Shown: positions 1-37,553 of the stretch, piece by piece | Layout: each line of letters starts with the position of its first letter | Position numbering within the stretch: position 1 is the first letter of the stretch | Assembly: GCA_031292215.1 (NCBI GenBank) | Contig: JARLHO010000160.1 | Location: 1-37,553, forward strand | Source: Syntrophobacteraceae bacterium | GTDB lineage: Bacteria; Desulfobacterota; Syntrophobacteria; Syntrophobacterales; Syntrophobacteraceae | Direction of reading: 5' to 3' | Length of the DNA: 37,553 nucleotides | Translations under genes and position numbers: made by a program | Notes under the pieces: generated by a model | What the model was told of the DNA's origin: nothing | Database searches by the model: none | Seen by the model: only the letters and a program-made list of their open reading frames with translations

Positions 1-230
1 GATCGTGATTCCGGAGGGATCAAAATCCCGGAGGGATCAAAGCCATTAGCCGGGGGTTGAGGCCGTGAGGCCGACACCCCCGGAAAATGGCCCCCGGGAA
101 ATGGCCGTAAGGCCCCCCCGGGAAAGAACGATCGTGATTCCGGAGGGATCAAAGCCATTAGCCGGGGGTTGAGGCCGTGAGGCCGACACCCCCGGGAAAT
201 GGCCCCCGGAGACGACCCCGTAAGGGGTCG
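1..230. repeat. REP-type hairpin repeats beside a RAYT transposase
   Basis: A 24-bp direct repeat starting GATCGTGATTCCGGAGGG lies at 1-24 and 130-153. Each copy is followed by the same GC-rich hairpin: CCGGGGGT pairs with ACCCCCGG at 50-83 and again at 162-195, with an inner GGCC/GGCC stem. Copy 1 carries an extra short tandem duplication of GGAGGGATCAAA at about 25-41. A third, different hairpin (CGACCCC-GTAA-GGGGTCG) lies at 213-230. Such hairpins are the usual substrate of REP-associated tyrosine transposases, and one is encoded directly next to them. Confidence 0.75.
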
Positions 231-243
231 CAGATCAGAAACA

Positions 244-690
244 TCAATCTAGATATCTCTGATCATATTGAATCCCCGCCTTTTCGAGAAATTCGACAAA
301 TTCCTCACGGAATGACTTGAATCGATGATGTTCTTCCTGGTTGGAGATGTATTTGTGCACAGCAACGCGAACCGTGGCGCTCACGGTGAAAGCCGCATAT
401 CCATCCTGCCACCTGAAGGTGCGGTCTCCGATTTTTTCGTGTACCCACGCTGATGACGCTTTCTTCAATTCGCGAACAACGTCGGCCAGACAATGGGTGG
501 ATTTGAGCGCCAGCAACAAGTGAACATGATCGGCAACGCCGCCAATGACCTCGGGAAAGCCTCCCAACCCACGAACCGTCCCTCCGATGTACTCATGAAG
601 ACGGGTACGCCAGGAAAGGTCGATCGAAGCAATACGGTTTTTCGTCCCGAAGACGAGATGATAATGGAGACTGAGATGGGTGGATGACAT
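244..690 (-). CDS. REP-associated tyrosine transposase (IS200/IS605-like, Y1 HUH)
   Basis: A 148-residue protein of the Y1-transposase (RAYT) family, single-strand nucleases that act on hairpin DNA. The N-terminus (STHLSLHYHLVFGTKNR) is the typical first strand of the family. The metal-binding HUH motif reads DHVHLLL at about residue 69, and the conserved helix with the catalytic tyrosine is KYISNQEEHH at about residue 114. The start at 690 is chosen because the family begins just here; the reading frame stays open to 789, but those extra residues are Arg/Gly-rich and unlike the family. It ends just beside the REP hairpins at 1-230, its likely substrate. It appears intact and carries no accessory TnpB. 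RAYTs are often domesticated single-copy genes rather than active insertion sequences. Confidence 0.85.
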   Translation of the reverse strand: MSSTHLSLHYHLVFGTKNRIASIDLSWRTRLHEYIGGTVRGLGGFPEVIGGVADHVHLLLALKSTHCLADVVRELKKASSAWVHEKIGDRTFRWQDGYAAFTVSATVRVAVHKYISNQEEHHRFKSFREEFVEFLEKAGIQYDQRYLD

Positions 691-1410
691 CGAATGCCTT
701 TGCTGGCGCCCCCTCTGGGCGCATGAGGATGCGGCTTGCCTTCGGTGGTATCGCCCTCCATGTCGCGTCCACGACCGGGGCTCAACCACTGCCTAATGGC
801 CGGGAGCACTGCGGGCTCCAACCCGGTCGTCGTTTACAGGGTCGCAATTGCGAGAATACCCCTGCAGGTCCTGCCCCTCTATGAGATAGTCTCCCGCAAA
901 TATCACTAATAAGGGCTTCTTTTTCATCCAAGAATTTTTCAAGGAGGTGACTGTCATGGCACAGGTCTTGGTCTTTCCCTAAAAATATCGCTCCTGCTCA
1001 AACAGTGCAATTCGGACTTTACCCGTAACCGTAAACTCCCCTTTCCCGAGCCGAACACGCTCATCCTCTCTTTTACCACCCGGCTGGAAGAGCAAGGGAG
1101 TAGATATACCAATCTACACAACAAAAACAATTTTTCAAAAGAAGAAATAGTGGATTTCACTATTGTCCGGTAAATTTTGAATCGGCAGCTATAAACGTTT
1201 GATTTCTAATGCTCTTTGGCATAGTTTCCCGTTTTCGATTTGAATTTGGGTAGTGCTGTCCGCACGGCATTCATGGATTAGAACCGATACTCGGGCCAAA
1301 ATGTTGTTCCGGTTTATTGTAGGGTAGGCAAGGCCTTATCTTGCCCACCTTTTCGGTGGGCACGGTGAAACTGTGCCCACACACATTCGCCGCCGCTTTT
1401 GAAATTAACC
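691..1410. other. Non-coding stretch with decayed repeat sequence
   Basis: No convincing gene is seen. At 793-800 CTAATGGC matches, in inverted orientation, the base of the REP unit at 1-200, and may be the decayed REP on the other side of the transposase. At 941-982 a perfect AAGGAGG Shine-Dalgarno precedes an ATG that opens only eight codons (MAQVLVFP) before a stop, probably the beginning of a destroyed gene. Two overlapping hairpins lie at 1342-1362 (TGCCCACC/GGTGGGCA) and about 1357-1380 (TGGGCAC/GTGCCCA), typical of dispersed repeat families. The remainder shows no coding pattern. Confidence 0.5.
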
Positions 1411-1815
1411 GGACGGCAGTGAGTGGATTTATACTTTCGCCGCTGGGCGGTAGAGGATCATTACGGGACCGAGAAATTGGCTCTGGAAATCGAGAAATTC
1501 CACGGCAGGACGAGCAACAGTATCCGTTAAGAACTCTTTGCCGTTGTCATAATGTTAGTAATTGCCAGGACCCTGATGATGCTTACGTCTCAAGCAAACG
1601 CTGAAAAGGAAGCGGAATTCCAGTTTAAAAATGCCATCATGACTTTGGCGGCCGAGGCGGCCATACTCGTAACCGATGATCCGCAAAAAACAGTAAAGAT
1701 ATCTACCGGGATCCTGAATGCCATCTCACGCGTTAGGTGCTACAGGCCCAAATCTCGCTGCCCTTCTCAGCCAAGAGTAACAAAGAGGCCTCCAAACAAG
1801 TGGTGTTCAAACGGG
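1411..1815 (+). pseudogene. IS4-family transposase, C-terminal remnant with in-frame stops
   Basis: Reading the frame that passes through 1552 gives a recognisable DDE transposase C-terminus: VDLYFRRWAVEDHYGTEKL (the Y-x2-RW-x-VE block around the catalytic Glu of IS4-type enzymes), then EIEKFHGRTSNSIR, ELFAVVIMLVIARTLMML, and a Pro/Arg-rich tail (PSQPRVTKRPPNKW). The frame is broken by TGA at 1420-1422 and by TAA at 1528-1530; the latter looks like a CAA(Gln)-to-TAA change in an otherwise conserved IRQELFA. The N-terminal two thirds, including the first two catalytic Asp residues, is absent. It is a dead fragment. The exact left border cannot be placed. Confidence 0.65.
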
Positions 1816-1973
1816 CGGGAAAAGTTCGGGACTTTGCAAAACCGAAAACCGGGATGCCAATCCCGCAACGTTTGTTCTAACTCCCTGTTTAGCATGCAAA
1901 ATATTTCGCGTGTGAGCGATAAGTTACCGCCACTGTGCGATTGTCTCCCCTCTGTTCTCGACCGCACCACCCC

Positions 1974-2432
1974 TTACACGGTCAGTGCGAAATCCTTCTC
2001 CCTTATCCTCGCCCACACCCGTTCGGGATCGAGTTGCAAGAGGTCGCATATCCACAGATAGCTGCCCATATCCTCGCTCTGGGATTTAAACCACGCCTCG
2101 GCCCTCCGCTTGTCACTGCGGATTTCTCGATCGTAGTACCATCCGCGAAGCCGGATTCCGTTTACCGAGACCTCGTAGCCCGCGCCCTTGCGACGGTAAT
2201 CCTCTATCGCCTGCAGAAGTACCGCGCCCCAAAGCGCAAGCTCGCCGCTTATGGCGTCCGTGTCCCCGGCAGATTCCAAATCAACACATCCCGGCCCACC
2301 GGCAGAACGCGGGGGCTTTTCAAAAACCTCGCCTCCCGTGGCGCCTCTTGCTCCAGATCGCCTGGTCCTTTTTTCACGTCCTTTGATTTCTTCTACGCCC
2401 CGTGCCTCGATCCTAAGATTTACAGCTCCCAT
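1974..2432 (-). CDS. Hypothetical protein, possibly mobile-element derived
   Basis: A 152-residue protein that I do not recognise by name. The first 50 residues are low-complexity (Glu/Gly/Arg-rich). The C-terminal 100 residues look folded: GELALWGAVLLQAIEDYRR, then GWYYDREIRSDKRRAEAWF, and finally YLWICDLLQLDPERVWARI. That arrangement (an AVLLQAIED helix, AWF, and a final xxCxxLxLDPxxV helix) resembles short proteins I associate with phages and integrated elements. The start at 2432 is preferred because GGAGG lies 8 bases upstream; another in-frame ATG at 2447 has no ribosome site. It sits in a stretch of transposase remnants, consistent with an acquired gene. Whether it is expressed is unclear. 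Confidence 0.55.
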   Translation of the reverse strand: MGAVNLRIEARGVEEIKGREKRTRRSGARGATGGEVFEKPPRSAGGPGCVDLESAGDTDAISGELALWGAVLLQAIEDYRRKGAGYEVSVNGIRLRGWYYDREIRSDKRRAEAWFKSQSEDMGSYLWICDLLQLDPERVWARIREKDFALTV

Positions 2433-2804
2433 GTCGCCGGCCTCCATGTGTGTGGATTGACTCTTTCATAGAAAGAAGTGACTATCATGGCCACAGGCTA
2501 TATCGCGAACCATTGACCGGTGCAAACGGCAACCAGAAGCGGCAATAGAAGCGGCAACCAGAAACGGAAACAGAAACGGCAAAATGCAGCCAAGTAAAAA
2601 AAATATCCCGGCCCTGTCTTGTTGCTAAATGGCCCGCTTGCCTGCATCGGCCCGATTTTCATGGCCACCGGGTCAAATTGTGGTTTAAAATAAAAATGGG
2701 CTAAAAGCCGCGAAGAAAAAACACTCCTTGGGGGGAGCAAAGCCCGGGCTTCATCGCAATTTACCGCCCACCCGGCCACCAAAGATACAAAGAAGGAAAG
2801 GCAA
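2433..2804. other. Intergenic stretch with CGGCAA array
   Basis: No protein gene is seen. At 2487-2516 an ATG-led run of nine codons (MATGYIANH) follows the sequence GAAGTGACTATC, closely resembling the leader at about 944-958 (GAGGTGACTGTCATGGC). Both look like truncated starts of related lost genes. From 2524 an array of CGGCAA units follows. The remainder up to 2804 is unremarkable. Confidence 0.4.
2524..2583 (+). repeat. 12/13-bp CGGCAA tandem array, copy A
   Basis: CGG(C/A)AA occurs at 2527, 2540, 2552, 2565 and 2577, spaced 13, 12, 13 and 12 bases, so the higher-order period is 25. The unit is approximately A-A/G-CGGCAA-YN-AG. The same degenerate unit forms arrays at about 5038-5100 (reverse orientation) and 31632-31695, both intergenic. 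Confidence 0.7.
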
Positions 2805-3026
2805 ATGAGCGGTTCGCAAAACGCCGGGCGCAAGTCGAAATGGCGCCGGCTTGAAAAATATGTTTGTGTCGCCTGTAAAAAAGAGCAAAGTTTTTGCTGG
2901 AGCTGCCCCTGCGGCTTTATGATTTGCTGGGGGTGCATGAAGGAAAATTATTGGGGTATGAGCTGCAACGGAATCCTGTGGACGTGTCCTGACTGTGGGG
3001 CTATTCGCAGTTTTGGAAATGACTGA
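2805..3026 (+). CDS. Small cysteine-rich, probably zinc-binding protein
   Basis: A 73-residue basic protein with nine cysteines in zinc-ribbon-like pairs: CVAC at about residue 21, CWSCPC at about 32, CWGC at about 41, an isolated Cys at about 54 and CPDC at about 60. It has no signal peptide or membrane segment, so is probably cytoplasmic. An AAGGAAAGG ribosome site lies just before the ATG at 2805. The spacing suggests two four-Cys metal sites rather than a 2Fe-2S cluster. It lies about 90 bases upstream of the oxidoreductase gene in the same direction and could be co-transcribed. I do not recognise a named family. Function is unknown; a nucleic-acid or partner-protein binding role is the usual guess for such ribbons. 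Confidence 0.65.
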   Translation: MSGSQNAGRKSKWRRLEKYVCVACKKEQSFCWSCPCGFMICWGCMKENYWGMSCNGILWTCPDCGAIRSFGND

Positions 3027-3119
3027 GGCGCGCTGGCGCGCCGCCGGCCGGACCTCTTAGCGTCCTGCCTGTCGGGATGCATTGCGCCAAAGGTCGTGGA
3101 GCGTGGGGAAAGGGAGCTG

Positions 3120-4871
3120 ATGAGCAAAAAAAAGGTAGTGATAATCGGAGGCGTGGCGCTTGGTCCGAAAGCGGCCTGCAGGCTTAAAAGGCTTGAGCCT
3201 GACGCCGAGGTGGTGATGGTCGATCAGGACGAATTCATTTCCTACGGAGGCTGCGGCATCCCGTATTTTATCTCGGGAGATGTGAACACCGTGCAGGATC
3301 TTATGAGCACGAGCTTCCACATGCTTAGGACCCCTCAGTTTTTTGAGGACGTAAAGGACGTCCTGGTAAAGGTGCGCACGAAGGTGACCGCGATAGACCG
3401 GGAGAAAATGGTCGTGCGGGTCCTCGATCTGGCCTCGAGCGCCGAGGACGAACTGCCCTACGACAAGCTGGTGATAGCAACCGGCAGCTCGCCCAATAGA
3501 CCTCCGATTCCGGGCATCGACCTTCCCGGGGTGACCTCGGTTACAAACCTTCACTCGGCGATGGCCGTAAAGGACATGCTTGCGGCAGGGAAGGTGGAAC
3601 GAGCGGTTATCGTCGGCGCGGGGGCGATTGGCTGCGAAATGGCGGAGGCCTTAGGAGATCTGTGGGGGATCGAAACGCATCTGGTGGAAATCGAAAATCA
3701 GGTGATGCCGGGAATCCTCGCCCCGGCTCTTGCCGCAATCGTTTCGACCCACCTGGAAGAAAAAGGGGTGCGGGTTCGACTGGGCCGACGAGTCGTTCAA
3801 ATCTCGCGGGATGACGAAGGTGGGGGGCTCAAAGTGGACCTGGGCCCTGATGAGACCATCCGCGCCGAACTGGTCATCACCGCGGCGGGCGTGCGGCCCA
3901 ATACGGAGATAGCTAAAACCGCCGGCCTTGCCACGGGGCGCTCCGGCGCCTTGATCGTAGACGAGATGCTTAGGACTTCGGACCCCAATATCTTCGCGGG
4001 TGGCGACTGCATCGAGATCCCCCACCTCATTACCGGAAATCCTGTCTTTTTCCCCCAGGGCTCCCTTGCCAACCGGCAGGGGCGGGTGATCGGGACCAAC
4101 CTTGCGGGAGGCGCCGCAAAATTTAAGGGGACGGTCGGCAGCTTTTCCATGAAGGTCTTCGACCTGGGTATCGCTTCCACCGGCATAACCCCCCAGGCGG
4201 CCCTAAAAAACGGTTTCGATCCCGAATCGGTGCTCGTTGTCCAGGCTGACCGGGCGCACTTCTATCCCACCCAGGACCTTATGTATTTCCAACTTACCGT
4301 GGACCGAAAGACTCGCCGCATCCTGGGCGCGCAGGCCGTAGGCACAAATGGCGACGCGGTTGCGGGCAGAATAAACTCCATTGCCGCAGTCCTTCCGTTC
4401 GAGCCAACGGTAGAAGATATCTCCAACCTCGAAATAGCCTACTCCCCTCCTTTTGCCTCCGCGCTGGACGTGGTAAACGCAGTGGGCAATACGGCCGAAA
4501 ACATCCTCGATGGGTTGAACAGGCCAATGGATCCGGGCGAGTTCGAGAAATGTTTTCTCGTAGATGAACAGGCGGATTGTCTCTGCCTGGATGTGAGAAG
4601 CCCCGCCAATGCGGCCCCGTTTGTCCAACGCTACGGCGCCCGGTGGCTAAACATTCCGCAGGAGACCCTGCACAAAAGAATCGATGAGGTGCCCAAAGAC
4701 AAGCGGCTGCTTCTCGTTTGCAATTCGGGAGTTCGCTCCTACGAGGCTATGCGTCAGCTCGAAAGGGCGGGAATCAAAAATACCGTAAATGTCCAGGGCG
4801 GGGTTGCCGCGCTCAAAAAATCCGGGACGCTTCCCAAAGCCCCGGAAGGCGAAGGCGGTAACACCGATTAA
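3120..4871 (+). CDS. FAD-dependent CoA-disulfide-reductase-like enzyme fused to rhodanese
   Basis: A 583-residue pyridine nucleotide-disulfide oxidoreductase. The N-terminal FAD Rossmann motif is VVIIGGVALGPKAA (residues 6-19). A single redox cysteine lies in YGGCGIPYF (Cys45), the layout of CoA disulfide reductases and NADH oxidases/persulfide reductases rather than the CxxxxC of glutathione reductase. A second Rossmann fold for NAD(P)H is VIVGAGAIGCEMAEAL (about 165-180), and the second FAD-binding site is IFAGGDC. A dimerisation domain follows, then a C-terminal rhodanese domain with active-site loop CNSGVRS. This architecture (CoADR-RHD) is known to reduce CoA-persulfide/polysulfide or CoA disulfide with NAD(P)H, in sulfur metabolism or redox balance. 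The start at 3120 has AGGGAG four bases upstream; the in-frame ATG at 3096 lacks a site. Confidence 0.85.
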   Translation: MSKKKVVIIGGVALGPKAACRLKRLEPDAEVVMVDQDEFISYGGCGIPYFISGDVNTVQDLMSTSFHMLRTPQFFEDVKDVLVKVRTKVTAIDREKMVVRVLDLASSAEDELPYDKLVIATGSSPNRPPIPGIDLPGVTSVTNLHSAMAVKDMLAAGKVERAVIVGAGAIGCEMAEALGDLWGIETHLVEIENQVMPGILAPALAAIVSTHLEEKGVRVRLGRRVVQISRDDEGGGLKVDLGPDETIRAELVITAAGVRPNTEIAKTAGLATGRSGALIVDEMLRTSDPNIFAGGDCIEIPHLITGNPVFFPQGSLANRQGRVIGTNLAGGAAKFKGTVGSFSMKVFDLGIASTGITPQAALKNGFDPESVLVVQADRAHFYPTQDLMYFQLTVDRKTRRILGAQAVGTNGDAVAGRINSIAAVLPFEPTVEDISNLEIAYSPPFASALDVVNAVGNTAENILDGLNRPMDPGEFEKCFLVDEQADCLCLDVRSPANAAPFVQRYGARWLNIPQETLHKRIDEVPKDKRLLLVCNSGVRSYEAMRQLERAGIKNTVNVQGGVAALKKSGTLPKAPEGEGGNTD

Positions 4872-5475
4872 TAAGAGAAATTCGCATACTGAGCTGTTAT
4901 GACGACGGCGCGTTTAAATATTGTTCGCCCCCCAAGCGCATGAGCGTCCGGGTCGCGGGCTTCAAGGCCCGCGAACCCGAAACCCGTGGGGGTGCGGGGG
5001 GCACAGCGCCCCGCGCTTCTGTCCCCATTTTTTACGTTTGCCTCTTCTGGTTGCCGTTCCTATTGCCGTTCCAATTTGCCGCTTCTAGTCGCCGTTTTGA
5101 ACCCCTCGCCTCCATGCTGCTACAATCGCTGTCGTAGACACACTTTTTTCGTCATCGACAGGAAGGAATCTGAAAATGGCTTCCCTATGCACCCTACTCA
5201 CCCATTCACCGTTTCACCGATTCACCGGCCCTTGTCGCTGTTATTGCTGTTATTGTGCTGTTAGGCGTGCTGTTCCCACGCTGTTTCGCTGCTGTTATTT
5301 TTGGAAAATTATCACCACTTTATCTTTACAATACGGTATCTTAAGTCATTTGGTGCTTGATTTTTCCCTGTTTTTTCAGCCAAACGCCTGACAGGGCCTT
5401 CTTTTCCCGAGTGGTATGTCCCTGTTCGGTTAACGATCCCATTGTGTTGCTTTTATGTTCAAAGGAGATACCCAC
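4872..5475. other. Intergenic region with hairpins and CGGCAA array
   Basis: A 604-bp gap without a credible gene. It holds a perfect 8-bp hairpin TCGCGGGC/GCCCGCGA at 4953-4974 and a second GC-rich inverted repeat at about 4994-5022. There is no clear T-run, so these are probably repeat hairpins rather than a terminator. The reverse-orientation CGGCAA array is at 5038-5100. Simple-sequence stretches follow: TTCACC units at about 5205-5232 and GTTATTGCT units at about 5238-5262. Confidence 0.5.
5038..5100 (-). repeat. 12/13-bp CGGCAA tandem array, copy B (reverse orientation)
   Basis: On the plus strand GCCG occurs at 5053, 5065, 5078 and 5091 (spacing 12, 13, 13), separated by TTCTGGTT, TTCCTATT and TTCTAGTC. 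Read on the minus strand it is the same unit as at 2524-2583. Confidence 0.7.
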
Positions 5476-6843
5476 TTGCCTCACGCCCCGAACTCGCGCC
5501 TGGATACCGGCGCCGTTTCTTGCTGGGACGGCCCCCCTGTTGCGATCCTTTGGACCCATTCGCTCGTGTGGGGGCTCCTTTGCCTGGATGCCCTCTCGGT
5601 GCTGGGGATCCCCTTTCGACTGCTTAGCGCATCGGATGTTTGCGAAGGGCGCCTTGAGGCCTTCCGCGTATTGATCGTTCCAGGCGGTTGGGCCGCTCAC
5701 AAAGCTTGCGCTCTGGGAGATACGGGTAGGGCGAGGATCGCCCGGTTTATCGACGAAGGCGGATCGTACCTTGGCTTTTGCGGTGGCGCGGGCCTTGCCC
5801 TGTCGAGCCCGCCGGCCCTCAATCTGGTTCCGATTAAAAGGATGCCCCTCTCCCGGCGTCTCCCGAGCGCAAGCGGCCGCGTCTATGTCTGCGGCATGCC
5901 GTCCCACTCGGCCTGGGAAAACATTCCGGACCAAATTCCCGTTTCCATCTGGTGGCCCTCGCAATTCCTCGTTCCCACCGGCTGCGAAGCCTTGCGCCTC
6001 GCCTCCTACACCCGGAGACAGGGAGAAGATTTTCAGGTAGCCGACTTGAGAGTGCGAGACCTGGGTGCGGCCGTTGGCTGGGCCGAGCTGGAAAGAGTCT
6101 ACGGTATCAATCTCGATCCGGCCAGGATCTACGGAGAGCCGGCGATAATCGAAGTCCGCAGGGGCAAGGGCGCCCTTATCCTTTCCTATGCGCATCTAGA
6201 GACCCCGGGGGACTCCTGGGGTAACCGGCTTCTTGTAAACATCCTGCAATACCTCGATAACACTTCCCCCGGCCCCCGGGGCAGGGCTGCGGCCATCACT
6301 TTCGGGAAAAGCAAAGGCGGCTTTTTCCTAAACGATCTGTTGGCAGGCGGGGACCCGGGGGAAAACCGCACCGCTTCGCTTTGCGGGGTTTTTGGAGCAA
6401 AACGGGCCGCCCGGGAACTCATCGCCTTCGGCCAGGCCAACCTGCTCTGGGACTGGAGAAAGCCATGGCTGCTCAACTGGAGGCGGGGCATACGGGGCTT
6501 TGAGTACGGCGCCCTTTTCGTTTGTCTTGCCTGCATGGCGGAACTCGAACGAAGATCGAGACAGGTTGGCGGCGGTCCTGTGGAGGGGGTAGAGCGACTC
6601 GAACAAATGACTCTGAAGTTCTGCGGGCTTGCCCGGCGGCTTCTTTTCGAAGAAAAACTCATCTCCGAAACGACCACCCTTAGTAAAATCGGAAAAGTAA
6701 ACGAGACGGTCGATTCCCTGCGCGTCACGCTCTTTGGCGAAAAGATGAATCACGGAGGCTTGTGCGCAGCTCTTTTCGACCTCATCGACCGCATGCTCCT
6801 GGCTTTGATCCGGGAAGCCATGCAGGAGGGAACAATCGCTTGA
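5476..6843 (+). CDS. BPL_N-type glutamine-amidotransferase-like protein with long C-terminal extension
   Basis: A 455-residue protein. The first ~240 residues match the biotin-protein-ligase N-terminal (BPL_N) branch of class-I glutamine-amidotransferase-like folds: LIVPGGWA (about 66-73), IARFIDEGGSYLGFCGGAGLAL with the putative nucleophile Cys at about 102, and GALILSYAHLETPGD near 226. The catalytic His/Glu of true amidotransferases is not clear. Residues ~250-455 are mainly helical with no family I recognise. No biotin ligase catalytic domain is present, so the name describes the fold, not the function. The start is the TTG at 5476 because AAAGGAGA lies 7 bases upstream; the ATG at 5455 lacks a site. 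An MFS transporter gene follows after 87 bases, so a shared small-molecule substrate is possible but unproven. Confidence 0.7.
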   Translation: MPHAPNSRLDTGAVSCWDGPPVAILWTHSLVWGLLCLDALSVLGIPFRLLSASDVCEGRLEAFRVLIVPGGWAAHKACALGDTGRARIARFIDEGGSYLGFCGGAGLALSSPPALNLVPIKRMPLSRRLPSASGRVYVCGMPSHSAWENIPDQIPVSIWWPSQFLVPTGCEALRLASYTRRQGEDFQVADLRVRDLGAAVGWAELERVYGINLDPARIYGEPAIIEVRRGKGALILSYAHLETPGDSWGNRLLVNILQYLDNTSPGPRGRAAAITFGKSKGGFFLNDLLAGGDPGENRTASLCGVFGAKRAARELIAFGQANLLWDWRKPWLLNWRRGIRGFEYGALFVCLACMAELERRSRQVGGGPVEGVERLEQMTLKFCGLARRLLFEEKLISETTTLSKIGKVNETVDSLRVTLFGEKMNHGGLCAALFDLIDRMLLALIREAMQEGTIA

Positions 6844-6930
6844 CGGGGCGCTCCATGCAAAATAGGTCTTTTCCAGCGCAACCCATCAGGCTAATCTTGA
6901 ACGCAATCAGGTCTCAAAGGATCGAGCATA

Positions 6931-8130
6931 ATGAAAGACCCTGACGGGCGAAAAGTGATTTTGATTCTAGGTATCATGACCTTTTGGTGCAACGGGGAAA
7001 ACTACGCCGCCGCACCCCTTTTGGTCGAAATAGCCCGGGAGTTCCACGTAAACATCAGTCAGGCGGCCCTCTCCGTTACCTCCTACATGCTGCCCTTCGG
7101 ACTGTTCACCATTATTTTCGGCCCCCTTGCCGACCGCTACGGCAAGGCCCGGGTCATTAACTTTGCGGCATTTGGCTCCGCCATTTTCTGTGCTCTTGCG
7201 GCAACCGCTCCCGGCCTTCTCTCCCTGTGCGTCCTGCGGGCGGTAAACGGCGCGTTTGCCGCGGCCATTCTTCCCGTGACCATGTCGCTTGTGGGGGACC
7301 GGTTCAGCCGAGAGCCGGGAAAAGTCCAGCACGCCCTGGGCAAAGTCTTCGGCATCATGTTTCTGGGCGGGGCGTGTGCGACGGCCATTGGCGGGGCGCT
7401 CTCTTATTTTGGTTCCTGGAGACTCGTCTATCTGTTCTACGGGCTCGCCGAGCTTGTCACGGCCCTCGTCATGCTAAAGACCCTGGACAAGTCTCCCGGG
7501 ACGGTCGCCAGGTTCAGCTTACGAGATGCATACCGGGAGGCTTTTGCAAACGCCGATCTGGTAAAGACGGTCAGCATAGTGTTTCTCGTCGGGGGCTCGG
7601 TTTTCGGATCCTTTGCCTACGCCGGCCAATTCGTTCAGGCCACAACCGGGTACAACCTCTTTGAGGTTGGACTCATTCTGACCTTCTTTGGCCTGGCCAC
7701 AGTTGTCGGCGGCAGGAAAACGGCGCGGCTTCGGCAAAAGCTGGGAAACCGGCTGCTGCTCTACGCGGGCATCTTCGGCGCGCTGTCGTGGGCGCTCATG
7801 GGGGTCTCGCATTCCCCTATTTTCATCTCGTTATCTCTTACGGGTTTCGGGCTGGGATTTATTATGATCCATCCAAGTCTTGTGGCCACAGCCCAGCAGC
7901 TCATGCCCGGCCGGCGCGGCACGGTCATGTCGCTCGTATCGTTTAACCTGTTTGTGGGCGGGGGCCTTGGAACGCTTGTAAACGGAAAAATACTCGACAA
8001 TTGGGGTTTCGGGGCGGTTTTTCTACTCGCTGCGGTGTTGCTCCTGCTCGCCGGGTTTATCGGTTCGATCGTTTTACAAAGGCAGAGCGGCCGAAGCGTT
8101 TCGACCGCTCTGCCCGTAATCGAGAGCTAA
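6931..8130 (+). CDS. MFS transporter, 12-TM
   Basis: A 399-residue major facilitator superfamily permease of the inner membrane. Hydrophobic segments follow each other through the whole length, consistent with 12 helices. The loop 2-3 signature (motif A) is present as [12 protein letters not shown] at about residue 63, and motif C-like glycine-rich helices follow at about 145-165. The closest pattern is the drug/H+ antiporter (DHA1) type, but the substrate cannot be told from sequence. AAGGA lies about 9 bases before the ATG. It follows the BPL_N protein gene with an 87-bp gap and probably shares its transcript. Its stop codon overlaps the stop of ftsH, which runs in the opposite direction (8127-8130). 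Confidence 0.85.
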
Positions 8131-10085
8131 GTGGCTTTACCGGGACCGGCGCTAGGATTAATTACCGTTGGGACCTCTTCTGTTCCCTTTTCTTCCCTTA
8201 TGACCGGGGGGCTCGCAAGGTCGATTTCAATCGGGTGGCCAAAAGACTTGGGGTCGAATTCGGACGTTCTGCCCTTAAGAGAAGCCAGAAGCCCGGGGGC
8301 AAGTTCATCTATTATCGCATCGACATCTTTTTTGTCCAGCGTCTCGTGCTCGAGCAAAGAGTTGGCGATTTTTTCCAGGATCGCGTTGTGTTCGGAGAGA
8401 AGATCGCGGGCGCGCTGATAGTTCTCATCGACTATGCGCCTTACTTCCACATCGATGTCTAGTGCGGTCTGCTCGCTAAAATCTCTCTGGTGGCCAAGCT
8501 CTCGGCCCAGAAACGGCGCGTCTTCCCGCCTTCCGAAACTAACCGGCCCCATCTTTTCGCTCATTCCCCATTCGCACACCATGCGCCGCGCGATCTGGGT
8601 CGCCCGCTCGATGTCATTGGAGGCCCCGGTCGTATTCATGTCGAAGGAAATTTCCTCTGCGACGCGCCCCCCCATCAGGATGGTCACCTCGTCTAGCAGA
8701 TAGGCCTTGCTATAGTTGTGGCGGTCGTCCTGGGGCAACTGCTGGGTGAGTCCCAGGGCGCGTCCGCGCGGAATGATCGTTACCTTGTGCAACGGGTCCG
8801 CCCCCGGGAGCAGTCTTGCAACCAGGGCGTGTCCGGCTTCATGAAAGGCCGTCACCCGCTTTTCTTCCTCGCTTATGACCATGCTCTTTCTCTCAAGCCC
8901 CATCATGACCTTATCCTTGGCGTCTTCGAAATCCGACATCGCGATAAGATCCCTATTCTTTCGGGCTGCCAGAAGAGCGGCCTCATTGACCAGGTTTTCA
9001 AGATCTGCCCCCGAAAAACCGGGCGTACCCTTGGCCAGGGTCTGAACGTCCACATCGGGGGCGAGCGGCTTGGCGGTGCAGTGAACCTTGAGGATGCCCG
9101 CCCTGCCCCGTATATCGGGTATGGGGACCACGACCTGCCGGTCGAACCTTCCCGGCCGAAGCAGCGCCGGGTCCAAAACGTCAGGCCTGTTGGTCGCCGC
9201 GATAAGGATTACGCCATCGTTTGACTCAAAGCCGTCCATCTCGACAAGGAGCTGGTTAAGAGTCTGTTCGCGCTCGTCGTGCCCTCCGCCAAGGCCGGCC
9301 CCCCGATGCCTTCCCACCGCGTCGATTTCGTCAATGAAAATGATGCAGGGCGCATTCTTCTTGCCTTGAAGAAACAGGTCGCGCACCCTGGATGCGCCAA
9401 CGCCCACAAACATTTCGACAAAGTCCGAGCCGCTTATCGAAAAAAACGGAACCCCTGCCTCACCGGCTATGGCCTTGGCAAGAAGTGTCTTGCCGGTCCC
9501 GGGCGCCCCGACCAAAAGCACCCCCTTGGGGATTCTTCCCCCCAGCCGGGTGAACTTTTTGGGGTCGCGCAGAAACTCCACTATTTCCTGGAGCTCTTCT
9601 TTGGCCTCATCCACCCCCGCAACGTCATTAAAGAGCACCTTCCTCGAACTCTCGTTTAACAGACGCGCTTTGCTCTTGCCAAAGCTCATCGCCTTGCCGC
9701 CGCCAACCTGCATCTGACGCATGAAAAATATCCACACGCCAACGAGCAGCAACATAGGCAGCCAGCTCACAAGAATGTTCATGTACCAGGGAGATTCCTC
9801 CTCCGGTTTGGCCTGGATGTTGACGCCGTGGTCCCGCAACATCTTGATCATGTCGGAGTCGTGGGGAGCATAGGTCTTAAACGACGTGCCGTTGTTTAAA
9901 ACCCCCAGAACGTTACTGCCCTGGATGGTCACCTTGGCTACATTGCCCTTCTCCACCGAACTTATGAATTGGCTGTAAGTGGTCTCGGTGCTGGTTCTCT
10001 GGGTCTGGTGAAACATATTGAAAAGAAGAATCACCATCAAGCTGATGACCAGCCAGAGAGCCAGATTCTTATAAAATGGACTCAA
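8127..10085 (-). CDS. ftsH: ATP-dependent zinc metalloprotease FtsH
   Basis: A 652-residue membrane-anchored AAA+ protease that degrades misfolded membrane proteins and short-lived regulators. There are two N-terminal transmembrane segments (about 8-24 and 103-121) around a periplasmic domain. The AAA module follows: Walker A GAPGTGKT (193-200), Walker B IIFIDEID (248-255), and the second region of homology [19 protein letters not shown]. The zinc protease motif HEAGH is at 415-419. Length is normal for the family. The start codon is TTG at 10085, supported by AGGAGG 8 bases upstream. The gene stands after the sigma-54 activator gene but has its own 215-bp upstream region with nested inverted repeats, suggesting separate regulation. 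Confidence 0.97.
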
Positions 10086-10161
10086 TTGGAAAGCCTCCTA
10101 AACGACAATTTCGAAGCGGCCCGCAGACGTGAAACCTCGCGTTTCCCGCGGCCGAAAAGAT

Positions 10162-10205
10162 TTATTGCGCGCCTTCGTGCAATAATCACCCCTTAGGCGA
10201 TTATT
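10162..10205. promoter_or_regulatory. Nested inverted repeats upstream of ftsH
   Basis: TTATTGC at 10162-10168 pairs with GCAATAA at 10179-10185, and AATAATC at 10181-10187 pairs with GATTATT at 10199-10205. The two palindromes share an arm, so only one can form at a time. They lie about 80-120 bases before the ftsH start. This could be an operator or alternative mRNA leader structure. It does not match the CIRCE consensus. Confidence 0.35.
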
Positions 10206-10250
10206 ACCCATATCGACTTGTAAGTCCAGCCACTCAAAACGGCAACCTCA

Positions 10251-10293
10251 AAAAGGGGCGGAAATTTTGCGCTTTCCCTTGAGAAAGCCGCCC
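10251..10293 (-). terminator. Rho-independent terminator of the sigma-54 activator gene
   Basis: Read on the minus strand, GGGCGG (10293-10288) and CCGCCCC (10261-10255) form a stem with an inner CTTTC/GGAAAG helix, followed by a CTTTTTG run at 10254-10250. It lies 8 bases past the stop codon of the regulator gene and separates it from ftsH. Confidence 0.55.
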
Positions 10294-10300
10294 TCGACAA

Positions 10301-11827
10301 TCAGGCCGGTTGCTTCATTCGAAATCTGCGTGGGTCTATCCCGTACTTTTCGACTTTGTACTGAATAATCCGTTTGGTCGTCCCGAGCAGTCGGGCCGCC
10401 TGGGATTGATTGCCGCGAACGTCTTTTAACGCATCGGTAATGAGATCGCGTTCAAATGCGCTGGTAAGAGCTTCGAGTTTTCCCCGGCTAACGCTCAGCG
10501 TGCCCTCGGGTTTCATCTGCAAAGTAGGCGGCAGATGCCAGGAATCGATTGCATTTCCCTGCGAGAGCAAGACCGCGCGCTCCATGCAGTTTTCAAGTTC
10601 GCGAACGTTTCCGGGCCAGTGATAGGACATCAACATGTCAATGGCGCTCGTAGAGATCCGCTTTATGTCCTTGCTGAACTCCTGGGCATACTTTAGGACA
10701 AAATAGTCGGCAAGCAACAGTATGTCCGGGCCCCGCTCGCGCAAGGGCGGAAGATATATGGGAAATACATTGAGCCTGTAAAAGAGGTCCTGCCGGAAGG
10801 CCCCATGGGAGATTTCCGATTCCAGGTCCTTGTTGGTTGCGGTTATAACCCGTACGTCCACCTTTACCATACGAGAGGAGCCAAGAGGTTGGAACTCGCG
10901 TTCCTGCAAAACGCGCAGAAGCTTTGCCTGGGCGATCGGCGAGAGCTCTCCCACTTCGTCTAGAAAAATACTGCCCCCCTGGGCCTCTTCGAATCGTCCA
11001 CGCCGTCGCGTTATCGCGCCGGTAAACGCCCCCTTTTCGTGGCCGAAAAGCTCGCTTTCCAAAAGCGTGTCAGGCATTGCCGCACAGTTTACCTGCACTA
11101 TCGGCCCGCTTGCCCTGCGGCTGTTTTCGTGAATCGCCTTGGCCACCAGTTCCTTGCCCGTGCCGGTTTCACCCGATATGAGCACGGTCGTGTTCGTATC
11201 GGCGACCTGGTCGATGAGGCGAAGGACCTCCTGGATTACCTTCGAGCGGCCGGTTATGTTTGTGGTAGGGCGCCTCGCCTCGGCTAGCATCCGCCGAAGG
11301 CGACCGTTTTCCTCCTCGACCGCGCGGAAATAGACCACCTTGCCAAGTAGTTCCGCAACCGCGCCAAGTATTGCCAACTCCTGGCCTATCTCCTCGACCT
11401 GGTGAGCAAGCTTGTCGGCCGATAAAATCCCGACGCAGCGTCCCTGGTAAAAAATCGGAACGCACAAAAAGGCCAGTTCGGCTCTGTTTAAAGATTTCCG
11501 TGCCCCCGTGCGGTCCAGGAAAAGCGTCTCCTTACCCAGGTTCGCTATTGCCATGGGACGGCCGGTTTGAGCCACTTTCCCCGTAATTCCTTCTCCGGGC
11601 CGGTAGCTGATTTGACCGCTTTCGAAATCGACCCCCCGCGCCACGTCCAGCCACGCCTCGCCCGTCTGCAAGTCCAGAACCGAGATCATCCCCCTCTCCA
11701 TCCCGAGGCGCGCACTGAGAACGTCAAGAGTCTCCTGCAACTGGTCTTTAAATTCCGTGGAGCGGGAAAGGACCCTGGCTATCTCATGCAACGCCCTTAG
11801 TTCGATCAGGGTAAAATTATCGGTCAT
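10301..11827 (-). CDS. NifA-like sigma-54-dependent transcriptional activator
   Basis: A 508-residue bacterial enhancer-binding protein. Residues 1-170 form a GAF sensor domain ([22 protein letters not shown] is typical of the NifA/Anf group). The central AAA+ domain carries Walker A GETGTGKE (219-226), the sigma-54 contact loop GAFTGA (266-271), Walker B GGSIFLDE (284-291) and an [15 protein letters not shown] block. The C-terminal Fis-type helix-turn-helix is [21 protein letters not shown]. The domain order matches NifA-like activators, but no nif genes are nearby. It is encoded directly after rtcB and archease in the same direction. In enterobacteria rtcBA is controlled by the sigma-54 activator RtcR, which has a different (CARF) sensor, so a local regulatory role is possible but not shown. 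Confidence 0.88.
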
Positions 11828-11939
11828 GCGTAACCTGCGTCAATGTTGTAATCGTATGTTTTGAGTGAGGAAAATCAGGAGATAACAAATGTGGACAAAA
11901 TTGTCATTAATTTATTGTAACAAAGGTTTGGAAAGTGGG

Positions 11940-12371
11940 CTAAATGTCGAGGATAACGAAGCACTCCCAGCCGCGCGCGGTCTGCTCCACGGTAAACCGG
12001 TGGAGGGTAACGGCCTTGACATCTACGATCGTCTCATGCCGGCCGGAATCGATTTGCTCGCCCCGCGCGCTGGCTTTGGCGCCATACTGAGCCTCATCGG
12101 ATGTAATGGTGAGGCTCTCGATTCGAAGCAGCAGTTGTTCGGCGTCCTTAAAAAAAATGATCTCCTGGAGCAGGTTGAAAAGCAGCATGTCCAGAGCCGG
12201 GGAACTGAGCGCGATCTGGCGCGCCTCCCTTGGCTCGATCGCCTCCAGCCTTTCCACCATTGCGCCCATCGTTGCTTCGGCGGCGGCGATAAACATCTCT
12301 TCAACCGTTTGTCCCACGGCTCTGAAAGCCACATCGGCTATCGCGATGTCATCGATATACTCAAAGGGCAT
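11940..12371 (-). CDS. Archease, RtcB cofactor
   Basis: A 143-residue archease. It begins FEYIDDIAIADVAFRAVGQTVEEMF, the family pattern of an early Asp-rich stretch followed by a helix, and ends VKAVTLHRFTVEQTARGWECFVILDI, the usual C-terminal strand with acidic final residues that binds metal. Archease accelerates guanylylation of RtcB and lets it make multiple turnovers. A CAGGAAGAG site precedes the ATG. It lies 78 bases downstream of rtcB, in line with the common rtcB-archease pairing. Normally the second residue block reads H-T/A-D; here DDIAIAD appears instead, so a His at that position is missing. Confidence 0.85.
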   Translation of the reverse strand: MPFEYIDDIAIADVAFRAVGQTVEEMFIAAAEATMGAMVERLEAIEPREARQIALSSPALDMLLFNLLQEIIFFKDAEQLLLRIESLTITSDEAQYGAKASARGEQIDSGRHETIVDVKAVTLHRFTVEQTARGWECFVILDI

Positions 12372-12449
12372 CCGCTCTTCCTGTTCGCAGGCTTAGTCCT
12401 GTCCGCATCGAACGAGAAGCGACGAGAGCCAAGCTTGGCGGTCCCCCGC

Positions 12450-13907
12450 CTATCCCTTGACGTTTCCCACCGGGACAAACCGCGCCACTATCTTGCTGAT
12501 GCCGGCGGCTTGGGTGGCCTGCACGACTTCATCGATATCCTTATACGCCGGTCCGGCCTCTTCGGCCAGACCAGACAGCGAGGCCGTTCGGACGTAAATT
12601 CCCCTTCGCTCCATATCGCGCTGGAGCGTTTTGCCGTGAAACATTTTTTTTGCCTTGTGGCGGCTCATGGTCCTGCCGCTGCCGTGGGCAGTGCTAAAAA
12701 ACGTCTGTTCTCCGGAATCTACGCCGGTAAGCAGATAAGACCCCGTCTCCATGCTCCCGCCGATAATTACCGGCTGGCCGGTTAGGCGATACAGCGCAGG
12801 AAGCCCCTCGGCGCCGGGCCCCAACGCTCTTGTCGCCCCTTTTCGATGGACCAGCAGCCGTTTTTGCCGTCCGCCAACATCGTGCATCTCAAGCCTTGCC
12901 GTGTTGTGGGCGACATCGCAGACCTGGTGCATCCCCAAATCCACCGGGTCCTTTCGCAACACCTCGGAGAATACCTCGCGGACCCTGTGCAAAATGACCT
13001 GCCGGTTTGCAAACGACATATTGATCGCACATTTCATGGCGGCAAAATAATCCTGCCCTTCGGGAGACAAAAAAGGAGCGCAGGCCAGTTCACGGTCCGG
13101 CGTCCTGATCCCGTATTTTGGCCCCATCACTTTTAGAAATGTCTGCAGATAGTCCGTTGCAACCTGGTGACCAAAACCTCTGCTCCCGCAGTGAAACATA
13201 ACGGCAACCTGGTCCGCGATGTTGATTCCTAAAGCTTTGGCCAGTGCGGGATCGAAGATGTTTTCACTGCGCGCCACCTGGATTTCGAGATAATGATTGC
13301 CCGAGCCCAGCGTTCCGATCTGTTTGTATCCTCGCTCGACTGCTTTCTGGCTGATTTTGGATGCGTCCGCTCCCCCGACCCGACCAAATTCTTCGGTTCG
13401 CTCAAGGTCTTCCGCCCAGCCATAACCTTTCTCAACGCACCACTGCGCTCCCTTTTCGACCATGGTGCGAAACTCATCCTGGGAAACCTTCACAAATCCG
13501 CTGCAGCCAATCCCGGCGGGCACCCGCTCGAAAAGCCGGTCGACTAGACGTCTCAAATGCTCCCTTATTTCATCATAGGTGAGGCTGGTAAGAACCAGCC
13601 GCATCCCGCAGTTTACGTCAAACCCGATGCCGCCCGGGGAAATGACCCCCGACCGCTCGTCCATCGCCGCCACTCCTCCTATGGGAAAACCGTATCCCCA
13701 GTGACCGTCAGGCATGCAGAGAGCATATTTTTCAATACCGGGCAACGTGGCGACATTTGTCGTCTGCTCAAGGACTCCTTCGTCCATCTCCGTCACCAGC
13801 TTTTCGGTTCCATAGATGCGGGCTGGAACACGCATTCCTTCCTTGTAGTCCGCCGGAACCTCCCAAACAGTGTCCGATATTTTTTTCAGCTTCGATATTA
13901 TCGCCAT
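12450..13907 (-). CDS. rtcB: RNA-splicing ligase RtcB
   Basis: A 485-residue GTP- and Mn-dependent RNA ligase joining 2',3'-cyclic phosphate (or 3'-phosphate) ends to 5'-OH ends in RNA repair or tRNA ligation. Family signatures are present: MPDGHWGYGFPIGGVAA (65-81), GGIGFDVNCGMR with metal ligands Asp97 and Cys100, GTLGSGNHYLE, FHCGSRGFGHQV with metal-binding His, and TAHGSGRTMSR containing the His that becomes guanylylated. The protein is full length. AAGGTTAAGG precedes the ATG. The archease gene follows directly and a sigma-54 activator gene after that, suggesting a stress-inducible repair operon. Confidence 0.97.
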   Translation of the reverse strand: MAIISKLKKISDTVWEVPADYKEGMRVPARIYGTEKLVTEMDEGVLEQTTNVATLPGIEKYALCMPDGHWGYGFPIGGVAAMDERSGVISPGGIGFDVNCGMRLVLTSLTYDEIREHLRRLVDRLFERVPAGIGCSGFVKVSQDEFRTMVEKGAQWCVEKGYGWAEDLERTEEFGRVGGADASKISQKAVERGYKQIGTLGSGNHYLEIQVARSENIFDPALAKALGINIADQVAVMFHCGSRGFGHQVATDYLQTFLKVMGPKYGIRTPDRELACAPFLSPEGQDYFAAMKCAINMSFANRQVILHRVREVFSEVLRKDPVDLGMHQVCDVAHNTARLEMHDVGGRQKRLLVHRKGATRALGPGAEGLPALYRLTGQPVIIGGSMETGSYLLTGVDSGEQTFFSTAHGSGRTMSRHKAKKMFHGKTLQRDMERRGIYVRTASLSGLAEEAGPAYKDIDEVVQATQAAGISKIVARFVPVGNVKG

Positions 13908-14360
13908 AAACCTTAACCTTTACAGGGGCTTCAACCGATAGGTTGCTATAGTAATCTATGTTCGGGAAAACAATTGTCCATAGAGTATCTGCCGCCGGTG
14001 ACGCGGCGCGAAGCAGGCCTCGGGGCGGCGCTTCCCCAATGCTTATTGGAGAATTAAAATGTGCGACTGTATCTTTTACCCGGTGGCTAAAGAATCTTGC
14101 CGATCGCAGCGACGAAGTCATGTTGAGGTAACAATTCGTAATGCCCAGTTTTTTACCGGGCTTAAGGTAACGTGAGTACCTGTTTTCTCCACAGCAATTT
14201 ACCCCTTGATTTTTCTATAGTTATTACCATATTGGTATCGACGAATGGCAGGAATATGATAGTATGTGCTCGCATGTCGTATTCGGCTGTGACCGAGAAA
14301 AGGCGTTATCTCTTTGAGAAAGATTATCCACCAATCCGACTGGAATGAGGAAAAACGCTG
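13908..14360. other. Divergent intergenic region between rtcB and the PEP-CTERM locus
   Basis: No gene is seen. It must hold the rtcB promoter (reverse strand; TTGTTT-17-TATAGC at about 13941-13970 is a weak candidate, and no convincing GG-N10-GC sigma-54 element was found) and forward transcription signals for the following locus. Confidence 0.4.
14232..14260 (+). promoter_or_regulatory. Candidate sigma-70 promoter ahead of the PEP-CTERM locus
   Basis: TTGGTA (14232-14237), a 17-base spacer and TATGAT (14255-14260). Good spacing and fair match to consensus. It points toward the PEP-CTERM gene. Found by eye only. Confidence 0.35.
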
Positions 14361-14495
14361 ATGCGAGATGGAGTAAGTGTACCAGAGGTGGAAAGCCTTT
14401 TAAAAGAATTTACGAGCCTGCCGGCCAAAGTGTTTGAGGTGTTCGACTGGATGTCCCGGGAAGTGGTGGGGAATTTCCCCCCGGGGATGATGTGA
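14361..14495 (+). pseudogene. Possible N-terminal remnant of an IS256-type transposase
   Basis: A 44-codon reading frame with AGGAAAA upstream of ATG. The product begins MRDGVSVPEVESLLKEF and continues with LPAKVFEVFDWMSREVVGNF. This resembles the N-terminus of some IS256-family (Mutator-like) transposases, in which a VSVPEV start and a helix with REAVG/KETVG precede the EAELTxFLG block. Here translation ends at TGA (14493) exactly where that block should start, and no later transposase motif is visible in any frame. Alternatively it is a genuine 44-residue peptide. The remnant interpretation is from memory of the family and is not certain. Confidence 0.4.
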
Positions 14496-14641
14496 AGGCG
14501 CAGGAGCTGGGGTGGTTTCCGGGGGGGGCGACAATAATGCACCCTCTCCGGGATCAGCTAGAGCCATCGGCATTTGAGGCAAGTCGACTGACGCTGCCGG
14601 GGTTAGCTCAATAGCCATTACTGATGGTGTTGGAGTCTAAG

Positions 14642-15592
14642 ATGATGCGTGCATCCTTTTTTTTGGTTCTCATTTTGATCCTCGGATCAGCAGGTAATGG
14701 TTTCGCCGTGCCGCTTGAATCAATGCCTGGCCCGGCAGTGCAAGGCAATGATTCGCCAACTGTAACTTCAGCCATCGCGACCTCTTCTCCGGTACTGGCG
14801 ACTACTTCTCCAGCGGTTTCCTCCTCAAGTGTTCCGGCCGGCGATCCTCTTGTCGGAGCCGGGGGGGCGGATAGCGGGGCGCCCAAAATTCCGAAGTTTC
14901 CGGTTGAGATGTTCGTCCGGCGGGGAACAAGCAGCCGGTTTGAGCTGTTCTTTCTCAATGTGAAATACGGCTATGACCTTCAGGATTTCCAGTTCTATAA
15001 GGCCTGGTGCCTGGATAAGGGCGCGCCGCTGCCCGGTGGCACGGTTCACAATGTGAGGCTCTATAATAGCTCGGATCCCAACATGCCCCCGAGTTTTAAG
15101 CGTCTGCAATGGCGCCAGATCAATTACGTGATCAATCATAAGGTGGGGTCCAAGGAGGATGTCCAGGAGGCGATCTGGCATCTGTCTAAGGACCGCGGAC
15201 ACGGGAAAATGAGCGCAAAAGCGGTTCGCATGATACACGAGGCGAGCCTCAAGGGGAAGGATTACAACCCGGCCGCAGGCGATTTGGTTGCCATTCTCTG
15301 TCAGTCGGTCGGAAACCAGCAGCCGGTTTTTATCGAATATAAACTTCCGCAAAGAAGACCCGCAGCGGTAAAAGCGGCTATTTTCCCCGCGCCGCTGCCG
15401 GCATCGGTCGGAGGTTTTGCAAGCAGGTTGTTTATCCCGCCTTTTTTCTTCTGGCCCGGAGGTGGTGGTGGATCCTCTGTTCCCCACACTCCCGTGCCGG
15501 AGCCGTCAAGCCTGCTTTTGTTGGCTGCGGGGATGATCTGCCTTCTACTGCTGTCGCGGAAAGTGGAAAAACGGCTTCAATGCCGCCCGTAG
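14642..15592 (+). CDS. PEP-CTERM sorting-domain surface protein
   Basis: A 316-residue secreted protein. It has an N-terminal signal peptide (MRASFF followed by LVLILILGSAG), a Ser/Thr/Pro-rich linker (about 30-75), a folded middle domain (about 85-250), a Gly-rich turn, and a C-terminal PEP-CTERM tripartite tail: VPEPSS, a hydrophobic stretch LLLLAAGMICLLLL, then SRKVEKR. Such tails are cleaved by exosortase and are linked to exopolysaccharide biofilm systems. The middle domain has YKAWCLDKG and, later, DVQEAIWHL; a Cys followed by a hydrophobic-Gln-x-x-hydrophobic-Trp motif recalls Cys-Gln thioester adhesin domains, an inference only. The start at 14642 has GGAG 6 bases upstream. Polysaccharide export genes follow, but no exosortase gene is in the window. 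Confidence 0.82.
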   Translation: MMRASFFLVLILILGSAGNGFAVPLESMPGPAVQGNDSPTVTSAIATSSPVLATTSPAVSSSSVPAGDPLVGAGGADSGAPKIPKFPVEMFVRRGTSSRFELFFLNVKYGYDLQDFQFYKAWCLDKGAPLPGGTVHNVRLYNSSDPNMPPSFKRLQWRQINYVINHKVGSKEDVQEAIWHLSKDRGHGKMSAKAVRMIHEASLKGKDYNPAAGDLVAILCQSVGNQQPVFIEYKLPQRRPAAVKAAIFPAPLPASVGGFASRLFIPPFFFWPGGGGGSSVPHTPVPEPSSLLLLAAGMICLLLLSRKVEKRLQCRP

Positions 15593-15660
15593 CATGATCG
15601 TACCCCCGGGGTGCGGGTCTCGAAGATTTTGCCAGGCTAAGAGATGGGATGGGTTGTAGA

Positions 15661-16158
15661 ATGAAGATCAAAAAGCTTGGAATAATAGTATTGATCGGAT
15701 ACTGCGCGGCCGCTGCCGGATGCATATCTTTTCCGAAAAGTTATAGCACCGATCAACGTCCGATATCTCCGAAGCTGGGCGGCTCCGTCACCGACTTTTA
15801 CCAGGTCATCGATACGTTGCAGCCCGACTTGCGTTGGAAGGACACCAAATCGCAAGGGCAAACCTACGATGTCGCAGTATGGCAGTCCCAGTCGAAGACG
15901 CCGGATAAATCCATCGTCGGAACACCGTTTGAGCCCAGAGAGTGGGGAAAACAGGTATACTACGTCCAAGGAATAAGTGCGAATTACTTCCGAATTGATA
16001 AACCGTTACAGCCTAACACGTGCTATCATTGGTCGGTTAGAATCCGCACGGGGGGCGATGTGTCCGAATGGGCCACCTTTAGCCAGGCCGCCCTTAGCCC
16101 GATTGGTTTGGGATACGCATACCGTCTTCCGTATGGATTCATTACGCCTCGAAATTAG
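15661..16158 (+). CDS. Putative lipoprotein with fibronectin-III-like fold
   Basis: A 165-residue protein. The N-terminus MKIKKLGIIVLIG ends in a lipobox (AAAGC), so the Cys is probably lipidated and the protein membrane-anchored. The mature part reads like a single fibronectin type III domain: LRW near the start, YDVAVW, YFRIDKPLQPNTCYHWSVRI (the L-x-P-x-T-x-Y-x-W pattern of strand E/F), and SEWATFS. The function is not known. It lies between the PEP-CTERM gene and the Wza-like gene in the same direction, suggesting a structural or accessory role in polysaccharide export or surface attachment. An in-frame ATG at 15649 would add four residues; neither start has a strong ribosome site. Confidence 0.65.
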   Translation: MKIKKLGIIVLIGYCAAAAGCISFPKSYSTDQRPISPKLGGSVTDFYQVIDTLQPDLRWKDTKSQGQTYDVAVWQSQSKTPDKSIVGTPFEPREWGKQVYYVQGISANYFRIDKPLQPNTCYHWSVRIRTGGDVSEWATFSQAALSPIGLGYAYRLPYGFITPRN

Positions 16159-16220
16159 TTCCAGTATTCGGCATGAGGTAGCGGAATAATCGAAACTTTG
16201 CTGCAAACCGGCGAGGGAAA

Positions 16221-16925
16221 ATGAAAAAAAGAGCTCTCATTTTAATTGTCGTTTTGTTGGGTCTCTACGGCTGCGGTTCTTACAGCAAGACCGCCGTAAA
16301 AGTCGGCACCCCCGGTACGGTCGCGCCTCCTTCGCCCCAGGCGTACCAGATCACCATCGGTGACAAGCTGAGTGTGAAACTATTTTATAATCCCGATCTG
16401 AACCAGGATGTGACGGTGCAGCCAGACGGATCGATCTCCCTTTTGCTGGTGCATGAAGTAAAGGTCGTGGGACTTACCAGCGAGGAGTTGAGAAAGCTTC
16501 TTACCCAGGACTACGGTAAATATCTCCAGCAGCCCGAACTCTCCGTAGTGGTGGTCCAGGCTGTCGGGAACAGGTTTTTTGTGGGCGGGGAGGTCGCAAA
16601 ACCCGCGATGGAGCTGCTAACCGGCCCCACAACCGTCTTGCAGGCCATTGATATGGCAGGCGGGTTTTTGCCAACCGCTCGGCTCGACGAAGTGATTGTT
16701 CTCCGGCGAGGCCCGGATAATAAACCCTTTCAAATTACTTTGAATGCCGAAAAAGCAATGAAGGGCGTTGATTTGTCCCAGGATATCTATTTGAAGCCCT
16801 ACGATATGGTTGTTGTACCCAGAAGCAATATCGCAAACGTAGACCTCTGGGTCGACCAGTATCTCGGCCGTACGATAGGCTCTCTTGGCGGCGACTTCTC
16901 ATTTTATTATTACTTTACTCATTAA
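16221..16925 (+). CDS. Polysaccharide export outer-membrane lipoprotein (Wza/GumB-like)
   Basis: A 234-residue lipoprotein of the polysaccharide biosynthesis/export family. A signal sequence MKKRALILIVVLLGL leads to the lipobox LYGC. The Poly_export domain follows: YQITIGDKLSVKLFYNPDLNQ, VTVQPDGSISLLLVHEVKVVGLT, then SLBB-type sequence FFVGGEVAKPAMELLTGPTTVLQAI with DEVIVLRR. It is shorter than E. coli Wza (about 380 residues) and has one clear SLBB unit, similar to the short GumB/EpsA-type exporters. It would form the outer-membrane exit for polysaccharide. It is followed within 10 bases by the Wzc/Wzz-like gene, and the two are almost certainly co-transcribed. Confidence 0.88.
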   Translation: MKKRALILIVVLLGLYGCGSYSKTAVKVGTPGTVAPPSPQAYQITIGDKLSVKLFYNPDLNQDVTVQPDGSISLLLVHEVKVVGLTSEELRKLLTQDYGKYLQQPELSVVVVQAVGNRFFVGGEVAKPAMELLTGPTTVLQAIDMAGGFLPTARLDEVIVLRRGPDNKPFQITLNAEKAMKGVDLSQDIYLKPYDMVVVPRSNIANVDLWVDQYLGRTIGSLGGDFSFYYYFTH

Positions 16926-16935
16926 AGAGATCAAA

Positions 16936-18480
16936 ATGGCTGGTTCCCGATATTCGGATCGAAATGTTCCAGTTGCTTCAAGTTCGGCGGGTCCTCTGTC
17001 GCTGCAGTCCGAGCGAATGCTTATCGTGCGGGAGGTGCGTCCGGCCAACAATCTTCGGGACTATCTGTCCATATTCTTCAAACACCAGAGGACCATTGTC
17101 GTGTCTTTTCTGGTGTTGTGCATTCTGGGTTTCGCTCTGGCGTTGCTATACAATAAAGTGATCTATTCGCCCAAGTTTGAGGCCAAAGCCGCCCTCCTTA
17201 TAAAATTTGGCTGGGAAAATTTCTATCCGGACCCCTCGCTTGGCAAGCGCGAGGGGCCTGCGGTCAACACCGAAGAGATGCTCGGGGCCGAAATGAGCAT
17301 TCTAAACAGCAGAGATCTGAAGGAAAAAGTCATCAGCGCCTTGTCGCCTGAAGCCATTTTCCCCTCTCTTGCCACCTGGAAGCTTACTGGCCTTAGCAAA
17401 CAGGACGAAGCGCTTTTGCTCCTTGACAAAAACCTGCAAATCCAGGTTGCCAAGGGCAACGTTGTAGACGTGGGCTTCGATGGGACAAATCCCCAAAGCG
17501 CCGCCGAGGTTGTCAACCAGCTCGTTAGCGCCTACATCGAGAAGCGGAGCGAGATCTACAAGGACCCCAAGTCTGCTCTGTTTCTCCAAACCAAGGTTGA
17601 CTTCTATCGGCAGAAACTTGCGGAATCGCAGAACAACTTGAAGGCGTTTTCCGAGCGCACCAAGATCATCGCCTTCGACCAGCAGCGCAAGATGCTTGTG
17701 GAGCGCCGTTCCATCCTCAGCATTGCCCTAAACAATACCGCGGATGAAATTAAGGAAGTGGCGCAAACGATCGCCGAACTGGAAAAAGAACTGAAAACGA
17801 TCCCGAAGTCGGAGCTTACGGCTGCTGCTTCCGACCGTGCGGGGGACGCTCAATCCAGGTTGCTCGGCCTAAGACTCCAGGAGCAGCAGCTATCGGCCAA
17901 ATACAAGGGAAACAACCCTTTGATTGACGCCGTTCGTGCTCAGATAGCAACTGTGGAAAAGTTTATGAAAAACTATTCCGCCTCAAACCCCAATATTGCT
18001 CCCGCCGACCCGGTGTATCAGGAAATCCAGAAGCAGATCTTGGACAACCGGGCAAAGTTGAGCGCATTGAATGTGCGCTACACCGGCACGCAGAACCAGC
18101 TTGCTGCAATCAATAAAGAACTCCAGTTCTTTGAGACCAACGAAATCCAGTACAGTACGCTGGCTGCCGCCGTGGCCTCCAACAAGCGAGTATACGACGA
18201 TTACCGGCGAAAGCTCGAAGAGGCCAACGTATATAATGAACTCGGCCGGGATAAAATGACGAGTGTAAGCGTGATCGAGCCTGCTGCGCCGCCGGTCTCG
18301 CCGGTAAACCCTCCCAAGCCCCTGGTCCTTCTGTTTGGCGTTGCAATCGTGTTCGCTTTGTTCGGGAGCCTTGGGATCGCCTATCTTTTGGAGGTTAACA
18401 AGCAGGTGATGAGCACCGCAATGGAGGCGGAAAAACGATTGGACCTTCCGGTGTTGATCACCATTCCGATCAAGGAATGA
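16936..18480 (+). CDS. Chain-length determinant / Wzc-like inner-membrane protein without kinase domain
   Basis: A 514-residue protein of the Wzz/GumC/PCP family. A cytoplasmic N-terminal stretch (1-50) precedes TM1 (IVVSFLVLCILGFALALLY, about 55-75). A large periplasmic part with long coiled coils follows (about 200-430, e.g. VDFYRQKLAESQNNLKAF and an AQTIAELEKELKTI stretch). The typical PPVSPVNPPKPLVLLFGV entrance to TM2 appears near residue 460. No BY-kinase domain is fused; the separate ATPase gene at 20119-20853 would supply it, as in Gram-positive CpsC/CpsD pairs and many PEP-CTERM loci. The start at 16936 (AAAGAGA upstream) is preferred over the one at 16885, which overlaps the preceding gene. 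The next gene begins 1 base after the stop. Confidence 0.88.
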   Translation: MAGSRYSDRNVPVASSSAGPLSLQSERMLIVREVRPANNLRDYLSIFFKHQRTIVVSFLVLCILGFALALLYNKVIYSPKFEAKAALLIKFGWENFYPDPSLGKREGPAVNTEEMLGAEMSILNSRDLKEKVISALSPEAIFPSLATWKLTGLSKQDEALLLLDKNLQIQVAKGNVVDVGFDGTNPQSAAEVVNQLVSAYIEKRSEIYKDPKSALFLQTKVDFYRQKLAESQNNLKAFSERTKIIAFDQQRKMLVERRSILSIALNNTADEIKEVAQTIAELEKELKTIPKSELTAAASDRAGDAQSRLLGLRLQEQQLSAKYKGNNPLIDAVRAQIATVEKFMKNYSASNPNIAPADPVYQEIQKQILDNRAKLSALNVRYTGTQNQLAAINKELQFFETNEIQYSTLAAAVASNKRVYDDYRRKLEEANVYNELGRDKMTSVSVIEPAAPPVSPVNPPKPLVLLFGVAIVFALFGSLGIAYLLEVNKQVMSTAMEAEKRLDLPVLITIPIKE

Positions 18481-18481
18481 A

Positions 18482-20017
18482 ATGGCTGAGTTGTACCTGG
18501 ATTTTTTTAAATTCAAGAAGAGTCCATTCCACATAACTCCTGATCCGGATTTTCTCTTTTTGAGCCCGACTCACAAGGAGGCTTCCGCGGCGATTTTCTA
18601 CGGCATCGAAACCAGAAAAGGGTTTGTTGCCGTGACCGGGGAAGTCGGAGTAGGGAAGACGACTGTTCTGAGGGCCTTTATTAAGGGGGCCGATCCGGAA
18701 AAAATCAGGATCGTCTATATAGTCAATCCCGACCTTTCCTTTGACCGGCTGCTAAAACAGCTCTGCTGCGAGCTTGGCATCCAAGGCGGGGGCGATGACC
18801 CGGCCGAGCTCATTGACGCCCTGTTCCACCACCTCAGCGAGGAATACGAAAATGAGCGCAATGTCGTTTTGATAATCGACGAGGCGCAGAACATGCCCGC
18901 TCAAACCCTGGATCGGCTGCGGATGCTCTCAAATCTTGAGACCAATCAGGACAAACTGCTGCAGATAATCCTTGTCGGTCAGCCCGAGTTTGAGGCCAAG
19001 ATGAATCTGCCCGATTTGAGGCAGCTAAAACAGCGGATAGCGATCCGGTCGCGTATCTTGGCCCTTACTCCCGAGGAAAGCATCGCGTATATCTACCATC
19101 GGCTGATGAAGGCCTCGTTGTTCCTAAATCCGGCTTTTAGCCGAAAGGCGCTCAGGCTGATCATCAAAAACGCCAATGGGATTCCGCGCACGATAAATAT
19201 CCTGTGCGACAATGCGCTTATTACGGCCTTCGGCTATCAGCGCAAGCCCGTTGATCATGAAATAGTAAAAGAGGTCATTAGAGATTTTGAGGCGGGAAAA
19301 CCGGGTCGGGCCATCGGGTGGAAAATTATTTGGGTCCCTGCCGTGGCTGTGTGCTTTGCTGTGGCCCTCTATGTTTCGCCGGGCATAAGGTCCCGCTTCG
19401 CAAGCCAGCTTACGAGCAAGCAATCCTTTCGGCCCAAACTTACTAGACCGCCCTCGGGGGCTGATGAGGCCGAACAATTGGTGGGGGCCAATCCTGCTGT
19501 GAGTGTTATGGAGGAAAACCCCGGGCAGCCCTCCTCCGCAGAGCTGGCCGGAAGTGGCGCGGGCGCGGGCCAAAAGTCCAGGGCAGGTGGAGCAGTCGGG
19601 TCCAAGTCTGAAATTGGGACCAAACCGGAAATCTTGCCCGCCCCAACCGGCGCAAAGCCTTCGACGCGCAGCGCGCCCGGGGGCGACACCGCAGCGGTTG
19701 TCGGCGCTAAGCCCGCCCCGGGAGGTGAAGCCTTCCTACAAAAGGCGCCCGAGGGTTTGTCAACCCACCTCAAGCCTTCCGCGCAACCCGAGGAGGCTTT
19801 AACCAACGGCGCCCACCTGAAGAGTAAACCCTCGTCGTCTGCTCTGGTGGTCAAAAGGGGCGATAGCCTCTATAAGGTTCTGCTTGGCGTCTACGGCAGG
19901 GTGGACCAGGACATGATAAGGTCATTTAAAATTCTTAATCCTCAGGTTAAAAACATAAACAGAATTTCGGCGGGGGAAACAATCATTCTTCCGCAGGTCG
20001 AGTCTGCGAAGCCATAG
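18482..20017 (+). CDS. ExeA-like AAA ATPase with TM segment and C-terminal LysM (EPS/PEP-CTERM locus type)
   Basis: A 511-residue inner-membrane protein. Residues 1-270 are an ExeA/GspA-type AAA ATPase (begins YLDFFKFKKSPFHITPDPDF; Walker A GEVGVGKT at 53-60; Walker B VVLIIDEAQNM; sensor region LQIILVGQPEF). A transmembrane helix lies near 282-298 (WVPAVAVCFAVALYV). About 150 residues of Pro/Ala/Gly-rich, low-complexity linker follow, then a LysM-type domain (VVKRGDSLYKVLLGVYG ... ISAGETIILPQ) that would bind peptidoglycan from the periplasm. ATPases of this type are regular members of exosortase/PEP-CTERM polysaccharide loci, although those usually lack LysM. It starts 1 base after the Wzz-like gene, indicating tight translational coupling. 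Confidence 0.85.
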   Translation: MAELYLDFFKFKKSPFHITPDPDFLFLSPTHKEASAAIFYGIETRKGFVAVTGEVGVGKTTVLRAFIKGADPEKIRIVYIVNPDLSFDRLLKQLCCELGIQGGGDDPAELIDALFHHLSEEYENERNVVLIIDEAQNMPAQTLDRLRMLSNLETNQDKLLQIILVGQPEFEAKMNLPDLRQLKQRIAIRSRILALTPEESIAYIYHRLMKASLFLNPAFSRKALRLIIKNANGIPRTINILCDNALITAFGYQRKPVDHEIVKEVIRDFEAGKPGRAIGWKIIWVPAVAVCFAVALYVSPGIRSRFASQLTSKQSFRPKLTRPPSGADEAEQLVGANPAVSVMEENPGQPSSAELAGSGAGAGQKSRAGGAVGSKSEIGTKPEILPAPTGAKPSTRSAPGGDTAAVVGAKPAPGGEAFLQKAPEGLSTHLKPSAQPEEALTNGAHLKSKPSSSALVVKRGDSLYKVLLGVYGRVDQDMIRSFKILNPQVKNINRISAGETIILPQVESAKP

Positions 20018-20118
20018 ATGCAATGCATATTTTTAGCCCCAGTCTGGACCAAAGGCTGGTTTGCAGGTGATAAACGCATTTAATGCCTTACACCTTCTAC
20101 TGAAAAAAGGGTGCGGCC

Positions 20119-20853
20119 ATGAGCAAATTCTACGAAGCATTACAGAAAAATCATCGAGGAAAAAAGGTCGCAGGGACTCTCACATCCTTACCCGTGCCCG
20201 TTCCTGTCGCCCTGGAAGGAGCGTCTCGATCTGGTCTGGAAGACGAAATGCTTAGTCTCTACAAGGTTATCGAATCCCTTTTGCCCGACCGGCAATCGAA
20301 GATCATTCAGTTCATTGGCGCCAGGGAGGGGGAAGGGACTTCCACGATCATTCGCGAGTTCGCAAAAGTTGCCGCTGACCTGGTCGGACATTCCGTACTT
20401 TTGCTGGATGCGGATCGGCATCACCCGAGCCAGGATAATTTCTTCGATATGCCGGACAAGTTTGGCTGGTTGCATTCTCTACGAAGCGAGGGGCGCGGCG
20501 GCGAGGCTTTTCACCAGGTCGGAGACTCCAAGCTGTTCATCAGCCCGGGGTCCAATTCCGCAGTTTCCACTCCCGAGATTTTTAATTCCAAATTCGAAAA
20601 CATGTGTCAGGGCTTTAGGGGGGGGTTTGACTGGGTTCTAATCGATTCAGCTCCGCTGGTGCTCTCTCCGGACGGTCTTGCGATTGCCTCCAAAGTAGAC
20701 GGTATCGTGCTGGTGGTAGAGGCTGAAAAAACCAGGTGGCAGGCAGTTAGAACAATGCGCGACAGCATTACCAGGGTTGGCGGAAATATACTTGGGGTTG
20801 TCCTAAATAAGAGACACTACTATATCCCCGAGTCTATCTATAAGTATGTATAG
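20119..20853 (+). CDS. BY-kinase-like ATPase (CpsD/CapB family) with degenerate Walker A
   Basis: A 244-residue cytoplasmic protein of the MinD/BY-kinase superfamily, the usual partner of the Wzz-like gene upstream. The P-loop reads GAREGEGTSTI: a Thr stands where the nucleotide-binding Lys of GEGKT/S would be. Walker A' is SVLLLDADRHHPS and Walker B DWVLIDSAPLVLS. The tail has clustered tyrosines (HYYIPESIYKYV), as expected for the autophosphorylation cluster. Some subfamily members in other genomes share the GEGTS form, so activity is not excluded; a regulatory, non-catalytic role is possible. The start at 20119 follows an AAAGGGTGCGG stretch; a 101-bp gap separates it from the ATPase gene. 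Confidence 0.82.
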   Translation: MSKFYEALQKNHRGKKVAGTLTSLPVPVPVALEGASRSGLEDEMLSLYKVIESLLPDRQSKIIQFIGAREGEGTSTIIREFAKVAADLVGHSVLLLDADRHHPSQDNFFDMPDKFGWLHSLRSEGRGGEAFHQVGDSKLFISPGSNSAVSTPEIFNSKFENMCQGFRGGFDWVLIDSAPLVLSPDGLAIASKVDGIVLVVEAEKTRWQAVRTMRDSITRVGGNILGVVLNKRHYYIPESIYKYV

Positions 20854-21133
20854 ATATTGTAAGAGAACATCTCTAAAGCTTCTCGTCGGCGCCCAGCGGT
20901 CCCGCGAGGTGTGTGGTGCGTGGCGCGGTGGGGTAGCCCGCCACCGGGAGCATGTAGGCCGTGTGATTTGAGTAACGATATCGTTCTAATTGCTGGAGCC
21001 GACGTGGTCTAAGTAGCGGGCGTCCTGGTACAAAACGGCATCACAACGGGTTTGTGCCGGGGTCAAAGAGCGGGCATGCATGCATCGGGAGGGCCCGGGA
21101 AACTGGGAGACCTACCACCTCCGCCTGGATTTG
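20854..21133. other. Non-coding stretch, possible decayed structured element
   Basis: No gene is seen. With 21501-21740 it appears to be one original GC-rich, hairpin-rich sequence now split by the insertion at 21134-21500. Rejoined across the target site, CTACCACCTCC and GGGGTGGCGGTAG would form an imperfect stem of about 9 pairs with two mismatches. I cannot assign it to a known RNA family. Confidence 0.3.
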
Positions 21134-21500
21134 CTTACAATTACCCGCACATGCGCCCACTTACCACTTAGCGGAGAACCCCAAGAAGGGGCTTGGCTCA
21201 ATCGCCCCCCTTTGCAAAGGGGGGTTGGGGGGATTTCGAGTTTGTTCGTACAGCACGAAAGCCATTTAAAAAATCCCCCCGGGCCCGGGAGCGTCTAGGT
21301 CGCCCCTCGGTCTTTGCCCGGATTGTTGCCCCCCCCGGACTGATATGTATGGGACAGTTGTTTCGTTTTTTCCGGCTCTGGAAGTGGCAGGAGAGTAAAT
21401 CCCCCCGACCCCCCTTTGCAAATAAGGGGGGCGATCGGGCCCAGCCCTTTGCGAAAGGGGGGCGATCGGGTAAGTGGGCGCATGTGCGGGTAATTGTCAG
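21134..21500. mobile_element. MITE-like element, copy 1 (367 bp)
   Basis: The ends are inverted repeats of 32 bases with one mismatch: the left end begins CTTACAATTACCCGCACATG and the right end, reversed, begins CTGACAATTACCCGCACATG. The 9-bp direct repeat CTGGATTTG flanks it exactly (21125-21133 and 21501-21509), as expected for a target duplication. It has no coding capacity. It holds two copies of a G/C-run palindrome (21205-21224 CCCCCCTTTGCAAAGGGGGG, and 21409-21431). A second member with the same ends lies at 31830-32047. Confidence 0.85.
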
Positions 21501-21509
21501 CTGGATTTG

Positions 21510-21937
21510 GGGGGTGGCGGTAGCCGCTCGACTGCTCCGGTCCACATCTGGCCGGGGACAGGAGCGAACACAATCAGGGTGGTAAAGCGTCATCTGAGGG
21601 CTAAGGCAACCAAGCCCGAGGAGACGGGTGGCAGGAAGCAGGAGAGCGCTTTCCTGGTGCCAAGGAACGGGGGAAGCGTCCCCGTGGGACCCCAAAGGTG
21701 GGAAGGGAAGCCCAGGCTCGAAACTGTCTCAACGAAACTACAATAGTTAGCCGAACTGGCGAAGAAATCCCCTGCGATGGCGTGTACCTGCCTCAACCCC
21801 TGAATCGATATTGGTCTTCTCGTTGGAAAGCATGCCCATCGGCGGCCGATTAATGCGCCACATCTGGGATATGCGGCCGGCCTCTGTTACAATGTATCTC
21901 CATTTAAATTCAGGGAAAGGGAACGGAAACATTTCCG
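21510..21937. other. Non-coding stretch upstream of rimO
   Basis: The first ~230 bases are GC-rich with several local inverted repeats (e.g. CGGGGGAAGCGTCCCCG at 21667-21683 and GCTTTCCTGG...). No start codon with coding pattern is seen on either strand. The last ~130 bases are more AT-rich and should contain the rimO promoter; TGTTACAAT near 21886 is a weak -10 candidate. Confidence 0.35.
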
Positions 21938-23278
21938 ATGAAATATGCCTGTCTTATAAGCCTTGGATGCGCAAAAAACCTCGTAGACAGCGAGACCATG
22001 GTGAAGCGATTGGTGGACATGGGCTACCAGATGACGCAGGAGGCCCGCGAGGCCGATGTGATCGTGGTAAACACGTGCGGGTTTTTGGAAAGCGCGGTTC
22101 AGGAGGCGATAGAAGTAGTCCTTGAAGCCGCCAGGTACAAGGTGGAAGGAAAGTGCTCCACACTTGTTGTCGCCGGTTGCATGGTGCAGCGGTATGGGAA
22201 AAAGCTTCTAAAGGAGCTGCCCGAGGTAGACATCTTCCTGGGGACCTCCCACTACCAGGCGCTTGAAACCGCTGTGGAATCACAGCGTGGCGCTCGTCCC
22301 GGACGGCTTTGGATCGGAAGGCCCGGGCAAATCTTAGACCGCGCGCCGGGGCGGGTGATTTCGACCGGAGCCCATTCGGCGTATGTAAAAATTGCCGAAG
22401 GCTGTGACAATTCCTGCTCTTTTTGCATCATTCCCAAGCTGCGCGGCCCCTTGCGGAGCCGCTTGGAAGCCGATATTTTAGCTGAGGCAAGGCGCCTTTC
22501 GGCCGAAGGAATAAAGGAAATAAATCTCATCGCCCAGGACACCACCGCCTTCGGGATGGACCGAAACGAACCGGAAGCCCTTGCAGATCTACTTGAAAAA
22601 CTCGAAGAGATCCCGGGGACGCTTGCCTGGATAAGGCTTCTCTACTGTTACCCGGACCGCATCGGCGACCGGCTGCTAAATGTAATGGCCCATTCGGCCA
22701 AAATCGTTCCCTATCTGGACATACCCCTCCAGCACTGCGCTGCGGGGGTCCTAACGGCAATGGGACGTCCCGCTCACTCCGCTGAGGGCATTATCGAAAA
22801 GATCCGCTCGATCTTGCCCGCGATTTCGCTTCGCACCTCGCTCATGGTGGGATTTCCCGGTGAAACGAGAGCACAATTTAAGTCGCTTCTAGAGTTTATG
22901 CAACGGGTACGGTTCGATCACGCAGGGGTCTTTGTCTTTTCTCCCGAAGCCGGGACAAGGGCCGCACGCCTTGGCGGACGGCCGGGCAAAAGGACCTCCG
23001 CAAGCCGGCGCGCAGCCCTTCTCGAACTGCAACGGGAGATTTCGAGAGAAAAACTCGAAGAGCTGGTGGGGCGTACTCTGCCGGTCCTAATCGAGGGGCC
23101 GCACCCCGAAAGTGATCTCCTCCTTTGCGGGCGCCTGCCCACTCAGGCCCCCGAAGTGGACGGATGCGTCATCATCACCGACGGCGCAGGGGAGGCCGGA
23201 GAAATGAAACCCGTGCGCATCACGGCTTCGCATGATTACGATCTGGAAGGTATCGTTGCCGGGCCGGGCTGCGCTTAG
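21938..23278 (+). CDS. rimO: Ribosomal protein uS12 methylthiotransferase RimO
   Basis: A 446-residue radical-SAM methylthiotransferase that adds a methylthio group to an aspartate of ribosomal protein S12. The N-terminal UPF0004 domain carries three 4Fe-4S cysteines in SLGCAKNLVDSE (Cys11, the RimO hallmark), VVNTCGF and VAGCMVQ. The radical-SAM CxxxCxxC motif is EGCDNSCSFCIIPKLRGPLRSR at about 147-168. The C-terminal TRAM domain is shortened but recognisable (LPVLIEGPHPESDLLLCGRLPTQAPEVDG). Length is normal. The ribosome site is weak. The last codons and stop fall inside one copy of the GGGCTGCGCTTAGCCCA repeat. It is convergent with the sigma factor gene. Confidence 0.95.
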   Translation: MKYACLISLGCAKNLVDSETMVKRLVDMGYQMTQEAREADVIVVNTCGFLESAVQEAIEVVLEAARYKVEGKCSTLVVAGCMVQRYGKKLLKELPEVDIFLGTSHYQALETAVESQRGARPGRLWIGRPGQILDRAPGRVISTGAHSAYVKIAEGCDNSCSFCIIPKLRGPLRSRLEADILAEARRLSAEGIKEINLIAQDTTAFGMDRNEPEALADLLEKLEEIPGTLAWIRLLYCYPDRIGDRLLNVMAHSAKIVPYLDIPLQHCAAGVLTAMGRPAHSAEGIIEKIRSILPAISLRTSLMVGFPGETRAQFKSLLEFMQRVRFDHAGVFVFSPEAGTRAARLGGRPGKRTSASRRAALLELQREISREKLEELVGRTLPVLIEGPHPESDLLLCGRLPTQAPEVDGCVIITDGAGEAGEMKPVRITASHDYDLEGIVAGPGCA

Positions 23279-23342
23279 CCCAAACCTTACTTAGTACCTG
23301 CCGTTTGTTCCAATTGTTGGGCTGCGCTACGCTTAGCCCAAC
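23265..23342. repeat. GGGCTgcgcTAGCCC dispersed-repeat hairpins between convergent genes
   Basis: GGGCTGCGCTTAGCCCAA at 23265-23282 overlaps the rimO stop codon, and GTTGGGCT...AGCCCAAC at 23316-23342 forms an 8-bp stem hairpin. The pair resembles a dispersed repeat family seen in many proteobacterial genomes. The position between convergent genes suits a bidirectional transcription barrier, but there is no long T-run. Confidence 0.5.
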
Positions 23343-23361
23343 CTACAGATCCCGACCGGGG

Positions 23362-24669
23362 CTAGTCGATGAAGTTCTTAAGACAGGCCTGCCTGTTGGG
23401 GTTTTGGAGCTTTCGGAGCGCCTTTTTTTCGATCTGGCGTATCCTTTCCTTGGACACATGGAAAAGTTTACCAATTTTTTCAAGGGTTTCAGCCGGCTGT
23501 CCATCAAGTCCAAATCGTAGCCGCAGGATTTTTTCCTCTCTTGGCTGCAACGTGGAAAGAAGAGTCCTCGTAACTTCGGCCAGCTCCCGGTCCGAACATT
23601 CATCGGCAGGGGAAAGGGCTTTTTCGTCTTCGATAAAATCTCCCAGCCGCTGTTCATCTTCGCCGATGGGAGTTTCAAGGGATATGGGCTGCGCGGCAAG
23701 GGTCAGGACCATCTGGACCTTTTCCACGGGCAGCTTGGATCTCTCGGCAATTTCTGCGGCCGTGGGTTCCCGCCCCAGTTCCTTTAGCAGTTCGTAGTAG
23801 ACCTTGAAAAAAAGGTTCTTTAGTTCGATAAAATGGACAGGGAGCCGGATCGTCCTGGTTTTGTCGTAAATACCGCGAATGATGCTCTGCCTTACCCACC
23901 AGGTGGCATAGGTGCTAAACCGGTTGCCCTTGGTGTGGTCAAAGCGGCCGACGGCTTTTAGCAGCCCCAGGTTTCCTTCCTGGATCAGGTCGTCAAAGGT
24001 CATGCCGCGGCCTCTGTAGCGCTTGGCTATACTCAAAACCAGCCGGAGATTGGCCCGGACCATTTCCTGCTTAGCGGTGTCCACCGCCCTCATTATCGCC
24101 TTGACCCTGTGCAGCGCGGCCGGGAAAAGCGGGTTTGCCGGATGGTCGGAAACGGCCCGCTCCAGAGTGCGCACGATTACCTTAAGGACCTTGTCTCTCA
24201 CACCGGGAAAGGTTTTCTCGTGCTCCAGGAGTTTTTTGACCTTATCGCTAAGATCGGCCATTATCCGGTGATCGTCCGTATGATCCTGTACTATCTGGAC
24301 GAGTTCGTCCTGGCCTTGCCTGATGATCTGGGCAAGCTCGGTTTCGCGCTCCTGGGTGAGCAGAGGATAGCTCGACACCTCTTTTAGGTAACAGGTGATG
24401 TGGTCTTCATCGAAGTCTTCTACGGCAACCGCAGCAGTTTCGGCCTCGCCCTGCTCTTCCTCTTCATCCACTTCCATTTCGGCCAACTCGGGTATAACGG
24501 CTTCTTCGTCCGTACTTCTCCGGTCGGGATGGTCCAGGTCCAACTCGGACCTTTGAAAACGGCCCTCTATTGCTCGCCCACGGAGCAGGCTTTCAAAGTC
24601 TTCTTCCGAATCGGGCTTTTTCAAATAATAATCTAGCGGAAGGCACTTTTCAGAGCCGTAAGATTTCAT
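23362..24669 (-). CDS. Sigma-70 family RNA polymerase sigma factor (group 2, RpoS/RpoD-like)
   Basis: A 435-residue sigma factor. An acidic N-terminus (about 50-85, EVDEEEEQGEAE) precedes region 1.2 (ITCYLKEVSSYPLLTQERE). Region 2 is complete: MVRANLRLVLSIAKRYRGRG, FDDLIQEGNLGLLKAVGRFD, FSTYATWWVRQSI. Region 3 follows (LGREPTAAEIAERSKL) and region 4 ends in a helix-turn-helix (ETLEKIGKLFHVSKERIRQIEKKALRKLQ). It lacks region 1.1 and the long non-conserved insert of the housekeeping RpoD (about 600 residues), so it is probably an alternative, RpoS-like general-stress or stationary-phase factor. AAGGAG lies 6 bases before the ATG. A promoter candidate sits at 24800-24828. Confidence 0.88.
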   Translation of the reverse strand: MKSYGSEKCLPLDYYLKKPDSEEDFESLLRGRAIEGRFQRSELDLDHPDRRSTDEEAVIPELAEMEVDEEEEQGEAETAAVAVEDFDEDHITCYLKEVSSYPLLTQERETELAQIIRQGQDELVQIVQDHTDDHRIMADLSDKVKKLLEHEKTFPGVRDKVLKVIVRTLERAVSDHPANPLFPAALHRVKAIMRAVDTAKQEMVRANLRLVLSIAKRYRGRGMTFDDLIQEGNLGLLKAVGRFDHTKGNRFSTYATWWVRQSIIRGIYDKTRTIRLPVHFIELKNLFFKVYYELLKELGREPTAAEIAERSKLPVEKVQMVLTLAAQPISLETPIGEDEQRLGDFIEDEKALSPADECSDRELAEVTRTLLSTLQPREEKILRLRFGLDGQPAETLEKIGKLFHVSKERIRQIEKKALRKLQNPNRQACLKNFID

Positions 24670-25181
24670 TTTTTTCTCCTTTGCGGCAGCCGGAAAAAAC
24701 TACCGGTCTCTGCTGCCACACCCCCCAACAGTATGCAAAATACCAGCCATTCCTCCAGCACGAGCTTACACTACTGGCGAGACGACTTCAATAATAAATA
24801 AGTTAAGATATTTAAAGCGCTTAGTCAATAACCGGCAATCGGTCTTTGATGGGTTGCGCTTGGCTCCACCCATCCTTGTATCTTAAGAATTGGACGGAGT
24901 TTTATCCGTGCTATGCGAAAAGACTTGAAATCCCCCCAACCCCCCTTTGAAAGAAAGGGGGGCGATTGAGCCAACCCGCGTCTGAAATAAAGGGGGCGAT
25001 TGGGCCTTGCCCCCATTCGGCGACATGGGGGGCTGTGGCGGCCGTCCGGCGTCGGAAAGAAACCAAAGGTTGCCACTACGGCCCGCTGTCTTTTTTAAAA
25101 GAGCCGGATTAAACCTTGAACTCCCACCGGAATTGGATATAAAGTAAATCATCCGTTTGAGTACAATCAAGGAGTGGTGAA
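24670..25181. other. Intergenic region with solo C-run/G-run repeat
   Basis: Contains the leader of the sigma factor gene (24670-24830) and, at about 24930-25030, a solo copy of the sequence AAATCCCCCCAACCCCCC followed by GAAAGAAAGG and GGGGCGATTG. This module is also found inside both MITE-like elements, but here there are no MITE ends. No gene is seen before 25182. Confidence 0.5.
24800..24828 (-). promoter_or_regulatory. Candidate sigma-70 promoter of the sigma factor gene
   Basis: On the minus strand TTGACT (24828-24823), a 17-base spacer and TAACTT (24805-24800). It lies 130 bases upstream of the start codon, implying a long 5' leader. Confidence 0.4.
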
Positions 25182-25349
25182 TTGCTTTGCAAAAAATGCA
25201 ACAAAGAAGTCGAAATAGTAAAAAAATGACGCACGGCTCACCTGCGCTGCCGGGAATGTGGCGCGACCTATACCTTGCTTGATTATATCGATGAACTCAG
25301 CGACGAGCTGGAAAAGGAGCTATCCCATTGCCGGGTGGACCGGATTTGA
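25182..25349 (+). CDS. Dual-CXXC small selenoprotein candidate (in-frame TGA = Sec16)
   Basis: A 55-residue protein if TGA at 25227-25229 is read as selenocysteine. The frame starts at TTG 25182 with a perfect AAGGAG 7 bases upstream. The product has CKKC (residues 3-6), selenocysteine at 16, CREC followed by G (23-26), then an acidic helix YIDELSDELEKEL and ends VDRI. This layout is that of the known dual-CXXC small (seleno)protein family of deltaproteobacteria, in which the position 7 residues before the second CXXC is Cys or Sec. A SECIS-like hairpin follows the TGA at 25245-25265. Without readthrough the product would be 15 residues. Role unknown; metal or redox binding is likely. It is convergent with alaS. 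Confidence 0.72.
25245..25265 (+). promoter_or_regulatory. Bacterial SECIS-like hairpin
   Basis: CGC, a bulged T and GCC pair with GGC and GCG around the loop GGGAATGT. The bulged T is 19 bases and the loop G's 23-25 bases after the TGA, close to the bulged U17 and loop G23 used by SelB in E. coli fdhF. The pairing was done by eye. Confidence 0.55.
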
Positions 25350-25378
25350 GATAGCCTTTTAGAAACCTCTACGAGCTT

Positions 25379-28039
25379 TCACGCAAGCTTTTCACGGATC
25401 AATTTTTCGGCCAGGCGGAGGGCGTCCTCTATTCTTTCGGGCCTGTTGCCGCCGGCTTGAGCCATATCGGGCCTCCCGCCGCCGGAGCCTCCCACCTCTT
25501 TTACGATCTCCTTTATAAGGTTTCCGGCGTGCAGCCTGCCGGAAATCTCACCGCAGACCACGACGAGCAAATAGACCTTTGCGCCTGCAACCGCGCCGAG
25601 GACAGCCACGCCCTTGGCAAATTTTTCTTTGAACTTATCGCTTACTTCCCGAAGCGCCTTGGGGTCCTCGGCGTCGATTCGAGAAACGAGGACCGTTGCG
25701 CCCCCGACTTCTACGGCCTGGTCAAACAGATCGGCGGAGCGTCTGCCGGCGGCGGAGGCTTTCAGGGCCTCGATTTCCTTTTCCAAAAGCCTTAGCTGGG
25801 CGAGGATTTTTTCGACCCGTTCGCCAACTTCAAGGGGTGGGGCCTTTAGCGCGACAGCGGCACGGTTAAGGGTTTGCCTCTGCCGGTTTATGTATTCGAC
25901 CGCATGTCTTCCGGCCAGAGCTTCGATCCTTCGCACTCCTGCGGCTATTCCGGTTTCCTGCACTATGACAAATAGCCCCAGGTCGCCTGTGGCCCGGGTG
26001 TGGGTGCCGCCGCAAAGCTCGTGGCTAAAGCCGGGAATCTCAACCATGCGGACGCGCTCGCCGTATTTTTCCTCAAAAAGGGCCATGGCGCCGGTCTTAA
26101 GGGCCTCCTCGATGTCCATCACCCGGACGCTTAGCCGGCCGTTTTGACGGATTTGATCGTTTGCCAGTTGCTCGACACTGGCCAGTTGCTCGGGGGTCAT
26201 GGCGGAAAAGTGTGAGAAATCAAACCGGAGACGGTCGGGGGCGACAAGTGAGCCCGCCTGCTTCACGTGATCTCCGAGCACCTTTCGCAACACGGCGTGC
26301 AGGATATGGGTCGCGGTGTGATGAATTTCTGTGTCTTTTCGTAGCGCCTCATCTACGGCCAAGTGGACCGTATCTCCCACGCGTACGGCTCCGGCTTCAA
26401 CGTTTCCGGTGTGAACGATGAGGTTTCCGGGGAGCTTGAGGGTATCGGTTACGGTAATTTTTGCACCCGCTCCGGTGATAGAGCCCCTGTCGCCCGCCTG
26501 GCCGCCGCCCGCGCCGTAAAACGGGGTGGCCGCAGTGATCAGTTGCACCTCCATAGCCTCGGAGGCAGAACCGATTTCTTCCCCACCGCTTATCATGGCG
26601 ATTACCGTGGAATCGGCCCGGGTCGTTTCATAGCCGAGAAATTCGGTGGATAGGCCTTTTGAGCAAATGCGGCGAAGGGCTTCGGAAATTTCGCGGTCTC
26701 CGGATCCTTTCCAGGCCGCGCGGGAAAGCTCCCGCTGCTTTTCCATGAAATCATGAAACCCTGCCTCATCGACCTCCAAGCCCGATTCCCTGGACATATC
26801 GGTAATGATGTCGATCGGAAACCCATACGTATCGTAGAGCTTGAAGATGAGAGAGCCGGGAATTACGCGGGCTTTTTCGTCGGTTAGCCGCTTTATTTCG
26901 GTTTGAAGCAGCCTCAACCCGTTATCGAGGGTTTCATTGAAACGCTCTTCTTCGTTTTGGATAACGCGGGTTATGAAGCTGCGGTTTTCGAGCAGTTCGG
27001 GATAGGCGTCCTGCATGGATTCCATGACCGATTCGGCGACCTTGGACAAAAACGGCTGGTCCAGGCCGAGGAAGCGCCCGTGGCGCAGGGCTCGCCGTAT
27101 TACGCGCCTTAGCACGTAGCCGCGCCCTTCGTTGCTTGGCAGAGCGCCGTCTCCGATAAGAAAAGCGGCCGCGCGGCTGTGATCGGCAATGACCTTAAAA
27201 GATACGTCCTTTTCGGGCGCGGCCCCGTACTTGTGGCCGCTCAGCTCTTCGATGCGGGCCATCATCGGGGCAAAAAGGTCGGTGTCGTAGTTTGAGGGAA
27301 CCTTTTGCAGCACGGCGGCGACTCTTTCGAGCCCCATTCCGGTGTCGATGCTCGGCTTGGGGAGAGGGGTAAGAGCGCCTTGCGCAGAGCGGTTAAACTG
27401 CATGAACACCAGGTTCCACAGTTCCAGATAGCGGTCGCAGTCGCACCCCGGCCGGCAGTCGGGCCTGCCGCATCCGATGGCGGGCCCCTGGTCGATAAGT
27501 ATCTCGGAGCACGGTCCGCAGGGACCGGTATCGCCCATCGACCAGAAATTGTCCTTTGTCGGAAAAGCCAAAATCCGCTCCTGGGGAAGATATCTTGCCC
27601 AGAACCCGCGCGCTTCTTCGTCGGCGCCAAGCTCCATTGGCCGGTCGCCTTCGTGGATCGTGGCATAGAGCTTGTCTTTGGGCAGAGCCAGCTCTTCGGT
27701 CAAAAACTCCCATGCGAACCGGATCGCATCCTCTTTGAAGTAATCGCCGAAGGAAAAATTTCCGAGCATTTCAAAAAAGGTATGGTGGCGGGCCGTACGG
27801 CCGACGTTTTCCAGGTCGTTGTGTTTGCCGCCCGCCCGCATACATTTCTGGCTGGTGGTGGCGCGCGAATAACGACGTTTTTCTTCGCCCAGAAAAGTCC
27901 TCTTAAACTGCACCATGCCCGCGTTGGTAAAAAGCAAAGTGGGGTCGTCGTGGGGAATTACCGAAGAACTCTTTGCAATCGTATGACCGCGCTTTTTGAA
28001 AAACTCAAGAAACGCCTGCCGGATCTGACTGGCTTTCAT
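25379..28039 (-). CDS. alaS: Alanyl-tRNA synthetase
   Basis: An 886-residue class II aminoacyl-tRNA synthetase that charges tRNA-Ala. The N-terminal catalytic domain begins SQIRQAFLEFFKKRGHTIAKSSSVIP, with the motif 2 region GKHNDLENVGRTARHHTFFEMLGNFSFGDYF. A Cys-rich zinc-like stretch is seen at GCGRPDCRPGCDCDRY. The editing domain carries HHTATHILH and CGGTHTRATGDLG, the four zinc ligands that clear mischarged Ser/Gly. A C-terminal C-Ala domain ends with GGSGGGRPDMAQAGG. Length is normal (E. coli 876). GGGAGA precedes the ATG. It lies 118 bases downstream of recA, a frequent recA-alaS order in proteobacteria, and a promoter candidate lies in the gap. Confidence 0.97.
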   Translation of the reverse strand: MKASQIRQAFLEFFKKRGHTIAKSSSVIPHDDPTLLFTNAGMVQFKRTFLGEEKRRYSRATTSQKCMRAGGKHNDLENVGRTARHHTFFEMLGNFSFGDYFKEDAIRFAWEFLTEELALPKDKLYATIHEGDRPMELGADEEARGFWARYLPQERILAFPTKDNFWSMGDTGPCGPCSEILIDQGPAIGCGRPDCRPGCDCDRYLELWNLVFMQFNRSAQGALTPLPKPSIDTGMGLERVAAVLQKVPSNYDTDLFAPMMARIEELSGHKYGAAPEKDVSFKVIADHSRAAAFLIGDGALPSNEGRGYVLRRVIRRALRHGRFLGLDQPFLSKVAESVMESMQDAYPELLENRSFITRVIQNEEERFNETLDNGLRLLQTEIKRLTDEKARVIPGSLIFKLYDTYGFPIDIITDMSRESGLEVDEAGFHDFMEKQRELSRAAWKGSGDREISEALRRICSKGLSTEFLGYETTRADSTVIAMISGGEEIGSASEAMEVQLITAATPFYGAGGGQAGDRGSITGAGAKITVTDTLKLPGNLIVHTGNVEAGAVRVGDTVHLAVDEALRKDTEIHHTATHILHAVLRKVLGDHVKQAGSLVAPDRLRFDFSHFSAMTPEQLASVEQLANDQIRQNGRLSVRVMDIEEALKTGAMALFEEKYGERVRMVEIPGFSHELCGGTHTRATGDLGLFVIVQETGIAAGVRRIEALAGRHAVEYINRQRQTLNRAAVALKAPPLEVGERVEKILAQLRLLEKEIEALKASAAGRRSADLFDQAVEVGGATVLVSRIDAEDPKALREVSDKFKEKFAKGVAVLGAVAGAKVYLLVVVCGEISGRLHAGNLIKEIVKEVGGSGGGRPDMAQAGGNRPERIEDALRLAEKLIREKLA

Positions 28040-28076
28040 TGAATAAAATCTCCCGACTTCACAGGGTATTTTTTAA

Positions 28077-28106
28077 ATTATAACAAAACCGCGTATCGAA
28101 TGTCGA
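28077..28106 (-). promoter_or_regulatory. Candidate sigma-70 promoter of alaS
   Basis: On the minus strand TCGACA (28106-28101), an 18-base spacer and a perfect TATAAT (28082-28077), 38 bases before the alaS start codon. Confidence 0.45.
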
Positions 28107-28157
28107 AGCAGCCGATAGCAACTCCTACTGTCCCGGGGGCCAACACCCGGGCGTAAA

Positions 28158-29189
28158 TCAACTGGCCGGCGCGGACGCGATGGGGGTATTGCCCGGCCTG
28201 AGGTTGGAGGCCGCGCGAATTTTTCCCTCGATATCGACAATCAGCTCAGGGTGCTCCCTAAGAAAGGTTTTCGAATTTTCTCTGCCCTGCCCAAGTCTTT
28301 CTCCATTGTACGAATACCATGTGCCGGATTTTTCTATGAGGTTTAACTCCACTCCCAGGTCGAGAATCTCCCCCTCCTTGGAGATGCCGCGCCCGTAGAT
28401 GATGTCGAATTCGGTTTCGCGAAAAGGTGGCGCAATCTTATTTTTTACGACTTTCACCCTGGTGCGGTTACCGACGATGTCCTGGCCCTCCTTGATCGGG
28501 CCGATCCGGCGGATGTCGAGTCTCATCGTGGCGTAGAACTTGAGGGCGTTTCCACCCGTTGTGGTTTCCGGCGAACCGTACATGACCCCGATTTTCATTC
28601 GGATCTGGTTTGTGAAGATCACGCAGGTCTTCGATTTGCTGATGGCGGAGACAAGTTTTCGCAGGGCCTGGCTCATGAGGCGCGCCTGGAGTCCGACGTG
28701 AGGGTCGCCCATATCGCCCTCGATTTCGGCTTTGGGAACGAGCGCTGCAACCGAATCGATGACTATAACGTCGATGGCGTTGCTGCGAACGAGGACTTCG
28801 GCGATCTCCAGGGCCTGTTCGCCGTAGTCGGGCTGGCTGACGAGCAGGTCTTCGACGACGACCCCGAGTTTTCTGGCATACTGGGTGTCGAGAGCGTGTT
28901 CTGCGTCGATAAAGGCGGCCAATCCTCCGAGCTTCTGGGCTTCGGCGATAATGTGGAGCGTGAGAGTGGTCTTGCCGGAAGACTCGGGGCCAAATATCTC
29001 AATGATGCGGCCCCGCGCGATGCCTCCGATCCCCAGCGCGATATCGAGGGACAAAGAGCCGGTCGATACGACTGAGACTTCCACGTTTGCGCCTTCCCCG
29101 AGCCTCATGATGGCGCCCTTGCCGCACATGCGCTCTATCTGGGAAACCGCCGCATCGATTGCTTTTTGCCGGTCGTCTTCAACACCCAT
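28158..29189 (-). CDS. recA: Recombinase RecA
   Basis: A 343-residue strand-exchange ATPase for homologous recombination and SOS induction. The start at 29189 has AAGGAGG 8 bases upstream and gives the family N-terminus ([23 protein letters not shown]). The upstream in-frame ATG at 29228 would add 13 residues without support. Walker A is GPESSGKT (67-74), Walker [22 protein letters not shown], loop L2 region [28 protein letters not shown]. The tail is short and less acidic than in E. coli. It lies 51 bases after thpR in the same direction and is probably transcribed with cinA and thpR. No LexA-type operator was recognised directly upstream. Confidence 0.97.
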
Positions 29190-29240
29190 GGAGCGGGCCT
29201 CCTTAGTTTTCATACAGGGTAAATTCACGAGGGAATGGGT

Positions 29241-29834
29241 TTATTCGTCCGCAGTGGCGGGGTTCCCGGAAAATGGCGTTGTAAATAACGGCGAATATCT
29301 CGCGCCATCCGGCCTCAACTCGCTCTTATACAATACAATTTCAGCAGCGTCAAAGGGTTCGGCGGCAAAGCCGGCATGAGACACGAGTAACTCCTGGAGC
29401 GAGTGGAGTTTCAGTCTGCCTTTTACGCGGCCAACCGTCAGGTGAGGCCTAAAGGGTCTCTCCTCGGGTTTACACCCCAGGGGGATCAACTCATTTTCCA
29501 CGCGGCGCGCGAGTTCGGCAAGCGGGCCGGTCTGCCCGCCAAGGCCAACCCATATAACCCTTGGAGCTTTGCTATCGGGAAAAGCCCCGCATCCGGCCGG
29601 CTCGATGCGAAGCGGCCCGGTTTGGCAGGCTGCCCGCATAAGCGCGGGCTTTATCTGCTCGATCAACTGCGGGGCGATATTTCCCAGGAATTTAAGCGTC
29701 AGGTGGATTCCCTCAACCCGCACCCATGCCACCTGCGCATCGCTTTTCCTTAAATCCTCGATGAGTTCTATTATCTGCTGTCGAACCGTGGCGGTGAGGT
29801 CGATTGCAATAAAGCTGCGAATGGACGGTTCCAT
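29241..29834 (-). CDS. thpR: RNA 2',3'-cyclic phosphodiesterase (2'-5' RNA ligase family)
   Basis: A 197-residue member of the 2H phosphoesterase superfamily. The two catalytic H-x-T motifs are HLTLKFLG (about residue 44) and HLTVGR (about 127). The N-terminus RSFIAIDL is typical. The enzyme hydrolyses 2',3'-cyclic phosphates and can reversibly join tRNA halves in vitro. The start at 29834 has AAGGGG 9 bases upstream; a longer in-frame start at 29978 overlaps cinA and is not supported. It lies between cinA and recA. The substrate chemistry is related to that of RtcB, encoded elsewhere in this window, but a link is speculative. Confidence 0.9.
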   Translation of the reverse strand: MEPSIRSFIAIDLTATVRQQIIELIEDLRKSDAQVAWVRVEGIHLTLKFLGNIAPQLIEQIKPALMRAACQTGPLRIEPAGCGAFPDSKAPRVIWVGLGGQTGPLAELARRVENELIPLGCKPEERPFRPHLTVGRVKGRLKLHSLQELLVSHAGFAAEPFDAAEIVLYKSELRPDGARYSPLFTTPFSGNPATADE

Positions 29835-29935
29835 GGAATTATTCCCCTTAAAAGAAATGTTCTTTAAGAAATCCTCAAAACTCGATTGAAACAAAACCTG
29901 GTAGAGATTTCGACCGATCCAGGCGATGGGGCGCG

Positions 29936-31213
29936 CTAATCGCAAACGAGCGGGGTATCTCCAAAGAGGAGTTCCCAAAGCATCACGAGGGCGGCCTGGG
30001 CCGAGCTTTCCTGGATGTTTTCTCGCGCTTCATCCTCGCCGAAGGAGTACTTTTCCACCTTTTGTCCGGCAGGGGTAACGCAGGCGATAAATACCGTTCC
30101 TACGGGTTTTTCGGCCGATCCCCCCCCGGGGCCGGCAACTCCGGTTATGGCGAGTGCGACTTGTGCTCCCGCGTTGCGGGCGGCCCCCTCGGCCATTGCG
30201 CGCGCAACCTGCCCGCTTACCGCGCCGTGAGTATTTAAGAGCTCAACGGGTACGCCCAGCAGTTCGCTTTTCGCGCGATTGCTGTAGGTGACAAAGCCCC
30301 GGTCGAGATAATCGGATGCGCCGGGGACAGCGGTTATTTTTCTCGCTAAAAGTCCCCCGGTGCAGGACTCCGCAGTGACAAGGCTCCAGGAGCGCTCGCG
30401 CAAAAGGCGCCCGACTACTTTTTCCAGGCACTCGTCATTGTGGCCGCTAATGTGGCGAGAGCCGATCAGGGCCACGATCTTGTCTTTTGCGCTTTTCAAA
30501 AGCGTCTGGCAGGTCTTTTCGTTTGAGGCTGCGGCAAATATCGAAACCCAGTTTTCCCCTCGCTGGGGATAATAGCCGATCTCCACGCCCTCAACGCGCT
30601 CAAGCGAGCGGAGTTTTCCGTTTACCTGCGCCTCAAGCAGCCCCTGGATACGGACGATGTGCTTAAGGTAGGCGCATCTATCGGGAAATCTCGATTCGAG
30701 ATCGGGGATTACCTCTTTTCCGAGCAGCAGCTCCATTTCCTCGGGCACGCCGGGAAGAAAGTAGCAGGGGACATCGTTATGGACCACGGAAAACCCCGCC
30801 GAATCCAGACCGAGCTTTACCGCCCCCTCGGGCAGCTCCGCCATCCTTTCGACTTCCCTGGACCACTCGACGCCCAATTCGGCCACGCGGACCCTTAGCC
30901 ATCGAGCGTAGTCGCGGTTGCAGATAAGCGGTCTTGCCAGCGCCCTCGATACGGCGGCGCAGGTCCTGTCGTCATCGGTCGGTCCCAGTCCTCCGGTAAC
31001 GATTACGAAATGGGAGCCCGTGAGGCAAGCCGCAAGGTTTTCGATAATATCGTCCTCGATGTCTCCAACGGTGATCATCCGGTCAAGTAAAAAACCGCGG
31101 GCGCGCAGTTGGGCGGCAATATGGCGGGCGTTTCCGTTTTGAATGTCGCCCAGAAGAATTTCATCGCCTATCGTGAGCAGGCTTCCGGTAATGTGCGAAG
31201 GCTTATCAGCCAT
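29936..31213 (-). CDS. cinA: CinA-family competence/damage-inducible protein
   Basis: A 425-residue two-domain protein. The N-terminal MoaB/COG1058-like domain begins SLLTIGDEILLGDIQNGNARHIA and contains VTGGLGPTDDDRT. The C-terminal CinA/PncC domain has ESCTGGLLARKITAVPGASDY, LNTHGAVSGQVARAMAEGA and ITGVAGPGGGSAEKPVGTV. Such proteins cleave ADP-ribose and/or deamidate NMN in pyridine nucleotide salvage. GGAAGGAAA precedes the ATG. It is the first gene of the cinA-thpR-recA transcript, an order resembling the cinA-recA arrangement in Gram-positives. A good promoter lies at 31288-31316. Confidence 0.93.
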   Translation of the reverse strand: MADKPSHITGSLLTIGDEILLGDIQNGNARHIAAQLRARGFLLDRMITVGDIEDDIIENLAACLTGSHFVIVTGGLGPTDDDRTCAAVSRALARPLICNRDYARWLRVRVAELGVEWSREVERMAELPEGAVKLGLDSAGFSVVHNDVPCYFLPGVPEEMELLLGKEVIPDLESRFPDRCAYLKHIVRIQGLLEAQVNGKLRSLERVEGVEIGYYPQRGENWVSIFAAASNEKTCQTLLKSAKDKIVALIGSRHISGHNDECLEKVVGRLLRERSWSLVTAESCTGGLLARKITAVPGASDYLDRGFVTYSNRAKSELLGVPVELLNTHGAVSGQVARAMAEGAARNAGAQVALAITGVAGPGGGSAEKPVGTVFIACVTPAGQKVEKYSFGEDEARENIQESSAQAALVMLWELLFGDTPLVCD

Positions 31214-31287
31214 TTAATATTTCCTTCCATCGGTCGCGCCCGCTTAGCGTAAAGGTGCGAGCGGGCAAGTCGTAAGTCCTATATGTG

Positions 31288-31316
31288 ATTATAAAATCCC
31301 CGATTGACCTCGTAAA
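31288..31316 (-). promoter_or_regulatory. Promoter of the cinA-thpR-recA operon
   Basis: On the minus strand TTTACG (31316-31311), a 17-base spacer and a perfect TATAAT (31293-31288). Between it and the cinA start lies an inverted repeat CCCGCT/AGCGGG at 31239-31265, which could be an operator or mRNA hairpin. Confidence 0.55.
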
Positions 31317-31829
31317 TAGCAATTGATTGCAGGGCGCCCCATCGGGTGGGCTCTCCTATGCTGTTTTCGCTGATAATACAGGAAAAAACTTTTGTCTGTT
31401 TTCCTATTATGCCGATTTAGTAGAACTTTATGTATTTGGAGTTCGAAAATATCAGCGGGAAAACAGCATGGGTTAACAGCCGGTAACAGCGAAATAAATG
31501 GCTGTAAATGGGTTAATTTAATTGGGCGCTTCCGTCTCCGCTTCATCTTCATCGATTCCTCCGTTTTCACTATCTGCCAAGTTTTTCGGGGTTTTATTTC
31601 AAAATGATTATAGGGAAAAGATCGAGACGCGCAAAACGGCGACCTGAAGCGGCAAATAGAGACGGCAATAGAGGTGGCAATAGAAACGGCAAGAGGAAGG
31701 GGCAAGGCAAAAAGGCAAAAATAAAGGAGCGCGACTGGAGACGGCCCGTGTGCGAGCGGGGTGAGACTGAAAAGAGGGCGGCCGTTCAGGAAATTATTCG
31801 GGGGTAGCGACAGGGACGTTGTTTTAAAG
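31317..31829. other. Intergenic region upstream of the cinA promoter
   Basis: No credible gene is seen. Open frames here (e.g. 31604-31807) encode only Arg/Lys/Gly/Asn-rich repeats produced by the CGGCAA array. Confidence 0.5.
31632..31695 (+). repeat. 12/13-bp CGGCAA tandem array, copy C
   Basis: CGGC (once TGGC) at 31637, 31650, 31663, 31675 and 31688, spaced 13, 13, 12 and 13. The linkers are GACCTGAAG, AAATAGAGA, AATAGAGG and AATAGAAA. Same family as 2524-2583 and 5038-5100. Confidence 0.7.
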
Positions 31830-32047
31830 CTTACAATTACCCACACATGCGCCCCCTATCTCCTTTCGCAAAGTTGCAAATAAGTGGGGCGAGCGAGCCC
31901 AGCCGGTCCATTCGCGTCATTGCAAGCGGCTGGAGAGTAAATCCCCCCAGCCCCCCCTTTTGCAAAAAAGGGGGGCGATCAGGCCAAGCCTCTTTCTTGG
32001 GAGTCTCCGCTAAGGGGTAAGTGGGCGCATGTGTGGGTAATTGTCAG
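31830..32047. mobile_element. MITE-like element, copy 2 (218 bp)
   Basis: The ends match those of the element at 21134-21500: CTTACAATTACCCACACATG at the left and, reversed, CTGACAATTACCCACACATG at the right (25 bases of terminal inverted repeat with one mismatch). It is bounded by the exact 9-bp direct repeat GTTTTAAAG (31821-31829 and 32048-32056). It has no coding capacity. An internal C-run/G-run palindrome lies at 31951-31975. Its right half, reversed, is homologous to the left half of copy 1 (CTTAGCGGAGA, CCCAAGAA, GGCTTGG), so internal modules are inverted relative to copy 1. Confidence 0.85.
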
Positions 32048-32276
32048 GTTTTAAAGGGGCAGCGTGGTTTCGGGAGCGTCGCGTTTTTGCGTATCCGAAC
32101 TGATCGGCATCTCACTGCGTTCCTATTTACTAAAGGCGTCTTATGCACTGAGTTGTCGGAAGTTCTTATCGTCGACCGCGTGGGGCAATATTGGTAATGT
32201 GTTTGATCTCCATCTTGACAGATGAGGAGGAGGACGCTAAAGTGTCCAATCTGATCGGAGACTTTCTTCCATATTT
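32048..32276. other. Leader region of the tRNA-Ser pair
   Basis: No gene is seen. It holds the promoter at 32215-32243 and the right target repeat of the MITE-like element. Confidence 0.5.
32215..32243 (+). promoter_or_regulatory. Promoter of the tRNA-Ser genes
   Basis: A perfect TTGACA (32215-32220), a 17-base spacer and TAAAGT (32238-32243), 33 bases before the first tRNA. Confidence 0.6.
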
Positions 32277-32364
32277 GGAGGGATGGCCGAGTGGTTTAAG
32301 GCGGCGGTCTTGAAAACCGTTGTTCCTAGCGGAACCGTGGGTTCGAATCCTACTCCCTCCGCCA
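32277..32364 (+). tRNA. tRNA-Ser (anticodon TGA)
   Basis: 88 bases with encoded CCA. The acceptor stem GGAGGGA pairs with TCCCTCC, the discriminator is G, the anticodon TGA is at 32311-32313 in loop CTTGAAA, the T-loop is GTTCGAATC, and the long variable arm is characteristic of serine tRNAs. Confidence 0.95.
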
Positions 32365-32378
32365 GTTAAGGGTATTAA

Positions 32379-32472
32379 GGAGAGATGGCCGAGTCGGCTG
32401 AAGGCGCTCGCCTGCTAAGCGAGTGTAGGGGGTAAACCTCTACCGAGGGTTCGAATCCCTCTCTCTCCGCCA
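32379..32472 (+). tRNA. tRNA-Ser (anticodon GCT)
   Basis: 94 bases with encoded CCA. The acceptor stem GGAGAGA pairs with TCTCTCC, the discriminator is G, the anticodon GCT is at 32414-32416, the T-loop is GTTCGAATC, and a long variable arm is present. It lies 14 bases after tRNA-Ser(TGA), probably in the same transcript. Its 3' end faces a phage-type gene, so it may be the integration target. Confidence 0.95.
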
Positions 32473-32485
32473 CAGATAATAATTT

Positions 32486-32520
32486 AGCCCCGGTTTCAAA
32501 ACTCGAAACCGGGGCTTTTT
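32486..32520 (+). terminator. Rho-independent terminator of the tRNA-Ser transcript
   Basis: AGCCCCGGTTTC pairs perfectly (12 bp) with GAAACCGGGGCT around a 7-base loop, followed by TTTTT. Confidence 0.9.
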
Positions 32521-32540
32521 CGTCGTACCATCCTGAAAAA

Positions 32541-32562
32541 TCGTACCGATTTCGTACCGATT
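32541..32562. repeat. Tandem 11-bp direct repeat near the tRNA / prophage boundary
   Basis: TCGTACCGATT occurs twice without a gap (32541-32551, 32552-32562), with a partial CGTCGTACCA at 32521. It could represent arm-type integrase binding sites at a prophage end; this is inference. Confidence 0.4.
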
Positions 32563-32578
32563 CCCCAAAAGTGACGTC

Positions 32579-35500
32579 TTACTTCTTCTTCCGCGCCCCA
32601 AGCACCAAATCATGTACAAACCCCGCGACGTCCTCCGGGTTTTGGTCCCCGTTCCAAACATCCCATAAATATTGTGCGCTTTGATCCGCCTGACCTAAGG
32701 GCAACCCAAACGAATAGCCCGCCGTGTCGAGAGCGTGGCGCATAAATTTCGAAGCGGATACGTCTTCTCCATCCCACCATTTTTCCGTATCGTGCACGGT
32801 ATGCATAAAGGCGGAACCCACATCCGAAAGGGGCGTAATCCGATACTCATGCCCTTGAAACGCGTTTGAAATGTCCCGGATGAAAGGCAGCCCACTAAAT
32901 AGCCCGGAGCCTATTTCCTTGGCGGCCCAATTGAACCAACCCTCATCGTCGCTCGGTCTCTGTCCTTTTATCAGCGCGTGCAGCATGGTAGGCATCACGA
33001 AATACCACCAACTCCTAGCCAGGACTGCCGCAAAATCCCCCGCATTTCCCTCCCTTAGGGCCGTAACACCGCGCCGAGCAATATCGACCTGCCGATTATA
33101 AAAGTGATTCCAAAATGTGTAGAACATTGTAAACGGCTTCATGAATTCCACGTTCTGCACAGCCGCTATATCTTCCGGGTTTCCCGACCCGTGGGCATTC
33201 CTGACCGCCTTGTCGGCATAATAAATTGCATCCGCTTCCACCTTCATCCCAAGTCCACCGTTCACCTCAGGGGCGAGAGCCTTACCATATGCCCCCAGCC
33301 ATGTGGGCCATGCGCTCCCCATGTCAAGCATCGCAATTCCGTGAAAGGCAAAACGCCTTGCGCCTTCGAAAATGCTTTTCCTCCCCAAGGTCTTTTTCAT
33401 GGCTTCCCGGATGTTGTAATCGACCGTATTCATCCGGTGGGCCATCTCGGACGACCTTTCATTGATGAAGTCACGCATTCTCGCCATTTTCTCAGGCGGG
33501 CCGTAGAAATCTTTGAAGCCTTCGACGGTCCACTTCGTTCCGATTTCGCCGATGGAGTTGGAAAGGGCCGTTGCGCCGTGGACCAACATCGTGCTTGCCC
33601 GGTAGCCAAGTCCCATCATTGTTACGTTCAGCCGAAAACCTCGCGCGGCCCTTTCCCACCACTCATTCCCTGTCCGATCATAACTTACGTCCCCTACGGT
33701 TCGTTTGAGCATCGGGATGAGTTGCTTATAAAAATTCTCGCCCAAGGTAGTGTTGATCGTGTCCCGGATGGCCTCATTTTTAATGAGGCGGCAAAGATCG
33801 GAAATCGTCTCTCTCCAGGCAAGATCACGGATAACATCGTCAAAGTGTTGTGGAATGACATCCAACGAAAACCTTATCGGCCTCGCATACCTTTCGGCCC
33901 TCGACATCTTGTGACCGCCGTAAGTCACAGGCCTGCCGGCACGTCCCTGATCATCCATTAGAGCCTTATCCGAAAGAAATCTTTCATAGGCATCCCCGGA
34001 CCTCGATGGATCATAGGCCATCGGATAGTATCCGCCCCGATACTCCCCGTAAGGTGTAATGACAGGAGATGTCTCTATCCATTCCGGTTCGATTCCAGTC
34101 ATACGCAAACTCTGCTCTTTAACATCGGGCCTCAACCGCTCCATGAGATCCCAAACCCCTTGAACAAAATCCCAATCGGCCTTGGTCCCAAGGCGGTCGA
34201 ACACCGCCTGCACGGTCTCCGGTCTCCAACCCTCGCCCCGGCACAGTTTGCTCTTGTTGCTCTCGTTTCCCCAATTGAGCATCATCGAGAGGAGTTCGCC
34301 CCTCGATATCCGGAGCGGTTCCCCTGTTTTGCTATCGATCAACTCCTTTATGTCGGGCAACATTTCATCGAGTCGATTCGAACTCTCCTTGGAATAGACT
34401 TTCCCGAGGTCCTCCATCCCCTGGCTCATCTCGTCCATCCGTTTATCGAAGTAGGCGCGTGAATCCTTGATGCGTCGCCAAATCGCCCGGTTCCATATGC
34501 CGTTTGAATCCCCGCCGTCAAACCGGTCTATCATTTCTTGTTCGAGCCTTGATAAAGAGGCATGCAATCCCCCGAAAAGATCTTGTGCTTTCACCCAACG
34601 CGCTTTCTGCCTTTGCTCGAAATCCCCCTGCACAACCCCGGGATTCCTTTCGCGCGAGAGTTCTTTGCGCTCTACATTCTCGTTGGCGCTCCGCATCATC
34701 TCTTCGGCGATCTCCGCCTCGCCGACTTTTTTCCCGCCAACCAATATCTTTTTCATGTCCCGACCGACATGGGCAATCGACTTTACCGCATCGCTCAAAT
34801 CCCTTATCTGAGAGACGGTCATGTCCTTGTAGCGCGGCGGCAGATTCGGATCGAAAAGCGAATCGGGGACATAGACATCCCCGTAATCCGCGCGAACCTT
34901 CGCGACCCAATTAGATAGTATTTCCCGTTCCCGCAAGTCGGCGCCAGGAGTCTTGAGCCCGAATCTTTCCAATAGCGTGTGGATTTGGTCGAGCGCCCCC
35001 TGATCCAGGCTAGCAATCATGCGCTTTTTGCCAAACCTGTCCGCCTGATCCTCTAGGCCCTCCAAACTCTCACTCGCCTTCCGCGCCTCCACATAAAGGG
35101 CATGGCTCAAAATCTGCTGGCGCTTAGCCTCGATCGCACCCGCGAAATCGCCTTTAACCATGGCCTGCTCGGCCGCCGTCGCCGCCCTTCTCTCATCCGT
35201 TGCGTACCGGTTAAGATTGGTCACTTCCCAAATTTTACGATCTCCGATGGTATCCCGCGCCCAGGCCTTAGGATCCAGGGTCCCCCCGAAAATATGCAGA
35301 CGATCCGCCCCCCGCTGCTGTCCACTAAGTCTAATGAGCGCTCGAAGCTCTGTCGCCAGGGCCTGCGCTTCGGCATCATTATGCACCGCGTCCATTGCCG
35401 CCTGCGGCATGGTCCCATCGGTTGTCATGTCGCCGAAATGGGCTTTAAGGCGTGCATCCAGGGCATCGTCAACCAAATGCTGTCTATACCCCTCCTCGCT

Positions 35501-37363
35501 CGCGACTCCCATCCCCTTTGCGTCCAGGCCGCGCCTATCGGCCTCGATGGCCAGGAGATCGCTAAGCATTTCCGAGCCCGACCGATAACCGAACATTTCG
35601 CCCAAATCCAGGGGATCAAAGCCGCCTTCCTTCTTATAGAGCCCGAAAGGCAGATTCTTTAACCCGTCTTCGCCGATCAACCTCACAACCGCATCCCGGT
35701 TCATCCGAACCGGCGCCCGGTTCTCCCCGGTATCTTCTTCACCGAGAAGCCGCCCCCGCCTCAGATAATGGAGGGCCTGCACGTCCCTCTTCGCGTTAAT
35801 CTCGCTCTCGACCTCCGGGCGAAGCCGCTCCTTTTCCTTTTCCCACTCCTCGGATTTTTCCCGCTCCAACTGCGCCATGGCCTTCCTTTGGACCGTCGCC
35901 CGCGCCTCGTCTACAGCCTTTCCCACAGACCCGATGTAGGCCTTCCATTCAGCCGAGGTCATTCCGGCGTCTTTCGCGGTCTTAAACAACCTGCCCAACC
36001 GCTGTTGCTGCCTGGTGATATCGATTTGCTCATCGGTGGCAAGCATCCGATCCATGACCCCTCGCACCCCAGGCGACACCTCGATCGGTGTCCCTGCAAC
36101 CTGAGAGAGACCGGCGAACGCTCTCCCTCGCCCGGTCACGCGCTCGTAAATCCTTTTCAGCCAGGCCCTGAAAGAGTCGAACACCGGCTGCAGCCCCGGA
36201 CTGGGGGCTTTACCTTCCATCAAATACGCCTCGAAGGTCCGGGCGAACAATTCGTGAAGAGGGGTCATAAGCGACATGCGAACGTCCCCGCGGTCCATGT
36301 CGCGCCCAAGATGGCCGGCGAAGTCCTTGAAAAATTCCACCCCCGATTCACTGCTCTCCCCCAGCAACTTCGCCGCGCTCCTGTAGGCCGCGACCCGCGC
36401 CCACGCCTGCTCGTCTCCGGGACTTGCCTTTACTGCGGCTTCCGCACCCTTTCTAGCCTGTTGGAATTGGCCGTGCATATCCTCGGCGTGATCGGCCCAC
36501 CATTTTTGCAGCGTTCCGAGATCCGACTTCGCCCGCTCCGAGCCCTCCGGGTGATACGCGTCATGACTAAGCCGCTCAAGAAACAAATGGGCTGCCTCAT
36601 GGAGGAAACTCGACCGATCCTTTACCGCGAAAATATTCATGACATGGGGTCCGGTTCCAAACCCCCCGGGCGGAAGCTGGAGTGTAGCGTTTGCGCCCAT
36701 GCGCTCGCGTATCTTGGCAAGCCTTTCATCGGGCGCCGATTTTGTCAGTTCCTTGAAAATTTCCTGCTCTTTTTCGAGCAACCGTCGATGCCATTCCTCG
36801 GGAGAAAGGCCCAACTCCTGCCCGGTCCACTGCTTTTGCTCCTCGATATAATCGTCTAGAAATTGTTTCTTACCCTTCGCCTTTTGCAGATCCTGGATAA
36901 GAGCGTCGGTCGTCTCATACCCGTGATCTTTCGCGAGCTCATCAATTGTGGTCTTGGCGTCATTTCTGAAAAGCCCCGGGTACTTTCGAACAAGGGGGGT
37001 AATTACCGCCTCTTGGTCTTGGTCGCTCAAACTCTTCCGGCTGATTCCGCCTTCTTTAACAGCGTCCAATACCCTCGACGTCGTAAGCTCGTCGTAGAGC
37101 TGCGCACCCTGATCCCTCAGCTGCTTTTCGGAAATGCGGACCTGCCTGCCGTGCTCTTTTTCCACCTGCGCCCAGGCCCGCCGGGCGGCTTCCCGCTGGA
37201 GATCGTCGTATTCGTGGATATGCTCCAGGGGAATCGGGTGCTCGGGGAGGGTTTCGGAAGTTGGGATGGAGCGGGAAGCCCGTTTTTGTTCGTAAAACGG
37301 CTTGACAATATCTGCCTCGGTAGCTATTTTATCCTTACCGCCGCTGTACATCTCCTTGGGCAA
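32579..37363 (-). CDS. Giant phage-type polyvalent / internal virion protein, possibly 5'-truncated
   Basis: A protein of at least 1594 residues. Residues 1-230 are helical and charged. A metallopeptidase-like motif HEAAHLFLERL (HExxH at 255-259) follows, in a context (SSFLHEAAHLF) familiar from large polyvalent phage proteins. Long coiled-coil stretches lie at about 440-560 (e.g. AQLEREKSEEWEKEKERL). The last ~350 residues (GYRASTMLVHGATALSNSIGE, EFMKPFTMFYTFWNHFYNRQ, ARSWWYFVMPTMLHALIKG) resemble the LPD38-type domain of phage large polyvalent proteins, thought to be injected with DNA or to be virion-internal. The stop lies 16 bases from the tandem repeats next to tRNA-Ser, suggesting the edge of an integrated prophage. 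The start is TTG at 37363 with weak support; the frame continues upstream to 37474. Confidence 0.75.
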   Translation of the reverse strand: MPKEMYSGGKDKIATEADIVKPFYEQKRASRSIPTSETLPEHPIPLEHIHEYDDLQREAARRAWAQVEKEHGRQVRISEKQLRDQGAQLYDELTTSRVLDAVKEGGISRKSLSDQDQEAVITPLVRKYPGLFRNDAKTTIDELAKDHGYETTDALIQDLQKAKGKKQFLDDYIEEQKQWTGQELGLSPEEWHRRLLEKEQEIFKELTKSAPDERLAKIRERMGANATLQLPPGGFGTGPHVMNIFAVKDRSSFLHEAAHLFLERLSHDAYHPEGSERAKSDLGTLQKWWADHAEDMHGQFQQARKGAEAAVKASPGDEQAWARVAAYRSAAKLLGESSESGVEFFKDFAGHLGRDMDRGDVRMSLMTPLHELFARTFEAYLMEGKAPSPGLQPVFDSFRAWLKRIYERVTGRGRAFAGLSQVAGTPIEVSPGVRGVMDRMLATDEQIDITRQQQRLGRLFKTAKDAGMTSAEWKAYIGSVGKAVDEARATVQRKAMAQLEREKSEEWEKEKERLRPEVESEINAKRDVQALHYLRRGRLLGEEDTGENRAPVRMNRDAVVRLIGEDGLKNLPFGLYKKEGGFDPLDLGEMFGYRSGSEMLSDLLAIEADRRGLDAKGMGVASEEGYRQHLVDDALDARLKAHFGDMTTDGTMPQAAMDAVHNDAEAQALATELRALIRLSGQQRGADRLHIFGGTLDPKAWARDTIGDRKIWEVTNLNRYATDERRAATAAEQAMVKGDFAGAIEAKRQQILSHALYVEARKASESLEGLEDQADRFGKKRMIASLDQGALDQIHTLLERFGLKTPGADLREREILSNWVAKVRADYGDVYVPDSLFDPNLPPRYKDMTVSQIRDLSDAVKSIAHVGRDMKKILVGGKKVGEAEIAEEMMRSANENVERKELSRERNPGVVQGDFEQRQKARWVKAQDLFGGLHASLSRLEQEMIDRFDGGDSNGIWNRAIWRRIKDSRAYFDKRMDEMSQGMEDLGKVYSKESSNRLDEMLPDIKELIDSKTGEPLRISRGELLSMMLNWGNESNKSKLCRGEGWRPETVQAVFDRLGTKADWDFVQGVWDLMERLRPDVKEQSLRMTGIEPEWIETSPVITPYGEYRGGYYPMAYDPSRSGDAYERFLSDKALMDDQGRAGRPVTYGGHKMSRAERYARPIRFSLDVIPQHFDDVIRDLAWRETISDLCRLIKNEAIRDTINTTLGENFYKQLIPMLKRTVGDVSYDRTGNEWWERAARGFRLNVTMMGLGYRASTMLVHGATALSNSIGEIGTKWTVEGFKDFYGPPEKMARMRDFINERSSEMAHRMNTVDYNIREAMKKTLGRKSIFEGARRFAFHGIAMLDMGSAWPTWLGAYGKALAPEVNGGLGMKVEADAIYYADKAVRNAHGSGNPEDIAAVQNVEFMKPFTMFYTFWNHFYNRQVDIARRGVTALREGNAGDFAAVLARSWWYFVMPTMLHALIKGQRPSDDEGWFNWAAKEIGSGLFSGLPFIRDISNAFQGHEYRITPLSDVGSAFMHTVHDTEKWWDGEDVSASKFMRHALDTAGYSFGLPLGQADQSAQYLWDVWNGDQNPEDVAGFVHDLVLGARKKK

Positions 37364-37553
37364 TTGGAGCCCCCCGGACCTCTGTGCGGCGGCGATTTTC
37401 TTTTTATCCAGGGAGCCTCTTGCAAAAGTGCTCAGAACAGCGCAGACAATTCCTGTCCGATAGATCCAGAAGGATCATTTTTACAGCAAAAGCTACAGAT
37501 CATTTGCAACAGTTCGAATTTACACTATATTATCCATTTTAACGACGCAGCTA
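37364..37553. other. Window end: upstream of the giant gene, possible IS end
   Basis: Continuing the giant gene's frame upstream gives coding-looking residues (LDKKKIAAAQRSGGLQ) to about 37411. After that the composition changes and GGGAGCCTCTTGCAAAAGTG (37411-37430) appears, resembling the terminal sequence of some insertion sequences. The remaining bases to 37553 are AT-richer with no gene visible. The gene may have been cut here by an insertion whose body lies outside the window. Confidence 0.3.

Follow-up and report, generated by a model that had tools for sequence, protein, structure and literature searches.

The protein family closest to the gene described here is represented by the NCBIfam model NF041197, "dual CXXC motif small (seleno)protein". 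A 2026 review, which cites Zhang and Gladyshev 2007, names it "Dual CXXC motif small protein (hypothetical protein OS_HP3)", gives its motif as RxU, and places a second entry, "Hypothetical protein DW" with a GxU motif, under the same model (PMC13188914). OS_HP3 is also found in the list of a 2022 review (PMC9312934), while a 2025 paper reports that deep-Sep overlooked it in one genome (PMC12013277). Among the matches listed by our literature search we found no functional study of the NF041197/OS_HP3 family.

We analysed a stretch of 37,553 nucleotides from a Syntrophobacteraceae bacterium (the window), in which a frame on the + strand at 25182-25349 translates as MLCKKCNKEVEIVKK-U-RTAHLRCRECGATYTLLDYIDELSDELEKELSHCRVDRI-stop. 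With U written as C, this protein matches NF041197.2 over model positions 1-53 of 53 (58.1 bits against a cut-off of 40, E = 7e-16). A six-frame search of the whole genome in which stops are read through recovers it with one internal TGA, again above the cut-off (49.1 bits, E = 3.3e-12), as the sole NF041197 match in that genome (no second match at E <= 0.001). The match above the cut-off shows that the family named in the preliminary description of this DNA was the right one. No Pfam model and no other NCBIfam model reaches its cut-off for this protein, and the sub-threshold Pfam matches are mostly to zinc ribbons or zinc fingers.

Compared with OS_HP3, we found no difference of substance: the match is likewise full-length, there are two CXXC motifs with the Sec between them, and a basic residue lies two positions before the Sec (RxU in the review, PMC13188914, and KKU in the window). 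We are highly confident that a genuine selenoprotein gene, belonging to the NF041197 family, lies at 25182-25349; this confidence covers the gene and its family, and the redox role is graded separately below. The gene thus adds one further species to a known and already catalogued selenoprotein family, which is itself not new. Its features, all on the + strand, are as follows:

25169..25174, Shine-Dalgarno AAGGAG with a 7-nt spacer to the TTG start (read from the sequence)
25182..25349, probable selenoprotein gene of 55 codons, Sec at codon 16, terminal TGA (NF041197.2 match above cut-off)
25182-25184, TTG start codon (read from the sequence)
25188..25199, first CXXC (C3-K-K-C6), putative zinc ligands (cysteines invariant in the 64-sequence alignment A1)
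25227..25229, in-frame TGA, codon 16, very probably read as Sec (Sec/Cys column across the family)
25243..25265, putative SECIS hairpin of 8 pairs with the 7-nt loop CGGGAAT, lower-energy register (consensus folds of relatives)
25248..25259, second CXXC (C23-R-E-C26, then G), putative zinc ligands (cysteines invariant in A1)
25329..25331, Cys50, C-terminal, candidate partner of Sec16 (invariant in the 13-sequence near set A3)
25347-25349, terminal stop, the second TGA of the frame (read from the sequence)

Hence the gene layout first proposed stands: the TTG start follows AAGGAG at good spacing, and CKKC, the TGA at 25227, CREC-G and an acidic C-terminal part are each found in the sequence, with Sec16 seven residues before the second CXXC. 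The translation signals are conserved among the near loci: AGGAG precedes the start in 14 of the 15 examined (it is absent in L038), and the start-position codon is TTG in 13, ATG in one and GTG in one. Downstream of the UGA, pN/pS is only moderately low (pN 0.16-0.28, pS 0.24-0.46). The earlier expectation that standard gene callers would miss the gene applies to callers that lack a selenoprotein model, but NCBI's own family model scores it above cut-off and the family is already in print.

Codon 16 among the relatives and the selenocysteine machinery

In the class, 45 of 55 genomes contain a match to the family (42 above cut-off), and all 47 matches hold one TGA. A sample of the phylum, in which up to 16 candidates per genome were scored, gave matches in 112 of 395 genomes (88 above cut-off); these were fetched in part, and the ratio of Sec to Cys forms among them is no survey. 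The close relatives with names come from metagenome-assembled Syntrophobacteraceae, other deltaproteobacteria and Desulforhabdus sp. TSK. We used 115 loci, the window included, of which 113 were placed by the spacing of their CXXC motifs. The two left out (L106 and L107) have the U, with CXC where the first CXXC would be. Nineteen named loci that overlap other genomes of the sample were excluded from all counts, and one further TGA copy (G020 C73) is not among the fetched loci.

Position 16 of the 113 aligned sequences is occupied by TGA in 85, TGC in 21 and TGT in 7, and never by another stop or by Trp; these are counts of sequences, not of independent events, and cover the window as well as the typical and GxU groups described below. 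Together with C3, C6, C23 and C26, U/C16 makes up the invariant columns of A1. These data bear directly on the reading that the UGA is an ordinary stop, leaving a 15-codon peptide or a decayed gene whose downstream frame is a relic. Read mechanically, translation does end at 25229, and folding the single RNA sequence gives no SECIS signal. However, the residues past the UGA are conserved across dozens of genomes, the site holds Cys in 28 sequences, TGA is the only stop ever seen at this codon (85 of the 113), and the genome keeps all four genes for selenocysteine. The comparative data strongly disfavour an ordinary stop, and we consider it very improbable.

A second, lower-scoring group of relatives has an invariant G14 (GxU) in its 19 aligned members, which often lie in the same genomes as typical forms. 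It comprises 21 fetched loci (L085-L087, L089-L105 and L108), with UGA in 19 and Cys in two (L104 and L105), and the genomes of the latter two contain, in addition, a typical-group copy with UGA. This group shares the CXXC-U-CXXC layout and the NCBIfam model with protein DW, and its GxU motif, taken by itself, fits an identification with that protein; it differs from the typical forms in having GxU in place of the [RK]xU of most of them and in its tail.

The genome of the window encodes strong matches to selA (614.4 bits, cut-off 267.9), selB (361.9 bits, cut-off 242.25) and selD (384.1 bits, cut-off 125), as well as a tRNA-Sec (selC; 74 bits against a gathering score of 47, and called tRNA-SeC by ARAGORN). 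Judged by its gene content, this organism should therefore be able to make selenocysteine. The preliminary description had named in advance two checks on the interpretation as a selenoprotein, namely homologs with Cys or Sec at position 16 and the presence of selA, selB, selC and selD; the former holds in 113 of 113 sequences, window included, the latter in full, and both lend the interpretation support. SelD is itself often a selenoprotein. The selD of this genome (L011, G000 C53 68230-72144) carries its own in-frame TGA in the context AGUAAK, and is a selenoprotein gene too.

Across the class, a strong selB is found in 51 of the 55 genomes. The four that lack one are G001 (68% complete), G003 (83%), G046 (97%) and G051 (99%), and all four have selA. 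In G051 there is one partial selB match (134-580) that extends to the C-terminal end of the model and is probably a cut-off selB. G046 has a TGA form of the gene and nothing that can be recognised as selB: the matches left to the selB model cover the N-terminal GTPase part only and may be other translation GTPases. Of the genomes with Cys forms, ten were searched for selA alone and all ten have it; Cys thus replaces Sec in genomes that probably continue to make Sec.

The hairpin downstream of the UGA

It had been proposed at the outset that a SECIS-like hairpin follows the UGA, with a bulged T at +19 and loop G's at +23 to +25. The published rule for bacterial SECIS elements specifies a loop of 3-9 nt, a stem of 4-16 bp, a minimum free energy (MFE) <= -7.5 kcal/mol, a G in the first two loop positions and a distance of 16-37 nt from the UGA (PMC13188914). 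In its lower-energy register, which pairs 25243-25250 with 25258-25265, the hairpin of the window falls within this rule (8-pair stem, loop CGGGAAT 21 nt from the UGA, -10.2 kcal/mol). The 45 nt from the terminal TGA onward fold at -6.3 kcal/mol and miss its energy limit (PMC13188914). An overlapping alternative register (-9.5 kcal/mol) has the bulged T at +19 (25248) and the G's at +23 to +25, so that the arrangement first described is a possible one, but the other register is lower in energy.

While decoding, the ribosome covers the bases next to the UGA. The fold at -10.2 kcal/mol was obtained with the first 9-15 nt from the UGA onward omitted. On the 44 nt of 25227-25270, RNAfold returns another structure as the MFE (-11.9 kcal/mol, z = +0.77), and 160 of 200 shuffled sequences are at least as stable. 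The proposed hairpin can form (at -9.5) and is seen in alignments, but is not the MFE structure of this segment. With z-scores of +0.77 and +0.55, single-sequence folding was rejected as proof of a SECIS; it provides no evidence, and hence the case rests on the comparison of relatives.

Such a comparison yields an 8-pair consensus hairpin, which begins with the 14th base past the UGA, at -12.3 kcal/mol in nine members of the genus and -13.2 kcal/mol in 23 members of the family. In 300 synonymous redraws of the 9- and 23-member sets, energies as low as these never occurred, a result that overstates the significance because such redraws lose the relatedness of the sequences. Sliding windows and groups of Cys forms, which keep that relatedness, agree with the hairpin. 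Along the same genes, a comparable consensus fold is found nowhere except shortly past the UGA. The genus set, unlike the family set, also has two weaker folds ahead of the main one (-3.0 and -4.1, the latter the next best). Two groups of Cys forms (n = 11, mean identity 0.73; n = 12, mean identity 0.62), whose members resemble one another more closely than do the Sec forms outside the class, show no fold at the hairpin site. The 23 Sec forms outside the class, with a mean identity of 0.53, have a consensus hairpin at the same place (-6.0), as do, with weaker energies than the genus and family sets, the 43 class forms (-5.7) and all 66 typical forms (-5.1).

The conservation of base pairs, measured against 500 synonymous redraws, points the same way. 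In the 43 class Sec forms (GxU copies removed) pairing is 0.731 versus 0.623 +/- 0.019 in the redraws (highest 0.681), and sliding the tested pairs out of register yields 0.18 to 0.60; for the full set of 66 typical Sec forms the value is 0.639 versus 0.558 +/- 0.015 (highest 0.602). In the 28 Cys forms the corresponding values are 0.311 and 0.309. All six tested pairs of the bulged-U register are kept together in only 7 of the 43 class relatives (redraw mean 0.9, highest 4). All 43 of the 43 class forms have a G within the first two positions of the loop. The bulge T is also invariant in all 43, which says little because a Cys codon opens with this T.

Two further measures were tried and rejected. 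A loose bSECIS rule (13-37 nt to the loop instead of 16-37, with stem length left out), applied to the MFE folds of 51 nt, passes 82 of 85 Sec forms and 13 of 28 Cys forms; redrawn Sec forms also pass it (mean 57.4 of 85, highest 66), and hence the rule by itself discriminates poorly. Judged by energy z-scores relative to synonymous redraws, the Sec forms (mean -0.68) are not set apart from the Cys forms (mean -0.57), the window standing at +0.57. In the GxU Sec forms (n = 19) pairing is 0.383 versus 0.426, and the consensus energy at the hairpin site is 0.0. Thus, the SECIS of the family is not uniform, the hairpin being limited to the typical forms, in which these alignments indicate that it is conserved beyond coding needs.

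This pattern also bears on whether the UGA might be read without SelB as another amino acid, Trp or one inserted by a near-cognate tRNA. A frame that stays open under another code does not alone prove Sec. Yet the homologues have Cys and never Trp at position 16, the hairpin is conserved in the typical UGA forms and not in the Cys forms, and the Sec machinery is present in the genome; we give such SelB-free read-through hardly any credence. On the preferred reading, that of a selenoprotein, translation would begin at the TTG at 25182, a SelB-tRNA-Sec complex recruited by the hairpin 25243-25265 would insert selenocysteine at the UGA of codon 16, and termination would occur at the TGA at 25347. 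Both expression and the actual insertion of Sec are predicted here from sequence.

Genomic neighbourhood

The selenoprotein gene stands alone at its locus. Upstream, on the opposite strand, lies a gene for a sigma-70 family factor (23362-24669); downstream are alaS, in convergent orientation (25379-28039), and then recA. Across the 115 clustered loci, alaS is downstream and convergent in 23, a sigma factor gene is upstream in 9 and a GTPase-like gene adjoins 17, while a putative pyrE (assigned from sequence by eye rather than by profile scan) is upstream of 8 Cys forms. No general operon or partner gene of the family emerged among these loci, and no neighbour points to a function. A scan of 24660-25420 found no sigma-70 promoter. 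Six short peptide patterns revealed no close viral relative, and no plasmid version of the gene was found at E <= 1e-5.

Several other features of the window were observed. An inverted repeat with C-rich and G-rich arms lies at 24930-25040 (CCCCCCTTTGAAAGAAAGGGGGG). A related palindrome pattern, CCCCCCTTTNNNAAAGGGGGG, occurs with up to 2 mismatches at 156 places in the genome versus 2 for the reversed pattern, and is a dispersed repeat in this genome; read by eye, the window's copy differs from the pattern by 3 mismatches. The segment 14624-20853 encodes a weak PEP-CTERM protein, an export protein, a chain-length determinant, an AAA protein and a tyrosine autokinase-like protein, and is probably a PEP-CTERM/exopolysaccharide cluster, the PEP-CTERM domain being its sole NCBIfam match above cut-off. 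Two tRNA-Ser genes with the anticodons TGA and GCT stand in tandem at 32277-32472. A frame of 1594 codons with a TTG start on the - strand (32579-37363) matches nothing in Pfam (E <= 1e-5) or NCBIfam (E <= 0.01) and is free of tandem repeats; either the gene is divergent or the long frame is spurious.

Predicted fold and possible roles of Sec16

A structure model of modest confidence (mean pLDDT 72.5, pTM 0.48) has strands at residues 9-15 and 18-23, with residue 16 at the turn between them, and helices at 32-39 and 43-47 predicted with lower confidence. Foldseek matches zinc ribbons weakly (best E 0.15), and structure comparison is likewise weak (best Z 3.8, rmsd 3.3 over 49 residues); a search of PDB folds gave no match with E <= 0.001. 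The weak matches include zinc ribbons of RNA polymerase subunits, translation factors, PriA, NrdR and others. With zinc ribbons of the Rpb9/TFIIS-like, eIF2-beta, FmdB and HypA types the protein has in common two CXXC knuckles around a beta-hairpin, the latter predicted here by the model, but no Pfam or NCBIfam model of theirs reaches its cut-off here. Apart from the FmdB-family selenoprotein, we know of no Sec in these zinc ribbons. That FmdB-family selenoprotein is listed in the 2022 review (PMC9312934).

The product probably folds as a small zinc ribbon in which Cys3, Cys6, Cys23 and Cys26 would hold the metal ion, the Sec would sit where the beta-hairpin linking the two CXXC motifs turns, and an acidic tail with helices would end near a Cys; the placement of the Sec in three dimensions is suggested by a single model of modest confidence. 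In this tail, 52 of the 66 typical Sec forms have a Cys within their last eight residues, which makes the C-terminal Cys a candidate partner of Sec16; a Cys stands at position 50 in 27 of the 66 and at position 52 in 24. There is no Cys after the second CXXC in 14 of the 66 typical Sec forms and in 10 of 25 distinct Cys forms; hence, a resolving Cys at the C-terminus cannot be general or essential throughout the family.

We lean towards a role as a small redox protein of the thiol/selenol type: Sec16 would be the reactive residue, and either the C-terminal Cys or another thiol would resolve it. That only Cys substitutes for Sec argues for thiol/selenol chemistry. A real, if less probable, alternative is that the protein is a selenoprotein whose Sec16 serves as a metal ligand or as a structural or regulatory contact rather than as a redox catalyst, as might be pictured for a zinc-ribbon adaptor of, for example, the transcription or translation machinery. 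Consistent with this, the Sec lies outside any CxxC/CxxU pair, and the weak fold matches include the ribbons of RNA polymerase, translation factors, PriA and NrdR. However, similarities this weak do not imply a partner, zinc ribbons are a very common fold, and the replacement of Sec by Cys alone is what would be expected of thiol/selenol chemistry. The small share of probability left over falls to neither of these roles.

A more specific form of the redox role, which we regard as rather unlikely, is a self-contained selenol switch on a zinc ribbon, with a Sec16 exposed at the hairpin tip that bonds reversibly with the C-terminal Cys. If true, the redox state would decide the docking of the ribbon on a partner, and Sec would be employed in a manner that differs from the CxxU redox motifs. 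As the oversight of OS_HP3 by deep-Sep illustrates (PMC12013277), members of this family can escape detection tools; the comparative data supply a concrete location for the SECIS and an unusual position of the Sec, which make the function of the family easier to test.
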